Shown: positions 1 to 64,000 of the stretch, piece after piece | How positions within the stretch are numbered: the first letter of the stretch is position 1 | How the letters are laid out: each line of letters begins with the position of its first letter | The notes under the pieces: model-generated | Seen by the model: only the letters and a program-made list of their open reading frames with translations | Told to the model about the DNA's origin: nothing | The model's database searches: none | Origin: Halodesulfovibrio spirochaetisodalis | GTDB taxonomy: Bacteria > Desulfobacterota > Desulfovibrionia > Desulfovibrionales > Desulfovibrionaceae | DNA length: 64,000 nt | Assembly (NCBI RefSeq): GCF_001672295.1 | Contig: NZ_JXMS01000009.1 | Span: forward strand, 61,157-125,156 | Reading direction: 5' to 3' | Position numbers and translations under genes: made by a program

Positions 1-359
1 TTTTGTTAAATTGAAAAGAGTGACGAGAAGAGCTGTAAGCAATGCAATATGATAGATAGTAAATGAAAAATGATTGTACTATTGTGAATACAACATGCAG
101 TGCAAAAAAATAAAAAAAATATATGAAAGAAACATGGTGATTATTTCTTTATTATAAACCGAATATTAATCAATTAAGAATTATCTTTCTCTCCTGTATC
201 AGTATGGGAATGTGTTGTCGTAAAATATGTATTAAAAATAAAAAGTGCTTTATTTGACGAGGGTTAAAAGAACCTGTATTCAGGTCGTGAATAGCATTTA
301 CATAACGCAAAAGAGTTGTGCCTGGTCGTTGAGCAATAGTATTTCATGAGGTGCATTAA
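1..359. other. AT-rich intergenic region upstream of mucR
   Basis: No coding region is visible in this stretch. It is rich in A/T, with several A and T runs. The only elements I can support are the mucR promoter (254-282) and ribosome binding site near its right end. Confidence 0.6.
254..282 (+). promoter_or_regulatory. Sigma-70 promoter of mucR
   Basis: TTGACG at 254-259 and TATTCA at 277-282 are separated by exactly 17 bp. The start codon at 360 leaves a leader of about 70 nt, and GAGGT at 348-352 is the ribosome binding site. Confidence 0.6.
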
Positions 360-758
360 ATGGAAGACTACTTAAAAGAAGCGTTGGAAATTGTTAAGGC
401 GCAAGCTAGTGTGCGGACCATGACAGAGGAAGAAATTACCTCGATGGTGAAAACACTTGCGTCTGGTATCAGAGTTATCAGTGAAGATGACGCGCTTGCT
501 GAAGAAACACAAGAAGCAGCAGTAGATCCTAAAAAGTCTATTAAAGAAAAGACAGTTACTTGTCTTGAATGCGGTAAGACTTTTAAGATTCTTACAAAGC
601 GTCACTTGGCATTACATGATCTCGATGCGATTTCGTACCGTGAGAAATGGGGCTTGAAAAAGAATACGCCGCTGGTTTGTAAAGCATTACAACGTGAGCG
701 TCGTAAAAAGATGAATAACATGAAATTGTGGGAAAGAAGACGTAAGAACGAAGGATAG
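360..758 (+). CDS. MucR/Ros-family zinc-finger transcriptional regulator
   Basis: A 132-aa DNA-binding protein of the Ros/MucR family, whose members regulate surface polysaccharide, motility and cell-cycle genes in alphaproteobacteria and occur in several copies in Desulfovibrio. The zinc-finger ligands are visible as C68-x2-C71-x10-H82-x3-H86, followed by the typical WGL segment and a basic C-terminal tail (RRERKK-like). The N-terminal half is acidic and helical, as expected for the oligomerisation part. The start is fixed by GAGGT seven bases upstream. It is monocistronic, with its own promoter and a terminator at 899-928. The targets cannot be told from sequence. Confidence 0.9.
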   Translation: MEDYLKEALEIVKAQASVRTMTEEEITSMVKTLASGIRVISEDDALAEETQEAAVDPKKSIKEKTVTCLECGKTFKILTKRHLALHDLDAISYREKWGLKKNTPLVCKALQRERRKKMNNMKLWERRRKNEG

Positions 759-898
759 AGAAGACTTCGTTTTTGTGTAGACGTACCCGTACTGTATTTC
801 TACACGATTAGTTCTTTTCCTATAGTTTTGCAGACGCAGATACTTCGGTTACGCAAAGTATCTAAGAACATAACGGGATAGTTAGTAACACACGAAAA

Positions 899-928
899 AA
901 AACGCCTCATAGAGGCGTTTTTTTTGTT
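899..928. terminator. Bidirectional terminator between mucR and the YkgJ-type gene
   Basis: A hairpin with arms AACGCCTC and GAGGCGTT (901-920) is flanked by an A run on the left and a T run on the right, so it can serve both convergent genes. Confidence 0.85.
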
Positions 929-933
929 CTTTG

Positions 934-1545
934 TTATATGAGTTCCGGCGGGCCCTGAACAATCATTTCTGCAAGTGTCAGGTTAACGCGAGGAGCAGTT
1001 TTAAGTGCACTGCCAGCGTACTTCATTTCCAGTTGAGCCAGCTCCTGATAAAAAGGAGTACGGTTAAGCATCGGGATCATGAATTCTTCCATATCCTCAA
1101 CTTGCTCACGGAACCTGTAGCAGCCCTGAAAGTATCGCTGCTCACCGTTTGGCAGTATCATTAAATTCTTAGTGCCGTGCATACGGCAGATCATCAGGCG
1201 ATGTTCATACAGTCCGCACAGTCCTTCTTCATTTAAAGGGCACATAACGTGCGGGCGTTCGTTTTGAGCGAGAGCGTCGTTGTATTGTTTGACCACATCT
1301 TCTGCGCGCTGAATGAAGTATTCACGCTTTTCAGCCGGAAGAGCGTTTAACCCCTTCCACATATATGCCCATTCTATGTAGGTGTGATGCTGAAAGTAGC
1401 TGTAGCAACAGTTGTCAGCACAATCAGCACAGGACAGTCCGGCCTGTGCGGCTGTTTTTGAATAGGCGTCCGCCATGTTTTTATAGAGCGTTGCAAGTTT
1501 TCCGAAAGTGCCGACCGTTGCGGTGCGTTTAGCTTTCTTTTTCAT
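934..1545 (-). CDS. YkgJ-type cysteine-cluster (putative zinc/iron-binding) protein
   Basis: A 203-aa protein of the YkgJ/CxxCxxCC cysteine-cluster family. These proteins bind metal through clustered cysteines; their biochemical role is mostly unknown. The cluster CADCADNCC lies in the first third of the protein, with further cysteines in CPLNEEGLCGLYEHRLMICR and a late GCYR. I take the start at 1545, one base after the stop of the upstream kinase gene, because GGGAG lies just ahead of it. A longer in-frame start at 1605 would overlap the kinase by about 60 bp. The two genes form an operon, though a functional link is not obvious. Confidence 0.8.
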   Translation of the reverse strand: MKKKAKRTATVGTFGKLATLYKNMADAYSKTAAQAGLSCADCADNCCYSYFQHHTYIEWAYMWKGLNALPAEKREYFIQRAEDVVKQYNDALAQNERPHVMCPLNEEGLCGLYEHRLMICRMHGTKNLMILPNGEQRYFQGCYRFREQVEDMEEFMIPMLNRTPFYQELAQLEMKYAGSALKTAPRVNLTLAEMIVQGPPELI

Positions 1546-1546
1546 A

Positions 1547-2065
1547 CTATGCTCCCAGAGCCGCCAATAGGGCTGTGACACATTCTCCGGGAGTTTTGTT
1601 GTCACATTCTATACTGACGTCTGCAAATTTTCTGTAAAGTGCTGCGCGCTCATTGTAGAGGTCTTCAATGGTCTCTCCCGGTGCAATGGCAAGGCCGCGG
1701 TCAGGTTTTGCGCTGATACGTTTAACGATGGTCGGTAGTTCGACATTCAGGTGGCAGACTGGCCCAAGCGTGCGCAAGTGTTCCATTGCTGCTTCTCTGT
1801 ACACAACGCTGCCTCCAGTGGCGATGACGCATCGCTTGGCACGTACAGCGCTGACAACAGCACATTCCACATCAAGAAATTCTTCTTTCGTCATGGAGTC
1901 TGTTACAGCTTGCAGGTTGGTGCCGTACTGGCCTTCGATGAGATGGTCGGTGTCTATAAATACCCAGCCAAGCTCGTGTGCTAACATTTTGCCAAGCGTG
2001 GATTTTCCGGCACTGGCCATGCCGATAAGGGTAATGCAATCAGTTTCGTTCGGGTAATCTGCCAT
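1547..2065 (-). CDS. Shikimate-kinase-fold kinase (shikimate or homoserine kinase)
   Basis: A 172-aa P-loop kinase. Walker A is GMASAGKST at residues 15-23, the DTD motif is at 38-40, GG is at 84-85, the lid arginine is in PDRG (122-124), and a late RxxxY is at 140-144. The fold is that of AroK/AroL, which phosphorylates shikimate. The conserved FRxxE element that contacts shikimate reads FLDVE (63-67), so the arginine is replaced by leucine, and the usual GGG reads GGS. That makes another substrate possible. From memory, kinases of this type in Desulfovibrio have been linked to homoserine phosphorylation, which I cannot check here. The start at 2065 follows AAGGA with good spacing; an upstream extension to 2173 has no such support. 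Confidence 0.75.
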   Translation of the reverse strand: MADYPNETDCITLIGMASAGKSTLGKMLAHELGWVFIDTDHLIEGQYGTNLQAVTDSMTKEEFLDVECAVVSAVRAKRCVIATGGSVVYREAAMEHLRTLGPVCHLNVELPTIVKRISAKPDRGLAIAPGETIEDLYNERAALYRKFADVSIECDNKTPGECVTALLAALGA

Positions 2066-2293
2066 GAATATGTCCTTGCTAATCTGGTTATCGCCCTTTG
2101 TTCTGCCTGTAGAGGCTGATGCTGTCAATGCTGCAAGGGGAGGAGGCTTCAGGTTGATAGCAATACAGCGCATTGTGGCGGTAGTGCGGAAAAGTCATTG
2201 TATATCTGGGCGTTGCCTCAGGTGTTTTTTCATTCCATGCGCTGCACAGATTTGTCTCGATCTGACACGTAAGGAGTCTCATTTGCACTGGAT

Positions 2294-2327
2294 ATAAAAA
2301 AAGGCAGGTTCGTAAGAACCTGCCTTG
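2294..2327 (-). terminator. Terminator of rplM-rpsI
   Basis: Arms AAGGCAGGTTC and GAACCTGCCTT (2301-2326) with a GTAA loop. Read on the minus strand, the hairpin is followed by a run of seven T. Confidence 0.85.
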
Positions 2328-2356
2328 AAGATCGAGCAGTAAACTCGAAGCGAAGA

Positions 2357-2749
2357 TTAACGCTTTGAGTACTGGAAGCGAGCACGAGCGCCACGCTGAC
2401 CGTATTTTTTACGCTCTTTCTTACGAGCGTCACGAGTCAGGAAGCCTGCTTTTTTGAGTGTTGGGCGCATGTCAGCGTCAACTTCGAGCAGAGCACGGGA
2501 GATACCGTGACGTACTGCAAGAGCCTGACCGGACATACCGCCACCAGCTACGTTTACTTTAACGTCAAATTTTTCGAGCATTTTAACGAGCTCGAGAGGC
2601 TGACGAATGATCATCTGGAGAGTCTTGCGTGGGAAGTACTCATCGTAAGGACGACCATTAACAGTGATCTGACCGCTACCAGCGTAGAGGCGGGTACGAG
2701 CAGTAGCGTTCTTTCTTCTGCCTGTGCCGTAATCAAATTCGTTGGACAT
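2357..2749 (-). CDS. rpsI: 30S ribosomal protein S9
   Basis: A 130-aa S9/uS9 of standard length. This small-subunit protein reaches the P-site tRNA through its C-terminal tail. The N-terminal [15 protein letters not shown], the central GGGMSGQA and the C-terminal RARFQYSKR are all diagnostic. It follows rplM by 20 bp, the conserved L13-S9 pair, and shares the promoter at 3236-3264. A strong terminator lies just downstream. Confidence 0.98.
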
Positions 2750-2769
2750 AGTAATCTCCTACCTCTAAT

Positions 2770-3204
2770 CTAGTACTTGAGCTCAAGTGGCTGAGGGTTC
2801 TGAGCAGCGTGTGGGTGCTCGGTACCAACATAAATTTTGAGCTTCTTCATGATAGCGCGACCAAGACGGTTCTTAGGAAGCATGCCCTGAACAGCTTTAC
2901 GGATAACGTCTTCAGGCTTCTTCTCAAGCATTGTCTCAAGGTTGGCTTCTTTGAGGCCACCTGGGAAACCGGTGTGACGGTAGTACATTTTGTCTTCCAT
3001 CTTCTTACCGGTAACTTTGATTTTTTCACAATTCACGACTACGATGAAATCACCGTTGTCAACGTGAGGTGCGAATTCTGGCTTATGTTTGCCACGAAGG
3101 CGGTGTGCGATCTGGGTAGCGAGACGACCGAGGATCTGATCCTCTGCATCAACTACAAACCACTCGCGAGTGATATCTTCAGGCTTAGGGCTGAAAGTTT
3201 TCAT
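2770..3204 (-). CDS. rplM: 50S ribosomal protein L13
   Basis: A 144-aa L13/uL13, an early-assembling large-subunit protein. [16 protein letters not shown] near the N-terminus, the [16 protein letters not shown] segment and the MLPKNRLGR motif are characteristic. It is the first gene of the rplM-rpsI operon, preceded by AGGAG and a promoter matching the sigma-70 consensus. In many bacteria L13 controls its own operon through the leader; no obvious structure was identified here. Confidence 0.98.
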
Positions 3205-3235
3205 CTATATTACTCCTAGTGTCGAAACACGTTGG

Positions 3236-3264
3236 CTCTTATGGAGTTCTTGTTTCCATGTCAA
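3236..3264 (-). promoter_or_regulatory. Promoter of rplM-rpsI
   Basis: On the minus strand TTGACA (3259-3264) and TAAGAG (3236-3241) are separated by 17 bp, about 30 nt ahead of the rplM start. Confidence 0.65.
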
Positions 3265-3432
3265 TAAAACAATAAGATCGGTCAGCCCAAAGCCGGCGGT
3301 TGTAAACGGGGGGATCCGGATTCTGTTAGAAATCCTGGAAAATGACCTCCGGCTTCGTGCGGAAACACCGTTCTTATACCATGACCGATTCGTTGCCAAG
3401 TGATTTTTGTGAAAATATGAGGATTTTTTGCT

Positions 3433-4674
3433 ATGTCAAGTATTCGTAAGGGATTGTTACAGACGGTTTTCTCAGGTGCGTATATGAAACGCTGGAATGA
3501 TAAGCTGCGACCGGCAGAGCTCTACGAGGTCGATAAACAGGCGCACAAAATGATTATTGCATGGTTGCTGCTGCAGGAGAATACTCGTGCAATGGAAGCC
3601 GATGCACGACGTGTGCTTGGTGATAGAATTGTGGAGTGGGGGATCTTTGATTATTTATTTCGCCTTGTCATTACGGATATAAAACCGCCTGTCTATTACC
3701 GCATAAAGGAAAACCCTGAACATCACCGTCAGCTGGTGGAGTGGGTGCAGGGCGAATTGGAGCCTGTATTAAGTACGCTCGGAACAGAATTCTGGGAGCG
3801 GTTTATTGCGTATTTTGATCCGCACAGAGAGCCAGAACTTGCGGACACTATTCTCGCAGCAGCGCATTTTTATGCCAGCAGCTGGGAATTCAAGCTCATC
3901 GAAGGGTTGAACGCATTTGATGATGAATTGGATGAGATCAGAGAGTCATTCAGAGAGCAGCAGGAATCGTTTCAGGGACTTAAAGGGTTCAGAGAATTGC
4001 TGAGTCCTAAAACACATGCCCTTGGTAAACTCGCGAACTTATGTGGACAGCTTCGGTTCCAGAAACGCTGGTCACAGATGCCGAGAATTCCGGAAACATC
4101 TGTAATGGGGCATATGTTCCTTGTAGGTTGTTATAGCTACTTTTTCTCTGTGGTTCAGGAAGCCTGCCCAGCCCGCCGCCAGAATAACTTCTTTTGCGGA
4201 TTGTTCCACGATCTGCCGGAAATGCTGACACGGGATATTATATCTCCGGTGAAAAAGTCTGTTAAGGAACTGGATGCACTTATCAAGGCGTATGAAGATG
4301 AAGAACTGGAGCGTCGAGTTTTTCAACCACTACGTGATGAGGGATATACCGACATTGCTGATCGTCTTGGGTATTTTCTTGGAACGGAAACCGGTTCTGA
4401 GTTTCATGATTGTATAGAACGTAACGGTGTCGTGGAGCGGGTAACGTTTGAGCAGCTTCAATCACTATATAATGATAACTCGTATAACCCCAAAGATGGC
4501 GAGATGCTTAAGGTGTGTGACGAGCTTGCAGCATATATTGAAGCGTATACAGCTGTTAAAAACGGTATATCCATCAACGAACTGAATCAGGCCATGTGGC
4601 GGTTGCGAGATAAGTACCGCAAGAAATCTATAGGAAGAATTCACGTGGGTGCATTGATGTCGGATTTTGATTGA
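3433..4674 (+). CDS. HD-domain phosphohydrolase, YfbR-like
   Basis: A 413-aa cytoplasmic protein with an HD metal-dependent phosphohydrolase core in its second half. Candidate metal ligands are H227 (in MGHM), H259-D260 (in FHDLPEM), E263 and D268, with a late VCDELAAYIEA helix supplying the distal Asp. The HDLPEMLTRDIISPVK stretch closely resembles YfbR-type 5'-deoxynucleotidases, so a nucleotide monophosphate is the likely substrate (inference). The first 200 residues, rich in aromatic and acidic residues, may be a second, degenerate HD-like or regulatory part; I cannot assign them. Single gene, ended by the terminator at 4689. Confidence 0.8.
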   Translation: MSSIRKGLLQTVFSGAYMKRWNDKLRPAELYEVDKQAHKMIIAWLLLQENTRAMEADARRVLGDRIVEWGIFDYLFRLVITDIKPPVYYRIKENPEHHRQLVEWVQGELEPVLSTLGTEFWERFIAYFDPHREPELADTILAAAHFYASSWEFKLIEGLNAFDDELDEIRESFREQQESFQGLKGFRELLSPKTHALGKLANLCGQLRFQKRWSQMPRIPETSVMGHMFLVGCYSYFFSVVQEACPARRQNNFFCGLFHDLPEMLTRDIISPVKKSVKELDALIKAYEDEELERRVFQPLRDEGYTDIADRLGYFLGTETGSEFHDCIERNGVVERVTFEQLQSLYNDNSYNPKDGEMLKVCDELAAYIEAYTAVKNGISINELNQAMWRLRDKYRKKSIGRIHVGALMSDFD

Positions 4675-4688
4675 TATCAAAATATTGG

Positions 4689-4723
4689 AAAACTCCTCTT
4701 GTCTGAAAAGAGGAGTTTTTTTG
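4689..4723 (+). terminator. Terminator after the HD phosphohydrolase gene
   Basis: Arms AAACTCCTCTT and AAGAGGAGTTT around a short loop, followed by a T run. Confidence 0.85.
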
Positions 4724-4870
4724 TCTCTAAAAAATAAAAATAAAAAAAGTTGTAACCGATGGCCGGTGTGAAACGATGTAATATATAGGAGGATGCAGCC
4801 TTTTTGTATCCAAAACAGGATATATCTTTAACCATTGATGTATGCGCATCATGCAAACAAGGTTGGTAGT

Positions 4871-5263
4871 ATGAATCGTTTTAAAACTTTTTGTATAGTA
4901 TCCGGCATTCTCCTGAGCTTTGTTTCACTGTCCTTTGCACAAGGATATTGTCCATGCGGACTGTATGCAACGGTGCAAAAAGAGATCTCAGAACGGTTGA
5001 AACTTACAGATACACAACATGCAGAAGTTACGCGAATTTTACGTAAAGCTCGCAAAGACCGCGATGCACTTCTGACGCGGCTCCATGAGCCTTCCAAAAC
5101 TAAAGAAGAAATTCAGGAAGTTCGTAACGAGATACAAAAACTGGAAGAGGCTGTCCGTGCCGAGATAGCATCTGTTCTGGATGAGCCGCAGATGCAGGAG
5201 TTCGATAAAATTGTCAGTGAGGTGCGGGAAAAATTGGATAAAACCATGGAACAAACCAACTAA
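4871..5263 (+). CDS. Exported Spy/CnrX-like helical protein
   Basis: A 130-aa periplasmic protein. The signal peptide is roughly residues 1-21 (MNRFKTFC...LSFAQG), followed by CPCG, then long charged helices with an LKLTDTQ element. That element resembles the LTxxQ repeats of the Spy/CpxP/ZraP and heavy-metal-resistance families. Helical periplasmic proteins of this kind act as chaperones or metal sensors. It is the first gene of the ECF sigma cassette, 12 bp before the sigma gene. The start at 4871 is chosen because the signal peptide begins there; an upstream ATG at 4838 would add an unconvincing extension. Confidence 0.7.
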   Translation: MNRFKTFCIVSGILLSFVSLSFAQGYCPCGLYATVQKEISERLKLTDTQHAEVTRILRKARKDRDALLTRLHEPSKTKEEIQEVRNEIQKLEEAVRAEIASVLDEPQMQEFDKIVSEVREKLDKTMEQTN

Positions 5264-5275
5264 GCTGGAACGTTC

Positions 5276-5863
5276 ATGACCTCGGTTCTTGACGATTGGA
5301 TAATTATCAGTGCTGTGCTGGAAGGGGACACAGCTGCGTATGCCCAGATTATTGACCGGCATACACAGCATGTTTCCACCTTGGTGGGAAAGCATGTTCC
5401 CTTCCAGCATGTTGCTGAGGTATCACACGAAACTTTTGTGCGGGCATACCGGTCACTCGGTTCGTATACTCCAGAAAAGCCCTTCAAGCGTTGGCTTTCC
5501 GCAATAGCAATTCGTAGCAGTACAGATTTTTGGCGTGCTCATTATCGTAAAAAAGAGACTCCGCTCAGTGAGTTTACGGATGATTCAGCACAATGGCTTG
5601 ATGCGGTCTGTCTGGCGGATTCTGAAAATGAATTCGACCGGCTGAGTAAAGCGCAGGAAGCAAAAGAAGTGCTGGAGATGGTTCTTGGATCGCTGCGTCC
5701 TCTGGATAGAATGGCGCTGGTAATGACACAGCTGGAAGGATATTCCGGCAAAGAAACAGCAGAGTTGCTCGGTATCAGCTCTGCCAGTGTTAAGGTTCGT
5801 GTTTTCAGAGCTAAGCATGGTTTAAAAACGCTCCTGAAAAAACACGGTATAGAAAGGGCATAG
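5276..5863 (+). CDS. ECF-family RNA polymerase sigma factor
   Basis: A 195-aa sigma-70 family protein with only regions 2 and 4. Region 2 covers about residues 10-95, with the SHETFVRAYRSLGSY and KRWLSAIA segments. Region 4 lies at about 135-185, with the helix-turn-helix GYSGKETAELLGISSASVKVRVFRAK. ECF factors direct polymerase to stress regulons and are held by a membrane anti-sigma factor. The gene lies in one tight operon (gaps of 1-12 bp) with an exported helical protein upstream, and a small membrane protein plus a membrane-anchored helical protein downstream. This matches the CnrYXH design. Confidence 0.9.
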   Translation: MTSVLDDWIIISAVLEGDTAAYAQIIDRHTQHVSTLVGKHVPFQHVAEVSHETFVRAYRSLGSYTPEKPFKRWLSAIAIRSSTDFWRAHYRKKETPLSEFTDDSAQWLDAVCLADSENEFDRLSKAQEAKEVLEMVLGSLRPLDRMALVMTQLEGYSGKETAELLGISSASVKVRVFRAKHGLKTLLKKHGIERA

Positions 5864-5864
5864 C

Positions 5865-6161
5865 ATGAATAACAATACGCTCAGCAGAATATTTACAGTC
5901 TTCAGAAAAACATACGCTATGCCATCAGAAAGATGGCTTCCCCCGGCATGGAAAAACGGGGTTATGCAGGAAATATACGCAATGCCTCCCGTGCGGACAG
6001 TTTCATTGTTTGAACGTGTTTCGCCGCAAGTAGCTGCTGTGGCAGGCGTGCTTCTGGTTTTAATTACCATTCCGTGCATTCAGACAGCACAGAATGCGTT
6101 GACGCTTTTAGATACTCAACTTGTTGATGCTGCTTTGGATTCAGCACAGTTCTTTTTGTAG
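5865..6161 (+). CDS. Small single-span membrane protein, putative anti-sigma factor
   Basis: 98 aa. An N-terminal cytosolic part of about 50 residues (basic and aromatic) is followed by one transmembrane segment at roughly 53-72 (VAAVAGVLLVLITIPCI) and a short outer tail. It starts one base after the sigma stop codon. Size, topology and position fit a CnrY-type anti-sigma factor that would hold the ECF sigma at the membrane. No ZAS zinc motif (HxxxCxxC) is present, so it is not a classical zinc anti-sigma. The function is inferred from context. Confidence 0.6.
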   Translation: MNNNTLSRIFTVFRKTYAMPSERWLPPAWKNGVMQEIYAMPPVRTVSLFERVSPQVAAVAGVLLVLITIPCIQTAQNALTLLDTQLVDAALDSAQFFL

Positions 6162-6170
6162 GAGCAAATA

Positions 6171-6575
6171 ATGAAAAGCTGGAAAGTCTGGACTGCTTTT
6201 ATTCTTGTGTTTGTGCTGGGGGTAGCCTGTGGTGTCTTCGGAAGCGGGTATGCAGTTAAGCACCGGCTCAAAACGTTTAAAGGTCTCAAAGGGGGAGCCT
6301 TTGGCGGTAAACGTTTTCTTGAACGTATTGAGCGGCAGGTGCAGCCGGATTCACAAACCATGGAGCAAATTACAGTCATCGTGCATCAGCATCAAAAAAA
6401 GCTGCGTGCTGTTCGAGATAGAGCGTTACAGGAACGAATGACAATTTTTAATGATACAAAAAAACAAATTATACCGTTGCTGACACCTGATGAAAAAGTC
6501 AGGTTTGAGCGGGTGGTGGAACGAATTCATAAGCGCTTTCAGCGGGTAAAGCTGATGCGCTCGCTGCAGCAGTAA
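6171..6575 (+). CDS. Membrane-anchored periplasmic CnrX/heavy-metal-sensor-like protein
   Basis: 134 aa. One N-terminal transmembrane anchor (residues about 7-27), then a periplasmic part of long basic helices containing VIVHQHQKKLRAVRDRALQ and ending near TPDEKVRFERVVERIHKRF. The arrangement (anchor plus helical hairpin with a final LTPDEKxRFE segment) is that of CnrX/NccX and the Metal_resist family, which sense cobalt, nickel or other metals and release the sigma factor through the anti-sigma. It closes the sigma cassette. H-x-H in the first helix could bind metal; this is not shown. Confidence 0.65.
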   Translation: MKSWKVWTAFILVFVLGVACGVFGSGYAVKHRLKTFKGLKGGAFGGKRFLERIERQVQPDSQTMEQITVIVHQHQKKLRAVRDRALQERMTIFNDTKKQIIPLLTPDEKVRFERVVERIHKRFQRVKLMRSLQQ

Positions 6576-6663
6576 TGACTTCGGGGGGAGTTTACGCTGT
6601 AAAAGTGTAAAGGGAAGGATTCTGTATGGCATGCATGAGCATGCACAGCAAAAAGGATGAGAA

Positions 6664-7092
6664 ATGAACACACTGCAAAAGGTACTGACAGTACTGGTAA
6701 TGGTATGTGCGCTTGTGACAGTCGCACTGGGGGGCAATGCCGAAGCATCTCACCGCAAAAATGTTTACGAAACCAAAAGGGTAAGTAAGGTATATCCTGA
6801 TTTACGAACCCTTGAGCGGTATGCCTATGTTGCAGCGTATAAGCCGCATAAGGCTAAGCGTTTTATGCATCGCAACCACATTTATAAGCTGGGAAAAGGA
6901 ACGCGCGTCGTGAAGTTGCGCTCCATCAAACTTCACGGAGTTGATGCTGTGGCGTATGAGGTGCGTATCCCAAGCAGAAATGAGTATGGATATGTCCTTT
7001 CCCACAATGTGAAGAAGGTTAAACATAAACGTCCGCACCATCCTAAGGTTCAAGTTTATTTTCCGTCACCTGTGCTGATTATTGACTTGTAG
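6664..7092 (+). CDS. Exported basic protein of unknown function, SH3-like tendency
   Basis: 142 aa with a clear signal peptide (about residues 1-28, ending ...NAEA). The mature protein is strongly basic and rich in Lys, His, Tyr and Arg. The part from GKGTRVVKLRSIKLHGVDAVAYEVRIPSRNEYGYVLSHNVKKV looks like a small beta-rich SH3-type domain, a weak inference. No family recognised. AGGATGAG ahead of the start gives the ribosome binding site. It lies 88 bp after the ECF cassette and 10 bp ahead of the His-rich lipoprotein gene, so all may be co-transcribed up to the terminator at 7281. Confidence 0.65.
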   Translation: MNTLQKVLTVLVMVCALVTVALGGNAEASHRKNVYETKRVSKVYPDLRTLERYAYVAAYKPHKAKRFMHRNHIYKLGKGTRVVKLRSIKLHGVDAVAYEVRIPSRNEYGYVLSHNVKKVKHKRPHHPKVQVYFPSPVLIIDL

Positions 7093-7102
7093 GGACGGTT
7101 CT

Positions 7103-7267
7103 ATGAAATATGCCATCGTAGGATTATTGTTGGCTGGAGTTGTTTTTTCGTCTGCAGGGTGTTGGCATCACCACCATCGTCCTCATTATCGACCGCATAG
7201 ATACCGTCCAAAAATTGTGATCATTGGTGAATATTCAGCACCGTTGGAACAGGTGCAGATTATATAG
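7103..7267 (+). CDS. Tiny His-rich putative lipoprotein
   Basis: 54 aa. A lipoprotein-type signal (GLLLAGVVFSSAGC) is followed immediately by WHHHHRPHYRPHRYRPK, then a short ordinary tail. The His/Arg/Tyr-rich mature part suggests binding of metal or of an acidic surface. The start at 7103 follows AGGGACGG; a longer frame from 7082 overlaps the preceding gene and has no signal. Metal binding is inference supported by the upstream CnrYXH-like cassette. Confidence 0.65.
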   Translation: MKYAIVGLLLAGVVFSSAGCWHHHHRPHYRPHRYRPKIVIIGEYSAPLEQVQII

Positions 7268-7280
7268 ATAAAAAGACAAG

Positions 7281-7307
7281 GAAGCCCGGTTGTACGGGCT
7301 TCTTTTG
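7281..7307 (+). terminator. Terminator after the His-rich lipoprotein gene
   Basis: Arms GAAGCCCG and CGGGCTTC (7281-7302), followed by TTTTGTATTT. Confidence 0.75.
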
Positions 7308-7356
7308 TATTTATAATGAGCAGTAATTTGCCTGCGATATAGCATAAAGTTACTGT

Positions 7357-7374
7357 TTGTTAATTTTTTCACAA
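7357..7374. promoter_or_regulatory. Rex/CRP-like inverted repeat upstream of the CBS gene
   Basis: TTGTTAA-TTTT-TTCACAA is an imperfect inverted repeat. It differs at one position from TTGTGAA-N4-TTCACAA, the form I recall for Rex operators in Desulfovibrio. It lies about 190 bp before the CBS gene at 7566. Otherwise the 298-bp gap between the terminator and that gene shows nothing clear. Confidence 0.35.
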
Positions 7375-7565
7375 AAACTTGGCAATTAACCTTTACGTCT
7401 TGCCCGCAAATGTTTACCGTTACTCTAACGTAATGCAGTCATAACCGCATGAATTGCAGCTGATTAAATGTATACTGTGAGAGCGGCAACAATGTATCGC
7501 AGCAGGCCGGAATTATCGGCTGCGTGAGAGACTAACCGTACTCTGAAATATGAGGAGTTTCGATT

Positions 7566-8045
7566 ATGTTATTACGAAGACGTGCGTGGGATATTGTTCG
7601 TGACGAGTATCCTGTTGTGAAAATGGACGACCCCCTTGCAGAGGCGATTCGGAAACTGAACGCATGTGCTTTTGAAGGTTGCTTGTGTGCCTTGGTTGAA
7701 GACCATAACGGGCGTGTTAAGGGAGCTGTTTCCATCTGGGATACAATGCGTTTTATGGAAGACACGCTGTTGCATGGCGATGGCATGAAGTGTCTTGATG
7801 AAAATCGCTATGAACAGATGTTTACGAATGCGTGTAAAGTGTCCGGTTCCATCAGTGTAAAAGATGTGATGGATAAAGATATGACAATTGTCCGACCTGA
7901 TGAGCCATTACTGCTTGTGCTTGAGGATTTTGTAAAAAAAGGCCGAAGCTACGCTGTGGTAAAGGAAGGCGGGCAGGTTATCGGTGTGATAATGATCAAC
8001 GATATCTATAGAGAAATCAGCGACCAGATTCTGGCCAGAGGCTGA
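7566..8045 (+). CDS. Tandem CBS-domain protein
   Basis: 159 aa made of two CBS motifs. The first is about residues 5-75 (VRDEYPVVKMDDPLAEAIRKLN...GAVSIWDTMRFM), the second about 95-155 (VKDVMDKDMTIVRPDEPLLLVLEDFVKKGRSYAVVKEGGQVIGVIMINDIYREI). Paired CBS domains bind adenosine nucleotides or SAM and regulate partner proteins. No catalytic domain is attached. The start follows TGAGGAG. Single-gene unit, ended by the hairpin at 8060. Confidence 0.85.
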   Translation: MLLRRRAWDIVRDEYPVVKMDDPLAEAIRKLNACAFEGCLCALVEDHNGRVKGAVSIWDTMRFMEDTLLHGDGMKCLDENRYEQMFTNACKVSGSISVKDVMDKDMTIVRPDEPLLLVLEDFVKKGRSYAVVKEGGQVIGVIMINDIYREISDQILARG

Positions 8046-8059
8046 TTGTAATAGGCAAA

Positions 8060-8098
8060 AAGAAGCCCTCTGTTTCTGACGAGACAGAGGGCTTTTTC
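8060..8098. terminator. Bidirectional terminator between convergent genes
   Basis: Arms AGCCCTCTGTTTCT and AGACAGAGGGCT (8063-8093) with flanking A and T runs. It serves the CBS gene and the convergent gene ending at 8116. Confidence 0.85.
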
Positions 8099-8115
8099 TG
8101 TATAGTGGAGAAAGC

Positions 8116-9018
8116 TTAGTCGAGAGGGACAATTTCACACTGCAGAGATTGTGCACCGTCTACAAAACGGATGCCGAAGTTTGCCCAGAATGCTTCCATG
8201 ATGTCGACGCCGTCTGACAGGTCAGGGCTGCCTTCGTCATATTTGAGACGGAAGTATTCGAGCAGTACTCTTGTGTTATTGTCCAGCATTGGTGCTTCGC
8301 TGATAAGCTGTTCTTTTTCACGCAGGTACTCGTAATGATCCATTGTTGCGTACGCAAAGATAATGGAGAACGAGAGCTGGGAGATTTTTCCCTGAATCTG
8401 GGACAGGAACTGGGAAATATTTTTATGCGTTGTGAACTCCTGCTGCTGGAATTTAATCCAGTCATGGTATTCTGCCTTATTGTTGATAAGTGACAGGTTA
8501 CCCATAAGGGAGGTCTCAAGGTCGTTTCGTGCGGTTTCAGAAAGCTCTGTCTCAAGCGCGTTTTTTACAATAGCATCGCGGAATTCAAAAGACTTGCGCG
8601 CTGCATCGTACTGGTCAAACAACTGGTACAGGTTCATGAAATAGTTCGCATAGCGATCCAGTTTATGGCGGGTAAGAACAGGGAAACGCCCTTTGTTTAC
8701 GATAAGGGTGAATTCGTGCCAGTAGATGGAGAAACGAACCTGATTATCGTAGTGCTTTGTGAACAGGTTGGGATGGAAGAGCAGGTAGTAGCCTTTCTCG
8801 TGGAAGATGCTTCGTGCAACAGGCTCTGCGCCAGGGATAGATCTAAAGTCGTTTGTACCCTGAAGCTCGTTCACTTTTGCGTCAAAATTTTCAGGAACAA
8901 TAATTTCCTGAATGCGAAAGGCCATAGTGGCATGCTGTGCCGCTTCGCCGATGATTCCAAGTTCATCAACAATATCTTTACGTTGGTTGCTGTTTCCAAT
9001 CTCAACAGTAATTTTCAT
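8116..9018 (-). CDS. Protein of unknown function (300 aa)
   Basis: A soluble 300-aa protein with no signal peptide or membrane segment. I do not recognise the family. The N-terminal 110 residues look mixed alpha/beta; from about residue 110 to the end it is largely helical, with many aromatic residues. At about residue 101 it carries YWHEFTLIVNKGRFP, which looks like a zincin HExxH helix whose second His has become Leu. This may be chance. GGAG upstream of 9018 supports the start. It stands alone between a terminator and a 391-bp gap. Confidence 0.7.
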   Translation of the reverse strand: MKITVEIGNSNQRKDIVDELGIIGEAAQHATMAFRIQEIIVPENFDAKVNELQGTNDFRSIPGAEPVARSIFHEKGYYLLFHPNLFTKHYDNQVRFSIYWHEFTLIVNKGRFPVLTRHKLDRYANYFMNLYQLFDQYDAARKSFEFRDAIVKNALETELSETARNDLETSLMGNLSLINNKAEYHDWIKFQQQEFTTHKNISQFLSQIQGKISQLSFSIIFAYATMDHYEYLREKEQLISEAPMLDNNTRVLLEYFRLKYDEGSPDLSDGVDIMEAFWANFGIRFVDGAQSLQCEIVPLD

Positions 9019-9409
9019 GGATGCTCCGTTATAACAAAATAGTTTGTGCGCACATGCCTACCCTGACAAGCGTTTCCCTGCAAGTATGAATTATAGAGCA
9101 GGGGAAATAGAAGTGGATTATTTGTAAAAACAGGTACTGCGTTAACTGGAGCGTGCAGTTTGTGCTAATATATTAGAAAATTGTCTGTGTGTGATATTTT
9201 TTTGCGAAGTACTTGGTACTACTGGCTGCGCAGGGAGCAGGGGTGTAAAACTTCATTAAGTTCGGTCTCAGTCCTTGCCATCAGATAGGCAAAGCTGTAT
9301 GGTGCGCACCTTCCTATGGGCAGAAAACACGCCGCAGGCACAGTCCTGTGGCTTTTTTCTTCCTGAATTATAAGATTAGATATAACGTTGCAATAAATAG
9401 AGATTGGAT
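9019..9409. other. Intergenic region with a possible small RNA or leader
   Basis: No gene is visible. A promoter-like pair (TTAACT 9142-9147, TAATAT 9166-9171, 18-bp spacer) and a terminator (9331-9358) would bound a transcript of about 180 nt. Inside are a hairpin TTGCC...GGCAA near 9275-9292 and the self-complementary GGTGCGCACC at 9301-9310. I could not match it to 6S RNA, SRP RNA, tmRNA or a riboswitch consensus I know. Confidence 0.35.
9331..9358 (+). terminator. Terminator ahead of the zinc-ribbon gene
   Basis: Arms GCCGCAGG (9331-9338) and CCTGTGGC (9345-9352), then six T. No coding region precedes it on this strand, so it ends a non-coding transcript or acts as an attenuator for the gene at 9410. 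Confidence 0.65.
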
Positions 9410-9922
9410 ATGAGCAAAACAGGCAGCCTCACTGCAGGTGATCGTATTGATACTAAATGCACGCGCTGTAGCGATATTACAGGGCATGTGATTGTGGCAA
9501 TGGTTGGTAGCGAAATTATTAAAGTGGAATGTCAGGCTTGCGGTAGTGTGCACAAATACCGCGAAACACGTGCTCCGAAAAGTAAGGCACAGGTTTCCAC
9601 AGTTAAGAAAGTCCGCAATGGCGATTCCCGTAAGGAAGCAATTTCTGCTGCCCGTTCAGCTGCTGCAAAAAAAGCTGCTCAGACTCGTGCTGCCCAGCGT
9701 GCAAAACAGGAAGCTGAAGCTGTTATGATCGCTTGGAAAACCGCCATGGTAGCCAAAGGCTCTGACGGAGCTCGCACATACAACATGAACGAAACATTCA
9801 CTAAAGGTGATGTTGTACAGCACCCGACCTTCGGAATGGGTGAAGTACAGACCGTTACCAAGCCGAATAAAATGGAAGTGTTGTTTGAAGACGGTGTAAA
9901 AGTATTACGCTGTCGCGTATAG
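9410..9922 (+). CDS. Zinc-ribbon protein with a C-terminal PcrA-like tudor module
   Basis: 170 aa. An N-terminal zinc ribbon (CTRC at about 13-16 and CQAC at about 41-44) is followed by an Ala/Lys-rich helical linker (about 60-115) and a C-terminal module FTKGDVVQHPTFGMGEVQTVTKPNKMEV...GVKVLRC. The last part resembles the small beta-barrel (DUF3553/tudor-like) at the C-terminus of UvrD/PcrA and related RNA-polymerase-interaction domains. A nucleic-acid or transcription-complex role is an inference. An in-frame TTG at 9404 is an alternative start; neither has a strong ribosome binding site. Confidence 0.7.
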   Translation: MSKTGSLTAGDRIDTKCTRCSDITGHVIVAMVGSEIIKVECQACGSVHKYRETRAPKSKAQVSTVKKVRNGDSRKEAISAARSAAAKKAAQTRAAQRAKQEAEAVMIAWKTAMVAKGSDGARTYNMNETFTKGDVVQHPTFGMGEVQTVTKPNKMEVLFEDGVKVLRCRV

Positions 9923-9935
9923 GTTGATTTTTCGT

Positions 9936-9977
9936 AAAAACGGGGATGACTGGTATCAGTCATCCCCGTTTTTTTAT
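9936..9977 (+). terminator. Terminator after the zinc-ribbon gene
   Basis: Long arms AAAACGGGGATGACTG and CAGTCATCCCCGTTTT around GTAT (9936-9971), then T. Confidence 0.9.
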
Positions 9978-10042
9978 GTCTGGAGAGTAGGAGGGAGAAA
10001 GCTCAGGAGGTTTTGCAAGCATCATGTCATGTCCGCAACATG

Positions 10043-10342
10043 CTATTTGCTGTCCGTACGCGGTGCTGCAAACCAGTCCCGAACTGACTCAGGTGATGCT
10101 CTGTATATTCCGTCGGAGCATTTGCGTACCGGAAAGTTTTCTTCCTTCATCCATTTCTTTATCGTACCCGGTCCTGCACCTACCGCACGGCAAATGGCTG
10201 TGAGGCCGACCAGAATTATCGGGCCGCTAGGAGAAGAAGATCCTGAGTTATTATGGAATCCTGCAACAGGATGAAACCCTTGCGGGTAGTCATTGATAGC
10301 CGGGGGATAGCTTGTGCCTTCATCGTATCCGTATCTATTCAT
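10043..10342 (-). CDS. Small helix-turn-helix (excisionase/MerR-like) protein
   Basis: 99 aa. A flexible Gly/Pro/Ser-rich first third is followed by LVGLTAICRAVGAGPGTIKKWMKEENFPVRKCSDGIYRASPESVRDWF, the pattern of small winged-helix proteins that select phage or plasmid DNA (AlpA/excisionase/terminase-small-like). GAAGGA lies just ahead of the start. It is the last of three small minus-strand genes facing away from the repressor at 11302, so it probably belongs to a phage-derived unit under that repressor. Confidence 0.65.
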   Translation of the reverse strand: MNRYGYDEGTSYPPAINDYPQGFHPVAGFHNNSGSSSPSGPIILVGLTAICRAVGAGPGTIKKWMKEENFPVRKCSDGIYRASPESVRDWFAAPRTDSK

Positions 10343-10377
10343 GCATTTCCTTCGTAATCACGTCTCAGGATGAAAAG

Positions 10378-10824
10378 TTAGAATCCAAGCCCGATATCAG
10401 GCATACGGAACAGGTCTCTGGCGTATCTGTCCGGCGGAATTTCACCGGTTGCCCACGGATCTTCAAACAGGGAATACCCACCGGCATTATTTCCGTTTCT
10501 ATGCCGCGCAAGACATGCGTTGCTACAAATTTTACTGCTGACTCCGGTTGTGAATTTCTTTTCGCAGACAATGCAGTGACGTTCGTCAGAGCCATGTCTC
10601 TCATGAGCAGCATGGTTTGCTGAAGCTGCACATGAACGGGAGCAATAGATCTGCCCTGCGCGTTTCACAAAATGTCTTCCGCACCACGGGCAGCTTACTG
10701 TCTGCTTGATGCGTTTTGCTTCAGCTGCACACTTACGGGAACAATATTTTCCTTTTCCGGCATTGTGACGTGCCGGACGGACATAAAAGTCGGTTCCGCA
10801 TTGCTTACAAGGTACTACTGGCAT
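10378..10824 (-). CDS. Small protein with multiple treble-clef-like zinc motifs
   Basis: 148 aa with three successive Cys clusters: CKQC...YCSRKC, CPWC...YCSRSC and CIVC...ICSNAC. Each is of the form CxxC-(15-20)-CSxxC, typical of small zinc fingers found in phage proteins. The C-terminal 35 residues are Asn/Gly/Asp-rich. The start at 10824 is set by GGAGG at good spacing and overlaps the stop of the upstream gene by 10 bp, indicating translational coupling. No function can be assigned; nucleic-acid binding is likely. Confidence 0.65.
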   Translation of the reverse strand: MPVVPCKQCGTDFYVRPARHNAGKGKYCSRKCAAEAKRIKQTVSCPWCGRHFVKRAGQIYCSRSCAASANHAAHERHGSDERHCIVCEKKFTTGVSSKICSNACLARHRNGNNAGGYSLFEDPWATGEIPPDRYARDLFRMPDIGLGF

Positions 10825-11120
10825 AACCGTCCTCCATTGTAGAACGTGTTGCATCGTTCAATTGCCCGCAACACTGCGTGGCCAGAATGATTTGTCGGTG
10901 AAGCGTGATGATTGAACTCAGCGTAGTACAATTGCAGTAAACGCTGATGCTCTCCTACTTCAATCTGCACCATTGGCTGGTAACCGCTGCCTGTTCGGGG
11001 CTGATTGCACTCAGGGCAGATAGCGATTCCTACGCACGCCATTCTCCAAGGTCGGGAAAAATTTCGACCACACACTGTGCAGCGGGTGCGTTCCGGGGCG
11101 TGAAAAGAATAAGTGGACAT
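10815..11120 (-). CDS. Small zinc-finger protein in the repressor-divergent operon
   Basis: 101 aa. CTVCGRNF (residues about 14-21) and CPECNQP (about 35-41) form one zinc site. The rest, with HHASPTNHSGHAVLRAIERC, is unassigned. It is the first gene of the three-gene minus-strand unit, with GGAGG 10 bases ahead of the ATG. Its promoter must lie in 11121-11260, where two copies of the operator-like 15-mer sit. Confidence 0.6.
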   Translation of the reverse strand: MSTYSFHAPERTRCTVCGRNFSRPWRMACVGIAICPECNQPRTGSGYQPMVQIEVGEHQRLLQLYYAEFNHHASPTNHSGHAVLRAIERCNTFYNGGRLCQ

Positions 11121-11211
11121 ATAACGTGTTCCTCCGAAGATACCTCAGAAAGCGGTAATAGGGCTTTCTGATTAGAAAAAGTGACCATGAAGTGGCGAAG
11201 TGAGCATATTG

Positions 11212-11226
11212 TTCACAAAATGCACA
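11212..11226. promoter_or_regulatory. Operator-like site 1
   Basis: TTCACAAAATGCACA; on the other strand it reads TGTGCATTTTGTGAA and matches site 2 at 13 of 15 positions. It lies between the divergent repressor and zinc-finger operon starts. Confidence 0.5.
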
Positions 11227-11243
11227 CCAACGTCAACCCTGTT

Positions 11244-11258
11244 TGTACATTTTGTGCA
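11244..11258. promoter_or_regulatory. Operator-like site 2
   Basis: TGTACATTTTGTGCA. Its centre is 32 bp from site 1, about three helical turns, in opposite orientation. This suits cooperative binding of the adjacent repressor. Confidence 0.5.
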
Positions 11259-11301
11259 AAAAGCTGTTTTATTTTTTCAAACAATGTGGTATTTCATACC
11301 T

Positions 11302-12084
11302 ATGAACAACGACTACAGCGAAGAAGAATGGCAGCTTCAGGAATTCATTACCGAGACCATCGGACTTGTGGGCAGCGTGGCAAAGCTTGCAGAAATTGCA
11401 GGGGTAAGCGCGCGCACTGTGTACGCATGGAAAAAAGGTGAGCGGCATCCGAACAGGCAGAATCTGAGAAGGCTCCGGAGCTATTTAGATACAGTAGCTG
11501 AACAGACAGAGTCTTCGACGGAACTGTATTTTCCGCACTATTCGGGTGCTGAACGTCGCGGTACACATGAATTGTCAGGCAGGCATGACACCGTGGAAGT
11601 CCAGCTGGACAGCAATGGTTCAACCTTTCTTGCGCCGCCCAGCGGGCCGGAAGGGCATCAGGATGAATTTATTTTTGTGGATAAAGCAGAGGCAAGACCA
11701 AGTGCCGGTGGCGGCTCGTTAGCCACCAGTGACTCGTCTGACGGTCGCTATGCGTTTCGTCTGGATTGGATTCTGCACAAAACACAGGATGCAAACAGCC
11801 TGAAGATTATGGAAGTTATGGGACGTTCCATGGAAAGCACGTTGCACAACGGTGATCTTTGTCTGGTAAATCAGTCGGATAAAAACCTTGTTGAAGACAG
11901 GGTGTACGTAGTGCGACTTGATGATGAGATTTATGTGAAGCGTTTTTCCCGTATTCCGGGGAAATATTTATTCCGAGGTGATAACCGCGAATTGGCGTAT
12001 CAGGATATTGAAATTGACCCGCGTGATGAGTCCCGAAGCTGGGAAGTCATTGGTCGAGTTATCTGGGCTGGCAAGGATTTATAG
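11302..12084 (+). CDS. CI/LexA-like phage-type repressor (HTH plus S24 peptidase)
   Basis: 260 aa. The N-terminal helix-turn-helix covers about residues 15-50 (GSVAKLAEIAGVSARTVYAWKKGER). A long variable linker follows, then a C-terminal S24 domain with the nucleophile in GRSMESTLHNGDLCLVNQS (Ser-Met) and the Lys in DDEIYVKRFSRIPG. Such repressors hold phage or stress genes and lose activity by RecA-stimulated self-cleavage. The start at 11302 lacks a clear ribosome binding site. An in-frame ATG at 11284 and another start at 11200 exist, but the latter runs through the operator sites. It is divergent from the zinc-finger operon and is probably autoregulated. Confidence 0.8.
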   Translation: MNNDYSEEEWQLQEFITETIGLVGSVAKLAEIAGVSARTVYAWKKGERHPNRQNLRRLRSYLDTVAEQTESSTELYFPHYSGAERRGTHELSGRHDTVEVQLDSNGSTFLAPPSGPEGHQDEFIFVDKAEARPSAGGGSLATSDSSDGRYAFRLDWILHKTQDANSLKIMEVMGRSMESTLHNGDLCLVNQSDKNLVEDRVYVVRLDDEIYVKRFSRIPGKYLFRGDNRELAYQDIEIDPRDESRSWEVIGRVIWAGKDL

Positions 12085-12088
12085 TTTG

Positions 12089-12103
12089 TGCACATAATGT
12101 GCA
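12089..12103. promoter_or_regulatory. Operator-like site 3
   Basis: TGCACATAATGTGCA, a near-perfect palindrome (arms TGCACAT/ATGTGCA around a single base). It lies five bases after the repressor stop codon and agrees with site 2 at 12 of 15 positions. Confidence 0.5.
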
Positions 12104-12143
12104 AAACGTAGTGTGTTGTTCATGCACTCCATATTTGAGCTTC

Positions 12144-12183
12144 AAAGCGTTCTCACGAAACAGGTGAGGACGCTTTTTTTTAT
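12144..12183 (+). terminator. Terminator after the repressor
   Basis: 13-bp arms AAAGCGTTCTCAC and GTGAGGACGCTTT, followed by at least six T. Confidence 0.85.
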
Positions 12184-12478
12184 GTGCGACTTTGTCTGTA
12201 TCTAGAAAAAGTAAAGATAAGTATAAGCATAACAGGGTGATAAAATAATTAGGGCGTCTTCCTTTTTTTTCTTCATGTGATATTCTCAAATCAACCTGTT
12301 CAGTGTAACCATATAGTAACTGACAAAGAATATACGGTATTACTCCGTACTGTGTGGCAAGAGTCACAGGCATGGGGTGTATCACGAATTCAGCAAGCTT
12401 GAATCACGAATGCCAGCGAGAACAACGGCTGCGCTATATTTGTTAGAAATTGATTAGAAGGGAGTACAAGGAGGGGTT

Positions 12479-12970
12479 ATGAATTATCAGAAAGCAGAAA
12501 GCATGACAGATTTATTTTGGCGAAAAACGCGTAATCCACTGACCTTTTGGCCTCGCATTATCCTTACCCTACTTATTTTTATTGCGTTCTGGTCTCAGGC
12601 GGTGTGGTGGATCATCTTCCTGTTTTTTGTTGAGGCAGGCATTATGTTCTTTTCACCGCCAGCAATGCAGTACGATCATTGGCTGACACGAGCCACGGAC
12701 GGCTTCAGAATCTGGAGCGTTGTGCGTTCGGTTGCAGAGCGCAACACCATGCTGCTGATGTTTCTCTTCCCTGTTGTTGCATTTTTCTCAGCCATCTGGA
12801 TGCATGAATGGTTCTGGATTTTCTTTTTTGGCGTACAACTTATTATTGGTAAATTGCTCTTGATTCGGCGTTTTATGGCAATGGCCAACGCTATCGAATA
12901 CGATGTCCAGACTGGTCTGACGGATGAAGATCTTCAGTTTATTATCAGTCGTTGTAATTTGACGAATTAA
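12479..12970 (+). CDS. Integral membrane protein of unknown function
   Basis: 163 aa with about four hydrophobic segments rich in Trp and Phe: roughly residues 26-42, 43-57, 97-112 and 113-130. The C-terminus is soluble and acidic (GLTDEDLQFIISRCN). No family recognised. A strong AAGGAGG precedes the start. It is 65 bp upstream of the NlpC/P60 lipoprotein gene in the same direction, so the two may be co-transcribed. Confidence 0.65.
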   Translation: MNYQKAESMTDLFWRKTRNPLTFWPRIILTLLIFIAFWSQAVWWIIFLFFVEAGIMFFSPPAMQYDHWLTRATDGFRIWSVVRSVAERNTMLLMFLFPVVAFFSAIWMHEWFWIFFFGVQLIIGKLLLIRRFMAMANAIEYDVQTGLTDEDLQFIISRCNLTN

Positions 12971-13034
12971 TACTGACAGTTTGTACCTGCATGAATGGTA
13001 CTAATCTTTAAGAGGGGTGAATGAGGTTGGCTGA

Positions 13035-14555
13035 GTGACTGGATATGTGGGGATGACGCAGCGGTTTCCTTTTATAAAACGATTGGTGCTTTGTATTTTA
13101 CTTCTGGGGATGAGTCTTAGTGTCTGTGCGTGTGGATATCGTGCAAAAGACCCTGTTGCTGCGTATCTGGAGGATCAACGTGTTGCGGATTTAAAACTGA
13201 TTTCACAGAATCCGGCTAACCATCTTCCTTTGCAGGCTGATTCACCGCAGATGACCTGCGCAGAACAGGCTGTACAGTTTGCAGCGTTTAAAGAATTTCA
13301 TTTTGCTCCGTGGCAACAGACGGAGACTTCCCACTCTAAAGAAGATGCCTTCTGGGGCACAACAGCATTCCCGCATACAAAAGGCTATGCAGAAAATTTG
13401 CTACCGTGGTCGCAGGAAGCGATGGCTCAGCTTGTTGCGCGACAAAATATGGACGCATACCCGAGCATGGCACGGCATGCCATTACTGTCCGTAACTCTT
13501 CCTTGCGTGTTCTTCCTACCGTTAAACCATACTTCTTGAGCCCCGTACTCCCCGGGGAAGGTTTTCCCTTTGACTATTTTCAGAACTCCAGCGTGCACGT
13601 AGGTACTCCGCTGTTTGTTTCGCACAAATCTGTTTCCGGTAAATGGCTTCATGTTGAAACGGCTTATGCAACCGGATGGATTCCGGCAAGTGATGTAGCC
13701 TATGTTACTGATGAACAGAAAGCGTTGTTCATGAGCGGGACATTGTATGCGTTGATGCATGATGATCTGGCATTGAAAACAATGTCTGGCGAGTATCTCT
13801 CTACAGGCTTTGTGGGGGCAGTGTTTCCGCTGTCTGCCACTCCGGTGCCGACTGGTGCATTGAAAAAATCCGACTCAAAACATGCTGAGAATCAACAGCC
13901 AGCATGTGCTGAATGTATGCAACAGTGCGTAAGTCCATGCGTGGGGCAGCTTGACGTTTCGAACGTGCAATTGTGGGTTCCTGCCCGAACCATAACAGGC
14001 GCTGCTGAGTTTTTCTCGGTGCCTCTGGTATACGCAGATGTGGCGCAGATGCCTGTAACCTTCACTCCGCGAGCCTTGGCAAATCTTGCAAAGGATATTG
14101 TAGGTCAGCGATACGGTTGGGGCGGGCTTTTTTTGAACAGGGATTGCTCTTCATCTGTACGAGATCTTTTTACGCCTTTCGGGGTCTGGTTACCGAGAAA
14201 TTCGGGTGCGCAGGCTGCAAAGGGTGAGGAGGCTGTTCCTCTTGAAGGGCTTACAGCGGAGGAAAAGCAGGAGATTATTATTACCAAAGGTATCCCGTTT
14301 TTCTCACTCATAGGAATGAAAGGGCATATCGGAATTTATTTGGGATATGAGCCGAAAACAAAGACGCCGCTGATGCTGCACGATATATGGGGAGTCCGTA
14401 CCGTAGATGGTGATACGGTGGGCAGAGCCATTATCGGGCGGTTAAGCATAACGACTTTGCGTCCCGGTGAAGAACGGCGGGATGTGGAGAAAGGCGATTT
14501 TTACAGTAAGGTTTTGAAGTTGCAGATAAAGCCCGGAACATGGGCTTTGGAATAA
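13035..14555 (+). CDS. NlpC/P60 peptidoglycan hydrolase lipoprotein with SH3 domains
   Basis: 506 aa. A signal peptide with a probable lipobox (LSVCAC) is followed by bacterial SH3-type modules (about residues 140-260) and a C-terminal NlpC/P60 papain-like domain (about 340-500). The catalytic Cys is in NRDCSSSVRDLF, the first His in GMKGHIGIYLG and the second in LMLHDIWGV. Enzymes of this YkfC-like group cut peptide stems of murein. A Cys-rich insert CAECMQQCVSPC occurs near residue 295. The start is taken as GTG at 13035, with AGG upstream; an ATG at 13053 is the alternative. Confidence 0.85.
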   Translation: MTGYVGMTQRFPFIKRLVLCILLLGMSLSVCACGYRAKDPVAAYLEDQRVADLKLISQNPANHLPLQADSPQMTCAEQAVQFAAFKEFHFAPWQQTETSHSKEDAFWGTTAFPHTKGYAENLLPWSQEAMAQLVARQNMDAYPSMARHAITVRNSSLRVLPTVKPYFLSPVLPGEGFPFDYFQNSSVHVGTPLFVSHKSVSGKWLHVETAYATGWIPASDVAYVTDEQKALFMSGTLYALMHDDLALKTMSGEYLSTGFVGAVFPLSATPVPTGALKKSDSKHAENQQPACAECMQQCVSPCVGQLDVSNVQLWVPARTITGAAEFFSVPLVYADVAQMPVTFTPRALANLAKDIVGQRYGWGGLFLNRDCSSSVRDLFTPFGVWLPRNSGAQAAKGEEAVPLEGLTAEEKQEIIITKGIPFFSLIGMKGHIGIYLGYEPKTKTPLMLHDIWGVRTVDGDTVGRAIIGRLSITTLRPGEERRDVEKGDFYSKVLKLQIKPGTWALE

Positions 14556-14685
14556 TTGCCCCTCGCACGTAGCGGTGCCTTTTTAATAATGTCAGATTAT
14601 GTCTGTCTTTTCCCCAGACCGTTTTGCATTTCTTGCACTGTGTGGATTTGATTCAAACTGGCAGTAGAGTTTGGTTAGCAATTTT

Positions 14686-14721
14686 AAGCCCCTGAGTGAA
14701 CACAGACTCAGGGGCTTTTTG
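14686..14721. terminator. Bidirectional terminator between convergent genes
   Basis: Arms AAGCCCCTGAGT and ACTCAGGGGCTT (14686-14717) with a T run on the plus strand. It ends immediately before the stop of the convergent methyltransferase gene. Confidence 0.8.
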
Positions 14722-14723
14722 TA

Positions 14724-15368
14724 TCAACAGTTATATTTCGATCGGTGCGACGAAGGAATTCCTGCTGATTTGACGAAGACTGGAACAGGTTTCCGGCACT
14801 GGTAGAGAAAAGCGGGCGGGAAGTTGTTCCAGACAATCCTGGAGGTATCTACAGTACAGAAGGATTCTGTCAGTTGTTTTCGAAAGGCTGCAAAAGAGGG
14901 AAGCAGCGCGCCACAGACATATGCATAGGTGATGAATATGCCATCGGGCTTAAGGCTGGCTCTGATTGCATGTGTAATCTGGTGTTGCAGGGTGGTTGAA
15001 AATGATGCCCACGGCAGGGAGGAGATAATGACATCTGCCTTTGTGACAGAATGTTGCTGCAATATTGCGGGAAGATTTTCAGCAGCGTCGAGCACGAAGC
15101 ATGTGTCACTTTGCTGCTCCACGAGTGTTTTGTATAACTGTGGATTTTTTTCAATAGAGATAAATGTCGCTCCATTTTTCAAAGAGCGGGAGACATGTCT
15201 CGAGATGCATCCGGTACCTGCGCCAAGTTCTACTACCACATCAGCGTTGGTTAAGCATTCGCTGCTGGCTATTTTTCTGCAGAGACTTGGGCTGCTGGAA
15301 CAGACTGTGCCTGTTGATAACGGGTCGCGTATGAATTCTCGTAAGATGCTCCAACGGGATAACGCCAT
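14724..15368 (-). CDS. SAM-dependent methyltransferase, phospholipid N-methyltransferase-like
   Basis: 214 aa Rossmann-fold methyltransferase. Motif I is VVVELGAGTGCISRHV (about residues 44-59), an acidic ribose-binding residue lies in ISIEKN, and motif IV is ADVIISSLPWASF. The opening LREFIRDPLSTGTVCSSSPSLCRKI matches the PmtA/KsgA-like group in which the N-terminal helix binds the lipid or RNA substrate. Members methylate phosphatidylethanolamine. The substrate is not proven here. Confidence 0.75.
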   Translation of the reverse strand: MALSRWSILREFIRDPLSTGTVCSSSPSLCRKIASSECLTNADVVVELGAGTGCISRHVSRSLKNGATFISIEKNPQLYKTLVEQQSDTCFVLDAAENLPAILQQHSVTKADVIISSLPWASFSTTLQHQITHAIRASLKPDGIFITYAYVCGALLPSFAAFRKQLTESFCTVDTSRIVWNNFPPAFLYQCRKPVPVFVKSAGIPSSHRSKYNC

Positions 15369-15813
15369 TCTTCATCCTTTGCTGTTGTGATCGGGGGATC
15401 AGCTGCGCTGCGCAACTGCATAATTACGCAAAAGCCCTCCATATACTCCGAAACGCGGAGTGAAGAAGTATTTAATAAATAAGGAAAGGGCATTGCGCCT
15501 GACGGCTGAAAGCGTTTGATGCCATCAGGATATGGCTGCAAAAGCAGCACAGTGCCTGCTATGGTAACAGCAAAAGAAGTACCATTTGAATATAAATACG
15601 CGTGGTAATGATTGTGCGTGTGAGATGTGTTGCAGAAACAGTATGTTGCAAGAAAGGATTTTTTTACACAGTACAGTTGTTCATGTTTTATGGACAATGA
15701 GTGTGAAGATAGTTGCACTGAAAATGTTTGATTTTTATACGTCGCGTATAAAAGTTATACGAATCTTATCGTTTTCTACGACAAGAAAAGGGTAACGCAG
15801 ACCTGTTCGCAGT

Positions 15814-15860
15814 CGAGAGGGCGTCCCTCTCGTGGGGTGCAGGGGCAACGCCCCGCCCGT
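15814..15860. repeat. G+C-rich double-hairpin intergenic element
   Basis: A perfect 8-bp hairpin CGAGAGGG-CGT-CCCTCTCG (15814-15832) is followed by GGGGC-AAC-GCCCC (15842-15854). It is much richer in G+C than its surroundings. Elements of this general form recur between genes in desulfovibrios, which I recall but cannot verify here. Confidence 0.45.
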
Positions 15861-15887
15861 CGGAGACATAGAGAAGACTCTTCTTGG

Positions 15888-15915
15888 TTGACACAGTAAA
15901 TTTTCCGGCTAGTCT
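15888..15915 (+). promoter_or_regulatory. Putative mtaB promoter
   Basis: TTGACA at 15888-15893 and TAGTCT at 15910-15915 with a 16-bp spacer, 35 bp before the mtaB start. Confidence 0.5.
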
Positions 15916-15949
15916 GCAGAAGGCGACATTACGCCGGAGCAGAATTTGA

Positions 15950-17248
15950 ATGAGCGAATCATATACATTTTATGCAGCAACGCTTGGCTGCAAGATTAAC
16001 CAGTACGAAACACAGGCATTACGTGAAGTGTGGCTTGCCCGCGGATTTGTGGAAACAAAATCTGCTGAGGGCGCTGACTTTGTGCTTGTGAACTCCTGTG
16101 CGGTTACAGCTAAGGCTGTGAGCGACGTACGTTCTACAGTGCGCCAGCTGCACAGAGCTAATGAAGAAGCACAGATTGTTGTTACCGGCTGTGCTGCGCA
16201 GGTTATGGGTGACGAGCTTAAGGAGCTGCCGGGGGTAACCCGTATTGTTCCTCAGGACGCTAAGACTTCGTTGAAGACATGGCCGGAATTGAAAGAAGGC
16301 ATGAAAGAACCTGAGAATGCGTTCCCTGATTTTGCCGTTACAAACTATAATCGTGCACGTGCTGTTGTAAAAGTGCAGGACGGGTGTTCGCACCGGTGTA
16401 CTTATTGTATTGTACCGCTTACTCGTGGGCGTTCGCGTTCCCGCAGTCTTGCGGATATTATTACAGAAGCACGCACGTTACTGGAATCCGGTTTCAGAGA
16501 GCTTATTCTTTCCGGTGTTAATTTGCGTCAGTTCGGGCGTGACCTTGATGGCACTCCTGACTTCTGGGATTTGATTGACGGGCTGGAAAGCGCACTTGGC
16601 AAAAAGTGGGGCGGTAAGGCTCGGTTCAGGATTTCTTCCCTCGAACCGGGGCAGCTTGGCGATAAAGCGCTTGAGGTGCTTGGTCGCAGCACAATGGTTG
16701 CTCCTCAGCTGCACATTTCCTTACAGTCCGGCAGTGACTCTGTGCTGAAACGCATGGGGCGCGGCCACTACAAGACAGCTCCTTTGCTGGAGTTCTTGGA
16801 AAAACTGCATACTGTCTGGCCTGTGTACGGGCTTGGTGCAGATATTTTAATGGGCTTTCCGGGAGAGACTGAAGAAGAGTTTCAGGAAACATTGGCATAT
16901 ATTACGGCCATGCCACTTACCTATGCCCATGTTTTCCCATATTCAATTCGTCCGGGAACGGCTGCAGCCACTATGACTGACCAGTTACCTAAGCAGGTGA
17001 AAAAAGCACGCGCAAAAGCTGTACGTGATCTGATTGCAGAAAAGAAGCAGGCATTTTTGCAAAAGCTTATTGATGCAAAGTTGCCGCTGTATGTTGTGCT
17101 GCAATCTGCAGAAGAGAAAAAGGGTATTTCCCAGTATTATACAGAATGCTATTTTGAAACCCTGCCCTTTGGCGCGGGATTGCGTGATATTTGCACAGGT
17201 ACCGCAGTCGATTTTGCCAAGGATGGATTACGCGTAGTCGCGGAATAA
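15950..17248 (+). CDS. mtaB: tRNA (t6A37) C2-methylthiotransferase MtaB
   Basis: 432 aa. A radical-SAM methylthiotransferase that converts t6A to ms2t6A at position 37 of ANN-decoding tRNAs. The N-terminal UPF0004 domain carries cysteines in LGCKINQYE, NSCAV and GCAAQ for one [4Fe-4S] cluster. The radical-SAM triad is CSHRCTYC at about residue 145. No full TRAM domain is evident at the C-terminus, though MtaB family members usually end close to this length. GGAG 11 bases upstream supports the start. Single gene with its own promoter and terminator. Confidence 0.9.
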   Translation: MSESYTFYAATLGCKINQYETQALREVWLARGFVETKSAEGADFVLVNSCAVTAKAVSDVRSTVRQLHRANEEAQIVVTGCAAQVMGDELKELPGVTRIVPQDAKTSLKTWPELKEGMKEPENAFPDFAVTNYNRARAVVKVQDGCSHRCTYCIVPLTRGRSRSRSLADIITEARTLLESGFRELILSGVNLRQFGRDLDGTPDFWDLIDGLESALGKKWGGKARFRISSLEPGQLGDKALEVLGRSTMVAPQLHISLQSGSDSVLKRMGRGHYKTAPLLEFLEKLHTVWPVYGLGADILMGFPGETEEEFQETLAYITAMPLTYAHVFPYSIRPGTAAATMTDQLPKQVKKARAKAVRDLIAEKKQAFLQKLIDAKLPLYVVLQSAEEKKGISQYYTECYFETLPFGAGLRDICTGTAVDFAKDGLRVVAE

Positions 17249-17257
17249 ACGTAAGAA

Positions 17258-17287
17258 ACAGTCGGATTATTTCCGGCTGTTTTTTTA
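17258..17287 (+). terminator. Terminator after mtaB
   Basis: Arms ACAGTCGG and CCGGCTGT (17258-17280), then seven T. Confidence 0.8.
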
Positions 17288-17430
17288 TTATAGTATTATT
17301 TTTCGCATACTCATGCGGTTATTTTCCGAAAAGTGACAACTCTATGTTATAACATGTCTTGAATAAAGAATGGATGTAGAGTACGAAGCGTGGAGCGCCG
17401 TAGCAAGCAACTTGTTGCGGCTATTCCCTT

Positions 17431-17487
17431 ATGCAGGAGATGACTCCCGCATACCAAAAAACGTTTGCCCTGCACCTTTAGCAGGGC
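17431..17487 (+). other. Two hairpins in the yicC leader region
   Basis: ATGC-A-GGAG...CTCC-C-GCAT (17431-17452) and GCCCTGC-ACCTTTA-GCAGGGC (17467-17487) precede the yicC start at 17510. The second is followed by only TTT, so a full terminator is doubtful. They may form a leader structure. Confidence 0.35.
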
Positions 17488-17509
17488 TTTGACATATAGA
17501 GAGGAACGT

Positions 17510-18391
17510 ATGCTTAGAAGCATGACAGGATACGGCCGTTGCACCCATGAAGGTGACGGCTTCACCATGACATGGGAAATCCGCAGCGTTAACAGCCGCC
17601 ATCTTGATTTAAAATGGCGTCTCCCGATGCAGGCCCGTTCATTGGAAAACCGCTTTGAAAAGACTGTACGCAAGTTTGGTCAGCGCGGTCGTGTAGAACT
17701 TACATTGAACCTGCAGATTCAGCGTGCAGAGCTTCAGGCGGTGTCACTTAACACTGCGCAGGCTTCTGCAATGCTTGATGAACTCGGAAAATTTGCACAG
17801 GAGCGCGGGGACGCGTTTGTTCCGGACTACACCCGTATGCTCGGCATGTCTTTCCTTTGGGAAGACAGCAATAAAGAACCGGAAAAAGAATTTGCTAACA
17901 AGCTTGTTGAAGGCCTTGAGGTTGCACTTGCAGACTGGAACAAAGCGCGCGCAACAGAAGCAACTGCACTTTCAGCAGATATGCTTGAGCGCACAGCACG
18001 TATGCGTGACTGGGTTGCGACTATTACTGAACGCGCACCGCAGATTAAAGAAGAGCGCTTTGAAACCTTGCGTGACCGCCTTACCGAAGTTCTTGCCCGC
18101 GTAGAAGCTGAACTGGAAGATCAACGTTTCTTACAGGAAATTACAGTTCTGTCCGATAAGCTTGACGTAAGTGAAGAAATCACCCGCCTTAATGCGCATC
18201 TTGAACGACTTGATGAGCTGGTTAAAGGCGGCGGTGAAGCTGGTAAACGTCTTGATTTTACATTGCAGGAGTGTTTCCGCGAAGTGAACACCTGCGGCAA
18301 TAAAATTCAGGATCAGCAAGTTGCACGAATTATCGTTGATTTTAAAAACGAACTCGAGAAATGCCGGGAACAGGTACAGAATCTGGAGTAG
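17510..18391 (+). CDS. yicC: YicC-family endoribonuclease
   Basis: 293 aa. The opening MLRSMTGYGR and the C-terminal LDFTLQECFREVNTCGNKIQDQQVARIIVDFKNELEKCREQVQN are hallmarks of YicC, a metal-dependent endoribonuclease in E. coli that affects small-RNA turnover. The start at 17510 is fixed by GAGGAA and by the family's conserved N-terminus; a longer frame from 17465 is rejected. It heads the yicC-remA-gmk-pyrF operon typical of Desulfovibrio, with gaps of only a few bases. Confidence 0.92.
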   Translation: MLRSMTGYGRCTHEGDGFTMTWEIRSVNSRHLDLKWRLPMQARSLENRFEKTVRKFGQRGRVELTLNLQIQRAELQAVSLNTAQASAMLDELGKFAQERGDAFVPDYTRMLGMSFLWEDSNKEPEKEFANKLVEGLEVALADWNKARATEATALSADMLERTARMRDWVATITERAPQIKEERFETLRDRLTEVLARVEAELEDQRFLQEITVLSDKLDVSEEITRLNAHLERLDELVKGGGEAGKRLDFTLQECFREVNTCGNKIQDQQVARIIVDFKNELEKCREQVQNLE

Positions 18392-18394
18392 CGT

Positions 18395-18649
18395 ATGAAA
18401 AGCAGCAAGCTGCTTAACATCGGCTTTGGTAATTATGTTGTGCATCACCGTGTTGTAAGTATTGTGACGCCCACGTCTTCTCCCATGCGTCGTGTACGGG
18501 AAGATGCCCGTAACGAAGGGAGACTTGTGGATGCAACACAGGGACGAAAGACACGCTCCATAATTATCACAGATTCCAACCATGTGATTTTATCTGCCAT
18601 TCAGGCTGAAACTATTAGTCAACGTTTCCTACAGGAGGATAACGACTAA
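18395..18649 (+). CDS. remA: RemA/DUF370-family DNA-binding protein
   Basis: 84 aa. [34 protein letters not shown] and the [24 protein letters not shown] segment define the RemA/DUF370 family. These oligomeric DNA-binding proteins activate matrix genes in Bacillus; in Gram-negatives the role is unknown. The gene starts 3 bp after yicC and overlaps the gmk start by one base (TAATG). Confidence 0.9.
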
Positions 18650-19308
18650 TGACTCTTGATACTTCCAGTAACGTCAACACAGATTCCGACATTACTGGCC
18701 GACGAGGAATTGTTCTCGTACTGTGCGCTCCTTCCGGCACTGGCAAAACTACTTTGACAAAGCGCTTACTGAAAGAGTTTCCTCGATTTTCGTTTTCAAT
18801 TTCATACACAACCCGACAGCCGCGAGAAGGCGAAGTTCACGGTAAAGACTACTTCTTTGTAACTGAAGAAGAGTTTTGTGAAAAACGTGATGCTGGTTTC
18901 TTTGCAGAATGGGCTGAAGTGCACGGCAAATTCTACGGTACGCCGAAAGAGGCGACATTGAATATGCTGGAGCAGGGGTACGATATTATTTTTGATATTG
19001 ATGTGCAGGGTGCAAGCCAGCTTTACGGTAACTTGAAACAAGGTTGCTACGTATTTATTTTGCCACCTTCCCGTGAAGAACTGGAAAACCGCCTGCGTGG
19101 TCGCGGCACTGATGATGAAGCGACTATTATGCGCCGTATCGCCAATGCACAAAAAGAGCTTGAGCAGGCACACTGGTTTAACGCATGGATAGTAAATGAT
19201 GATCTGGAGAAAGCGTATGACCAGCTTCGCAGTGCCTACATTGCAGCAACGTTGTCACCGCAGAGCTCCCCTGATCTCGTAGACTCTATTATGGAAGACT
19301 GGAGATAG
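18649..19308 (+). CDS. gmk: Guanylate kinase
   Basis: 219 aa, slightly longer than E. coli Gmk because of about 20 extra N-terminal residues. It catalyses ATP + GMP to ADP + GDP. The P-loop is [12 protein letters not shown]. The GMP-binding region is [20 protein letters not shown], followed by [13 protein letters not shown] and [16 protein letters not shown] precedes the start. Third gene of the yicC operon. Confidence 0.96.
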
Positions 19309-19310
19309 AT

Positions 19311-20006
19311 ATGGCGAACCTTGTTGTAGCACTTGATTATCCGGATAAATCCGGAGCGCTCGCAATGGCGAAAATGCTGAAGGGCGCTGATGTCTGGCTC
19401 AAAGTAGGTCTGGAACTCTTTACAGCTGCTGGCCCTGAGATTATTAGTGAATTAAAAGACATGGGGTTCAAAGTCTTTCTTGATATGAAGTTCTTTGATA
19501 TTCCCAATACTGTTCAGGGTGCGGTGCGCTCGAGTGTTCGTCATGGCGTGGATATGGTTAATATCCACCTGATGGGCGGAGAGCGTATGGCTCGTGCTGC
19601 TGTCGAAGGACTTGCAGAAGGTTCCGTAGATTCCGGCGTATCACCTGTTTTGCTTGGTGTTACCGTACTTACATCGATGGCTCAGGAAGATTTACCTGAA
19701 GGAATGACAACCACACTTGAAGAAACCGTGTTATCGCTTGCAAGCTCCGGTAAGGACTGGGGTATTCACGGGGTTGTGTGTTCCGGTTTTGAGGTTGAGA
19801 CAATCAAAAAATCTTGCGGGAACGATTTTATCTGTCTGACTCCGGGGATCCGTCCGGTTTCCCTTGGTGATGATCAGAGACGCACTATGACTCCGGCACA
19901 GGCTGTGAAAGCCGGATCAGATTATCTTGTGGTCGGACGTCCCGTTACTGGCGCTGATTCTCCATTGCATGCTGCGCAGGAGATTTTGGAGGCCATGAAG
20001 ATATAA
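19311..20006 (+). CDS. pyrF: Orotidine 5'-phosphate decarboxylase
   Basis: 231 aa, usual length. It decarboxylates OMP to UMP, the last step of de novo pyrimidine synthesis. The ALDYP N-terminal strand, catalytic [13 protein letters not shown] (Asp-x-Lys-xx-Asp), and phosphate-binding TPGIRP and VVGRPVT are present. It starts 2 bp after the gmk stop, so it shares that operon. Confidence 0.96.
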
Positions 20007-20039
20007 CCACTAGTTGCTGCTGGAATTGAGGAGGTTGAA

Positions 20040-21011
20040 GTGGGTGTACAGGAAGCTGTATCGCAGGAAGAACGCGATCCGATTAAGGGTATTTTTTCTA
20101 CACAGGAAGTAAAAGAGATCGAAACAGGGACAGGCGTTCGTAAGTCTGTTCAGAAAACGTTCTGGTTTGTAGATGAGCAGGGTGACAGAATTGAAGTTCA
20201 GCCGCTTAACGCAAACTACATTCCTGCTGGAAAGAAGCGTTTTATCACGTTGGAAGATCTCATTGCCCGTTTTCAGCCGGAACCTGAGTTTTATGTAACA
20301 ACAGTGTTCCCTAAAATGCAGGAACTTGCCGAAACTATTGATCGTGCAGACACACACAGAAGTAACGGCGAGAATTTTACTGCTGAGTTTGAATACGGCA
20401 ATGCTCTTCAGGTTGATGAAGAGAACGTCCGAGCAAACTTTGGTCTTGGCCTTACCTACCTTGACCGTGGCGAAACCAGCAAAGCGAACAATATTTTTGA
20501 GCGTCTTGTAAAGCTGGACGCAGCGTTTGAACAGCAGCATAAGCACCTGTTCAACGAGTTTGGCATCAGTCTTCGTAAGAATAAGATGACCAAGCAGTCG
20601 CTTGAGTACTATGACAGGGCTCTGGAGTTAGCAGGTGGTGATGAGAACCTCTACTACAACATTGCCCGCGCATACTTTGAAAAGAAAGACTACGCACGTT
20701 GTGTAGATTTCTTGATGAAGTCCATCAATACTAATCCTAAGTTTGATGTGGTACTTAAGTTCTTTGACTGGCTTCTTGAAAAGAACCTTGTGCCGAATGA
20801 GCGTGTTTCTGAGGTGCGTACAGTTGTTCGCACTGCACAGATTGCTTCTAATAGAACCCAGCAGGTTACTGACGCAGTGGGTGACGGACTGACCCTTGAA
20901 GGAAGCCCGTCCGCTGGCGGTGAACCTTCTTTGGAAGAGCCGTCTGCATCACCTTCTGCTGATGATGTGTTCGGCGCTGATGATGACGATGATGGCCTGC
21001 TGCTTGAGTAA
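20040..21011 (+). CDS. TPR-repeat protein
   Basis: 323 aa cytoplasmic protein starting at GTG behind GAGGAGG. TPR helices cover about residues 110-260 (NGENFTAEFEYGNALQVDEENVRANFGLGLTYLDRGE, KQSLEYYDRALELAGGDENLYYNIARAYFEKKDYARCVDFLMKSI). The N-terminal 90 residues include VRKSVQKTFWFVDEQGDRIEVQPLNANYIPAGKKRFITLEDLI, a beta-rich segment I cannot assign. The C-terminus is acidic (DDVFGADDDDDG). It is the fifth gene of the yicC run; the partner is unknown. Confidence 0.75.
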   Translation: MGVQEAVSQEERDPIKGIFSTQEVKEIETGTGVRKSVQKTFWFVDEQGDRIEVQPLNANYIPAGKKRFITLEDLIARFQPEPEFYVTTVFPKMQELAETIDRADTHRSNGENFTAEFEYGNALQVDEENVRANFGLGLTYLDRGETSKANNIFERLVKLDAAFEQQHKHLFNEFGISLRKNKMTKQSLEYYDRALELAGGDENLYYNIARAYFEKKDYARCVDFLMKSINTNPKFDVVLKFFDWLLEKNLVPNERVSEVRTVVRTAQIASNRTQQVTDAVGDGLTLEGSPSAGGEPSLEEPSASPSADDVFGADDDDDGLLLE

Positions 21012-21050
21012 GCCCACGATCATCATACGTTAGGTACCAGAATTGAATGG

Positions 21051-21090
21051 CAGGGGATTACAGGTGTAGTCCCCTGCTTTGCTGTTTTTA
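21051..21090 (+). terminator. Probable terminator between the TPR gene and recJ
   Basis: Arms CAGGGGA and TCCCCTG (21051-21076), followed by an interrupted T run (CTTTGCTGTTTTT). Confidence 0.55.
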
Positions 21091-21122
21091 TAGAGAGTTG
21101 TAGTTACCGAACTGGAGTTGTT

Positions 21123-22832
21123 TTGGCTAAAAATTGGGTACAGCGGGAAGGCGAACTTGCGCCTTCGCAATTAACAGACTGGGCAGAACAGTTAGAAATT
21201 TCTCAGACACTGATCGATATTCTCTGGCTTCGTGGCCTTCGCACGCCCGAAGAAATGCAGCAGTATCTTTCTCCTGGACTTAAGTACCTTGAGCCGTTTT
21301 GCGAATGGCCGGGGCTGGAAGAAAGCGCAGCTGTGCTTGCTGAAGGATTGCTTGCCGGTAAGAAGATGGCTGTATGGGGTGACTACGATGTTGACGGAGT
21401 AACTTCCTCAGCTGTGGTAACCCAACTGGTGAAAGAGCAGGGATTTGATATTGTTCAGCATATCCCGAACCGTATGGAAGAAGGGTATGGCCTTAACGAA
21501 GAGTGGATAGAGCGCCTTTCTGAAGAAGGCGTGGAGCTGCTCCTTACTGTTGACTGTGGCATTACGGATTTTGCGCCTGTTGCTAAAGCGCGTGAACTGG
21601 GAATGACCGTTGTTATCTCTGATCACCATTTGCCTGCTGAAACCTTGCCTGATGCCCGTGCTGTCTGTAATCCGCGTTTAAGTGAATGTCCGTGTCCGCA
21701 TCTTGCCGGTGTTGGTGTGGCATTCTTTCTTATGTGCGCACTGAATGCACAGCTTGCAGAATCAACAGGTACAAAAGTAGATGTGCGTGAACTGCTTGAC
21801 CTTGTGGCTCTTGGTACTATCGCGGATGTTGTGAGCCTTTCCGGTCAGAACAGGGTTCTGGTAAAAAACGGTCTTCTGAAAATAAAAGACGCTCGTCGTC
21901 CGGGAATTGCAGCGCTTAAAGAAGTTTCCGGTTATGCCTCCGGCGGTACTGTGGAGGCTGGGCAGGTTGCATTTGGCCTTGCTCCACGGATCAATGCAGC
22001 GGGACGAATGGGTAAAGCAGATATCGCACTTGAGATGCTGCTTACTGAAGATTACGAACGCGCGCGTCAGCTTGCCAGAGAACTGGATGTGATGAACGAA
22101 GAGCGCAAAAACGAAGAAGAGCGTATCCTTGAAGCAGCCATGAAACAGGCTGAATCACAGTCTGATAAAATGGGACTGGTTCTCTATGGAGAAGATTGGC
22201 ATTCAGGTGTTATCGGTATTGTTGCTTCCCGTGTTGTAGAAAAATTTTACAAGCCGACGTTGATTCTTTGTAAGGATGGCGAGACAATAAAAGGGTCAGG
22301 ACGTTCCATCAGCGAGTTCCATCTTCATGAAGGGCTGGGGCGCTGTAAGGATTTGTTGCTGGGGTATGGCGGTCATAAACTTGCTGCAGGGATGTCACTT
22401 GCAGCTGATAAACTGGATGAACTGCGCACTCGCTTTAATGAAATTGTGATTGATGCAGTAGGAGATACGCCGCTGACAGCCACTTTGAAATTTGATGCTC
22501 CGATGGGCTTTAATCTGGCTGCTGACTTTACGTTACTGAAAGAGCTGGAATTATTGCAGCCGTTTGGCATGGGGAACAGTGAGCCTGTGTTTACATCCCC
22601 GATACTGCTCTTGAAGTCGCGTCGGATTTTCGCCCGTAAGCACCTAAAGCTTGAGTTGCTTGATTTGGATTCCGGTATTACTTTGCATGCAAAGGCATGG
22701 CGAATGGTCGATGAAATCCCGCCGTCCATGGAAGGCAGAAAGCTTAAGCTTGCCTATTCCCCGCGGATTGATCGATACAACGGCAGCGCAAGTGTTGATC
22801 TTAAGATAAAAGATTGGGAATTTTTGACATAG
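21123..22832 (+). CDS. recJ: Single-stranded-DNA exonuclease RecJ
   Basis: 569 aa. 5'-3' ssDNA exonuclease of recombination and mismatch repair. DHH-family motifs: DYDVDGVTSSAV (motif I), LLTVDCGITD, ISDHHLP (motif III), GVGVAFFLM, and later LGTIADVVSL. The DHHA1/RecJ_OB part contains GVIGIVASRVVEKFYKPT, GSGRSI and GGHKLAAGMSL. The start codon is TTG at 21123 with GGAG five bases upstream. The length is normal for the family. It is followed by the terminator at 22837. Confidence 0.94.
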   Translation: MAKNWVQREGELAPSQLTDWAEQLEISQTLIDILWLRGLRTPEEMQQYLSPGLKYLEPFCEWPGLEESAAVLAEGLLAGKKMAVWGDYDVDGVTSSAVVTQLVKEQGFDIVQHIPNRMEEGYGLNEEWIERLSEEGVELLLTVDCGITDFAPVAKARELGMTVVISDHHLPAETLPDARAVCNPRLSECPCPHLAGVGVAFFLMCALNAQLAESTGTKVDVRELLDLVALGTIADVVSLSGQNRVLVKNGLLKIKDARRPGIAALKEVSGYASGGTVEAGQVAFGLAPRINAAGRMGKADIALEMLLTEDYERARQLARELDVMNEERKNEEERILEAAMKQAESQSDKMGLVLYGEDWHSGVIGIVASRVVEKFYKPTLILCKDGETIKGSGRSISEFHLHEGLGRCKDLLLGYGGHKLAAGMSLAADKLDELRTRFNEIVIDAVGDTPLTATLKFDAPMGFNLAADFTLLKELELLQPFGMGNSEPVFTSPILLLKSRRIFARKHLKLELLDLDSGITLHAKAWRMVDEIPPSMEGRKLKLAYSPRIDRYNGSASVDLKIKDWEFLT

Positions 22833-22836
22833 CTGT

Positions 22837-22874
22837 AAAAATCCCCTGACACTGGCGTGTCAGGGGATTTTTTT
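22837..22874. terminator. Bidirectional terminator after recJ
   Basis: Arms AAAATCCCCTGACA and TGTCAGGGGATTTT around CTGGCG, with a long T run. Confidence 0.88.
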
Positions 22875-22925
22875 GCACAAGGGTATGGAACCCGATGCTG
22901 GCAGTTTCTTGTAATGAAGAACGCC

Positions 22926-23225
22926 TTATGCAAACGGGTTAAAGCCGCTAGAAGCCGGTTTGACTTCATATTGGGCTGTGTTGCCGTTTTGAATTTCTTC
23001 AAGAGCTTCAGCAAGTCTGTCTGGGCAGGAAGTGTTTTTATTGCCGCAAAGGGTGCCTTTGAGCAAAGAAATTACATCGTCGATTGCTTTTCCTTCGAGC
23101 AGTTTGCTCAGAGCGGAAAGAGAGCCAGGACAGCCTTTGACAAATTGAACATCGTGGATGACGCCATCAGTTACGTCGAACAGGATCTGCTTGGCACAGA
23201 CACCGGTTGGAACAAAAGAATACAT
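22926..23225 (-). CDS. TSCPD-domain protein (TIGR03905-like)
   Basis: 99 aa. YSFVPTGVCAKQILFDV, FVKGCPGSLSALSKLLEG and GTLCGNKNTSCPDRLAEAL match the small TIGR03905/TSCPD family, related to the C-terminal domain of vitamin-B12-dependent ribonucleotide reductase. Four conserved cysteines could bind metal. The function is unknown. ATG at 23225 follows AAGGAG; an upstream GTG at 23231 is less likely. Single gene, convergent with recJ. Confidence 0.85.
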   Translation of the reverse strand: MYSFVPTGVCAKQILFDVTDGVIHDVQFVKGCPGSLSALSKLLEGKAIDDVISLLKGTLCGNKNTSCPDRLAEALEEIQNGNTAQYEVKPASSGFNPFA

Positions 23226-23334
23226 TATCACTCCTTATTTTGCTCGACGGTTATAAGAGCACAGATGCGCGCTTGTAAAGTGTGTTCTGCATAGAGTTAT
23301 TTTTTTATGATATCGCGCATAAAGGATGGTCATT

Positions 23335-24258
23335 ATGGATAATAATCCTTTTAAAGGGCTGAATAAAAAGAATTTCCCAGATTCAAGTGCCCAAAAGAAA
23401 AAAAAGCCTGAAAGTAAGAAAAGAACTGTTCAGGATGAAGATCTGTTTTCTGTCCCGTCTGATGACGAGGATTTATTTTCACATGCTATGTCTAATGTTT
23501 CTTCCTTGGGGGGAGGACAGGGCAAAGTGAAAAAGCGTACTCATTCCAGCGACAATGCTGTGCGTATGGATGAGGTTAAGGGCTTTGATAAGGTTGCCAA
23601 AAAGAAAGATAAAAAGCAGGCAGCTAAAGAGCGCTCTAAAAAAGCGGTGAGCTCTGCTAAGCCGAAAGTTGAATTGTCTGAAGAAGATGCGTTTGCAGCG
23701 GCGATGATGGGCGTAAGTGAGTTGAGCAGCAAGGGACGGGAAGTTGTTCCAGATGCTCAGGTTCAGGTTAAGCCACGGACTGCTGCCGATGATCCTGTAA
23801 AGGCACTGCAGGACTTGCTGGATGGTGAGGTGGAGTTCAAACTTGAATATACAGACGAGTATATTCAGGGACACGTGGAGGGAGTTGACCCCATAACGCT
23901 CGGTAAACTGCGTGCAGGTCAGTACAGTCCTGAAGGACATCTGGATATGCACGGCATGGTTGCCCAAGAAGCCCATGAGGCACTGGTGCAGTTTCTACGT
24001 GCGTCCTATAATAAAGGAAAACGAACAGTCCTGCTGATTCCGGGACGGGGAAAAAACTCACCTGAAGGGTATGCTGTCTTACGCGAGCGCATTCAGGAAT
24101 GGTTGACTCGTGACCCGTTTAAGCGTGTTGTGCTGGCATTTTGCACTGCGCAGAATAAAGACGGCGGTGCCGGTGCGTTGTACGTGATGCTTCGAAAATA
24201 TAAGAAAAATCGCGGTAAAATCCAGTGGCAGCGCAATGATGTTACAATCGATTATTAG
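23335..24258 (+). CDS. Smr-domain protein
   Basis: 307 aa. A long Lys/Ser-rich, probably disordered N-terminal part (to about residue 145) leads into a C-terminal Smr domain (about 200-290): LDMHGMVAQEAHEALVQFL, then TVLLIPGRGKNSPEG and VVLAFCTAQNKDGGAGALYVML. The LDMHG and GRGxxS motifs are the Smr signature. Smr domains nick DNA or cleave RNA, the latter in ribosome rescue. AAAGG nine bases ahead supports the start at 23335; an ATG at 23326 is the alternative. Confidence 0.88.
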   Translation: MDNNPFKGLNKKNFPDSSAQKKKKPESKKRTVQDEDLFSVPSDDEDLFSHAMSNVSSLGGGQGKVKKRTHSSDNAVRMDEVKGFDKVAKKKDKKQAAKERSKKAVSSAKPKVELSEEDAFAAAMMGVSELSSKGREVVPDAQVQVKPRTAADDPVKALQDLLDGEVEFKLEYTDEYIQGHVEGVDPITLGKLRAGQYSPEGHLDMHGMVAQEAHEALVQFLRASYNKGKRTVLLIPGRGKNSPEGYAVLRERIQEWLTRDPFKRVVLAFCTAQNKDGGAGALYVMLRKYKKNRGKIQWQRNDVTIDY

Positions 24259-24345
24259 CACTAGAATAGCAGAGCATTGCTTGTAATATCATCCTGTGCA
24301 CAGGGATGAGGGCATACACCTGCTTACCTTTTGAAACGAAAAGCG

Positions 24346-24392
24346 AGGTTGCTCCTGACTGTTGTTATGATAGTCTGGAGCAGCCTTTTTTT
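24346..24392 (+). terminator. Terminator after the Smr gene
   Basis: Arms AGGTTGCTCCTGACT and AGTCTGGAGCAGCCT with one mismatch, then seven T. The remaining 24393-24536 shows nothing clear. Confidence 0.75.
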
Positions 24393-24536
24393 GTGGATAC
24401 CCAATTCGTTTTTCAAGGCATCATGAGGTGTGAAGCGCCCCGTTGAATGGCTGCTTGCATCTTAGGTTAAGTGATAGCCGTGTTTTTTTTAAACAGGTTG
24501 TTAACTTTTTTACTGTTATCGCAGAGAGTCGTTGGG

Positions 24537-25004
24537 TTATTGAGTAGGATAGATGCTTTTTTGTTCTGTGCAGTGTAAGTCGTTCGAAATTGCATGAATA
24601 AGGCTTAAAGGAACTTTATAGAAAAAAGTTTCAGAAAAAAGTGTTCCATCTTCTTTATCCCAGTGTTCACCATCAAGAACGTGAGTAAGTGCAGCACGTT
24701 CAGCATCGTTGGCCTGTGTAAATCCGGCGCGCAGGGTCTTTTCCCGTACCAGAATGAGCAGGTCTTCAAGCAGCGGAAAAATATCGTCTTCGTCTATATT
24801 TTGCTTAGACAAAATGTCTTGAAAATGTTGCAAAAAATACTTCTGAGAATAGCAAAGCTGGGAGTATATGGCGTGCTGCTCATCAATGGTTTCAAGCAGC
24901 ATGGCACACCGTTCCGCATTTTCTTTTTGTTGTAAAAAGGGGTAGGAACGAAGGTGCTGCATAAGAGAATGAATTTTAGTGCGCGTTGCTGCAGACGAAA
25001 ACAT
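24537..25004 (-). CDS. Helical protein of unknown function
   Basis: 155 aa, soluble and almost wholly alpha-helical, with no signal peptide. The acidic stretch NIDEDDIFPLLEDLLILVREKTL is the most distinctive part. No family recognised. AGGAG lies six bases ahead of the start at 25004. It is divergent from the TPR lipoprotein gene. Length and ribosome binding site argue that it is real. Confidence 0.6.
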   Translation of the reverse strand: MFSSAATRTKIHSLMQHLRSYPFLQQKENAERCAMLLETIDEQHAIYSQLCYSQKYFLQHFQDILSKQNIDEDDIFPLLEDLLILVREKTLRAGFTQANDAERAALTHVLDGEHWDKEDGTLFSETFFYKVPLSLIHAISNDLHCTEQKSIYPTQ

Positions 25005-25121
25005 GATGACTCCTGTATAAAATAATTGGTATAGAAAATTCGATAAAACGTGCGCGACAATGAGTCAATCTTTTTCCTAACTTTACCTAACGATTGCGGT
25101 ACGTACCGTAAGGCATATTAC

Positions 25122-25703
25122 ATGATGAAGCTTTTTTTTCTGGTACTGCTTGGAATGGCTGTTTTTATAAGCGGCTGCTCCGGCAAAGCAGTACAACCTG
25201 AACCCGAATTAAATCCATCCGGAGTTTCTGGAAAAATAAATAAGGATGCAGAGCTTGCGTATGCAAAAGCGCATGTGCTCTGGAGAAACGGTGTATGTGA
25301 GAATCCGGCAAAAGCGGCAGGTTTTTTGCGCGAAGCAGTAAAGCTTGAACCGACGTACGGTGAGGCATGGTTGCGCCGTGGCCGCTTGCTCATCCAGTTT
25401 ACCGAGTATCAGGCTGCCATTGAAGATCTGGATAAGGCTGTACGCTATTATCCGAAAAGTGCTTCCTATGCGTACCGCGGGTATGCAGAATTTGGACTTG
25501 GAAATTATCTGGGTGCCAAAAAGAATTATGAAAAGGCACTTGAGCTGGATTCTGATAACGGCACCGCATGGAATTTCTTAGGTGAGTTGCTTATTGCACA
25601 GCTTAAAGTGGATGAAGGGTGCGATGCACTGGAAGAAGGTGCAGACTTAGGCTTTCCTGCACCGTATGATGATGCCGTTACCCGCGGTGTTTGCGTTCAG
25701 TAA
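25122..25703 (+). CDS. TPR-repeat lipoprotein
   Basis: 193 aa. The signal peptide ends in the lipobox FISGC (residues about 17-21), so the protein is probably a lipoprotein. Three to four TPR motifs follow from about residue 45 (ELAYAKAHVLWRNGV..., GEAWLRRGRLLIQFTEYQAAIEDLDKAVRYYP, YRGYAEFGLGNYLGAKKNYEKALELDSDNGTAWNFLG). Such proteins scaffold envelope complexes. The start at 25122 is chosen for the signal peptide. Single gene with a terminator at 25727. Confidence 0.8.
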   Translation: MMKLFFLVLLGMAVFISGCSGKAVQPEPELNPSGVSGKINKDAELAYAKAHVLWRNGVCENPAKAAGFLREAVKLEPTYGEAWLRRGRLLIQFTEYQAAIEDLDKAVRYYPKSASYAYRGYAEFGLGNYLGAKKNYEKALELDSDNGTAWNFLGELLIAQLKVDEGCDALEEGADLGFPAPYDDAVTRGVCVQ

Positions 25704-25726
25704 CAGGTGCCCTTTTTAGTACACAC

Positions 25727-25757
25727 AAGCGTCTCTATTGTAGAGGCGCTTTTTTTG
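25727..25757 (+). terminator. Terminator after the TPR lipoprotein gene
   Basis: Arms AAGCGTCTCTA and TAGAGGCGCTT (25727-25752), then T. Confidence 0.85.
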
Positions 25758-25897
25758 TGCCTGAATGGTGGCTGAGTAAACACGGTCAACCGGCTTGGCG
25801 TAGGAGCGGGAGAGGGCGGGAACCGCCGTATGATATGGCTTTCATCACTTCCTTGCGTAAGGCAGTGTAGAGTGCTGTAAAAGAATACGGAGGCTCT

Positions 25898-26428
25898 ATG
25901 GATTGGAAAGATCTGGGAATGAGCGTGGCAAAGGTTGCACCAGTGCTTGGAGCAGCTCTTGGTGGGCCTGTAGGTGCAATTGCTGGTGCTGCAGGTACAC
26001 TTATCAGCAGTTTTCTCGGTGTAGAGCCGGAGCCGCAGGCTGTTGCGGCTGCATTGAACGACCCGAAAGTTCTTGTGTCCCTTAAAAAGCTCGAAGTTGA
26101 ACAGCAGGAGCAGGTAATGGCCTGGCAACGGGTTCAGCTTGAAGTGGAATTACGCAATGTGCAGGATGCACGGGCGCGAGAGGTTGCGTTGGCTAAAGCC
26201 GGACACGGTGGTGCGTGGGTAACGGGAATAGTCTCTCTTGTCGTCATTTGCGGTTTTTTCTGGATGCTGCGCGAAGTGGTTTCGGCACCGCAGGTAAGTG
26301 AGCCGGCGTTGCTGCTGCTTGGCTCATTGGGAACTGCGTTTGGTGCTGTGGTCAACTACTACCTTGGTTCTTCACTGGGGTCATATCGGAAGGATAAGGC
26401 TGGAAGCGGAGGTAATAGTGGGACGTAA
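25898..26428 (+). CDS. Holin of the 3TM gene-transfer-release type
   Basis: 176 aa. Hydrophobic segments: VAPVLGAALGGPVGAIAGAAGTLISSFLG (about residues 13-41), WVTGIVSLVVICGFFWML (about 108-125) and LLLLGSLGTAFGAVVNYYLGSSLG (about 137-160). A charged helical region sits between the first two. This arrangement matches the GTA_holin_3TM family, which releases phage or gene-transfer-agent particles. It is the first gene of a three-gene phage remnant; the next start lies within its last codons. Its own promoter is not evident. Confidence 0.8.
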   Translation: MDWKDLGMSVAKVAPVLGAALGGPVGAIAGAAGTLISSFLGVEPEPQAVAAALNDPKVLVSLKKLEVEQQEQVMAWQRVQLEVELRNVQDARAREVALAKAGHGGAWVTGIVSLVVICGFFWMLREVVSAPQVSEPALLLLGSLGTAFGAVVNYYLGSSLGSYRKDKAGSGGNSGT

Positions 26429-26702
26429 TAACGAGATGCTGTGGCAGATGGACAGGCGGGTAACGTTGAGCGTTGCCTTTGCGGTCATGACTGCGGTGGC
26501 GACGGTGGCAGGTGTTTTTAGCAGTTTTACTGCGCGCCTTGATCATGTTGAGCAGGTTACCGGTTTGTTATCGAAAGAAAATATTGCACAGCAGCAGGTT
26601 GTCATAAAAGTCGCTCGAATTGATGAGCGGGTTGCCGCCATGCAGGAAGTGCTTTCTGAGATAAAAGCAGAGTTACGGGGAGTGAAGAGCGATGGCAGGT
26701 GA
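26418..26702 (+). CDS. Small membrane/coiled-coil phage protein (DUF2730-like position)
   Basis: 94 aa. One transmembrane segment (VTLSVAFAVMTAVATVAGVFSSF, about residues 15-37), then a coiled coil (DHVEQVTGLLSKENIAQQQ...MQEVLSEIKAELRGVK). The start is GTG with GGAGG five bases upstream, overlapping the holin gene by 11 bp. Similar small proteins precede the terminase genes in Mu-like phages (DUF2730 position), a context-based guess. A longer frame from 26298 would lie mostly inside the holin gene and is rejected. Confidence 0.65.
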   Translation: MGRNNEMLWQMDRRVTLSVAFAVMTAVATVAGVFSSFTARLDHVEQVTGLLSKENIAQQQVVIKVARIDERVAAMQEVLSEIKAELRGVKSDGR

Positions 26703-27357
26703 GGAGCACATGGCACCATTGCAAACCGGTTCGATTGAAGAAGAGAGAGAGGGGGTAGATGAAGTAGAGGGACGAAAGCGAAAACAAAAATTAACATCGA
26801 GACAACGACGTTTTGTGGATGAATACCTGATTGATTATAACAGTAAAGTTGCTGTTTGCCGTGCCGGATATGCTGAGGCCCGCGCTGGAACTACGGCAAA
26901 AAGACTTCTTAGCACGCCAGAAGTGCGCAAAGAAATTGCACAGCGCGAACAACAAAGGGCAGCGCGAACCCGCGTTACGCAGGATGCAATAGTAAAAGAA
27001 TTGGCTGCGGTAGGGTTTGCCAATTTGAAAGACGTCTGTGTGTGGGATGACGGGTGCCTTACTTTGCGAAATTCGCGTGACCTTAGTGCCGCGCAGGCAG
27101 CATCCATTGCAGAAATTACTGAGACTGTGACAACGCGAGGCGGAACAGTGCGTGTGAAACAGCATTCAAAACTTAAGGCTCTGGAAATGTTGGCAAAGCA
27201 TGTAGGATTGTATGATCAGCAGGAAATCGAAGCATCAGGAAAGGAATTAGAAGAGCTTTCGCCAGTCTTAAAAAAACGGTTGGAGAGTATCTACGGAACA
27301 TTGGACCTTAATGCAGAGTCGAATATCTGCCCCTCTGATGAACCGGAAGGGGCATAA
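26692..27357 (+). CDS. Phage terminase small subunit (XtmA/Terminase_2-like)
   Basis: 221 aa. After a charged leader, KLTSRQRRFVDEYLIDYNSKVAVCRAGY...AGTTAKRLLSTPEVRKEIAQRE (about residues 32-85) is the DNA-binding helix-turn-helix of small terminase subunits. The C-terminal half carries LKALEMLAKHVGLYDQQ, also typical of this family. Small terminases recognise pac/cos DNA and recruit the large ATPase subunit. No large terminase gene follows; a terminator is reached 90 bp later, so the packaging machinery is incomplete here. Confidence 0.82.
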   Translation: MAGEEHMAPLQTGSIEEEREGVDEVEGRKRKQKLTSRQRRFVDEYLIDYNSKVAVCRAGYAEARAGTTAKRLLSTPEVRKEIAQREQQRAARTRVTQDAIVKELAAVGFANLKDVCVWDDGCLTLRNSRDLSAAQAASIAEITETVTTRGGTVRVKQHSKLKALEMLAKHVGLYDQQEIEASGKELEELSPVLKKRLESIYGTLDLNAESNICPSDEPEGA

Positions 27358-27446
27358 AAAAGCATTCAGCAGCTTCCCAACACTTTCTCGGGTTATTTTT
27401 TATATAAATACATCAGTCGTATTGTGCACGGAGCGAGATGTAATAT

Positions 27447-27490
27447 CGGTCAGTCTATTCTTTTGCAAAGAATGGGCTGACCGTTTTTTC
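27447..27490 (+). terminator. Terminator closing the phage remnant
   Basis: Arms of about 16 bp starting CGGTCAGTCTATTCTT and ending AAGAATGGGCTGACCG, with several G-U pairs, then six T. Confidence 0.8.
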
Positions 27491-28168
27491 TAGCTGATCT
27501 ATGCAGGTTTATGTTGAAATATGTTTTAAGTTAAATGTGTTATTGTTTGAACGGTCAATGCGTTGCTGGTGCTTCTGTATAGTGTGTTGGGAGGTGATTT
27601 CGTTGCGTTATGCAATATAAATGCCCCGAATAGAATTTTCTATTTACCCCTTTATATTTTTCTCGAAATGTGTATAAGAAAGGGTTCCTGCATTGAACCG
27701 AAGCGGTGCTATCCTTGCAGTACGCACTCCGTGTTGCGCAGTAGAGCGCCGCGGTCTGTGTGCTGGCTGCCAAAATCAGATACGAAATTGTTTTATGGTG
27801 GAGGTGTGACTGTAATATTTTACATGTGTACACTTCTTTTTTATTGCGCAAATGCAGTTTTTGTATGCGCCATGAAGCTCCACTTTTTTACACGTATTTT
27901 ATGTCATCTGACCGGCATCAGATAGCAGTCTTTTTTTGTCCAATGCAGCTAAAATTTTTTCATGTTCACACTCTTTCCTTTCTATTTTTTTATCGAGAGC
28001 GAGTATATTACTGCGGCATTGATTGATAACTCATTCAGTGCCGTATGGTATGTGAAAAGTTATATATTTCACAAACGTACGCAACGTACATGCAGCAAGT
28101 GGTCAATGTTGTCTGAAAGTATGCAATAATACGGGAATATTATTCTATCAGCTTAAAATGTATATTTT

Positions 28169-28197
28169 TTGACAAATTTGTTGTGGGTTGCTATGTG
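28169..28197 (+). promoter_or_regulatory. Promoter of the liv operon
   Basis: TTGACA (28169-28174) and TATGTG (28192-28197) with a 17-bp spacer. The transcript would have a leader of about 105 nt with AGGAGG before livJ. Confidence 0.6.
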
Positions 28198-28309
28198 AGA
28201 GAAGTATACCCAAAGCCCTTTGACGTTGGGGTTTGGGGTTGGTTTTCGATAAAGGAGAGGGAATTATTTGTAGGATTTTTATAGAAAGTCATCCATAGGA
28301 GGATTTCGA

Positions 28310-29434
28310 ATGAAAAGATTTATGCGCGTTTTAGCCTTAGGGCTGGTTGCTTCCTTGTTGCTCTCTTCTGCTGCGCTTGCAGCAGATACTATTAAGATTG
28401 GCTTGCAGGCACCGCTCACAGGTAAATATGCATCTGAAGGTCTCGATATGAAAAATCTTGTTGAGATTCTCGCTGCCAAAGTGAATGCTGACGGTGGTGT
28501 GAAAGGCAAGAAGATTGAGATTATCGCAGAAGATGATGCATTTGATCCTAAAACGGCAGCTCTTGCCGCACAGCGCCTCGTTACTTCTGGTGTAGTAGCG
28601 GTTATTGGTACCTATGGCTCTTCTATTACTGAAGCAGCACAGGACATTTATGATGAAGAAGACGTTATTCAGATTGCCACCGGGTCCACAATGGTGCGTT
28701 TGACTGAAAAAGGTCTTGAAAACTTCTTCCGCACATGTCCTCGTGACGATTCCCAGGGCGCAGCTGCAGCTCAGGTTCTGAAAGACCGTGGATACAAGCG
28801 TATTGCTATCCTGCATGATAACTCTTCTTATGCAAAAGGTCTTGCAGATGAGACTCGCAAGCGTCTTGATGATAACAGTGTTGTATTTTTTGATGCACTC
28901 AACCCGGGTGAGCAGGATTACAATACCATTCTTACTAAAATCAAAGGCTTCAATCCTGACGTAATCTTCTTTACCGGCTACTTTAACGAAGCAGGTCTGC
29001 TTCTTCGCCAGAAAAAAGAAATGAAGTGGGATGTTGCTATGATGGGCGGCGACGCTACTAACAACCTTGATCTGGTCAAGATTGCCGGTAACGATGCAGC
29101 TAAAGGTTTCTTCTTCGTGAGCCCTCCGGGCGTGAACGACCTTACTTCTCCTTTTGCAAAAGAAGTTCTGGATACATATAAAGCAAAGTACAACTCACTC
29201 CCTGCTTCTATCTGGTCTGTGTTTGCTGGCGATGCGTTCCTCGCAATCGTTGAAGCTCTCCGTCAGACAGATTCAACTGATCCAGAAGTTCTTTCCGAGT
29301 ACTTACGTAACAAAATGGACAACTACCCGGGGCTTACCGGTTCTATCGCGTTTGATAACAAAGGCGACCGTGCAGGCAAGTTCTACCGCGTCAGCGAAGT
29401 TAATGCTGATGGCGAATTCGTAATGTTACCGTAA
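28310..29434 (+). CDS. livJ: Branched-chain amino acid ABC transporter substrate-binding protein
   Basis: 374 aa. Periplasmic binding protein with a signal peptide (about residues 1-24, ending LAADT), then the type-I binding fold: IKIGLQAPLTGKYASEGLDMKN, VIGTYGSSITEAAQ, FRTCPRDDSQGAAAAQ, GFNPDVIFFTGYFNEAGLLLRQ. It captures leucine/isoleucine/valine-like ligands for the LivHMGF transporter encoded directly downstream. Paralogues can bind other amino acids or amides, so the ligand is not certain. Strong ribosome binding site AGGAGG. Confidence 0.92.
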   Translation: MKRFMRVLALGLVASLLLSSAALAADTIKIGLQAPLTGKYASEGLDMKNLVEILAAKVNADGGVKGKKIEIIAEDDAFDPKTAALAAQRLVTSGVVAVIGTYGSSITEAAQDIYDEEDVIQIATGSTMVRLTEKGLENFFRTCPRDDSQGAAAAQVLKDRGYKRIAILHDNSSYAKGLADETRKRLDDNSVVFFDALNPGEQDYNTILTKIKGFNPDVIFFTGYFNEAGLLLRQKKEMKWDVAMMGGDATNNLDLVKIAGNDAAKGFFFVSPPGVNDLTSPFAKEVLDTYKAKYNSLPASIWSVFAGDAFLAIVEALRQTDSTDPEVLSEYLRNKMDNYPGLTGSIAFDNKGDRAGKFYRVSEVNADGEFVMLP

Positions 29435-29450
29435 CTTCGGCTTCTCTTTT

Positions 29451-29500
29451 CCAGAGCACGGCACGGCAAGGGTGCTGTGCTCTGGATTTTACCGTTTTTT
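29451..29500 (+). promoter_or_regulatory. Intercistronic hairpin between livJ and livH
   Basis: 14-bp arms (29451-29464 and 29472-29485, one G-U pair) beginning CCAGAGCACGGCAC, followed by ATTTTACCG and seven T. It can act as a partial terminator or 3'-end stabiliser, giving more binding protein than permease. Confidence 0.6.
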
Positions 29501-29519
29501 TCTCAACGGGATATTCCTT

Positions 29520-30425
29520 ATGGAAGAATTTTTTCAGCAGCTTACAAATGGCTTGGCGGTAGGCGGCATTTATGCCCTCATCGCGCTTGGATACACCATG
29601 GTATATGGTGTGTTGAAATTGATTAACTTTGCACACGGTGATCTTTTCACAATCGGTGCCTTTTTAGGACTCACGCTGCTCACGTCGCTGGGTCTTACAG
29701 ACTCTATCGGACCGGTTGCCGGTTTGCTGGTACTGGCTGTCATGGTGGTGATTCTTGTGGGTGTGGTGGGCTTTTTGCTCGAGCGCATTGCGTACCGACC
29801 GCTTCGTTCATCACCGCGACTTTCTGCAGTGGTAAGCGCACTTGGTGCATCCATCTTTTTCCAGAACGCTATCATGCTTATCTGGGGTGCTCGTCCGCTT
29901 GTATACCCGCACGGCCTGTTACCTAATGTGACTGTGAACGTTTTCGGTGCAGAGCTTCCTCTTATCCGAATCCTTATGTTTGTCATTTCTGTTCTGCTCA
30001 TGTGCGGTCTGTACTACCTGACGCATAAGACCCGAATCGGTACCGCTATCCGCGCGGCAGCCATCGATCAGGGAGCTGCAAAGCTCATGGGTATCGATGT
30101 TAACCGTGTGATCAGTCTCGTATTTATGATCGGGCCTGCTCTCGGTGGCGCAGCAGGTGTTATGGTTGGCCTTTATTACGGGCAGATCAACTTTACCATG
30201 GGCTGGCTGTACGGCCTCAAAGCATTTACAGCAGCAATTCTTGGCGGTATCGGCAACATCCCCGGTGCGATGCTGGGTGGCTTGCTGCTTGGTGTTGTTG
30301 AGTCTCTTGGAGCTGCATACATTTCCATTGCATGGAAAGATGCGATCTCCTTCCTTGTTCTCATTCTCATTTTGATCGTCCGTCCTACCGGACTGCTGGG
30401 CGAAAGGGTGGCTGACAAGGTATGA
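29520..30425 (+). CDS. livH: Branched-chain amino acid ABC transporter permease LivH
   Basis: 301 aa with about eight membrane segments. LTNGLAVGGIYALIALGYTMVYGVLKLINFAHGDLFTIGAFLG is the classic LivH N-terminus, and AFTAAILGGIGNIPGAMLGGLLLGVVE the cytoplasmic coupling loop. It forms the membrane channel with LivM. The start at 29520 matches the family N-terminus. It overlaps livM by 4 bp. Confidence 0.95.
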   Translation: MEEFFQQLTNGLAVGGIYALIALGYTMVYGVLKLINFAHGDLFTIGAFLGLTLLTSLGLTDSIGPVAGLLVLAVMVVILVGVVGFLLERIAYRPLRSSPRLSAVVSALGASIFFQNAIMLIWGARPLVYPHGLLPNVTVNVFGAELPLIRILMFVISVLLMCGLYYLTHKTRIGTAIRAAAIDQGAAKLMGIDVNRVISLVFMIGPALGGAAGVMVGLYYGQINFTMGWLYGLKAFTAAILGGIGNIPGAMLGGLLLGVVESLGAAYISIAWKDAISFLVLILILIVRPTGLLGERVADKV

Positions 30426-31387
30426 TTAAAAAACAAGACATATTGTGCCTTGCGGGTGCAGCAGTCTTTGCCTGTGCTCCGCTGGTGCTTGATGCCTACT
30501 GGACAGATGTGCTGAACAATATCGGGCTTTACGCAATTCTTGCCTTGAGCTTGAATATTATTCTCGGACAGTGTGGTCTGTTTCAGATGGGGCATGCAGC
30601 GTTCTTTGCCGTGGGTGCCTACACCTCTGCAATCTTGAACACCATGTTTGATATTCCGTTGTTATGGACTATGCCGCTTGCGGGTATTCTGGCCGGTCTG
30701 TTCGGTCTTATCGTGGCGCGCCCTATCATTCACCTGCGTGGTGACTACCTGCTTATCGTTACTATCGGTATTGTAGAGATTATCCGCATTGCCCTTATCA
30801 ACGACGTGGGTGGATTGACCGGTGGTGCCAACGGTATCTTCGGTATTGATCGCCCGATGCTGTTCGGTCTTAAAATCAAACGTCCATATCAGTTCTTTTA
30901 CCTGATCTGGGGCTTCTGTGCTGTGACTATTTTCCTGTTCCACAGACTGGAGAACTCCCGATTCGGCAGGGCGTTGAACTATATTAAAGATGATGACGTA
31001 GCCGCTGAAGGCTCCGGTATCGATATCTCCCGTTACAAGCTTATTGCTTTTGTTATCGGTGCTTTTTGGGCAGGTATGGTGGGAACCATCTTTGCCGGTA
31101 AAATGAAGATTATTTCTCCTGAATCATTTTCATTCTGGGAGTCTGTCCTTCTGTTTACCATTGTTATTCTCGGCGGCATGGGCTCTATCCGCGGGGTTCT
31201 TCTTGGGGCATTTCTTATTATCGGCTTGCCGGAACTGTTCCGTGATTTTGCATCGGCACGAATGCTTGTCTTCGGTGCTGCCATGATCGCTATGATGATT
31301 TTCCGTACACAGGGGCTGTTGCCTCCGTTACCGCGAAAATATGATGTATCCCGCTTTTTCAGTAAAGCTGAGGGAGAACAGTCATGA
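30422..31387 (+). CDS. livM: Branched-chain amino acid ABC transporter permease LivM
   Basis: 321 aa with about nine membrane segments. LNIILGQCGLFQMGHAAFFAVGAYTSAIL and VILGGMGSIRGVLLGAFLIIGLPELFRDF are the family signatures. Partner of LivH. It starts within the livH stop (ATGA) and overlaps livG likewise, so translation is coupled through the operon. Confidence 0.95.
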   Translation: MIKKQDILCLAGAAVFACAPLVLDAYWTDVLNNIGLYAILALSLNIILGQCGLFQMGHAAFFAVGAYTSAILNTMFDIPLLWTMPLAGILAGLFGLIVARPIIHLRGDYLLIVTIGIVEIIRIALINDVGGLTGGANGIFGIDRPMLFGLKIKRPYQFFYLIWGFCAVTIFLFHRLENSRFGRALNYIKDDDVAAEGSGIDISRYKLIAFVIGAFWAGMVGTIFAGKMKIISPESFSFWESVLLFTIVILGGMGSIRGVLLGAFLIIGLPELFRDFASARMLVFGAAMIAMMIFRTQGLLPPLPRKYDVSRFFSKAEGEQS

Positions 31388-32154
31388 GTCTTGTAGAACT
31401 TAAGAACCTTACCAAAACTTTTGGTGGGCTGCTTGCTGTTAATGACGTTTCCTTCAGTGTTGAAGAAGGCTCCATTGTCGGCCTTATCGGTCCGAACGGA
31501 GCTGGTAAGACTACAGTATTCAACTTGATTACAGGCAACTACATTCCTGATACCGGCGAAGCCATTTTTGACGGCAAAGATGTGGTGGGCATGCAGACGC
31601 ACCGCATTGTTAATCTCGGTATTGCCCGTACCTTCCAGACTATTCGTCTTTTTAAGAGTTTGAATGCATTGGAAAACGTGCTTTCCGGCTGTCATTGCCG
31701 TATGAAATCAGGTGTTTTTGCTTCCATGTTCCGTACTCCTGCTCAGCGGGCAGAAGAAAAGCGTGTGCTGGAAAAAGCAATGTCTGAGCTTGAGTTCGTC
31801 GGGCTGAAAGATCAGTGGGATACACAGGCGGACAGCCTCTCCTACGGTAAGCAGCGTTTGCTGGAAATTGCCCGTGCTCTTGCTACTGAGCCTAAGTTTA
31901 TCATCCTTGATGAACCTGCAGGCGGCATGAACGATCAGGAAACGCAGGAACTCATTGAGCTTATCAAAGCCATTCGTGAACGCGGTATTACTGTATTGCT
32001 GATCGAACACGATATGAGTCTTGTTATGAAGATCTGTGAACACCTTATCGTGCTTGAATACGGTGCAGTGATTGCTGAAGGCGATCCGGAAACTATTAAA
32101 AACGATCCCCGGGTTATTGAAGCATATCTCGGTGCTGATGATGATCTGCTGTAA
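31384..32154 (+). CDS. livG: Branched-chain amino acid ABC transporter ATPase LivG
   Basis: 256 aa. Walker A GPNGAGKTT, signature SYGKQRLLEIARAL, Walker B IILDEPAGG, H-loop IEHDMSLVM. The AGGMNDQET element after Walker B and the C-terminal VIEAYLG are typical of LivG. It overlaps livM by 4 bp. With LivF it powers import. Confidence 0.96.
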   Translation: MSLVELKNLTKTFGGLLAVNDVSFSVEEGSIVGLIGPNGAGKTTVFNLITGNYIPDTGEAIFDGKDVVGMQTHRIVNLGIARTFQTIRLFKSLNALENVLSGCHCRMKSGVFASMFRTPAQRAEEKRVLEKAMSELEFVGLKDQWDTQADSLSYGKQRLLEIARALATEPKFIILDEPAGGMNDQETQELIELIKAIRERGITVLLIEHDMSLVMKICEHLIVLEYGAVIAEGDPETIKNDPRVIEAYLGADDDLL

Positions 32155-32168
32155 GGGAGACTTGCCAT

Positions 32169-32885
32169 ATGCTACTTGAACTTCGTGATCTGCACGTAAA
32201 CTACGGCAATGTAGAAGCACTGCACGGCATCAATCTTACAGTAAATGAAGGTGAGATTGTAACAATTCTCGGCGCTAACGGTGCGGGAAAATCAACTACG
32301 TTGAACTCCATTTGCGGGCTTGTAAAAGCAAGCAAAGGGGAGATTCTGCTGGATGGTAAACCTATCCATACCGTTCCTGCGCATAATATCGTTAAGCTCG
32401 GTATCTCTCAGTCTCCTGAAGGACGTCGCGTATTCTCCACACTGACTGTGGAAGAGAATATGGAATTGGGTGCCTTCACGCTGTCAGACAAGGAAAAGAT
32501 AGCACGGAACAAAGAATGGATTTATGACTTGTTCCCGCGTCTTCTTGAGCGTCGGGGACAGCTTGCAGGTACACTTTCCGGTGGTGAGCAGCAGATGCTT
32601 GCAATCGGTCGTGCGCTCATGTCCAATCCGCGTCTGCTGTTGCTTGATGAGCCTTCTCTCGGACTTGCACCGATTCTGGTTAAATCTATTTTCGATACTA
32701 TCCGTAAAATTAACAAGCGCGGCTTGACCGTGATTCTTGTTGAGCAGAATGCCCGTGCAGCGCTTAAATTGGCTGACCGCGGGTATGTAATGGAAGTAGG
32801 CAACATCGTTCTTGCTGATGATGCTGATACGCTGCTTTCGAATCCGGATATTCAGTCTGCATATCTTGGTGGTAAGGGACATTAG
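32169..32885 (+). CDS. livF: Branched-chain amino acid ABC transporter ATPase LivF
   Basis: 238 aa. Walker A GANGAGKST, signature LSGGEQQMLAIGRALM, Walker B LLLLDEPSLGLAP, and VEQNARAALKLADRGYVMEVG near the end, all LivF hallmarks. Last gene of the operon; GGGAG precedes the ATG. A terminator follows at 32941. Confidence 0.96.
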   Translation: MLLELRDLHVNYGNVEALHGINLTVNEGEIVTILGANGAGKSTTLNSICGLVKASKGEILLDGKPIHTVPAHNIVKLGISQSPEGRRVFSTLTVEENMELGAFTLSDKEKIARNKEWIYDLFPRLLERRGQLAGTLSGGEQQMLAIGRALMSNPRLLLLDEPSLGLAPILVKSIFDTIRKINKRGLTVILVEQNARAALKLADRGYVMEVGNIVLADDADTLLSNPDIQSAYLGGKGH

Positions 32886-32940
32886 TCCTGATAGTAGTTG
32901 TAACTTGTCGTTACAGGTACCACCATTGTTACTGAGATGA

Positions 32941-32977
32941 AAAAAGGCTGTCCCTCATATGAGGGACAGCCTTTTTT
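32941..32977. terminator. Bidirectional terminator after livF
   Basis: Arms AAAGGCTGTCCCTC and GAGGGACAGCCTTT around ATAT, with A and T runs on either side. It also ends slyX. Confidence 0.9.
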
Positions 32978-33023
32978 AGATTCTTTGCGCGGTAGCTGAA
33001 TGTTCTACGCAGTATTGCAAACG

Positions 33024-33248
33024 CTAGACATTGCCGCCGTAGTGCGGTGGCGGGCCATCATCTACGCCTCCATCATCAAGAACAGGGCTGAGTTGACGGA
33101 TGCGCAGGATAACAGCTTCCATTTTCTTTTCCATTTCATCAAGCTGAAACTGCTGGTTTGTCAGCGCTTCATTCAGTTCGGAAATGGTTTTTTCCTGAAA
33201 GTACAGCTGCTCTTCTAACTGTGCGAGACGTTCTTTGGTTTCTTTCAT
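33024..33248 (-). CDS. slyX: SlyX-family protein
   Basis: 74 aa coiled-coil protein. [37 protein letters not shown] and the C-terminal PPPHY are diagnostic for SlyX, whose function is unknown. It overlaps the upstream EVE gene by 4 bp (ATGA). Confidence 0.88.
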
Positions 33249-33715
33249 GCCTGCTCCTTTGCAAGGTTGCAGATGATATCAAATTCTTTCTTATCTACGG
33301 GCATTACAGAAAGGCGGGAGCCTTTTCGTAACAGTTCCATGCCTTCGAGTCCGGGAATCTGTCGTAATTCTTTCAGCGTAAGGGCTCGTGGGAATTTTTC
33401 CACCAGCTTCACATCCACCATAAACCAGCGCGGTTTTTCTTCCGTTGATTTAGGATCAAAATGATCGTCTTCGGGATTCCATGCTGTATGGTCAGGGTAA
33501 CTTTCACGGACAACTTCACATACACCGACGACTGAAGGATTGGTGACGCTGTGGTAGAACAGCACCTTGTCGCCAAGCTTCATTGCATCACGCATGAAAT
33601 TGCGTGCCTGATAATTTCGTACTCCATCCCATGATGTGGTCTGGTTCGGCTCCCCCGCCAGTGTGTCAATGGAATAGCATCCGGGTTCAGATTTAACGAG
33701 CCAGTAGTTAGCCAT
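33245..33715 (-). CDS. EVE-domain protein
   Basis: 156 aa. [49 protein letters not shown] and [24 protein letters not shown] cover the complete EVE/thymocyte-nuclear-protein fold. EVE domains are PUA-like and bind modified bases such as methylated or glucosylated DNA or modified RNA. The gene precedes and overlaps slyX; a shared role is not known. Confidence 0.9.
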
Positions 33716-34085
33716 AGTACGCTCCGTTTCTATATAGAGACTGGCAAAAGTCCTGATGTTGAAGATAATTCTATATCAAAAGATTATCGCAGAGTGTGTT
33801 CGAATACAAGCGGTAGTAGAAAGAGGAGTGTCCGACTGTGTATTGGCTTTGACAGAGCGTAGCACAGTTTGGAGGGAGCAGTAACGGATTAGTTTGTGAA
33901 AAATACAGGAGGGGAGTGCCGATGCAACCTATGTATATTCTATGGAAAGGCGTGTAAGTGAAAAAAACTCAGATGATAACATGCCGAAACATTAGTATAT
34001 TAATGTAAACATTCTTTCGCCACAGGAGTAACTTTGATATTCTGGCAGCCACCTGTGTTATTGAGAATATATCTTGGAGGGTTGT
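33716..34085. other. Intergenic region with a possible 11-codon leader peptide
   Basis: Nothing larger than a mini-gene is visible. AGGAGGGG at 33907-33914 stands before ATG at 33922, which opens an 11-codon frame (MQPMYILWKGV) ending at 33957. The rest holds A/T-rich sequence leading to the DUF3124 gene. Confidence 0.4.
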
Positions 34086-34556
34086 ATGAGAATGAATCGC
34101 GCTACTGTTTTTATTTGTTTATTGTTTTTTGCTGCCTGTATGCTTCTGCCACCGGACGCTTCTGCACGTACCAGACTGAACGGACAAACCTTGTACGCAC
34201 CTGCATATTCATACATTTATCACGGTAACAGAGAGGCAACGATAAATCTGACAACGACATTGAGTGTACGGAATACAAGCCGTAAGGAAACCATCAGGAT
34301 AACCAGTGTGGAGTACTACAATACTGAAGGAAAGCTGCTGCGCAGTTATCTGGATAAACCAGTAGTGATGGCGCCACTCCAGTCTATACGGTATATCGTA
34401 AGTCTTAATGACGATGAAGGCGGCTCCGGCGCAAATTTTATTGTGAAATGGGAAGCAGATAAGGCCGTTGATGTACCGATTGTTGAAAGCATTATGCTCG
34501 GTACAGGTTCATCATACGGATTTGCGTTTCTTACTCAGGCTGTGCCGATTGAATAG
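34086..34556 (+). CDS. DUF3124-family exported protein
   Basis: 156 aa. A signal peptide (about residues 1-26, ending PPDASA) is followed by an all-beta domain: GQTLYAPAYSYIYHGNR, LSVRNTSRKETIRITSVEYYNTEGKLLRSYLDKPVVMAPLQSIRYIV, GANFIVKWEA, VESIMLGT. This matches DUF3124, a small family of unknown function. GGAGG five bases before 34086 fixes the start. It converges with the gene ending at 34560 without a clear terminator. Confidence 0.8.
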   Translation: MRMNRATVFICLLFFAACMLLPPDASARTRLNGQTLYAPAYSYIYHGNREATINLTTTLSVRNTSRKETIRITSVEYYNTEGKLLRSYLDKPVVMAPLQSIRYIVSLNDDEGGSGANFIVKWEADKAVDVPIVESIMLGTGSSYGFAFLTQAVPIE

Positions 34557-34559
34557 CTG

Positions 34560-35969
34560 TTATTCCTCAAGCCAGTTTTCCAGCAATGGCGGGGTGGAAA
34601 TATAGCTTATAGGCTTCCATCGGCACTGTGCGGTGAGTTCTACTCCATGTTGAATAACAGATACCGGCCTGTCAGATGACACAACAATCGCGATGATGTT
34701 TTTGTGCATGGCGGTGAAACGCAATGCTGAGTTAAATCGTGCGCCACGAGCTCTGTTTTCTCCAGGTACGGTACGTCCGTCCAGCAAGCAGGCAAAGCCA
34801 AGAAGGGTGGACGATTTGCTGATGTGCAGTGCCCCGTCAACTTTTGCCAGAGAACATGCGATGTCGATGTTTTCCGGCATGCTCAAATCCAGTGGAGTTT
34901 GCAGGGTTTGTCCTGCAATATTGCGCGGAATGGTGTTCAGGTCGAGTACGAGTGTACAACCGTGTTTGCGCTCGCGAGCCTGAATAACAACCTGCGTTGT
35001 ATGCTGGAAGATGCTGTGCTGTTGTTTCGGAGTCAGGCTTGATTCCAGCAAGGCTTCTTCCAGTTGCACGAGATTCGGGCGACGATTGGTCGCCAGAAAA
35101 TTACCGGATGCAAAGCTGCAAATGAGTTCTCCATCAAGCGAAACCATTCCGTGATTCCCTTCAAACGTGGCAATGATAGAGCCCGGAGGGAGTTCTCCTG
35201 AAGCAACACCAGCAAGGGTACAGCCGTCAGAAATAAGAAACCGCTCACTGTTTTCAACTGCCTGCAGGGTCTTTCGACAGTGCCGCAGGTTTACAAGCAG
35301 AGGTTGCTCCATACGCGGAAAGGATGCCTGAAAATGGACATGTTGCAGCAGGCGGGGTTCCACAAAAGCGATTTTTCCCCGCGGCCATGCTCCTTCTTCC
35401 CGTGTGTTCGAAATTCCAAGAATAGCATTTAATGTAGGGTAGATACGTAGATAGGTGTCCATCCCTAGTGCTTCGCTGCGTTTATCGATAATATAATCGC
35501 GGATAGCATGCTGTGCATACCCTTGCAGTACATAGCTGGAAGTGTCATTGCGCAATCCTGCGTCCTGACTGAACTCAGCGCATAGCTGGGTTGCTGCGTA
35601 TTCTAACCAGCGAAGTATAGGCCCTTTAGAGCATATGTCGGGGTATTCTTCTGTGAACCACATCTGGAAAGGCAGAGTTGTACAGGAACCGCCGTAACTG
35701 ATGAGTCCGGCAAGCTGTGGGTCTTCCACTGGAGCAAATTCAGGGAGCAAGATGTCAGAAACAGCTTCATGAAATGTCTGGAAAAGATCTTTAAGGCGTG
35801 GCTGGTGGCCGTCTAGCAGGTTTTGCGGGTCGAGGATGTAGAATGGGCCGTTTTTTTCGAGGCATATAATAAGTGCCACGCGACTCGGACCGGAGAAGTG
35901 AGATAGTCCATCACTTAACCCGTCCAGAATATTATAAATGCTCATTCTCCATTGAGCTGTATCTAGCAT
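34560..35969 (-). CDS. DisA-N/DACNV-type nucleotide-sensor-like protein
   Basis: 469 aa, soluble. The last 95 residues resemble the DisA-N (diadenylate cyclase) fold: DGALHISKSSTLLGFACLLDG from residue 378, RGARFNSAL at 408-416, then IIAIVVSSDRPVSVIQ. The DGA motif is kept, but the second catalytic motif (RHR in cyclases) reads RFN, so synthesis of c-di-AMP is unlikely. The architecture fits the DACNV class, proposed to sense nucleotides. The N-terminal 370 residues are unassigned. The start at 35969 follows GGGAGGAGG. It is divergent from the FliM/FliG hybrid. Confidence 0.65.
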   Translation of the reverse strand: MLDTAQWRMSIYNILDGLSDGLSHFSGPSRVALIICLEKNGPFYILDPQNLLDGHQPRLKDLFQTFHEAVSDILLPEFAPVEDPQLAGLISYGGSCTTLPFQMWFTEEYPDICSKGPILRWLEYAATQLCAEFSQDAGLRNDTSSYVLQGYAQHAIRDYIIDKRSEALGMDTYLRIYPTLNAILGISNTREEGAWPRGKIAFVEPRLLQHVHFQASFPRMEQPLLVNLRHCRKTLQAVENSERFLISDGCTLAGVASGELPPGSIIATFEGNHGMVSLDGELICSFASGNFLATNRRPNLVQLEEALLESSLTPKQQHSIFQHTTQVVIQARERKHGCTLVLDLNTIPRNIAGQTLQTPLDLSMPENIDIACSLAKVDGALHISKSSTLLGFACLLDGRTVPGENRARGARFNSALRFTAMHKNIIAIVVSSDRPVSVIQHGVELTAQCRWKPISYISTPPLLENWLEE

Positions 35970-36368
35970 CGTCACCGTTTCCTCCTCCCGACAATCAATG
36001 GTGTTATGTGCAACACCATTCCAAAAAGAAACAAAAAATCTGCAACGGATGTCCAAATTTTGCACAACAAAGAATAGAAGAGAAGTACAACTATTATCTG
36101 TTGGTGTGAGCACAAGTCTTTATGATAAAACAGAAAAATATGTGCTGAACTCCGTTTGTGTACTGGTTGGTAGGGTATATGCATGTTGGAAAAGGAGCAA
36201 GGCTTAGTGCACATTTTGAAGTGAATGTGCACAATAAAAGAGTATATATAATCATAATGGCAGCATAAAAAGTTTACTCTGTCGTATAGATATACAAAGC
36301 ATAATCGCTGCGCTTCAAATTTTCGGGGATAACTTGTCACACAGAACTATATGTTCAGGAAAAAGTTC
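35970..36368. other. Divergent promoter region
   Basis: A 399-bp gap between divergent genes. It holds the inverted repeat at 36207-36232 and a TATAAT at 36247-36252 without a matching -35 box. No gene is visible. Confidence 0.5.
36207..36232. promoter_or_regulatory. Inverted repeat GTGCACATT-N8-AATGTGCAC
   Basis: Perfect 9-bp arms with an 8-bp gap. They occupy the -35 region relative to TATAAT at 36247-36252, as expected for an activator or repressor site. The half site TGCACAT also occurs in the phage-type operator at 12089. Confidence 0.5.
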
Positions 36369-38405
36369 ATGACAAAGAAACGAAGAATGGGAAAAGTGCT
36401 CCCGCTTTATTTGCACCGCGCTGAGAATGCTCCCCCCGACCAGACAAAAACTCTGAAGAATTCGGTCATCAGGGGAGTAGAAGCAGACCCCGCTGTGTCA
36501 AAATCTGCTTCAGTAACTAGTAATGGAAACAGGGTACAGCTTGAGGTGACGCTCGATTTAGACCCGTGGTCTGATGAAGCATGGCAGGCGTCGTTAACAG
36601 GTGTTGAAAGTGACCTTGTAAGTGATCTGTTCGGTACGGCAAAACCGGAACCAAAGGCTAATGAGATAACAAAGGAAGAGGTGCAATGGCTGTTGAAACG
36701 CCCAGTGGAGCCGGATTCAGAAGCCTCTGAAAATGAATGTGAAGATCTGACCGGTTCTTTGGGACAGACAGGGACAGAAGAAGAGACCGTGTTTGGATTG
36801 CCTCCACAGCAACTTGCACAGGCACAAAAAAACGGAACGCTTACAGATCTATTAGCGTATAGATACCGCTCTGCTGCGCAGTTTCCCGTGCTCGATAAAA
36901 TTATGAGCACCTTTGCTTCAGGTGCCACCAAAAGGCTGCGGAATATTACAGGGCAGGCGTGTACTGTTGTTCCGGTTCGATCAGCCCGCGCGCCGTTTGA
37001 TGTCTGGCTTCGTATGGATCACCCCATCGCAACAACATTTTCCATGTATCCACTTGAAGGCGTGGGAATGATCGGGATAGAGCGCGAACTTGCAGTAGGG
37101 CTCATGCATTCGACATATTCAGCAGGGGGGCAGGAATCTGTCCAATCTATGCTGCGCAGGGTGACAGCACAAAAATCTTCTAAAGGCGGCAGTGGGTGTT
37201 CTGTTGCCTACAGTATTATGCGTCATGTGCTGCATCTATTGCTGCTGGATATGGAGTGGGCACTGGCTCCGTTCTACGAAGTAGAATCCACGCATGGCAG
37301 AGCAGATGAACAGGCATGGTCCAGCAAGCACTTCTGGTTGGATGAACCATGTATTGTGTGCGAATTTTCAGTCAGCATGGACGCTGAGTCTCATACAGGT
37401 GAGAACAAAGAACTCAGTGGCACCATGATGATGGTGTTTCCTGAAAAAATGTTGAAGCTGATCCTGCCGATTCTTTCAGGGGAGCAGGAGATACTTGTTC
37501 CAGAATTTTCAGAGCTTGATGCGTCTGCCATTGAGTGTTTTACGCGTCTGGATGATGCGGCATTACGCGACGAGTTGGCGCAGCAGCACCCGCTGTCTTC
37601 AGCTGTTATATTGTCCCAGCTCTCAGAGGATAGAAGAAATGGTCTTCTGGAAAAGATGGACAGAGAAAAAAGGGAAGCCATAGAACGCAGGGCAGGCCAC
37701 AGGGCTGGTATAGAGGTTGTTCTGTCTGAGTCACAGCAATTTGTGGCATCAGTTCTTGCTCTGAGTGAGAGTCATGCAGCGCAGGTGCTCAGAAGCTTTT
37801 CACCGGAGGCTGCAGCAGGATTTTTACGTGAAGCAGGGAAACTACCTTCTCTGTATGCAGAGCAGGTGAATGCCCTTTTGAAACAGCGTAATAGTTCTAT
37901 TGTGAGTGTGGGAGCACTGGTAGTGGACAGCGCACTTGTCCGGCGTTTGATGATACGCGCCATTGCTGCAGAAGATATGGCAAAGGTAGTGGCCTTGTGC
38001 CGTAATGACAGAATTCATATGCCGTTTGCTCCTGTTCGCTCAGTGCCTGCACAGACCGTAGCAGCTATGCTGCGTAGTGAGCCCGTGGCTATTCAGCGGG
38101 CTGTTGTTGCCTTGTTGTTGAAAACAGATCGTGAATATGCTGCAGAGCTGTTAGGAGCGTTTGAACCTGATGAGCAGCAAGCAATTGTTTGTCAGCTTGA
38201 GTATGCCAAACGTATCGAGCCAGAATTCATAACGCTTCTGGAAAACTCGCTTGTACGAGAGCTGGAAACAGGGGCAGACACAGAAACACTGGCAATGCCT
38301 GAGCAGGAGCAATGGGCAACATCCGGTACTGTTGAGTGGCTGCTGAATGAGGTCGGCTGTAACGAAAAGATGAGCAGCAGCAGAAAGGATAGTTTGAAAG
38401 AATAG
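36369..38405 (+). CDS. FliM-like / FliG-middle-domain hybrid switch protein
   Basis: 678 aa. Residues about 170-390 resemble FliM: RYRSAAQFPVLDKIM, RLRNITGQACTVVPV, FDVWLRMDHPIATTFSMYPLEGVGMIGIERELAVGLM, then VCEFSVSMDAE...LSGTMMMVFPEKMLKLILPIL. The C-terminal third is helical. Its last part (VAAMLRSEPVAIQRAVVALLLKTDREYAAELLGAFEPDEQQAIVCQL...RIEPEFITLLENSLVREL) follows the FliG middle-domain pattern. FliM and FliG form the flagellar switch, normally as separate proteins. No FliM CheY-binding N-terminal motif is evident, and no flagellar genes lie nearby. The start at 36369 is preferred for AGGAA; ATG at 36351 is possible. Confidence 0.7.
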   Translation: MTKKRRMGKVLPLYLHRAENAPPDQTKTLKNSVIRGVEADPAVSKSASVTSNGNRVQLEVTLDLDPWSDEAWQASLTGVESDLVSDLFGTAKPEPKANEITKEEVQWLLKRPVEPDSEASENECEDLTGSLGQTGTEEETVFGLPPQQLAQAQKNGTLTDLLAYRYRSAAQFPVLDKIMSTFASGATKRLRNITGQACTVVPVRSARAPFDVWLRMDHPIATTFSMYPLEGVGMIGIERELAVGLMHSTYSAGGQESVQSMLRRVTAQKSSKGGSGCSVAYSIMRHVLHLLLLDMEWALAPFYEVESTHGRADEQAWSSKHFWLDEPCIVCEFSVSMDAESHTGENKELSGTMMMVFPEKMLKLILPILSGEQEILVPEFSELDASAIECFTRLDDAALRDELAQQHPLSSAVILSQLSEDRRNGLLEKMDREKREAIERRAGHRAGIEVVLSESQQFVASVLALSESHAAQVLRSFSPEAAAGFLREAGKLPSLYAEQVNALLKQRNSSIVSVGALVVDSALVRRLMIRAIAAEDMAKVVALCRNDRIHMPFAPVRSVPAQTVAAMLRSEPVAIQRAVVALLLKTDREYAAELLGAFEPDEQQAIVCQLEYAKRIEPEFITLLENSLVRELETGADTETLAMPEQEQWATSGTVEWLLNEVGCNEKMSSSRKDSLKE

Positions 38406-38444
38406 TTTGGAAGAATGTTCTTTTTTGCTGAATGAAATATCAAT

Positions 38445-38494
38445 AAAAAAGTCAGGCAGATACAAAATGAAAACTGTATCTGCCTGACTTTTTT
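38445..38494. terminator. Bidirectional terminator between convergent genes
   Basis: Long arms AAAAAAGTCAGGCAGATAC and GTATCTGCCTGACTTTTTT around a 12-nt loop. Confidence 0.9.
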
Positions 38495-38568
38495 ACTATC
38501 GTATGATCAAGCTAAACACGACGCCTGAAATGTGGCGTTGGTAGATTGCTATCTGAAATGATTGCGGA

Positions 38569-40542
38569 CTAGCGGTTATTGATGGAAAACGGTGAGGTTT
38601 TTCCCTGTCCTGATGTGTTGCTGCGACGCTGTGCAGGCTTTTGGCTGCCCCCACGTTTCGTCTGCTGTTTACCTTTGCTTTGCCCGTTGCGGTTCTGGGA
38701 ACCGCCTTTTTTACCAGATTGTTTTTCTGAGCCTTTTGCAGCGTAGGCCCCGCGATTGCCTCGAGAAGCTTTGCTTCCTTTACGTCCAACACTCGGCATG
38801 AGGATGTGATGTTGGCGCAGGCGTTCTGCATCTGTGCGGGCTACAGCAATCTTGTTTCCTTTTTCATCAATACCGGCATAGTAGGCAGCAGTAGCCACCG
38901 TTCCCGGAGTAGGGATAAAGCATTGCACCTGCTGCGGCTGCCAGCCTCTGGAACGGAGCCAGTTACCAAGCTCGTGCATGTGGTTGTCAGTACAACCGGG
39001 GAATGCACTCATAAGGTATGGGATAACATACTGTTCTTTCCCAGCCTGTTCAGAGTATTTTTTAAATGCCGCGAGGAAATTTTCGAACGATGCGAGACCT
39101 GGCTTGCGCATGCTGTGAAGAACGCTGTCACAGATATGTTCAGGTGCAACTTTAAGCTGTCCACCTGTAAATTCCATAGTGTATGCACGCAGAGCGGTTT
39201 CTTCTTTTTGTGCAAGGTCGTAGCGCACCCCACTGGCGACACGTACATTTTTAATCCCTTTGATCTTCTGGATGTCCCGCAGCAGGTGGATTCCTTCAGC
39301 CTGATTCACGGCAAACTGGGAGCAGACTTTAGGATGCATGCAGCTTTTTCGCTTACACTTTTCCGGATTTGCTTTGCAGTGTGCCTGCCACATATTTGCG
39401 GAAGGTCCGCCCACATCACTGATGGAGCCGTTAAAGCGTTGGTTGTGAGTAAGGGATTCAACTTCACGCATGATGGATTCTTTGCTTCGGGAAGCAATTC
39501 TTCTGCCCTGATGCAAAGCCAGTGAGCAGAATGAACAACCGCCCCCACAACCTCGGTGGGTCGTGATGCTTGTAGTCATCATAGCGACGCAGGGGATTGT
39601 ATCTTTATAAGCCGGATGCTGTGTTTTTGCGTACGGCAATCCGTATAATTCATCCATTTCCTCTTCGGAAAGTGGAAGCGCAGGTGGAGCAAGCAGTACA
39701 GCACGTTTGCCCACAGGCTGGATTGCCCAGCCGTCAGCTTCCTGAACATGGCGCTCAAGCGTGAGCGTTGCAGTCATGAGCTGCTTTGCATCTGCTTCGA
39801 TAGCTTCGTGCGACGGAATTTCAACTATTTTTGCCTGCGGCGGTAAGTCCTCACGGCTTCCCATGTAGGCTATACCCCGCACTTCCTGCGCAATGTAGGA
39901 AAACGGTGTGCCGGAAGTCTCACCATACTGGTCGAGCACATGGGCAAGGTGCAGCATGGCATATTCGCCCATGCCGTAGACAACACAGTCTGCTTTACTG
40001 TCCAGTAGAATGGAGCGACGCAGCTTGTCTGTCCAGAAGTCATAATGGGTAATGCGGCGCAATGATGCTTCAATGCCGCCAATAACAACCGGCAGTTGCG
40101 GGAAGGCGCTGCGTACAAGGTTTGAGTAGACAATGGTGGCACGGTTCGGACGGGAACCGGCTTTACCGCCCGGCGTATACGCATCATCATGGCGTTTTTT
40201 GCGGAATGCTGTGTAGTGCGCGAGCATGGAATCAATTGCACCTGCACTGACAGAAGCAAAGAGTCTTGGACGTCCCATAACGAGCAGATCGTCTGGCGTG
40301 TCCCAGCGTGGCTGGGCAACTATACCTACACGGTATCCGTGCGCTACAAGCCAGCGTCCAAGAAGGGAAGCGGCAAAACTTGGGTGATCAACATATGAGT
40401 CACCGGTAACGAAGAGAATATCAAGCTCGTCCCAGCCGAGTTTTTCCATTTCCTTTTTGGACATGGGAAGAAATTCCGGCTGATCAAGCGGGGCGCGTCC
40501 TAATACAGGGCGGGCAGAGTTATGATTCCATGTTTTTGTCAT
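38569..40542 (-). CDS. YgiQ-family radical SAM protein
   Basis: 657 aa. The N-terminal B12-binding-like part (ELDILFVTGDSYVDHPSFAASLLGRWLVAHGYRVGIVAQP) is followed by the radical SAM core with the cluster motif CGGGCSFCSLALHQG, and LKVAPEHICDSVLHSMRKPG downstream. YgiQ proteins are of unknown substrate. The last 70 residues are a Gly/Ser/Lys/Arg/Gln-rich tail, suggesting nucleic-acid contact. The start is uncertain: ATG at 40542 has no clear ribosome binding site, and a TTG at 40584 is in frame. Confidence 0.88.
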   Translation of the reverse strand: MTKTWNHNSARPVLGRAPLDQPEFLPMSKKEMEKLGWDELDILFVTGDSYVDHPSFAASLLGRWLVAHGYRVGIVAQPRWDTPDDLLVMGRPRLFASVSAGAIDSMLAHYTAFRKKRHDDAYTPGGKAGSRPNRATIVYSNLVRSAFPQLPVVIGGIEASLRRITHYDFWTDKLRRSILLDSKADCVVYGMGEYAMLHLAHVLDQYGETSGTPFSYIAQEVRGIAYMGSREDLPPQAKIVEIPSHEAIEADAKQLMTATLTLERHVQEADGWAIQPVGKRAVLLAPPALPLSEEEMDELYGLPYAKTQHPAYKDTIPCVAMMTTSITTHRGCGGGCSFCSLALHQGRRIASRSKESIMREVESLTHNQRFNGSISDVGGPSANMWQAHCKANPEKCKRKSCMHPKVCSQFAVNQAEGIHLLRDIQKIKGIKNVRVASGVRYDLAQKEETALRAYTMEFTGGQLKVAPEHICDSVLHSMRKPGLASFENFLAAFKKYSEQAGKEQYVIPYLMSAFPGCTDNHMHELGNWLRSRGWQPQQVQCFIPTPGTVATAAYYAGIDEKGNKIAVARTDAERLRQHHILMPSVGRKGSKASRGNRGAYAAKGSEKQSGKKGGSQNRNGQSKGKQQTKRGGSQKPAQRRSNTSGQGKTSPFSINNR

Positions 40543-40629
40543 GGGCGGAATATAAGGATTGCATAGTGGTCTGGCAATAGACAATACCGGTAAGGTCTAA
40601 ATAACCGCACGGTATTTGGCAGAGAGAGG

Positions 40630-41274
40630 TTACATGTCCATGAGAAGGCTGACGAGTGAGGCACAGCCGAAAATAATGATGATAGTGCCTGACACCTTAC
40701 TGATGAGTCTGCTGTGTTCTTTTACGTAGTTACGCATGGCATTGGCAAAGAAAGAAAGACCGCACCACCAGATGGCAGAACCAAGAAAAACACCAAGTAC
40801 AAGTGCGACTGCGCCGGGAGCACCTGCGTCACCGTCTATTCCAAATGTGGCAAATATGACTGTAAAAGCGATGATGGTTCCCGGATTCATGGCTGTGAGT
40901 ATAAAGGTACTGGCGCAGGCAGTGAGAAGGCTCGGTTTGACATATTCTTCAGTAATATTTTCTGCATCTGTCACAAACACAGGGCGCTGGCGTAGCATGT
41001 GGACGCCAATAGCGAGAAATAACAAGCCGCCTGCAAGCCTGATTACTGAGCTGGATTCTGTAATTAGATTCGTAATCGCAACAAGCCCGAAGGCTGCGAC
41101 TGCTCCGTAAAATAGATCAGCAGAAGCAGCACCGAGCCCTGAAATAAACCCGACGAGTTTTCCGTATTTTAGTGTCCTGTGGACACACAAAATACCGACT
41201 GGGCCAACCGGAGCTGCAATGGTTAGTCCGATTAACAGACCTTTGAGGAAAAAGAAAATAAGGGCAAGGCTCAT
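40630..41274 (-). CDS. LysE/RhtB-family amino acid exporter
   Basis: 214 aa with six predicted membrane segments. LIGLTIAAPVGPVGILCVHRTLKYGKLVGFISGLGAASADLFYG is the LysE-family signature, and TAMNPGTIIAFTVIFA the second conserved loop. It exports amino acids or related compounds; the substrate is not predictable. AGGA lies 11 bases ahead of the start. Confidence 0.9.
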   Translation of the reverse strand: MSLALIFFFLKGLLIGLTIAAPVGPVGILCVHRTLKYGKLVGFISGLGAASADLFYGAVAAFGLVAITNLITESSSVIRLAGGLLFLAIGVHMLRQRPVFVTDAENITEEYVKPSLLTACASTFILTAMNPGTIIAFTVIFATFGIDGDAGAPGAVALVLGVFLGSAIWWCGLSFFANAMRNYVKEHSRLISKVSGTIIIIFGCASLVSLLMDM

Positions 41275-41392
41275 TGCTGATGGTCATCCTGTGGGAATAC
41301 GTATCATGAAAATTGAGTGAAGTAGTTCCACATCATATCGTAAAAAAGCTTTTATAGGAGCTACATATTTATCGTCAGGTGTTGGGATATAA

Positions 41393-41422
41393 AAAAAGTC
41401 GACTGTTACGTCGACTTTTTTG
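41393..41422 (-). terminator. Terminator of the EF-hand gene
   Basis: Arms AAAGTCGAC and GTCGACTTT (41395-41418). On the minus strand the hairpin is followed by seven T. Confidence 0.75.
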
Positions 41423-41438
41423 TAAGCATGTGTGCTGG

Positions 41439-41783
41439 TTATTTTTTCGGTGGGTTGATGAGCTCTGGTGCACCGGAAGGCTTTTTGCCCCCCATCTTGC
41501 TACCCATTCCGCCCATTTTTCCACCCATCATACCGCCGCCTTTTTTACCGCCGGTATTGTGGCCGGAAATAAAGCCGTTCCATTCTTCCTGAGAAATGCC
41601 TTTAGAATCGTCTTTATCAATAGTCTGGAAGGCAAGCTCTTTCATGGAAGGGTAGGTTTTGGAAAATTCTTCCCAGCTCACTTCAGAGTCATTGTTTGTA
41701 TCCATTTTCTCAAATTTAGATTGAGCGGATGCTGCTGTGGCAAAAATGCAAACAAGAGCGAGGGCAAACAGAATTTTTTTCAT
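41439..41783 (-). CDS. Exported EF-hand protein
   Basis: 114 aa. A signal peptide (residues 1-20, ending SAQS) precedes two EF-hand calcium loops, DTNNDSEVSWEEF and DKDDSKGISQEEW, then a Gly/Met/Lys-rich tail (GGGMMGGKMGGMGSKMGGK) and PELINPPKK. It probably binds calcium in the periplasm; the Met-rich tail might bind copper-like metals (weak inference). AAGGAG is well placed. Single gene. Confidence 0.8.
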   Translation of the reverse strand: MKKILFALALVCIFATAASAQSKFEKMDTNNDSEVSWEEFSKTYPSMKELAFQTIDKDDSKGISQEEWNGFISGHNTGGKKGGGMMGGKMGGMGSKMGGKKPSGAPELINPPKK

Positions 41784-42036
41784 AGTTTCTCCTTGTGCAG
41801 CAGGTTGTTATTACAACACAGCGCAGGTTATGCACGCACAGGACGTACTGCAGACAGCATGCAGTACCCATGTGTTATGATTGAGTATGCAGCAGCGGGC
41901 AGAAGGATTTCTGCCATGCAGCCTAAGCGGAGGTAGAATACTCAGTAATCAGGGCTGCGTCTACTGTGTAAAAAAACTATACACCTTGTGTGCTATCTGC
42001 TGGCTTTTGTTCAGAGACTTGCAGGTATAAAAACAG

Positions 42037-42068
42037 AAAAGGCCTCTTTCATATGAAAGAGGCCTTTG
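42037..42068 (-). terminator. Terminator of tRNA-Asn copy 1
   Basis: Arms AAAGGCCTCTTTC and GAAAGAGGCCTTT around ATAT, directly 3' of the tRNA on the minus strand. Confidence 0.85.
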
Positions 42069-42073
42069 AAATC

Positions 42074-42149
42074 TGGCTCCTCGAGTAGGACTTGAACCTA
42101 CAACCTAGTGATTAACAGTCACCCGCTCTGCCTATTGAGCCATCGAGGA
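42074..42149 (-). tRNA. tRNA-Asn (GTT), copy 1
   Basis: 76 nt including an encoded CCA. The acceptor stem TCCTCGA/TCGAGGA, the anticodon loop CTGTTAA (anticodon GTT) between GGTGA and TCACT, and the T arm GTAGG-TTCAAGT-CCTAC are all intact. It is the most distal of six identical copies, separated from the others by a 1-kb insert that carries a membrane-protein gene. It has its own promoter (42186-42214) and terminator. Confidence 0.97.
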
Positions 42150-42185
42150 ATATTGTGTGCTTCGGTTTCCCTCAGCGCGAAAATG

Positions 42186-42214
42186 TGTTTACGGATTTGC
42201 ACCGTGCTCGTCAA
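42186..42214 (-). promoter_or_regulatory. Promoter of tRNA-Asn copy 1
   Basis: TTGACG (42209-42214) and TAAACA (42186-42191) with a 17-bp spacer on the minus strand. Confidence 0.7.
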
Positions 42215-42336
42215 TAAAAAAATATAATAAAAATGAAAAAAGTGAAAATGTGCCTGCTGATAGACGTGTGCAGAACAGAGCGTGTATGTTGCTGTGACGT
42301 TTTGGTGCAGGTGCAACTATTTGATTCTATAACAGA

Positions 42337-42987
42337 TTATTTTTTACTAAGACCATTTGGGGTGTAGGGAGACCACGTCATGTGTGATTCCCCGTCGTTG
42401 AGGGTGGTTAAGAACAGTTGTATTTTTTTGCCGTTATCAAGCTCACAAATTAACTTTCCCTCATAAAAGTCATCAAGGTCGGTGAGTCTGATGCATTTGG
42501 CTCCCTGATATGGCTCCGGAGTAGATGGATCTTTTAACAGCGTCGTAGCCATAGCAGGAAGGTATTCATTTGCAGAATCGTATTCAGCAATCATCATTGG
42601 AATAAGAACACAGGCAAGTGTTATTTGTACACTGAGGACAATGGTGGCAAGCCAGAAAGGTGTTTTGCTTTTTTTCAGAATATTGCAACGCTTCCATAAG
42701 TACGGCAGTCCAAGAATGATCCAGCCCCAGTGGGGTGGGGTGATACCTCGGTGCAAAAGCATTCTACGATCTATGCTGAGTAGAACTATTCCAAAAATAA
42801 ACGTCGTGGTGTCAGGAACATTGTCCAGAAGGGTACTGCTGAAGGCAACACCCATAACGAGCACTGGGTAAAAAATATACATCCAGATGCACCAGTCGCC
42901 ACTGGCTGCTGTTTGCAATTGTGCATTGTCAGTATTGAGTTCGTTGTCAGCAGGTGAAGGTGAGTTTGATACCACGTGTTTCCTCAT
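42337..42987 (-). CDS. Membrane protein of unknown function within the tRNA array
   Basis: 216 aa. A polar N-terminus of about 30 residues is followed by hydrophobic segments at about 33-52, 63-75, 85-98 and 113-134, and a soluble C-terminal domain (CIRLTDLDDFYEGKLICELDNGKKIQLFLTTLNDGESHMTW). No family recognised. No good ribosome binding site precedes the ATG. It stands alone between tRNA-Asn copies 1 and 2, in the same direction, so it may mark an insertion into the array. Confidence 0.6.
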   Translation of the reverse strand: MRKHVVSNSPSPADNELNTDNAQLQTAASGDWCIWMYIFYPVLVMGVAFSSTLLDNVPDTTTFIFGIVLLSIDRRMLLHRGITPPHWGWIILGLPYLWKRCNILKKSKTPFWLATIVLSVQITLACVLIPMMIAEYDSANEYLPAMATTLLKDPSTPEPYQGAKCIRLTDLDDFYEGKLICELDNGKKIQLFLTTLNDGESHMTWSPYTPNGLSKK

Positions 42988-43127
42988 TGTTATGTGTTGA
43001 TGTTGTCCAGAGCAATTTGACGTATTGCTTTGGAACAGGAGTACGTTGATATCTGTCTTGTACTGAGGAAAGTGTTAATGAGGTGTTAAGATCTTGTGAA
43101 TTAGTAAGTGGTGGGAAGATATAAATA

Positions 43128-43160
43128 AAAAAAGCCTCTTTCTTACGAAAGAGGCTTTTA
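43128..43160 (-). terminator. Terminator of tRNA-Asn copy 2
   Basis: Arms AAAAGCCTCTTTC and GAAAGAGGCTTTT around TTAC, with a T run on the minus strand. Confidence 0.85.
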
Positions 43161-43165
43161 TAATC

Positions 43166-43241
43166 TGGCTCCTCGAGTAGGACTTGAACCTACAACCTAG
43201 TGATTAACAGTCACCCGCTCTGCCTATTGAGCCATCGAGGA
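43166..43241 (-). tRNA. tRNA-Asn (GTT), copy 2
   Basis: Identical to copy 1 over all 76 nt, CCA encoded. Promoter at 43280-43308. It belongs to the first of two 328-bp tandem units. The 5' flank forms a leader hairpin TGAGG/CCTCA just ahead of the mature end. Confidence 0.97.
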
Positions 43242-43279
43242 ATATGTTTGCTTGAGGTGTTTCCCTCAGTGCGGAAAAG

Positions 43280-43308
43280 CTTTTATGGAAAAGTGGGTAG
43301 AGCGTCAA
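43280..43308 (-). promoter_or_regulatory. Promoter of tRNA-Asn copy 2
   Basis: TTGACG (43303-43308) and TAAAAG (43280-43285), 17-bp spacer. Confidence 0.65.
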
Positions 43309-43453
43309 GCAGAAAAAGTAAAAAAGAGTATTTTTTACTGATCATGATGCAGGAACTGCTTCTCTGAAGCGTTGTAACATTATATGGAGTGTTTTAGGTG
43401 CCAGCCAAATGGCTTGAGGGTGGAGATTAAATGTTGCGGCGGGGAGTTGCGCA

Positions 43454-43487
43454 TAAAAAAAGCCTCTTTCTTATGAAAGAGGCTTTT
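43454..43487 (-). terminator. Terminator of tRNA-Asn copy 3
   Basis: Same hairpin as for copy 2 with a TTAT loop. Confidence 0.85.
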
Positions 43488-43493
43488 GAAATC

Positions 43494-43569
43494 TGGCTCC
43501 TCGAGTAGGACTTGAACCTACAACCTAGTGATTAACAGTCACCCGCTCTGCCTATTGAGCCATCGAGGA
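43494..43569 (-). tRNA. tRNA-Asn (GTT), copy 3
   Basis: Identical to the other copies. Second 328-bp unit, 328 bp from copy 2. Promoter at 43608-43636. Confidence 0.97.
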
Positions 43570-43607
43570 ATATGTTTGCTTGAGGTGTTTCCCTCAGTGC
43601 GGAAAAG

Positions 43608-43636
43608 CTTTTATGGAAAAGTGGGTAGAGCGTCAA
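43608..43636 (-). promoter_or_regulatory. Promoter of tRNA-Asn copy 3
   Basis: TTGACG (43631-43636) and TAAAAG (43608-43613), 17-bp spacer; an exact copy of the copy-2 promoter. Confidence 0.65.
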
Positions 43637-43781
43637 GCAGAAAAAGTAAAAAAGAGTATTTTTTACTGATCATGATGCAGGAACTGCTTCTCTGAAGCGT
43701 TGTAACATTATATGGAGTGTTTTAGGTGCCAGCCAAATGGCTTGAGGGTGGAGATTAAATGTTGCGGCGGGGAGTTGCGCA

Positions 43782-43815
43782 TAAAAAAAGCCTCTTTCTT
43801 ATGAAAGAGGCTTTT
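43782..43815 (-). terminator. Terminator of tRNA-Asn copy 4
   Basis: Same hairpin as for copy 3. Confidence 0.85.
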
Positions 43816-43821
43816 GAAATC

Positions 43822-43897
43822 TGGCTCCTCGAGTAGGACTTGAACCTACAACCTAGTGATTAACAGTCACCCGCTCTGCCTATTGAGCCATCGAGGA
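43822..43897 (-). tRNA. tRNA-Asn (GTT), copy 4
   Basis: Identical to the other copies; 328 bp from copy 3. Its upstream flank belongs to the second flank type: leader hairpin GCTGA/TCAGC and a promoter with TATACA. It therefore joins the two duplication families. Confidence 0.97.
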
Positions 43898-43927
43898 ATA
43901 TGTGCTGATTTGCTCAGCGAGAAATTC

Positions 43928-43956
43928 TGTATACGGAGTCTGTGGATGAGCGTCAA
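43928..43956 (-). promoter_or_regulatory. Promoter of tRNA-Asn copy 4
   Basis: TTGACG (43951-43956) and TATACA (43928-43933), 17-bp spacer; close to consensus. Confidence 0.75.
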
Positions 43957-44165
43957 GTGGAAAAAAGGAAAACATGTGAATTTAGCCAGCTGTGATGTCC
44001 CGGTTCATCCTGTGAATGTTGGGAAAACATGCGATGGGTAGCAGCGAGAAATGGCTAGGTTTTGTGAAATTCTCATGATATAAGTGTGTTGTGAAATAGT
44101 AGAGAGTGTTCCGCCGCTAGCAGGATTTTGTCCGGCACAAGTCCGGTTGTTTTTGTGTTTGAAAA

Positions 44166-44198
44166 CAAAAAAGCCTCTTTCTTGCGAAAGAGGCTTTT
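44166..44198 (-). terminator. Terminator of tRNA-Asn copy 5
   Basis: Arms AAAAGCCTCTTTC and GAAAGAGGCTTTT with a TTGC loop. Confidence 0.85.
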
Positions 44199-44204
44199 GA
44201 AATC

Positions 44205-44280
44205 TGGCTCCTCGAGTAGGACTTGAACCTACAACCTAGTGATTAACAGTCACCCGCTCTGCCTATTGAGCCATCGAGGA
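44205..44280 (-). tRNA. tRNA-Asn (GTT), copy 5
   Basis: Identical to the other copies; 383 bp from copy 4. Promoter at 44311-44339. Confidence 0.97.
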
Positions 44281-44310
44281 ATATGTGCTGATTTGCTCAG
44301 CGAGAAATTC

Positions 44311-44339
44311 TGTATACGGAGTCTGTGGATGAGCGTCAA
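44311..44339 (-). promoter_or_regulatory. Promoter of tRNA-Asn copy 5
   Basis: TTGACG (44334-44339) and TATACA (44311-44316), 17-bp spacer; identical to copy 4. Confidence 0.75.
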
Positions 44340-44548
44340 GTGGAAAAAAGGAAAACATGTGAATTTAGCCAGCTGTGATGTCCCGGTTCATCCTGTGAAT
44401 GTTGGGAAAACATGCGATGGGTAGCAGCGAGAAATGGCTAGGTTTTGTGAAATTCTCATGATATAAGTGTGTTGTGAAATAGTAGAGAGTGTTCCGCCGC
44501 TAGCAGGATTTTGTCCGGCACAAGTCCGGTTGTTTTTGTGTTTGAAAA

Positions 44549-44581
44549 CAAAAAAGCCTCTTTCTTGCGAAAGAGGCTTTT
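44549..44581 (-). terminator. Terminator of tRNA-Asn copy 6
   Basis: Same hairpin as for copy 5. Confidence 0.85.
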
Positions 44582-44587
44582 GAAATC

Positions 44588-44663
44588 TGGCTCCTCGAGT
44601 AGGACTTGAACCTACAACCTAGTGATTAACAGTCACCCGCTCTGCCTATTGAGCCATCGAGGA
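44588..44663 (-). tRNA. tRNA-Asn (GTT), copy 6
   Basis: Identical to the other copies; 383 bp from copy 5. It lies next to the divergent lysS gene. Its upstream flank resembles that of copy 1 (leader CGCGCTGAGGGAAACC), so copies 1 and 6 may be the oldest, with the inner copies arising later. Confidence 0.97.
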
Positions 44664-44699
44664 ATATGTTGTGCTGCGGTTTCCCTCAGCGCGAAAAAG

Positions 44700-44728
44700 T
44701 GTTTAGAGAAAACATCTGGTGTCGTCAA
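44700..44728 (-). promoter_or_regulatory. Promoter of tRNA-Asn copy 6
   Basis: TTGACG (44723-44728) and TAAACA (44700-44705), 17-bp spacer. Confidence 0.7.
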
Positions 44729-44869
44729 CATTTTTTTCAATTTTAATGAAAAAAAGTCAGAAAATATAATTTTATGCTCAGAGACGAGAGGGTTCCTTGA
44801 CGATTGCTGGTAATTGGCATAACCCTTCCCAATTCAGCAGTGATCGAATTCATTATACGGAGTGATCCC

Positions 44870-46453
44870 GTGAGCGAACAGGAACAATCAAAACGTAAAA
44901 AAATAAAACTTCCCACAAAATCCGCACAGGCAGAATATTTCATGCCTATGCTGGAGAGCTTTGTTGACCGTGATGAGTTAAACGAAGTGGTGAAGAATAG
45001 AGTGGCAAAGTCCTGCGACTTAATGGATGCAGGCATTTCCTTGTACCCTAACGGGTTTAAGAAGGAAGATGATTTTTCTCAAATTCGTGCAGAATATGAG
45101 GGGCTTGATGCAGAAGAGCTGGAAACTCTTGATAAAGAGTTTGCCTGTGCTGGCCGTATTGTCGGTCTTCGCTCTTTTGGTAAGGTTACCTTTTTCCACG
45201 TTCTTGATAATAGCGGCAAGATGCAGTGTTATGCTGCCCGCGATTCTTTGGGTGCAGAACTGTACCAGAAGTTTAAGAAATTTGACATCGGTGATATTGT
45301 CGGTGTTGTGGGAACACTGTTCCGCACTAAAACAGGTGAGCTTACTTTGGAATGTAAGAGCGTGCAGCTTCTTACTAAATCCATTCGTCCGCTCCCGGAA
45401 AAATACCACGGCCTTAAAGACGTTGAGATTCGATACCGTCAACGCTACGTTGACCTTATTGTAACGCCTAAGACCCGCGAAATTTTCCGCAAGCGTACTG
45501 CGATTGTACGTGAGTTCCGCAGATTTATGGAAGATAACGGCTTCATGGAAGTAGAGACTCCTATGATGCATCCGATTCCAGGTGGTGCGACTGCTCGTCC
45601 TTTTGTCACCTACCATAATGCGCAGGAACATGACATGTTCATGCGTATTGCGCCGGAACTGTACTTGAAGCGCCTGCTCGTTGGCGGTTTTGAAAAAGTT
45701 TTCGAAATTAACCGCAACTTCCGTAACGAAGGTGTTTCTACCCAGCATAACCCTGAGTTCACCATGTGTGAATTTTACTGGGCGTATGCAACCTTTGAAG
45801 ATCTTATGGATCTTACAGAAGAACTTTTCGGACATATTGCACAGAAAGTGTGCGGTACTACTGTTATTACCTATCAGGGACAAGAAATTGACCTGACTCC
45901 GGGTACTTGGCGTCGTATCGGCTTCCTCGAATCTTTAAAAGTGATTGGCGGACATTCCGAAGAGCTTTACGAAGATTACGACAAGCTTGCTGCGCATTTG
46001 AAGAGTCGCGGGGAAAAAGTAATGGAAGGCGAAAAGCTTGCTAAGCTTCAGGCTAAACTGTTTGACCTTGATGTTGAACAGGAGCTTGTACAGCCGACCT
46101 TTATTTACAACTACCCGACAGAAATCTCACCGCTTTCCCGTAAAAACGAAGATGATCCTCGTTTTACTGATCGTTATGAATTATTCATGACTGGTCGTGA
46201 ACTTGGTAACGCATTCTCTGAGCTGAACGATCCTGTTGATCAGCGTCTGCGTTTCCTTGATCAGGTTGCGGAAAAAGAAGCTGGTGATGATGAAGCACAT
46301 TACATGGATGAAGATTACCTGCGTGCTCTTGAGTACGGTATGCCTCCGGCAGCTGGTCAGGGCATCGGTATCGACCGTCTTGTAATGCTTCTTACAGACT
46401 CCCCGTCAATCCGTGAGGTAATTCTCTTCCCACTCCTTAAACCGGAGAGTTAG
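44870..46453 (+). CDS. lysS: Lysyl-tRNA synthetase (class II)
   Basis: 527 aa. Charges tRNA-Lys. The N-terminal OB-fold anticodon-binding domain (AGRIVGLRSFGKVTFFHVLDNSGKMQCYAARD) is followed by the class II core with motif 1, motif 2 (FEINRNFRNEGVSTQHNPEFT) and motif 3 (GQGIGIDRLVMLLTDSPSIREVILFP). GTG at 44870 with GGAG seven bases upstream is the chosen start; a longer frame from 44804 lacks a site. It is slightly longer than E. coli LysS, with an extra charged N-terminus. It is followed closely by the lol-bam-lpx cluster. Confidence 0.95.
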   Translation: MSEQEQSKRKKIKLPTKSAQAEYFMPMLESFVDRDELNEVVKNRVAKSCDLMDAGISLYPNGFKKEDDFSQIRAEYEGLDAEELETLDKEFACAGRIVGLRSFGKVTFFHVLDNSGKMQCYAARDSLGAELYQKFKKFDIGDIVGVVGTLFRTKTGELTLECKSVQLLTKSIRPLPEKYHGLKDVEIRYRQRYVDLIVTPKTREIFRKRTAIVREFRRFMEDNGFMEVETPMMHPIPGGATARPFVTYHNAQEHDMFMRIAPELYLKRLLVGGFEKVFEINRNFRNEGVSTQHNPEFTMCEFYWAYATFEDLMDLTEELFGHIAQKVCGTTVITYQGQEIDLTPGTWRRIGFLESLKVIGGHSEELYEDYDKLAAHLKSRGEKVMEGEKLAKLQAKLFDLDVEQELVQPTFIYNYPTEISPLSRKNEDDPRFTDRYELFMTGRELGNAFSELNDPVDQRLRFLDQVAEKEAGDDEAHYMDEDYLRALEYGMPPAAGQGIGIDRLVMLLTDSPSIREVILFPLLKPES

Positions 46454-46462
46454 CCATAGCTT

Positions 46463-47689
46463 ATGAAATTTGAGTCCTTCATCGCGCTGCGATATCTGTT
46501 TGCACGTCGTCAACAGTCTTTTATATCGGTTATTTCGATAATTTCTGTTCTCGGAGTTGCCCTCGGAGTCGCTTCGCTTATCGTAGTTCTGGCTGTGATG
46601 AACGGTTTCACAGAGGACTTGAGGGATAAAATTCTGGGCGTGAATGCTCACGTAATTACCATGAGTGCAGCCGGAAATATCTCCGGTTATGCTGAGTTGA
46701 CGAAAGAAATTGAGGGTGTCTCCGGTGTAACCGGAGTCACCCCTTTTATTTACTCGGAACTCATGGCCTCATCGTCCCAAGGTGTTAAAGGCGTAATTTT
46801 ACGCGGTGTTCAACCCAAGTCAGCAGACAAGGTACTTACCATTCGTAAGTATATGATCGATGGCGGTTTTCCTGAGTTGGAAAGAAAAGGGCTGCCGGGT
46901 ATCATTATCGGTAATGAACTTGCCAAACGTCTCGGTGTGGGGATCGGCAGGCGTATAAACCTTCTTTCACCTTCCGGTAAAAAAACATCACAGGGTTTTG
47001 TCCCGCGTGTTCGCAATTTTAGAGTTGTTGGTATATATAAAACAGGTATGTGGGAGTACGATTCCTCACTTGCTTTTGTAACATTGAATTCTGCCCGTGA
47101 ATTACTGGGGTGGAATGACAGCAAAGTGACAGGAATTGAAGTCTCTGTCAGCGATGTGAACAACGCGGATAAAGTTGCTAAAAAAATTACTGAAAAATTA
47201 GGTGGCTATCCTTTCTATTCCAGAAGTTGGATGGATATGAATGCGAACCTGTTTGCAGCATTGAAGCTGGAAAAGACCGCAATGGGCGTTATTCTTACCT
47301 TAATTGTTCTTGTTGGTTCTTTCTCCATTATTACCACGCTGGTGATGCTTGTTATGGAAAAAACCCGTGACATTGCCGTACTTATGTCTATGGGGGCAAC
47401 CAAAAAGCAGATCCGCAGAATTTTTATGCTGCAGGGCACCATTATTGGTGTAGTGGGTACTGCACTCGGGTTTGCGCTGGGACTTGGCGTTGGCGAACTG
47501 CTTAAAAAATATCAGTTTGTAGAATTGCCTAAAGGCGTGTACTCAATGGATAAACTTCCAATTATTCATGACTGGACAGATCTGGTCATTATTGGCGTAT
47601 CCGCAATGGTGCTGTGTTTTCTTGCCACGCTGTATCCGGCAAAACAGGCTGCAAAGCTGGAACCTGCAGATGCGTTGAGGTATGAATAA
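46463..47689 (+). CDS. Lipoprotein-releasing ABC transporter permease LolC/LolE
   Basis: 408 aa. One N-terminal membrane segment (FISVISIISVLGVALGVASLIVVLAVMNGF), a large periplasmic domain, then three segments: VILTLIVLVGSFSIITTLVMLVMEKTRDIAVLMSMGAT, GTIIGVVGTALGFALGLGVG and LVIIGVSAMVLCFLATLYPAKQAAKLEPADALRYE. This is the LolC/E design: the complex extracts lipoproteins from the inner membrane for LolA. Only one such permease is present here, so it may work as a homodimer (LolF-like). It starts 10 bp after lysS and overlaps lolD by one base. Confidence 0.92.
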   Translation: MKFESFIALRYLFARRQQSFISVISIISVLGVALGVASLIVVLAVMNGFTEDLRDKILGVNAHVITMSAAGNISGYAELTKEIEGVSGVTGVTPFIYSELMASSSQGVKGVILRGVQPKSADKVLTIRKYMIDGGFPELERKGLPGIIIGNELAKRLGVGIGRRINLLSPSGKKTSQGFVPRVRNFRVVGIYKTGMWEYDSSLAFVTLNSARELLGWNDSKVTGIEVSVSDVNNADKVAKKITEKLGGYPFYSRSWMDMNANLFAALKLEKTAMGVILTLIVLVGSFSIITTLVMLVMEKTRDIAVLMSMGATKKQIRRIFMLQGTIIGVVGTALGFALGLGVGELLKKYQFVELPKGVYSMDKLPIIHDWTDLVIIGVSAMVLCFLATLYPAKQAAKLEPADALRYE

Positions 47690-48378
47690 TGAGTTCTGCA
47701 CCATTATATGAGTTGCGGGGAGTGGGGAAGGACTATGAAGGTCCGGCCGAACTCCTTACCGTTATAAATAATCTTGATCTTGTGATAGAGCGCGGAGAGG
47801 CCTTGGCAATCACCGGTGCTTCCGGATCAGGAAAAAGTACCCTCTTGCATCTGTTGGGAACCCTTGATATCCCATCAAGGGGCGAATTACTTTTCAATGG
47901 GCGTAATCTTGCAGAACTGACTGACGACGCTAAAGCTGCAGTGCGAAACCATGAGATTGGTTTTGTATTTCAGTTTCATCACTTGCTACCGGAATTTTCG
48001 ACCATTGAGAACGTGGCAATGCAGGCTATAATTGGGGGAGTCGCCAAAAAAGAAGCCTTTGAGAGAGCTGCTGAGATGTTAGGGCTAGTAGGTCTCGGAG
48101 GGCGACTTGAACACAAGGTGACAACATTATCTGGCGGTGAGAGACAGCGGGCTGCTATTGCCCGTGCTGTACTCATGCAGCCTTCTGTATTGCTTGCAGA
48201 CGAACCCACAGGAAATCTGGATGAACGCACTGGCGAATCAGTCGGGGAATTACTTCTTAGACTAAATGATGAGCTTGGTATGACGTTGGTTGTTGTTACG
48301 CATAACCCTGAGTTATCAGAGCTTATGCGTCGCCGCCTTGAACTGCGAGCTGGAGAACTATATGTCCAAACAGGTTAG
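47689..48378 (+). CDS. lolD: Lipoprotein-releasing ABC transporter ATPase LolD
   Basis: 229 aa. Walker A GASGSGKST, Q-loop FVFQFHHLLPEFSTIENV (the LolD-typical FQFHHLL), signature LSGGERQRAAIARA, Walker B VLLADEPTGNLD, H-loop VVTHNPE. It supplies energy to the adjacent permease. Its last 17 bp overlap bamA, so translation is coupled with outer-membrane assembly. Confidence 0.95.
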   Translation: MSSAPLYELRGVGKDYEGPAELLTVINNLDLVIERGEALAITGASGSGKSTLLHLLGTLDIPSRGELLFNGRNLAELTDDAKAAVRNHEIGFVFQFHHLLPEFSTIENVAMQAIIGGVAKKEAFERAAEMLGLVGLGGRLEHKVTTLSGGERQRAAIARAVLMQPSVLLADEPTGNLDERTGESVGELLLRLNDELGMTLVVVTHNPELSELMRRRLELRAGELYVQTG

Positions 48379-51049
48379 ACCATGTGTTGCCATGGTCTTC
48401 ATGTTGCTTACGCTGCTGCTTGCTGTAAGCGCTAATGCTGCGCCGGGGAATGGGATTCGGGTGCTTGTACTTCCATTTTCAGTTAACTCAGGAGAAGACT
48501 TGAGTTACCTCGAAGATGGACTGCCTGAATTGATCAGGGAGCGTTTAGCTGCAAAAAACTTTTCAGTCGTTCCCGATAACGAACTGGAACAACTCTTAGC
48601 AGAAAACTCCATTACGGAATTGAATATTGCTGTTGTCCGTGACCTCTCTTTGCTGTCCAACGCTGACTATGCGGTGTACGGCAGCTTTACACAGGTCGGT
48701 GAACAGCTTTCTATCGATGCGCGTCTGGTTGAAGCTTATGGACTTCAGCCTGCAAAACCTATTTACATTAACAGAACAGGACTGATTAATGTTCTGCCTG
48801 CTGTTGATGAACTTGTTGCGCAAGCGTCAAACGAAATGCTGCGCAAACAGTCTATTTCCAACATTGTTGTCCGCGGAACAAAGGTTCTTGATCCGGACGT
48901 TGTGCTTATGCGCCTGCGTATCCAAAAGGGTGATGCGCTTGACGGTAGAAAGCTCAACGAAGAAATCAAACGTATTTATGCGCTTGGCTTCTTCAGCGAT
49001 GTGAAAGTTTCTGTAGATAAAAAACGTGACGGTAATGAACTTGTCATTACTGTTGTTGAAAAACCGAAGATTAATAACATTGTGATTTCAGGCTCTGATG
49101 CTGTGGACGAGGACGATATCCTTGCAGCAATTAGTTCAAAAAAAGGTGCCGTTCTTAACGAGAAGCTTCTTTCTGACGATATCGCGCGCGTGCGTGATCT
49201 CTATAGAAAAGAAGGCTACTACCTTGCTGAAGTCGATTACAAAATTGAACGTGGCGCCACCGGCGCTACTCTGACGTTTAATGTTAAAGAGGGCGAGAAG
49301 CTTTATATTAAAGACATTGCTCTTGAAGGCACTGAAGTACTTGATGCCAATGACGTTAAGAGTGCGCTTGCGTTGTCCGAACGAGGCATCTTCTCATGGA
49401 TTACCGGAACCGGTGTTCTGCGTGAAGATTTCCTTGAGCGTGACGTGGCAGCTATTGCAGCATACTACTTGAACCGTGGTTTTCTTGATGTCCGTGTAGG
49501 TAACCCTCGTGTTGACTACGAAGCGGACGGAATCGTGATTACGTTCCCTGTATCTGAGGGGCCGCGATACAAGTTAGGTACTATTACATTCTCCGGTGAT
49601 CTTATTGAACCGGATGCAACGTACCTTGAAATCATTGGTCTTGATGAATGGAAAGCTGAAGAAGAGTACTTGAACTACACAGTTCTTCGTGAAGATAGTA
49701 CTAAAATTGGCGACTGGTACGCTAATTACGGATATGCCTACGCAGAAGTAGATTTTGGTATTCAGCGTCAGCCGGACAATATCGCCAACGTTTCCTACAA
49801 AATCGATAAAAAGAATAAAGTATATGTCCGCAGGGTCGTTATGGAAGGTAACACCCGTACTCGTGACAATGTTGTGCGACGTGCTGTGGATTTGACAGAC
49901 GGTGAGCTTTTTAATGGTGATAAACTGCGCGAAAGTAACCGTAATTTGAATAACCTCGGGTACTTCTCTGAAGCAAACGTGAGCATTGTTCCGACAAACT
50001 CACCTGACGAAGTTGATCTTAAAGTTAAGGTTAAAGAGAAAAATACCGGTTCTATTATGGCTGGTGTTGGTTGGTCTTCATATGATGGTGTCGGTTTCTC
50101 CGGTTCCCTCAGAGAAGATAACTTGTGGGGTAAAGGCTACAAGGCTGCATTCTCAGCAAGTTTCTCTTCCAAGAAAACTTCCTACGACCTCAGCTTCTTG
50201 AACCCGAGTGTGTATGACAGTGATTTGTCTTTCAGCGCTCATTCATACATTACCAAAACTGAATACTCTGACTACGATTACAACAAAGTTGGTGGTAAAG
50301 TAAGTTTTGGTTACCCGATTGGTAACTGGTCACGTGTGTATGCTGGGTATCGTTTTGATGAATACAAAATTACCGGCGTAGACGATGATGCAACCAGCCT
50401 TATTAAAGAGCAGGCTGATGACGGTACCCGCTACGCAAGCGTAGCGCACGTTTCCCTTTCCCGTAATACGGTGGATAACTTCCAGCGTCCTACTGGCGGT
50501 AATATATTTAGCTTTACCGCGAACTACGGTGGTGGAATCCTTCAGGGTACTGACGACTTCATCAAGTTGATCGGTGAAGCACGCCAGTTCTACGCATTGA
50601 ATAACGATCATGTTCTGATGGGACGCGTTAAAGGCGGCATGTTGTTGCCAAACGGTGGTTCCTATGACGATATTCCGATTGTAGAACGCTTCTGGCTTGG
50701 TGGCATTAACAGCGTCCGTGGTTACAACTATGATGACTTTGCAGTACGTCAGGCCGATGGAGATAAAATCGGTGGTACCCGCATGGCATTCGGTAACCTG
50801 GAGTACCAATGGTACTTCGAGAACGACCTCGGTATGACTCTGGTTCCGTTCTTTGATATTGGTATTAACTTTGATGACGAGGGTACTGGGCTCACTTCCA
50901 ACAAAGAGTGGCTCTACAGTACTGGTCTTGAATTACGCTGGCGTTCGCCTATGGGTGACCTGCGTTTTGCATACGGTATTCCGCTTGCTGACGTAAACGG
51001 CGAACAACAGAAGCCTCGTTTTGAATTTGCAATGGGGCAGTCCTTCTAG
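48362..51049 (+). CDS. bamA: Outer membrane assembly factor BamA with an extra N-terminal domain
   Basis: 895 aa, nearly 100 longer than E. coli BamA. A signal peptide (about 1-26) is followed by an unusual module at about 33-160 (IRVLVLPFSVNSGEDLSYLEDGLPELIRERL...NADYAVYGSFTQVGEQLSIDARLVEAYG), which resembles the nucleotide-like fold of TolB-N/CsgG/FlgT-type proteins. Five POTRA domains follow from about 166 (NIVVRGTKVLDPDVV...), then the 16-strand barrel from about 570 with the loop-6 motif SVRGY. BamA folds and inserts outer-membrane proteins. The start at 48362 follows GGAG inside lolD. Confidence 0.93.
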   Translation: MSKQVRPCVAMVFMLLTLLLAVSANAAPGNGIRVLVLPFSVNSGEDLSYLEDGLPELIRERLAAKNFSVVPDNELEQLLAENSITELNIAVVRDLSLLSNADYAVYGSFTQVGEQLSIDARLVEAYGLQPAKPIYINRTGLINVLPAVDELVAQASNEMLRKQSISNIVVRGTKVLDPDVVLMRLRIQKGDALDGRKLNEEIKRIYALGFFSDVKVSVDKKRDGNELVITVVEKPKINNIVISGSDAVDEDDILAAISSKKGAVLNEKLLSDDIARVRDLYRKEGYYLAEVDYKIERGATGATLTFNVKEGEKLYIKDIALEGTEVLDANDVKSALALSERGIFSWITGTGVLREDFLERDVAAIAAYYLNRGFLDVRVGNPRVDYEADGIVITFPVSEGPRYKLGTITFSGDLIEPDATYLEIIGLDEWKAEEEYLNYTVLREDSTKIGDWYANYGYAYAEVDFGIQRQPDNIANVSYKIDKKNKVYVRRVVMEGNTRTRDNVVRRAVDLTDGELFNGDKLRESNRNLNNLGYFSEANVSIVPTNSPDEVDLKVKVKEKNTGSIMAGVGWSSYDGVGFSGSLREDNLWGKGYKAAFSASFSSKKTSYDLSFLNPSVYDSDLSFSAHSYITKTEYSDYDYNKVGGKVSFGYPIGNWSRVYAGYRFDEYKITGVDDDATSLIKEQADDGTRYASVAHVSLSRNTVDNFQRPTGGNIFSFTANYGGGILQGTDDFIKLIGEARQFYALNNDHVLMGRVKGGMLLPNGGSYDDIPIVERFWLGGINSVRGYNYDDFAVRQADGDKIGGTRMAFGNLEYQWYFENDLGMTLVPFFDIGINFDDEGTGLTSNKEWLYSTGLELRWRSPMGDLRFAYGIPLADVNGEQQKPRFEFAMGQSF

Positions 51050-51064
51050 AAACAGTCAAGTATG

Positions 51065-51094
51065 AACGCGGCCTTCGGGCCGCGTTTTTTTTTA
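51065..51094 (+). terminator. Terminator after bamA
   Basis: Arms AACGCGGCC and GGCCGCGTT with a tiny loop, followed by nine T. Confidence 0.88.
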
Positions 51095-51212
51095 TGCTAA
51101 AGTATTTGTCGGGGTTGCACCCATTGACAGGTTTACGTATCCTACTAATGATTTGCGACTGGCTGCTTTTTTTAAACTTCCAACTTTTAGGCGCGGAGTA
51201 TCCAGGGACACT

Positions 51213-52976
51213 ATGCTAATTATCAGGAAAAAAGGCATGTTATGCTTGCCTTTGCTTCTACTACTTCTTTTATTCTCAGCTACCAATTCCTACGCTAGTA
51301 TTAGTCGGGACTACAACACCGCGTTGAATCAATTCAGATCGCTTGTTAAAAATTCGACTCAGGCACGGTATCGTTCCAACTGGAAACGACTGGAAGACAA
51401 GTTTCTTGCCATTTATCAGGCTAATCCTGACGGGGCGTATGCTCCCAAGGTGTTATACTATATGGGGCGGGTGAATGAGGAGCTTGCAAAGCGTTCCTAT
51501 TTGAGCTCTGATTTTCAGGCAGCTGTCGATTATTACAATCGGTGCGCAAGGCGGTTTACCAGACATTCATGGAGTGATGATGCACTCTATCGGTTAGCCA
51601 GAGTGCAGTATTACAACTTGAATCAAGCTACTAACGCCAGGCGCACGTTAAATAAGTTGCTCACCACATATAAAACTGGTGATAAATATCAGGAAGCGGT
51701 TGCACTGCACCGGAAAATACTGGGAAGCGGTGATAAGGCGAATAATGCCTCGGCCAGTCGTCCCGTTGCGAAAAAATCCACTCCTGCGGTACCTCGCCGT
51801 GTTTCTTCCAGCAGTAGCGCTGCTTCTAAAAACGTATCCCTTAAAGGCGTTCGTTTTACGAGCAGCAACGATTACACCCGTGTTGTGATCGACCTGAGCG
51901 GTGATGCAAACTACCGTTATAAATTTCTCAATGCTGACCCGTCCCGCAATCTGCCTTTCAGACTCTATATTGACCTTGAGAAAACACTGCCGGCATCATC
52001 CGTTAAAGATGATATGAAAATCTACGACGGTATCTTGAGAATGATTCGAGTAGGTAAACCCGTTCCGACTACCAGCCGCGTAGTTCTCGATTTTGAGGCC
52101 GTTCAAAAATACACAGTTTTCGCTTTGGAAAATCCGTACAGAGTTGTTGTGGATGTATCTGCTCCGAAAGGGGGAGTGCAGTCTCACCCGCCTGTGGATT
52201 TGTCTAAAAAGGTTGCTGTGCATAAGCCGAAAAAAGCATCCAGAACGATTCCACCTTCTCGCAAGGTTCCTGATCTTGTTGAGCAGCTGGGGCTGACGGT
52301 TAAGACCGTTATGATTGACGCCGGACATGGCGGAAAAGACCCGGGTGCTTCACGAAACAGGATTCGTGAAAAAGATTATGTCCTTAAGGTAGCGAAAATG
52401 CTCGGTAAAAAACTTAAGGCAAAAGGTTTCAACGTATTGTATACACGTTCGACAGACGTATTCATTCCTTTGGAAGAGCGTACTGCAAAAGCGAACGTGC
52501 AAAAGGTGGATTTGTTTGTTTCTCTGCATATCAATGCGAACAAGAAGAGGAATGTACATGGAATTGAAACCTATTACCTTAACCTTGCACGTTCGAAAAG
52601 CGCCCGCCGTGTTGCAGCACGAGAGAACGCCATTACTGAAAAGCGTATCAGTGACTTGCAGTTTATCTTAACGGATCTCATGTTGAACTCAAAAATGCAG
52701 GAATCCAAAGCTCTTGCAGAGCTGGTGCAGAAAAGCATGGTGAAGACTGTTCGCGCTAGAGGGTGGAAATCCAAGAGTAACGGGGTGCGAAGTGCGCCGT
52801 TTTATGTACTTATGGGTGCAAAAATGCCGTCCATCCTCGTTGAACTAGGATATTGTTCAAATGCAACGGAAGCAAAACGCCTTCGCAACAGTTCCTATCT
52901 GAACTTGCTTGCAGACGGAATTGCAAATGCATTGAGTACATACAGGCGGAATTTAAAGAACTATGCAGCTATGTAG
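51213..52976 (+). CDS. N-acetylmuramoyl-L-alanine amidase (AmiC-like, with AMIN domain)
   Basis: 587 aa. A signal peptide (from MLIIRKKGMLCLPLLLLLLLFSATNSYA), then a TPR-like helical region (about 40-170), a Ser/Pro linker, an AMIN domain (about 205-320: VSLKGVRFTSSNDYTRVVIDLSGDANYRY...) that targets septal peptidoglycan, and an Amidase_3 domain (about 360-580: VMIDAGHGGKDPGA, LFVSLHINANKKRNVHGIETYYLN, SILVELGYCSN). It splits daughter cells by removing murein stem peptides. The zinc ligands His, Glu and His are present. AGGGA five bases ahead of 51213 sets the start. Confidence 0.92.
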   Translation: MLIIRKKGMLCLPLLLLLLLFSATNSYASISRDYNTALNQFRSLVKNSTQARYRSNWKRLEDKFLAIYQANPDGAYAPKVLYYMGRVNEELAKRSYLSSDFQAAVDYYNRCARRFTRHSWSDDALYRLARVQYYNLNQATNARRTLNKLLTTYKTGDKYQEAVALHRKILGSGDKANNASASRPVAKKSTPAVPRRVSSSSSAASKNVSLKGVRFTSSNDYTRVVIDLSGDANYRYKFLNADPSRNLPFRLYIDLEKTLPASSVKDDMKIYDGILRMIRVGKPVPTTSRVVLDFEAVQKYTVFALENPYRVVVDVSAPKGGVQSHPPVDLSKKVAVHKPKKASRTIPPSRKVPDLVEQLGLTVKTVMIDAGHGGKDPGASRNRIREKDYVLKVAKMLGKKLKAKGFNVLYTRSTDVFIPLEERTAKANVQKVDLFVSLHINANKKRNVHGIETYYLNLARSKSARRVAARENAITEKRISDLQFILTDLMLNSKMQESKALAELVQKSMVKTVRARGWKSKSNGVRSAPFYVLMGAKMPSILVELGYCSNATEAKRLRNSSYLNLLADGIANALSTYRRNLKNYAAM

Positions 52977-53274
52977 CTGTGTGAAAAGAAAAACGACAGT
53001 GAGTAGATTTCTCACTGACAACGTACGAAGTTTTTGTGTAGTAGTGGCTTTTGATACATTGCTGCTGTTTATGACAGGGTAACAGCTTGATTATGTTTAC
53101 CAATGCTGTGCCTTATTCGTCAGTTCCGTAGCTGTAGTTTGGGCGGTAGAACCGCACTATTTCTTGACTGCGGAATGCTATGAAGCTATCCACTCTATCG
53201 ATTTGATAGTTTCTATTTATGGTTAACTGATTAACATATTGTTAAGTAAAGACATTTATTTTTAGGAGCATTCG
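52977..53274. other. Intergenic region between the amidase gene and skp
   Basis: 298 bp. A hairpin AGTGAG/CTCACT near 52999-53017 lacks a T run. Nothing else could be assigned except the ribosome binding site TAGGAG before the skp start. Confidence 0.4.
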
Positions 53275-53838
53275 ATGCGTAATATTCTTTTAGCTGTTGT
53301 GGCTTGTACATTCCTTTTCGCTTCTTCAGCAATGGCTGCCAAATATGGTGAAGTTGACTTTGGAGTGATTGCTAAAGATTCCGAACCGGCACTGGCCATT
53401 TCTAAAGCTATGCAGCAGACCTTCGGTGCTGAAAATAAAAAGCTTAAAGAAGATAAAGTTGCTTTTGATGCAAAAGTAAAAGAATTCCGTGTACAGAGCC
53501 AGGCTCTGTCTGAAGATGCAAAAAAAGCAAAAGTTGAAGAGCTTAGCAAAGAAGAAATGGGACTTGCACAGCGTCAGCAGCAGTTTGTTCAGCGTGCACG
53601 TGCAGCAGAGCAGTCTGCACTTCGTGACATGAGCGCTCTTATGCTTGAAGCTACCCGTGAGTTTGGTAAAAAGAATGGCTACGATATGATCGTTGCAAAA
53701 GCTCAGGGTGCTGTTCTTTACATGAAGAACCCTGTTGATGTTACCAAGCAGGTAATGGTTGTAGTTAACCGTTTATACCGTGCAAAACTTGAAAAAGCAA
53801 AAGCTGCACAGAAAAAAGCTAACAAAGCGAAAAAATAA
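53275..53838 (+). CDS. skp: Periplasmic chaperone Skp/OmpH
   Basis: 187 aa. A signal peptide (about 1-21, ending AMA) is followed by KYGEVDFGVIAKDSEPALAISKAMQQTFG and a long charged coiled coil, then the short VTKQVMVVVNRLY strand segment and a Lys/Ala-rich tail. Skp forms a trimer with tentacle helices that carries unfolded outer-membrane proteins to BamA. The position between bamA and lpxD is the classical one. Confidence 0.88.
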   Translation: MRNILLAVVACTFLFASSAMAAKYGEVDFGVIAKDSEPALAISKAMQQTFGAENKKLKEDKVAFDAKVKEFRVQSQALSEDAKKAKVEELSKEEMGLAQRQQQFVQRARAAEQSALRDMSALMLEATREFGKKNGYDMIVAKAQGAVLYMKNPVDVTKQVMVVVNRLYRAKLEKAKAAQKKANKAKK

Positions 53839-53853
53839 GGGATACGGTTAAGC

Positions 53854-54864
53854 ATGCTGCTTTCTACAATCGCACAACATCTTGGCCTTGAGTTTGCTGG
53901 TGAAGATCTTGAAATCACAGGTGTAAACACTCTTGATGATGCTCAGGAAACAGAGCTGACTTTTTTAGCCAATCCCAAGTACGCATCAAAGCTTGCAGAA
54001 ACTAAAGCCGGTGCTGTTGTATGTACTGCCGATCAGGTGGAGAATGTTCAGCGAGCGCTTATCAGTGAAAATCCGTATTTTGATTTTGCCCGTTGCGTTG
54101 CTATTTTTGCTAAGCCGCAAGGGGAGATGAAAGGCGTTTCTGAACTTGCATACATCGATCCGACCGCGAATCTGGCTGATGATGTCACAGTGTACCCACA
54201 TGCATTTATCGGCCCGCGTGCTACAATCGGTTCCGGAACTGTTATTTTCCCGGGTTGTTACATCGGGGAAGATTCCATTGTAGGTTCAGATTGCATTCTT
54301 TACCCTAACGCCGTTCTAATGGCGGAAACTGTTGTGGGTGATGACTGCATCATCCATGCAGGTGTAGTGCTTGGTGGTGACGGTTTTGGCTTTGCTCCTA
54401 CAGAATATGGAGTACAGAAAATTCCGCAGATCGGTACCGTAACTATCGGTAACGATGTTGAAATTGGTGCAAACACCACCATTGATCGTGCTGTGCTTGG
54501 TTCAACAACAGTAGGCGATGCAACAAAAATTGATAATCTTGTTATGCTCGGGCATAATGTAGAGATGGGCAGCAACTGCCTTATTGTCTCTCAGGTGGGT
54601 ATTTCCGGTTCGACTAAGGTTGGTAACGGCGTTGTTATGGCAGGACAGGCTGGCATTGCCGGTCACCTGAATATTGGCGACGGCGCAACTGTTGGTCCTA
54701 AAACCGGTGTTGGGAAAGACATTCCGGCTGGTGTAACAATGGCTGGAATGCCGGCGATGGAAAAGGGGATTTTCATGCGCCACACAACTCTTTCACCTAA
54801 AATTCCTGACCTGTTTAAACGAGTAAAACAGCTCGAAAAAGAAATCGAAGCGTTGAAAAAATAG
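53854..54864 (+). CDS. lpxD: UDP-3-O-(3-hydroxyacyl)glucosamine N-acyltransferase
   Basis: 336 aa, normal length. Third step of lipid A synthesis: adds the second 3-hydroxyacyl chain to UDP-glucosamine. The N-terminal domain has [21 protein letters not shown]; left-handed beta-helix hexapeptide repeats follow from about residue 105, with the catalytic His region [30 protein letters not shown], and a C-terminal coiled coil. First of four envelope lipid genes spaced 0-15 bp apart (skp-lpxD-fabZ-lpxA). Confidence 0.95.
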
Positions 54865-54875
54865 AGGTACACAAC

Positions 54876-55340
54876 ATGACCGTCACCGAACAGAATACTC
54901 TGGATATCCGTCAGATTCTGAATCTGCTTCCACATAGATACCCTTTCTTACTTGTTGACCGTGTAACGGACTACACTCCGTTCGAGACTATTGAGGCATA
55001 CAAAAATGTGACCATGAACGAACCTTTCTTTCAGGGACACTTTCCAAACATGCCGGTAATGCCGGGTGTACTCATTATGGAAGCACTTGCTCAGGCTGGT
55101 GGTCTTCTTGTTATGAAAAGCACTGATATGCCGCTCGAAGGCAAACTGTTCCTCTTCACTGGTATGGAAAAGGTTCGCTTCCGCAGACCTGTATACCCTG
55201 GTGATAAGCTTGAACTGAAATGTCGTCTTCTCCGTCACAAGCTGAAATTGTGGAAAATGGAAGGTAAAGCATACGTTGACGGTGTGCTCGCAGCAGAAGC
55301 AGAAATGACAGCCGCTATTATGGACAAGGAGGATATGTAG
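54876..55340 (+). CDS. fabZ: 3-hydroxyacyl-ACP dehydratase FabZ
   Basis: 154 aa hot-dog-fold enzyme that removes water from 3-hydroxyacyl-ACP in fatty acid synthesis. LPHRYPFLLVDRV, the catalytic His in FFQGHFPNMPVMPGVLIMEALAQ and Glu in the same helix are present. Its place between lpxD and lpxA balances 3-hydroxyacyl-ACP use between lipid A and phospholipid synthesis. Confidence 0.96.
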   Translation: MTVTEQNTLDIRQILNLLPHRYPFLLVDRVTDYTPFETIEAYKNVTMNEPFFQGHFPNMPVMPGVLIMEALAQAGGLLVMKSTDMPLEGKLFLFTGMEKVRFRRPVYPGDKLELKCRLLRHKLKLWKMEGKAYVDGVLAAEAEMTAAIMDKEDM

Positions 55341-55341
55341 C

Positions 55342-56133
55342 GTGGCTACTCAAGTTCATCCTTCTGCCTTTGTTTCGCCTAAAGCGAAACTTGGCGAAGG
55401 TGTCATTGTCGGCCCTTGTGCTGTTATCGAAGATGATGTTGTCATCGGTGATGGTACAAAGATCGACGCTTTTGCTTCCATTAAGCAATACACACAAATG
55501 GGGAAGAATAACCATGTCCACTCCTATGCGGCAGTGGGTGGTGTTCCGCAGGATCTTAAATTTCACGGTGAAGTCAGCTGGTTGAAAATCGGCGATAATA
55601 ACACTATCCGTGAATTTGCGACCTTGCATCGCGGTACAGAAGACGGCGGTTCTGAAACCGTTGTCGGTAGTAATAACCTTTTGATGGCGTACACACATGT
55701 TGCTCATGACTGCATTGTCGGCAGCAATATTATTATGTCCAACAACGCAACTCTTGCGGGGCATGTTCATGTTGCAGACCATGCTATTATTGCAGGTCTT
55801 TCTGCTGTGCATCAGTTTGTTCGCATCGGTAACCATTCTTTTGTGGGCGGAATGACCGGTATCGGTCAGGATTTACCACCGTACATGCTTGCAACAGGTA
55901 ACCGTGGCGGTGTTCATGGTCCAAACCTTGTTGGACTTCGTCGTCTTAAAGCGTCACGCGAAGTTATCCGCGCGCTTAAAAATGCGTACAAACTTATCTG
56001 GCACTCTTCAACACCTCGTAAAGAGGCTTTGGAACAGCTGGAATATGAATTCGGTAACTTTACAGAAGTTCTTGAATTTGTAGATTTTGTTCGCAAAAGC
56101 GATCGTGGTATCTTGGCAGCGCATAGCGATTAA
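55342..56133 (+). CDS. lpxA: UDP-N-acetylglucosamine acyltransferase
   Basis: 263 aa, GTG start one base after the fabZ stop, with AGGAGG upstream. First step of lipid A synthesis. VHPSAFVSPKAKLGEGVIVGPCAVIEDDVVIGD begins the beta helix; the catalytic His region LMAYTHVAHDCIVGSNIIMSNNATLAGHV is intact, and the C-terminal helical domain follows. The terminator at 56157 lies downstream. Confidence 0.96.
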   Translation: MATQVHPSAFVSPKAKLGEGVIVGPCAVIEDDVVIGDGTKIDAFASIKQYTQMGKNNHVHSYAAVGGVPQDLKFHGEVSWLKIGDNNTIREFATLHRGTEDGGSETVVGSNNLLMAYTHVAHDCIVGSNIIMSNNATLAGHVHVADHAIIAGLSAVHQFVRIGNHSFVGGMTGIGQDLPPYMLATGNRGGVHGPNLVGLRRLKASREVIRALKNAYKLIWHSSTPRKEALEQLEYEFGNFTEVLEFVDFVRKSDRGILAAHSD

Positions 56134-56156
56134 CCTGCACTGTCTGATCGAAATGT

Positions 56157-56191
56157 AAAGAAGGAAGGTAGCAGTGCCTTCCTTCTTTTTT
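56157..56191 (+). terminator. Terminator after lpxA
   Basis: Arms AAAGAAGGAAGG and CCTTCCTTCTTT, then T. It may let some transcripts continue into lpxI, whose start is only 25 bp on. Confidence 0.8.
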
Positions 56192-56214
56192 AAGTTTATG
56201 GAGCAAATATTCTT

Positions 56215-57051
56215 ATGGCAGCATTACAGGAACGAATCGGCATTATAGCAGGAGCCGGACAATTTCCGGAACTTGTGGCAGATGGAGCCCGCAAGGATGG
56301 CTATACTGTTGTCATGTGCGGTTTTGTTGGCCACACAGACCCTGCAATCGAGAGCAAAGCCGATATCTTTGAGATGCTCCACCTTGGTGCTCTCTCCAAG
56401 CTGATTCAATTTTTCAAAAAAAATGGTGTAACCCGCGTATGTTTTGCAGGTGCCATTAATAAGCCCAAAGCACTGGATGTACGTCCTGATCTGCGAGCAG
56501 CAAAGTTACTGTTTAAAATTCGTTCTAAGGGTGATGATGTTCTGCTTCGTGCGGTTCTGGACGAGTTGGAAGTTGATGGTCTTCAGATTGTTCAGGCTGC
56601 TGAACTGGTGCCGGATCTTCGAGGCCCTGCCGGACTTCTTACTAAGAAGAAGCTTACCGATAAACTGCGCGAGACTCTTGCATACGGAATTCCAATTGGT
56701 GAACAGATTGGACGTATGGACATAGGGCAATGCATTGTTGTTCGCGAAAATATGGTTGTTGCAGTTGAGTGCCTTGAAGGCACGGATGCAACGCTTAAAC
56801 GCGGTGCTGATCTCGGCGGCAAAGGGTGCGTAGCGATCAAGCTGTTTAAGCCTGATCAGGATGAGCGTATCGACTTGCCTGCACTTGGTTTGAACACCAT
56901 TAAGAACCTTGTGGATGGCGAATATAGCTGCCTTGTATATTATGCAAATAAGACTCTCTTTTTTGATAGGGAAGAAGCGCTGGCACTCGCCAATGAACAT
57001 AACATAGCCATTATTGGCGTTGATGAAGAGTTTAAGGCCAGCCTTTCGTAG
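56215..57051 (+). CDS. lpxI: UDP-2,3-diacylglucosamine diphosphatase LpxI
   Basis: 278 aa. LpxI (DUF1009) hydrolyses UDP-2,3-diacylglucosamine to lipid X in bacteria that lack LpxH. RIGIIAGAGQFPELVADGARKDGYTV and VCFAGAINKPKALDVRPDLRAAKLL cover the N-terminal domain. The C-terminal domain has VVRENMVVAVECLEGTDATLKRGADLGGKGCVAIKLFKPDQDERIDLPALGLNTIKNL. No lpxB follows, unlike the usual arrangement. Confidence 0.93.
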   Translation: MAALQERIGIIAGAGQFPELVADGARKDGYTVVMCGFVGHTDPAIESKADIFEMLHLGALSKLIQFFKKNGVTRVCFAGAINKPKALDVRPDLRAAKLLFKIRSKGDDVLLRAVLDELEVDGLQIVQAAELVPDLRGPAGLLTKKKLTDKLRETLAYGIPIGEQIGRMDIGQCIVVRENMVVAVECLEGTDATLKRGADLGGKGCVAIKLFKPDQDERIDLPALGLNTIKNLVDGEYSCLVYYANKTLFFDREEALALANEHNIAIIGVDEEFKASLS

Positions 57052-57078
57052 CTTTGAGACAACTGTGCCTGAACGTTG

Positions 57079-57137
57079 ACGGAACGAGCAGTATATTGCG
57101 TCATTTTGACGTAGCGTACTGATTGTTCCGTTTTTTA
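57079..57137 (+). terminator. Probable terminator after lpxI
   Basis: A nested hairpin: outer arms ACGGAAC/GTTCCGT, inner CAGTA/TACTG and a central GCGTCA-TTTT-GACG-like stem, followed by TTTTTT. Confidence 0.65.
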
Positions 57138-57216
57138 TTTGCAATATGGTAGCTTAGGAGTAAACTATACCCTAACTTAGAAGTAGAGACACATAACGCT
57201 ATTGAGGAAGGTGCCT

Positions 57217-58020
57217 ATGTTTTCAGCTGCTACCGTGTGGGACAATATAGATAAAGTAAGAGGCAGTGCGCCTGTGGTACATAGTATCACGAACTATGTT
57301 GTTATGAATTCAACTGCCAATGCTCTTCTAAGTGCCGGTGCATCGCCAATCATGGCGCATGCAAAAGAAGAGCTTGAAGAGTTGATTAAAATTTCTGGTG
57401 CGCTGGTCTTGAATATTGGCACGCTCAGTCCTGAGTGGATTGAAAGTATGCGTATGGGTGCTTCTATTGCTGCTGCTAACTATAAGCCTGTTATTCTTGA
57501 CCCTGTAGGTGCCGGTGCTTCTATGTTGCGAACCGAAACTGCCCGTTCCCTGCTTGAGGAAGGAGGAATTTCTGTAGTTCGTGGTAATGCCTCAGAGATT
57601 ATGGCGCTTGCAGGTACAGGGACATCTACCCGCGGGGTGGATTCCTGCCATGACTCCAGTGAAGCAGAAAAAAGTGCGCTGGCACTGGCTCGCAAGTATC
57701 GGTGTGTTGTTGCTGTTTCCGGTTGCACAGATGTGGTGACAGACGGTGAAGCTGTGTACACGGTGCGGGGCGGTAGTGAATATATGGCTCTGGTGACGGG
57801 TATGGGGTGTATAGCTACAGCTATTTGCGGTGCGCACATGGCTATCAGCGAAGACAGTTTTGCTGCGGCTGTTTCCGGTATGGGATGCATGGCAGCAGCA
57901 GGCGGCCTTGCAGAAGTTGCTTCAAACGGACCGGGCACATTTGCGGTTCAGTTTATTGATGCACTTCATAAAATGACCGAAAACGACATTAACAGACTTG
58001 TCGAAGTGAGGGTTGTGTAA
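57217..58020 (+). CDS. thiM: Hydroxyethylthiazole kinase
   Basis: 267 aa ribokinase-fold enzyme that phosphorylates 4-methyl-5-(2-hydroxyethyl)thiazole in thiamine salvage. PVVHSITNYVVMNSTANALLSAGASPIMAHAKEE, NIGTLSPEWIESM, VILDPVGAGAS and the catalytic Cys region VTGMGCIATAICGAHMA are present. ATG at 57217 with AGGAAGG is preferred over the TTG at 57202. It overlaps thiE by one base. No TPP riboswitch element could be found upstream. Confidence 0.94.
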   Translation: MFSAATVWDNIDKVRGSAPVVHSITNYVVMNSTANALLSAGASPIMAHAKEELEELIKISGALVLNIGTLSPEWIESMRMGASIAAANYKPVILDPVGAGASMLRTETARSLLEEGGISVVRGNASEIMALAGTGTSTRGVDSCHDSSEAEKSALALARKYRCVVAVSGCTDVVTDGEAVYTVRGGSEYMALVTGMGCIATAICGAHMAISEDSFAAAVSGMGCMAAAGGLAEVASNGPGTFAVQFIDALHKMTENDINRLVEVRVV

Positions 58021-58649
58021 TGAGACAGAGTGCAGATTTCTCACTTTATCTGGTAACAGACAGTAGCAGGTGTACCATGATGCCGCTGGAAGAAACTGTT
58101 GCTGCTGCTGTGCGCGGTGGGGTGACAATGGTTCAGCTGCGTGAAAAAACAATGGAAACAAGAACATTTGTTGAAGTTGCCCGCCAGCTTCGTGCGTTAC
58201 TTTCTCCTCTTGAAATTCCGCTGATCATTAATGACCGTGTGGACATAGCCCTTGCTGTGCGTGCTGATGGTGTGCATGTAGGACAGACGGATATGCGGGT
58301 ACAGGATGTCCGTGCACTTATCGGTGGTGAGGCAATTGTCGGCATTACTGTGGAAACTCCTGACCAGATCGAAGAAGCCAACGCTCTTGATATTGACTAT
58401 ATTGGTATTTCTCCTGTATTTTCTACACCTTCTATTCCAAGAAATGTGAAGCCATGGCAAATTCCCGGTATTGAAAAAGCCAGAAGCATGACAAACCTGC
58501 CGATTGTGGGGTTTGAGGGAATTACTACCGCGAATGCTGCGGATGTCATAGCAGCAGGAGCAGACGGGGTTGCAGTGGTATCTGCTATCTGCGGAGCATT
58601 GTCACCAAAAGATGCCGCAGAAGAATTACGCAGTGCAGCCTTTGTTTAG
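58020..58649 (+). CDS. thiE: Thiamine-phosphate synthase
   Basis: 209 aa TIM-barrel enzyme joining HMP-PP and thiazole phosphate to thiamine phosphate. LYLVTDS, MVQLREKTMETR, LIINDRVDIALAVRADGVHVGQTDM, YIGISPVFSTPS and VGFEGITTANAADVIAAGADGVAVVSAI cover the active site. Translationally coupled to thiM (TAATG). ThiD and ThiC must be encoded elsewhere. Confidence 0.95.
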   Translation: MRQSADFSLYLVTDSSRCTMMPLEETVAAAVRGGVTMVQLREKTMETRTFVEVARQLRALLSPLEIPLIINDRVDIALAVRADGVHVGQTDMRVQDVRALIGGEAIVGITVETPDQIEEANALDIDYIGISPVFSTPSIPRNVKPWQIPGIEKARSMTNLPIVGFEGITTANAADVIAAGADGVAVVSAICGALSPKDAAEELRSAAFV

Positions 58650-58693
58650 ACAGTGCGGCAGTTTTTTTAAGCTGCCGTGGTATGAGAGGGTGT

Positions 58694-59008
58694 ATGAAAA
58701 TTGCTGTTGCAGCGAGAAAAAAGAATAATACGTATATGGTCGAACCAGTTTTTGGTCGTGCCGATCTGTTTGTTCTTGTAGAGGAAAATGGCAACGACCG
58801 CGTGGTGATAGAAAATCCATACAGGGATGATACTGAAGCGGCAGGGCGTAAGGTGGCTCAATGGCTTATTCAGGAAGGTGTCACCACAGTTCTTTGCGGA
58901 GATGTGGGGGCAAAAACACGTTTTTATCTGAGTGAAGGCGGGATTTTTTCCGGTATCGGATATGACGGCACTGTAGATGAAGCTCTTGCCAGATTTGCTG
59001 CTTCCTGA
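58694..59008 (+). CDS. NifX/NafY-like iron-molybdenum-cofactor-binding family protein
   Basis: 104 aa of the Nitro_FeMo-Co fold: MKIAVAARKKNNTYMVEPVFGRADLFVLVEE, GRKVAQWLIQEGVTTVLCGDVGAKTRFYLSEGGI. Small stand-alone members are common in sulfate reducers and other anaerobes without being tied to nitrogenase; they are thought to handle metal clusters. ATG at 58694 is preferred because it matches the family start. It follows thiE by 44 bp. Confidence 0.85.
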   Translation: MKIAVAARKKNNTYMVEPVFGRADLFVLVEENGNDRVVIENPYRDDTEAAGRKVAQWLIQEGVTTVLCGDVGAKTRFYLSEGGIFSGIGYDGTVDEALARFAAS

Positions 59009-59042
59009 TGACCGGAACGGTTTGAGAAGATAAATTTACACG

Positions 59043-59086
59043 ATAAAAGCGACATACCGCATAGGCGGTGTGTCGCTTTTTTCGTA
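59043..59086. terminator. Bidirectional terminator
   Basis: Arms AAAAGCGACATA and TGTGTCGCTTTT around CCGC...GCGG. It lies between the NifX-like gene and the convergent sigma-54 activator gene. Confidence 0.85.
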
Positions 59087-59105
59087 AAATTTGTTGGCAG
59101 TATGT

Positions 59106-60968
59106 CTACGACTTTTCAATTCCAAGTTTCTGCATGCGGGATCGAAGGGTTGTAGGCTTTATCCCTAGAAGTTCGGCTGCACCGCCATTTCCCTGAACTC
59201 GCCAGTTGGTGGATTCTAGTGCCTGCTGGATATTGAGCCGTTGCATGGCAGTCCATTCTACTTCTGTAATAATATCCTGCGGACGAGGAGCCGTTGCAGG
59301 CGGAGTAGCTGTTGGTTTAGCTGCAGAGTATGCATGGACATTCATTTCAATTGGTGGAGTAGCATTACTGTTGTCATGAATGTAGAACTCCATACTGCCG
59401 CTGTGGGACATGATCACCGCACGTTCAACAACGTTTTGCAGCTCTCGCACGTTTCCCGGCCAGTCATATTCCTGCAGTTTATCCACATGGTGTGGTTTCA
59501 GGCGCGGCGGAGTAATATTCATGCGAGTTGCGGCAAGGTTGATGAAATGACGAGCCAGTAGGGGAATATCATTTTTTCGTTCACGGAGCGGCGGAACATG
59601 GACGGGGAATACTGATAAACGGAAGTAGAGATCCTGCCTGAACTTGCCTGCTGCAACTTCTTTTGTAAGATCTTTGTTTGTTGCGGCAACAATGCGTACG
59701 TCCACTTTTCTGGAACGTTCATCACCAACAGGCTCAAAGGTACCTTCCTGCAGAACACGAAGCAGCTTGCCTTGCAGTTCAAGTGGAATTTCTCCGACTT
59801 CATCAAGGAACAATGTGCCGCCATCCGCCATCTGGAAGCGGCCGACGCGGTCGCGGATTGCACCTGTAAATGACCCTTTCACGTGTCCGAAAAATTCACT
59901 TTCAAACAGCTCGTGGGGAATGGCAGAACAGTTTACCCGTACAAAGGCTTTCTGACTTCGTGTAGACCGGCTGTGGATTGCGCCAGCAAGAAGTTCCTTA
60001 CCAGTTCCTGATTCACCGAGCAGCAGTACGCTGGCATCCGTAGGGGATACCACCCCGATTTGCTCCATTACGTGCGCAAGGGAATCAGAGTCGCCAATGA
60101 GGTTGTCATCAAGTTGTTTTTCTTGCACCGCACGGCGCAGGAGTTCGTTTTCGAGCTCCAGTTCGCCTCGCAATTTTTGAATTTCTTCAAATGCAACAGC
60201 GTTTACAAGGGCGCGGGCAACAGTGTCCGCAAAAATTTTGTGCATTTTTTGATGCATAGAATGGAGTTGGGCAAATGGCCCGACCATCGGGCGATCATAG
60301 AAGGTTGAAAGTACGCCGAGAAACTCATCATTGTACATAACGGGGAATGATGAGTACGCGTGATACCCCTCTTTAACAGCCCAGTCAGGACGATCCCAGT
60401 CTTCAGGAGAAGACCCTAAGGAAGGAATACCTTTCTGACATGATGCGAAAATCGGCTCTGACACAGGAACAAGGTCATAGGTGCCTGATGCGTGCAGCCA
60501 TTCAGATGGTGTATTCTTTTTGATACCTGAAAATGCTACTAGTTTGAGCATGGTGTCGGCAGCGGGATGCGGAGCGACAATGTCCGCCATTTTGGGGGTA
60601 GGGCGCAGCCAGAAAACCCCCATAGTTACATGGGTTCCTTTGTAGCCGGTGGAGGCTCGCTCAATAATTTTTGCTGGATCACGCTCATGCGCAACCGAAA
60701 GCATGAGATCCAGAAAGGGCGTGATGTCGAGAGAATTCAGTTTTGTCTGAAGTCTCCGGTAACTTTTAGCTGTTGTTTTGGGCTGTTCTGACTCGGTATC
60801 CTGTGCCGACGGGAGCGGGAAAGATTCTTTTGTGGTAGTATCCGTTACAGGAAAGTCGCTGAGTGTTACATCTCTGCCGGAAAAGGTTGTGCTGAACACT
60901 CGCCCTTCAGATGTGTTTTTCTCAGGTGCAGAATTTTCGTTGCGCGAAATGTTATCATTTTTAGCCAT
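59106..60968 (-). CDS. Sigma-54-dependent activator with GAF domain
   Basis: 620 aa. A variable N-terminus (about 1-80), a GAF-like sensor (about 90-270: LMLSVAHERDPAKIIERASTGYKGTHVTMGVFWLRPTPKMAD...), and an AAA+ sigma-54-interaction core (about 305-540) with Walker A GESGTGKE, the GAFTGA-type loop GSFTGAI, Walker B GGTLFLDEVGE and arginine region GNVRELQN. A Fis-type helix-turn-helix at the C-terminus (GNGGAAELLGIKPTTLRSRMQKLGI). It activates sigma-54 promoters in response to a small ligand, unknown here. ATG at 60968 with GAGAGA is chosen. Confidence 0.9.
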   Translation of the reverse strand: MAKNDNISRNENSAPEKNTSEGRVFSTTFSGRDVTLSDFPVTDTTTKESFPLPSAQDTESEQPKTTAKSYRRLQTKLNSLDITPFLDLMLSVAHERDPAKIIERASTGYKGTHVTMGVFWLRPTPKMADIVAPHPAADTMLKLVAFSGIKKNTPSEWLHASGTYDLVPVSEPIFASCQKGIPSLGSSPEDWDRPDWAVKEGYHAYSSFPVMYNDEFLGVLSTFYDRPMVGPFAQLHSMHQKMHKIFADTVARALVNAVAFEEIQKLRGELELENELLRRAVQEKQLDDNLIGDSDSLAHVMEQIGVVSPTDASVLLLGESGTGKELLAGAIHSRSTRSQKAFVRVNCSAIPHELFESEFFGHVKGSFTGAIRDRVGRFQMADGGTLFLDEVGEIPLELQGKLLRVLQEGTFEPVGDERSRKVDVRIVAATNKDLTKEVAAGKFRQDLYFRLSVFPVHVPPLRERKNDIPLLARHFINLAATRMNITPPRLKPHHVDKLQEYDWPGNVRELQNVVERAVIMSHSGSMEFYIHDNSNATPPIEMNVHAYSAAKPTATPPATAPRPQDIITEVEWTAMQRLNIQQALESTNWRVQGNGGAAELLGIKPTTLRSRMQKLGIEKS

Positions 60969-61268
60969 TAGTCTCTCTCGCTCCATTATTTCGTTACGAA
61001 AAATCGTAAGTAACGAGATTTCGTAGCGTGAGAAATCGGGCACGTCAATGCAAAAGTGTTGGTATTCGGTTTGTTGCAGTGAACACTGTTTTTGGCACGA
61101 GATGTGCTTATAGAAAAATAAAGAACGGTAATACCGCTCTTTTCGGTGTCAAATCCGTGTGGTCCCTCGCTTCACGGAAATGATTCAGTCGCTTCATTTT
61201 TGACAAAAGCCCAGTGTTCCCCTCACTGGGCTTTTGTCGTTCTAAAACCTCACATGCTGTTGGCAGTG
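60969..61268. other. Intergenic region between two minus-strand genes
   Basis: 300 bp without a gene. It contains the terminator of the aminotransferase gene at 61205-61240. Nothing else is clear. Confidence 0.4.
61205..61240. terminator. Terminator after the CobD-like aminotransferase gene
   Basis: Arms AAAAGCCCAGTG and CACTGGGCTTTT around TTCCCCT. Confidence 0.85.
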
Positions 61269-62393
61269 TTAGACTGTAGCAGCCCACTCATGTAGCGCGG
61301 CGATTAGCGGTGCCCACTCTGTTGGCGTTTTTACCTGCATGCGGATAAATCCCTTTTCTGTTCCCGGAATATTGTCGCAAAGTCGAACCAGAATATTACG
61401 GTTCAAAAGGTACTCGTAAAACTGTGCGCCGAGTTCAGGATTCTTCAGTCGGCAAAAGAGATAATTCACTCCGTTAAAGATTGCATCTGACGCAAAGACG
61501 TCAGTTGAGCGAACCGCATCTGTAAACTCTTTTCGATACGCAAACAGTGCAGGTAGGCGTTCTCTGTAGTTCGCAATATTTTCAAGAAATTTGATTCCGG
61601 CTTTCTGGGCAGACGCAGTAACTGTCCATGGCATTTTTCCCTGCTGAAGATGGCTGATGGTGTCAGCATCGCTCACGGCATAGCCAAGTCGCACTCCTGT
61701 GCAGTAAAAAAACTTTGTGAAGCTGTGGATGGTAATCAGGGATGTGCCGCTGTTGCACCAGCTTTTGTACAAGCTGGATTCGGTTGCAGCATACTCCGGT
61801 GTTCCATGCAGGAATTCACGGTAGGTTGAGTCAATCAGTATATATGGGCTGTGAATTGCTTGTAAAAGTTTCTGCATGTCAGGATAGGTGACAGTTGCAG
61901 GGTTGTTAGGGCAGCATAGCACTACAAGGTCATATTCGCCGGATTTAGCAAGATCGGCAGGATCAGGGGTAAAGTTGGTATCAGATGTGCATGTAAGCAC
62001 ATCGTGTTCTTGCGCAAAGACCGCACATGCTTTTTCGTACTCCGAGAACATTGGGCCGATAAGAAGCACTTTCTTCGGTTTAATCTGCTGAAATGTAAGA
62101 AATATTATTTCAGTAGATCCATGGCCGACAATAATTTCGTCATGCGATACCGCTTCATGTTCTGCTATGGCAGTCGTTAATTCGACAGCCCAGGTGTCAG
62201 GATAATGGTTATAGTCACTGTACGCACCTTGGGGGTCTGAAAAGAGTATTTCTTCTGTGAGGTCTTGGCACAATGAGTTCGCATTGCTCGAAAAATCGGC
62301 AATAGTATCAGGTGTTGCACCTGCTTCGCGGGCGATACGAAAAATCTCACCCCCGTGAGCACCTTGCTGTTTGTGTGTTGCGGAATCTGTCAT
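61269..62393 (-). CDS. CobD-like class II PLP-dependent aminotransferase
   Basis: 374 aa fold-type I PLP enzyme. HGGEIFRIAREAG followed by DFSSNANSL is typical of CobD (threonine-phosphate decarboxylase of cobalamin synthesis) and its HisC-like relatives. VLCCPNNPATVTYP and the PLP lysine in SFTKFFYCTGVRLGYA are present. It could make aminopropanol phosphate or act as a histidinol-phosphate aminotransferase. The start motif favours CobD, but no cobalamin genes lie near. Confidence 0.7.
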   Translation of the reverse strand: MTDSATHKQQGAHGGEIFRIAREAGATPDTIADFSSNANSLCQDLTEEILFSDPQGAYSDYNHYPDTWAVELTTAIAEHEAVSHDEIIVGHGSTEIIFLTFQQIKPKKVLLIGPMFSEYEKACAVFAQEHDVLTCTSDTNFTPDPADLAKSGEYDLVVLCCPNNPATVTYPDMQKLLQAIHSPYILIDSTYREFLHGTPEYAATESSLYKSWCNSGTSLITIHSFTKFFYCTGVRLGYAVSDADTISHLQQGKMPWTVTASAQKAGIKFLENIANYRERLPALFAYRKEFTDAVRSTDVFASDAIFNGVNYLFCRLKNPELGAQFYEYLLNRNILVRLCDNIPGTEKGFIRMQVKTPTEWAPLIAALHEWAATV

Positions 62394-62595
62394 TGTTATG
62401 AATATGCTCCGGTAGTTGCGGTAGTAGCTTGCTGCTGCAGATGCAGCGAGTGATGCGGGTATACTTTAAGTGTGTTTTTTTTGAAAGAGGCACGCGGGTC
62501 TGCCGGCAGAACAACACTTTGCTAATTTGATAAATTTATGGCAAAGTTGGCCGCTGTTTAACTTCAGTTTTTTTGATGTCACCATAGAGGATTGC

Positions 62596-64000
62596 ATGTC
62601 ATCAAGACGTATACTTTTTCTTGCACCGGCTACTTCGATTACTCGTATTTTTCCTCAGCTTAAAGACGCAGGTTTTGAAGTAGGACTTGCGGAAAATTAT
62701 AAAGGCGCGCTTGCATTTATTGCAAAGTCACGTCCTGATGTAATTTTTTCTCGTCCTTCCCTATCCGGATATTCCGTGGAAGAACTGCTTTCTGCTGCCG
62801 AAGCAGATGCAGACTTCCCGTCTATTGTTGTGTTTTCTGATAAAGGAAATGCGAGTGAAGCTGAAAAATATCTTCAAATGGGTGCACATGATTATTGGCT
62901 TGAACCGCTTCTGGTTGAAAAAATATGTGCGGTAGTCCCTGAACAGGGGCAAAAGCCGAAAGCTGTACCGCCAACTTCCACGTTGGGTGGGAATAAACCA
63001 GTTATTCCTGTTGCGGAAAAGGGGCCGAAAATCATCGGCTCGAATCGTGCCATGCAACGTGTACTTGCCCTTGCACGGCAGGTTGCGCCTTCAAAAGCAA
63101 CCGTTTTGATCTCCGGAGAGTCCGGTACCGGTAAAGAAATGTTCTCCCGCTACCTTCATGCTCATTCTGACCGTGCAGATAATCCTTTTATTGCAGTGAA
63201 CTGCGCAGCTTTGCCGGAACACTTGCTAGAAAGCGAACTTTTCGGGCATGAAAAGGGTTCATTCACCGGTGCTATTTCGCGTAAGCTCGGAAAGTTTGAG
63301 TTGGCTAACAACGGCACAATTCTTCTGGACGAGATTTCAGAAATGGATCTGGCGCTGCAGGCGAAACTGCTGCGTGTTCTTCAGGAAGGTGAACTTGACC
63401 GTGTCGGTGGAACCGAGACGATCAAAGTGAATGTCAGAGTTTTGGCAACCACAAACCGCCATCTTGAAGACTGGGTCAAGGAAGGTCAGTTCCGTCAGGA
63501 TTTGTACTTCCGTCTGAATGTTATTCCGTTGAAGCTTCCTGCGCTTTCAGAGCGCGGTGACGACGTTATCGAGCTCGCGAAATTTTTCATCGAAATGTAT
63601 ACAAAGGAATACGCACTTCCGGCTGCGCAGGTCTCTTCTGAAGCGGTTTCCTGGCTTACTACCTATGAGTGGCCGGGTAACGTGCGAGAACTGCAAAACC
63701 TTATGGAACGCGCAGTACTGCTTGCAGGCGGCAATGTGATTGAACCATGTCACTTCCTGCTTGATCCTGATAACTGGCCGCTTTTCGAAGACGAGGGTAC
63801 TGAAGAGTGCGCAGCAACTGGTACGGACGAAGGTTCTGCCAGTGGAGATTGCAGTAACTTCAGCGGCAGTGTTATTCCTATTCATGAGATGGAGCGCATA
63901 CTTATTTTGAAAGGCTTGGAGCAGACATCGGGCAACCGTACGCAGGCAGCAGACCTGCTCGGGATTTCTGTTCGAACCTTGCGTAATAAGCTGAATGAGT
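62596..64000 (+). CDS. Sigma-54-dependent activator with a degenerate receiver (partial)
   Basis: Starts at ATG 62596 with AGAGG five bases upstream and runs past the window end; 468 residues are visible. The N-terminal 110 residues have a receiver-like fold (RRILFLAPATSITRIF...GAHDYWLEPL) in which the phospho-acceptor Asp is missing (DVIFSRPSLSG) and the usual Lys of the KP motif is Glu. The AAA+ core has Walker A GESGTGKE, GSFTGAI, Walker B GTILLDEISE and GNVRELQN. A Fis-type HTH (SGNRTQAADLLGISVRTLRNKLNE) is reached at the edge. The order resembles FlrC/FleR/AtoC-type regulators. Confidence 0.88.
   Translation, partial: MSSRRILFLAPATSITRIFPQLKDAGFEVGLAENYKGALAFIAKSRPDVIFSRPSLSGYSVEELLSAAEADADFPSIVVFSDKGNASEAEKYLQMGAHDYWLEPLLVEKICAVVPEQGQKPKAVPPTSTLGGNKPVIPVAEKGPKIIGSNRAMQRVLALARQVAPSKATVLISGESGTGKEMFSRYLHAHSDRADNPFIAVNCAALPEHLLESELFGHEKGSFTGAISRKLGKFELANNGTILLDEISEMDLALQAKLLRVLQEGELDRVGGTETIKVNVRVLATTNRHLEDWVKEGQFRQDLYFRLNVIPLKLPALSERGDDVIELAKFFIEMYTKEYALPAAQVSSEAVSWLTTYEWPGNVRELQNLMERAVLLAGGNVIEPCHFLLDPDNWPLFEDEGTEECAATGTDEGSASGDCSNFSGSVIPIHEMERILILKGLEQTSGNRTQAADLLGISVRTLRNKLNE

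Follow-up and report, generated by a model that had tools for sequence, protein, structure and literature searches.

The analysed window, the whole stretch of 64,000 nucleotides from the Halodesulfovibrio draft genome described here (the source genome, G000), contains six tRNA genes found by ARAGORN, every one of them a tRNA-Asn(GTT) gene on the minus strand, together spanning positions 42074–44663. They are divergent from lysS (44870–46453, plus strand), which codes for a lysyl-tRNA synthetase of class II according to Pfam and was assigned a GTG start by us, and they point away from it. Each gene comprises 76 nt including the encoded CCA, forms a cloverleaf with the GTT anticodon, and scores 69.2 bits with the Rfam tRNA covariance model (gathering score 29). 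As the six genes are also identical to the letter, the six minus-strand copies described in the first-pass annotation are confirmed. Read from lysS, the order of the genes according to their promoter type is A-B-B-C-C-D, a grouping of our own that is backed by the pairs of spacers matched in BLAST. Unit A, nearest to lysS, lies at 44588–44663, the two copies of unit B at 44205–44280 (copy 1) and 43822–43897 (copy 2), the two copies of unit C at 43494–43569 (copy 1) and 43166–43241 (copy 2), and unit D, farthest from lysS, at 42074–42149.

Each tRNA-Asn gene is preceded by a promoter-like element, TTGACG-N17-TANNNN, ending 30–38 nt before the gene (6/6). By pattern match, these elements, all on the minus strand, are located at 44700–44728 in unit A (TTGACG-17-TAAACA), at 44311–44339 and 43928–43956 in copies 1 and 2 of unit B (TTGACG-17-TATACA in copy 1), at 43608–43636 and 43280–43308 in copies 1 and 2 of unit C (TTGACG-17-TAAAAG in copy 1), and at 42186–42214 in unit D (TTGACG-17-TAAACA). 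Just downstream of each gene, after the CCA, lies a CCTCTTTC/GAAAGAGG hairpin with a T-run (6/6), a terminator-like element found on the minus strand at 44552–44581 in unit A, at 44169–44198 and 43786–43815 in copies 1 and 2 of unit B, at 43458–43487 and 43130–43159 in copies 1 and 2 of unit C, and at 42038–42067 in unit D. A simple script detected both kinds of elements in all five spacers of the array. In a generic scan four of the six hairpins were listed, those of B copy 2 and C copy 1 being found by the script and absent from the scan list, and five terminators were found in comparison with 2.7 expected; the tRNA-Asn promoters were missing from the output of the generic sigma-70 scan, which gave no excess (4 found, 3.9 expected). 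A looser pattern, TTGAC-N17..19-TA at 28–46 nt upstream, is present in 27 of 27 units from nine genomes of the genus, the count omitting G002, in which the upstream sequence is cut by a contig end. It occurs in 24/24 distinct upstream sequences, whereas 500 dinucleotide shuffles contained it in 0.13 of 24 on average and in 2/24 at most; these figures are to be read with the pattern having been picked after viewing the sequences and the counted units being related to each other. The earlier claim that each copy has its own promoter and terminator thus holds at the level of promoter-like and terminator-like signals, and every tRNA-Asn copy would be an independently transcribed unit.

The spacers fall into types, and because those of A-B, B-C, and C-D differ, the array is not uniform. 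In a BLAST comparison covering alignments of at least 45 bp, the 307-bp A-B and B-B spacers were 100% identical, as were the 252-bp B-C and C-C spacers, while the C-D spacer is 1016 bp long. The last contains an ORF of 216 aa (42337–42987, minus strand) without a Pfam match, and similar ORFs occupy the same spacer of two relatives, G005 and G008. TRF identified two exact tandem duplications in the array, supported by BLAST, one with a period of 328 (43125–43903), in which the spacer and tRNA of unit C occur twice, and the other with a period of 383 (43784–44669), in which the spacer and tRNA of unit B occur twice; both repeats have an overhang of ca. 120 bp that corresponds to the shared tRNA/terminator block. 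With its two pairs of identical spacers between head-to-tail copies, the locus is a tandem array in the usual sense. E. coli also has several identical tRNA-Asn genes, the four separately transcribed asnT/U/V/W, which, unlike the genes described here, do not form one head-to-tail array.

The lysS locus was compared in the genus and beyond it. Among named records, the best lysS matches come from two Halodesulfovibrio MAGs (96% and 83%) and place the window in this genus. Together with five relatives the source genome forms a single lysS clade (support 100/99 in the protein tree and 100/100 in the DNA tree), here called the expanded clade, in which the number of tRNA-Asn genes beside lysS is six in the source genome, four in G001 and in G005, three in G009, and two in G008. 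In the remaining member, G002, one contig (C30) ends 2 bases past a tRNA-Asn gene and another (C63) begins inside one, so the array falls at contig breaks and its copies are uncountable. All four genomes of the sister clade (G003, G004, G006, and G007) have two copies each, and so does G016 from outside the genus. A survey of 50 of 80 lysS loci comprised 48 from outside Halodesulfovibrio, 10 of them with one divergent tRNA-Asn gene and 38 with none in the stretch covered, some of these 38 ending early upstream; of the other two, L055 has two tRNA-Asn genes and L054 none. Copy number therefore turns over between relatives, and the same fixed six copies everywhere, the outcome which the first-pass annotation had named as contradicting its reading, is not what was found.

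The spacers allow individual changes to be followed. By promoter and leader type, the arrays of G001 and G005 are A-B-C-D and that of G008 has just the A and D types. Two spacers of G009 match at 604 of 606 positions, forming a near-exact duplication of 682 bp, and the units of this genome are mosaic, with the promoter end matching D and the leader matching C. Gains and losses of units and exchange between them are thus all visible in the sequences of the tRNA-Asn locus, and the suggestion that the array is a substrate for recombination is borne out by the identity of its genes and by their variable number among relatives. Between species, the spacers align chiefly at the promoter/leader and terminator ends, the mid-spacers not being conserved, which suggests that these ends are kept by selection.

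A reading of the locus as singular is not supported, since many other tRNA genes in the source genome lie in arrays of comparable or greater size. The source genome contains at least 113 tRNA genes (150 of 212 candidates were scored), about twice as many as the sister lineage, in which the numbers are 59 (G006), 57 (G007), 56 (G004), and 53 (G003). The counts in the other expanded-clade genomes are 93 (G005), 91 (G009), 89 (G008), 83 (G001), and 66 (G002), those of the large sets being lower bounds. Other arrays in the source genome comprise nine Arg(ACG), seven Pro(TGG), six Met, six Phe, and five Ser(GGA) genes, with one sequence within each array. No promoter was detected by the script in the short spacers of the Met (36 bp) and Phe (70 bp) arrays, which are therefore probably co-transcribed; the Asn array, judged by its promoter-like elements, is of a different, separate-unit kind. 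The numbers of typed tRNA genes are 109 in the source genome (113 when four Ile/Ala genes linked to rrn, deduced from their equal scores, are included), 92 in G005 (the rrn-linked genes being missing in the assembly and one weak hit of 29.9 bits left out), and 59 in G006, and they represent 36, 35, and 41 anticodon kinds, respectively. Tyr, Trp, and other tRNAs rose as much as Asn. The same duplication process is the best explanation for the multiplication of many other tRNA genes in the expanded Halodesulfovibrio clade. Runaway amplification of the array locus alone, put forward in the first-pass annotation, is unlikely because the increase is genome-wide and concerns the whole clade. The 16S genes found number three in the source draft and six in the closed G006 genome, and none was detected in 7 of 10 genomes, such counts being unreliable in drafts. 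It may be added that G125, a closed genome of a related genus, has 78 tRNA genes, with arrays present too.

Since the source assembly is a draft of 59 contigs (3.61 Mb), the B-B and C-C duplications could be false and the true array could be A-B-C-D, as in G001 and G005. Consistent with such an artefact, both duplicated spacers show zero differences, and among consecutive spacer pairs of the same type exact equality was found in 15 of 31 in the source genome, where zero-difference copies occur in eight arrays, but in none of the 14 pairs of G005 and not in the single pair of G006. Exact repeats, however, are usually collapsed by assemblers and seldom added. The G002 array breaks two contigs, and contigs C21, C25, and C32 of the source genome end within ca. 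50 bases of a tRNA gene, suggesting that the arrays limited the assembly and that the counts are lower bounds; moreover, the near-exact duplication in G009 is independent evidence of duplication at the same locus. False duplication in the assembly is thus improbable, though it deserves to be kept in mind. The high proportion of exact spacers in the source genome may reflect a recent burst, an artefact of its own assembly, or exact repeats that were collapsed in the other assemblies.

It is probable, and we hold this with good confidence, that repeated tandem duplication extended the tRNA-Asn locus beside lysS, as part of an expansion of the tRNA gene set throughout the clade. The repeat unit would consist of one spacer, carrying the terminator of one gene and the promoter of the next, and one 76-bp tRNA gene. 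The tRNA and terminator blocks provide ca. 120 bp of nearly identical sequence, making unequal crossing-over possible, and such an event between neighbours inside this block would add or remove whole units. Two spacer-plus-tRNA duplications without a single difference would convert A-B-C-D into A-B-B-C-C-D, and as the units carry their own putative promoter and terminator, each gain would add one independently transcribed gene. The duplications are likely to have been caused by unequal crossing-over between these identical blocks of tRNA and terminator.

Similar processes have been described elsewhere. In laboratory lines of Pseudomonas fluorescens SBW25, tRNA genes were gained by tandem duplication of 45–290 kb, with RecA-mediated unequal recombination as one of the routes discussed (PMC7661048). 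The two cases share the formation of identical tRNA copies by tandem duplication and the raised dosage; the units here are only 328–383 bp long, are fixed in natural genomes, and concern many isoacceptors, and in contrast to SBW25 the exchange probably took place inside the tRNA/terminator block. The tRNA array units known, for example, in Mycobacterium are also carried by plasmids, phages, and prophages, one of them with 32 tRNA genes, according to the abstract of PMC5966550. The Asn array resembles them in the high local density of tRNA genes and differs in being a repeated single isoacceptor with a promoter-like element for each gene, located on the chromosome beside lysS with no mobile gene found near. 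A search of the literature on Halodesulfovibrio and tRNA returned no title or abstract opening that dealt with tRNA arrays. The array is a well-resolved new example of a known process, serial tandem duplication.

Genes for tRNA are common integration sites, and the first-pass annotation had considered the array as a decoy or anchor for integrating elements. In the source genome a tyrosine integrase is indeed encoded ca. 200 bases from a tRNA-Glu gene on contig C45. None of the eight tyrosine integrase hits in this genome falls on the array contig, however, no truncated tRNA-Asn copy was found in the genome (apart from brief matches to the hairpin and to other tRNAs), and a Pfam scan of ten proteins encoded on the array side and upstream revealed no integrase. 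A tyrosine integrase accompanied by a duplicated attachment site next to the tRNA, the hallmark of an integration site, is thus absent from the array, and the idea of a landing site, hardly credible on these data, was rejected. A survey for phage genes covering ten proteins from the upstream part of the window gave CI-like repressor and RecJ-like hits and no structural phage gene.

The possible benefit of the additional genes was considered in terms of codon usage. Counted on the coding strand, AAC is favoured over AAT in the S10-region ribosomal-protein cluster (116 AAC : 51 AAT versus 750 : 594 in the background; Fisher p 9e-4), as might be expected if a specific demand for Asn codons drove the array. 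Yet the share of Asn among codons is ca. 3.7% in the source genome versus 3.0% in G006 and stays unchanged while the copy number varies, and many other tRNAs, such as Tyr and Trp, increased equally, which makes a specific Asn demand very unlikely. The correlation of tRNA gene number with background amino acid use, calculated for mechanically picked ORFs with Met, Ile, and Ala omitted (Met mixes three tRNA kinds; the Ile and Ala genes are rrn-linked and collapsed), is lower in the source genome (Spearman rho 0.47, p 0.06) than in G006 (rho 0.89), so the expansion looks coarse and not finely tuned. Of the codon demand proposed in the first-pass annotation, the preference for AAC in the ribosomal cluster stands, but gene numbers track amino acid use poorly and the case is weak overall.

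Part of the tRNA expansion may be neutral. In a mostly neutral drift, identical short repeats would recombine and the six copies would have no function beyond that of two or three. The range of two to six copies among close relatives, the retention of only A and D types in G008, and the weak match of gene number to amino acid use agree with this. It is harder to reconcile with an increase of many isoacceptors in one direction in 6/6 genomes of the clade, accompanied by a drop in anticodon kinds, and with promoter and terminator ends conserved between species when mid-spacers are not; drift as the main cause is consequently rather unlikely, although it is a contender to be taken seriously. Fast-growing bacteria have more tRNA genes and a lower tRNA diversity (Rocha 2004 as cited in PMC9981150). 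Compared with G006, the source genome likewise has more genes and fewer anticodon kinds, the difference from that pattern being that the contrast here falls inside one genus. The likely advantage of the duplications would be that more tRNA is available for rapid translation, with a simpler anticodon set.

On a bolder reading, which we regard as speculative and give little credence, the genome-wide arrays would serve as a dosage system that is unstable on purpose, its identical cassettes of promoter, tRNA, and terminator being kept prone to recombination. If this were true, tRNA copy numbers would differ within populations, which could shift their translation capacity within a few generations by what amounts to copy-number variation of the tRNA set, and the zero-difference copies in the eight arrays would represent the current state of this system.

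The probable serial tandem duplication at the tRNA-Asn locus bears on the evolution of tRNA gene sets in general, the growth of which has mostly been inferred from distant comparisons. Because such arrays break contigs, tRNA counts from draft assemblies of genomes of this kind are to be read as lower bounds. Halodesulfovibrio unites in one genus ordinary (53–59) and enlarged (66–113) tRNA sets, and its spacers record single gains and losses; with both clades in the same genus, it offers a good natural series for relating tRNA copy number to growth rate or to drift.

The tRNA-Asn(GTT) array contains an ORF of 216 aa (window positions 42337-42987), situated in the C-D spacer, the DNA between the last C unit and unit D, for which a Pfam search gave no match. 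ORFs resembling it are present at the equivalent position, in the C-D spacer, in two Halodesulfovibrio relatives, G005 and G008; in a third, G001, this spacer is 186 bp long, which is insufficient for an ORF of such a length. On another contig of the source genome, a tyrosine integrase (C45:64524-65269) is encoded ca. 200 bases from a tRNA-Glu gene, representing a candidate integrated element at a tRNA locus other than the Asn array.

The whole source genome, G000, carries at least 113 tRNA genes, about twice the sister-clade number, and its largest tRNA arrays comprise up to nine identical genes. In tRNA typing of G000, G005, and the closed sister-clade genome G006, tRNAs Lys(CTT), Pro(CGG), Val(CAC), and Gly(CCC) were detected in G006, while none of them was found in G000 or G005. 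The G+C content at the third codon position in the sampled genes is 0.71 in G006 versus 0.45 in G000.

The one-contig closed genome of a related genus, G125, has 78 tRNA genes, some of them clustered (e.g., eight Gly/Cys-like matches within 0.8 kb), and therefore enlarged tRNA sets may exist elsewhere in the family too.
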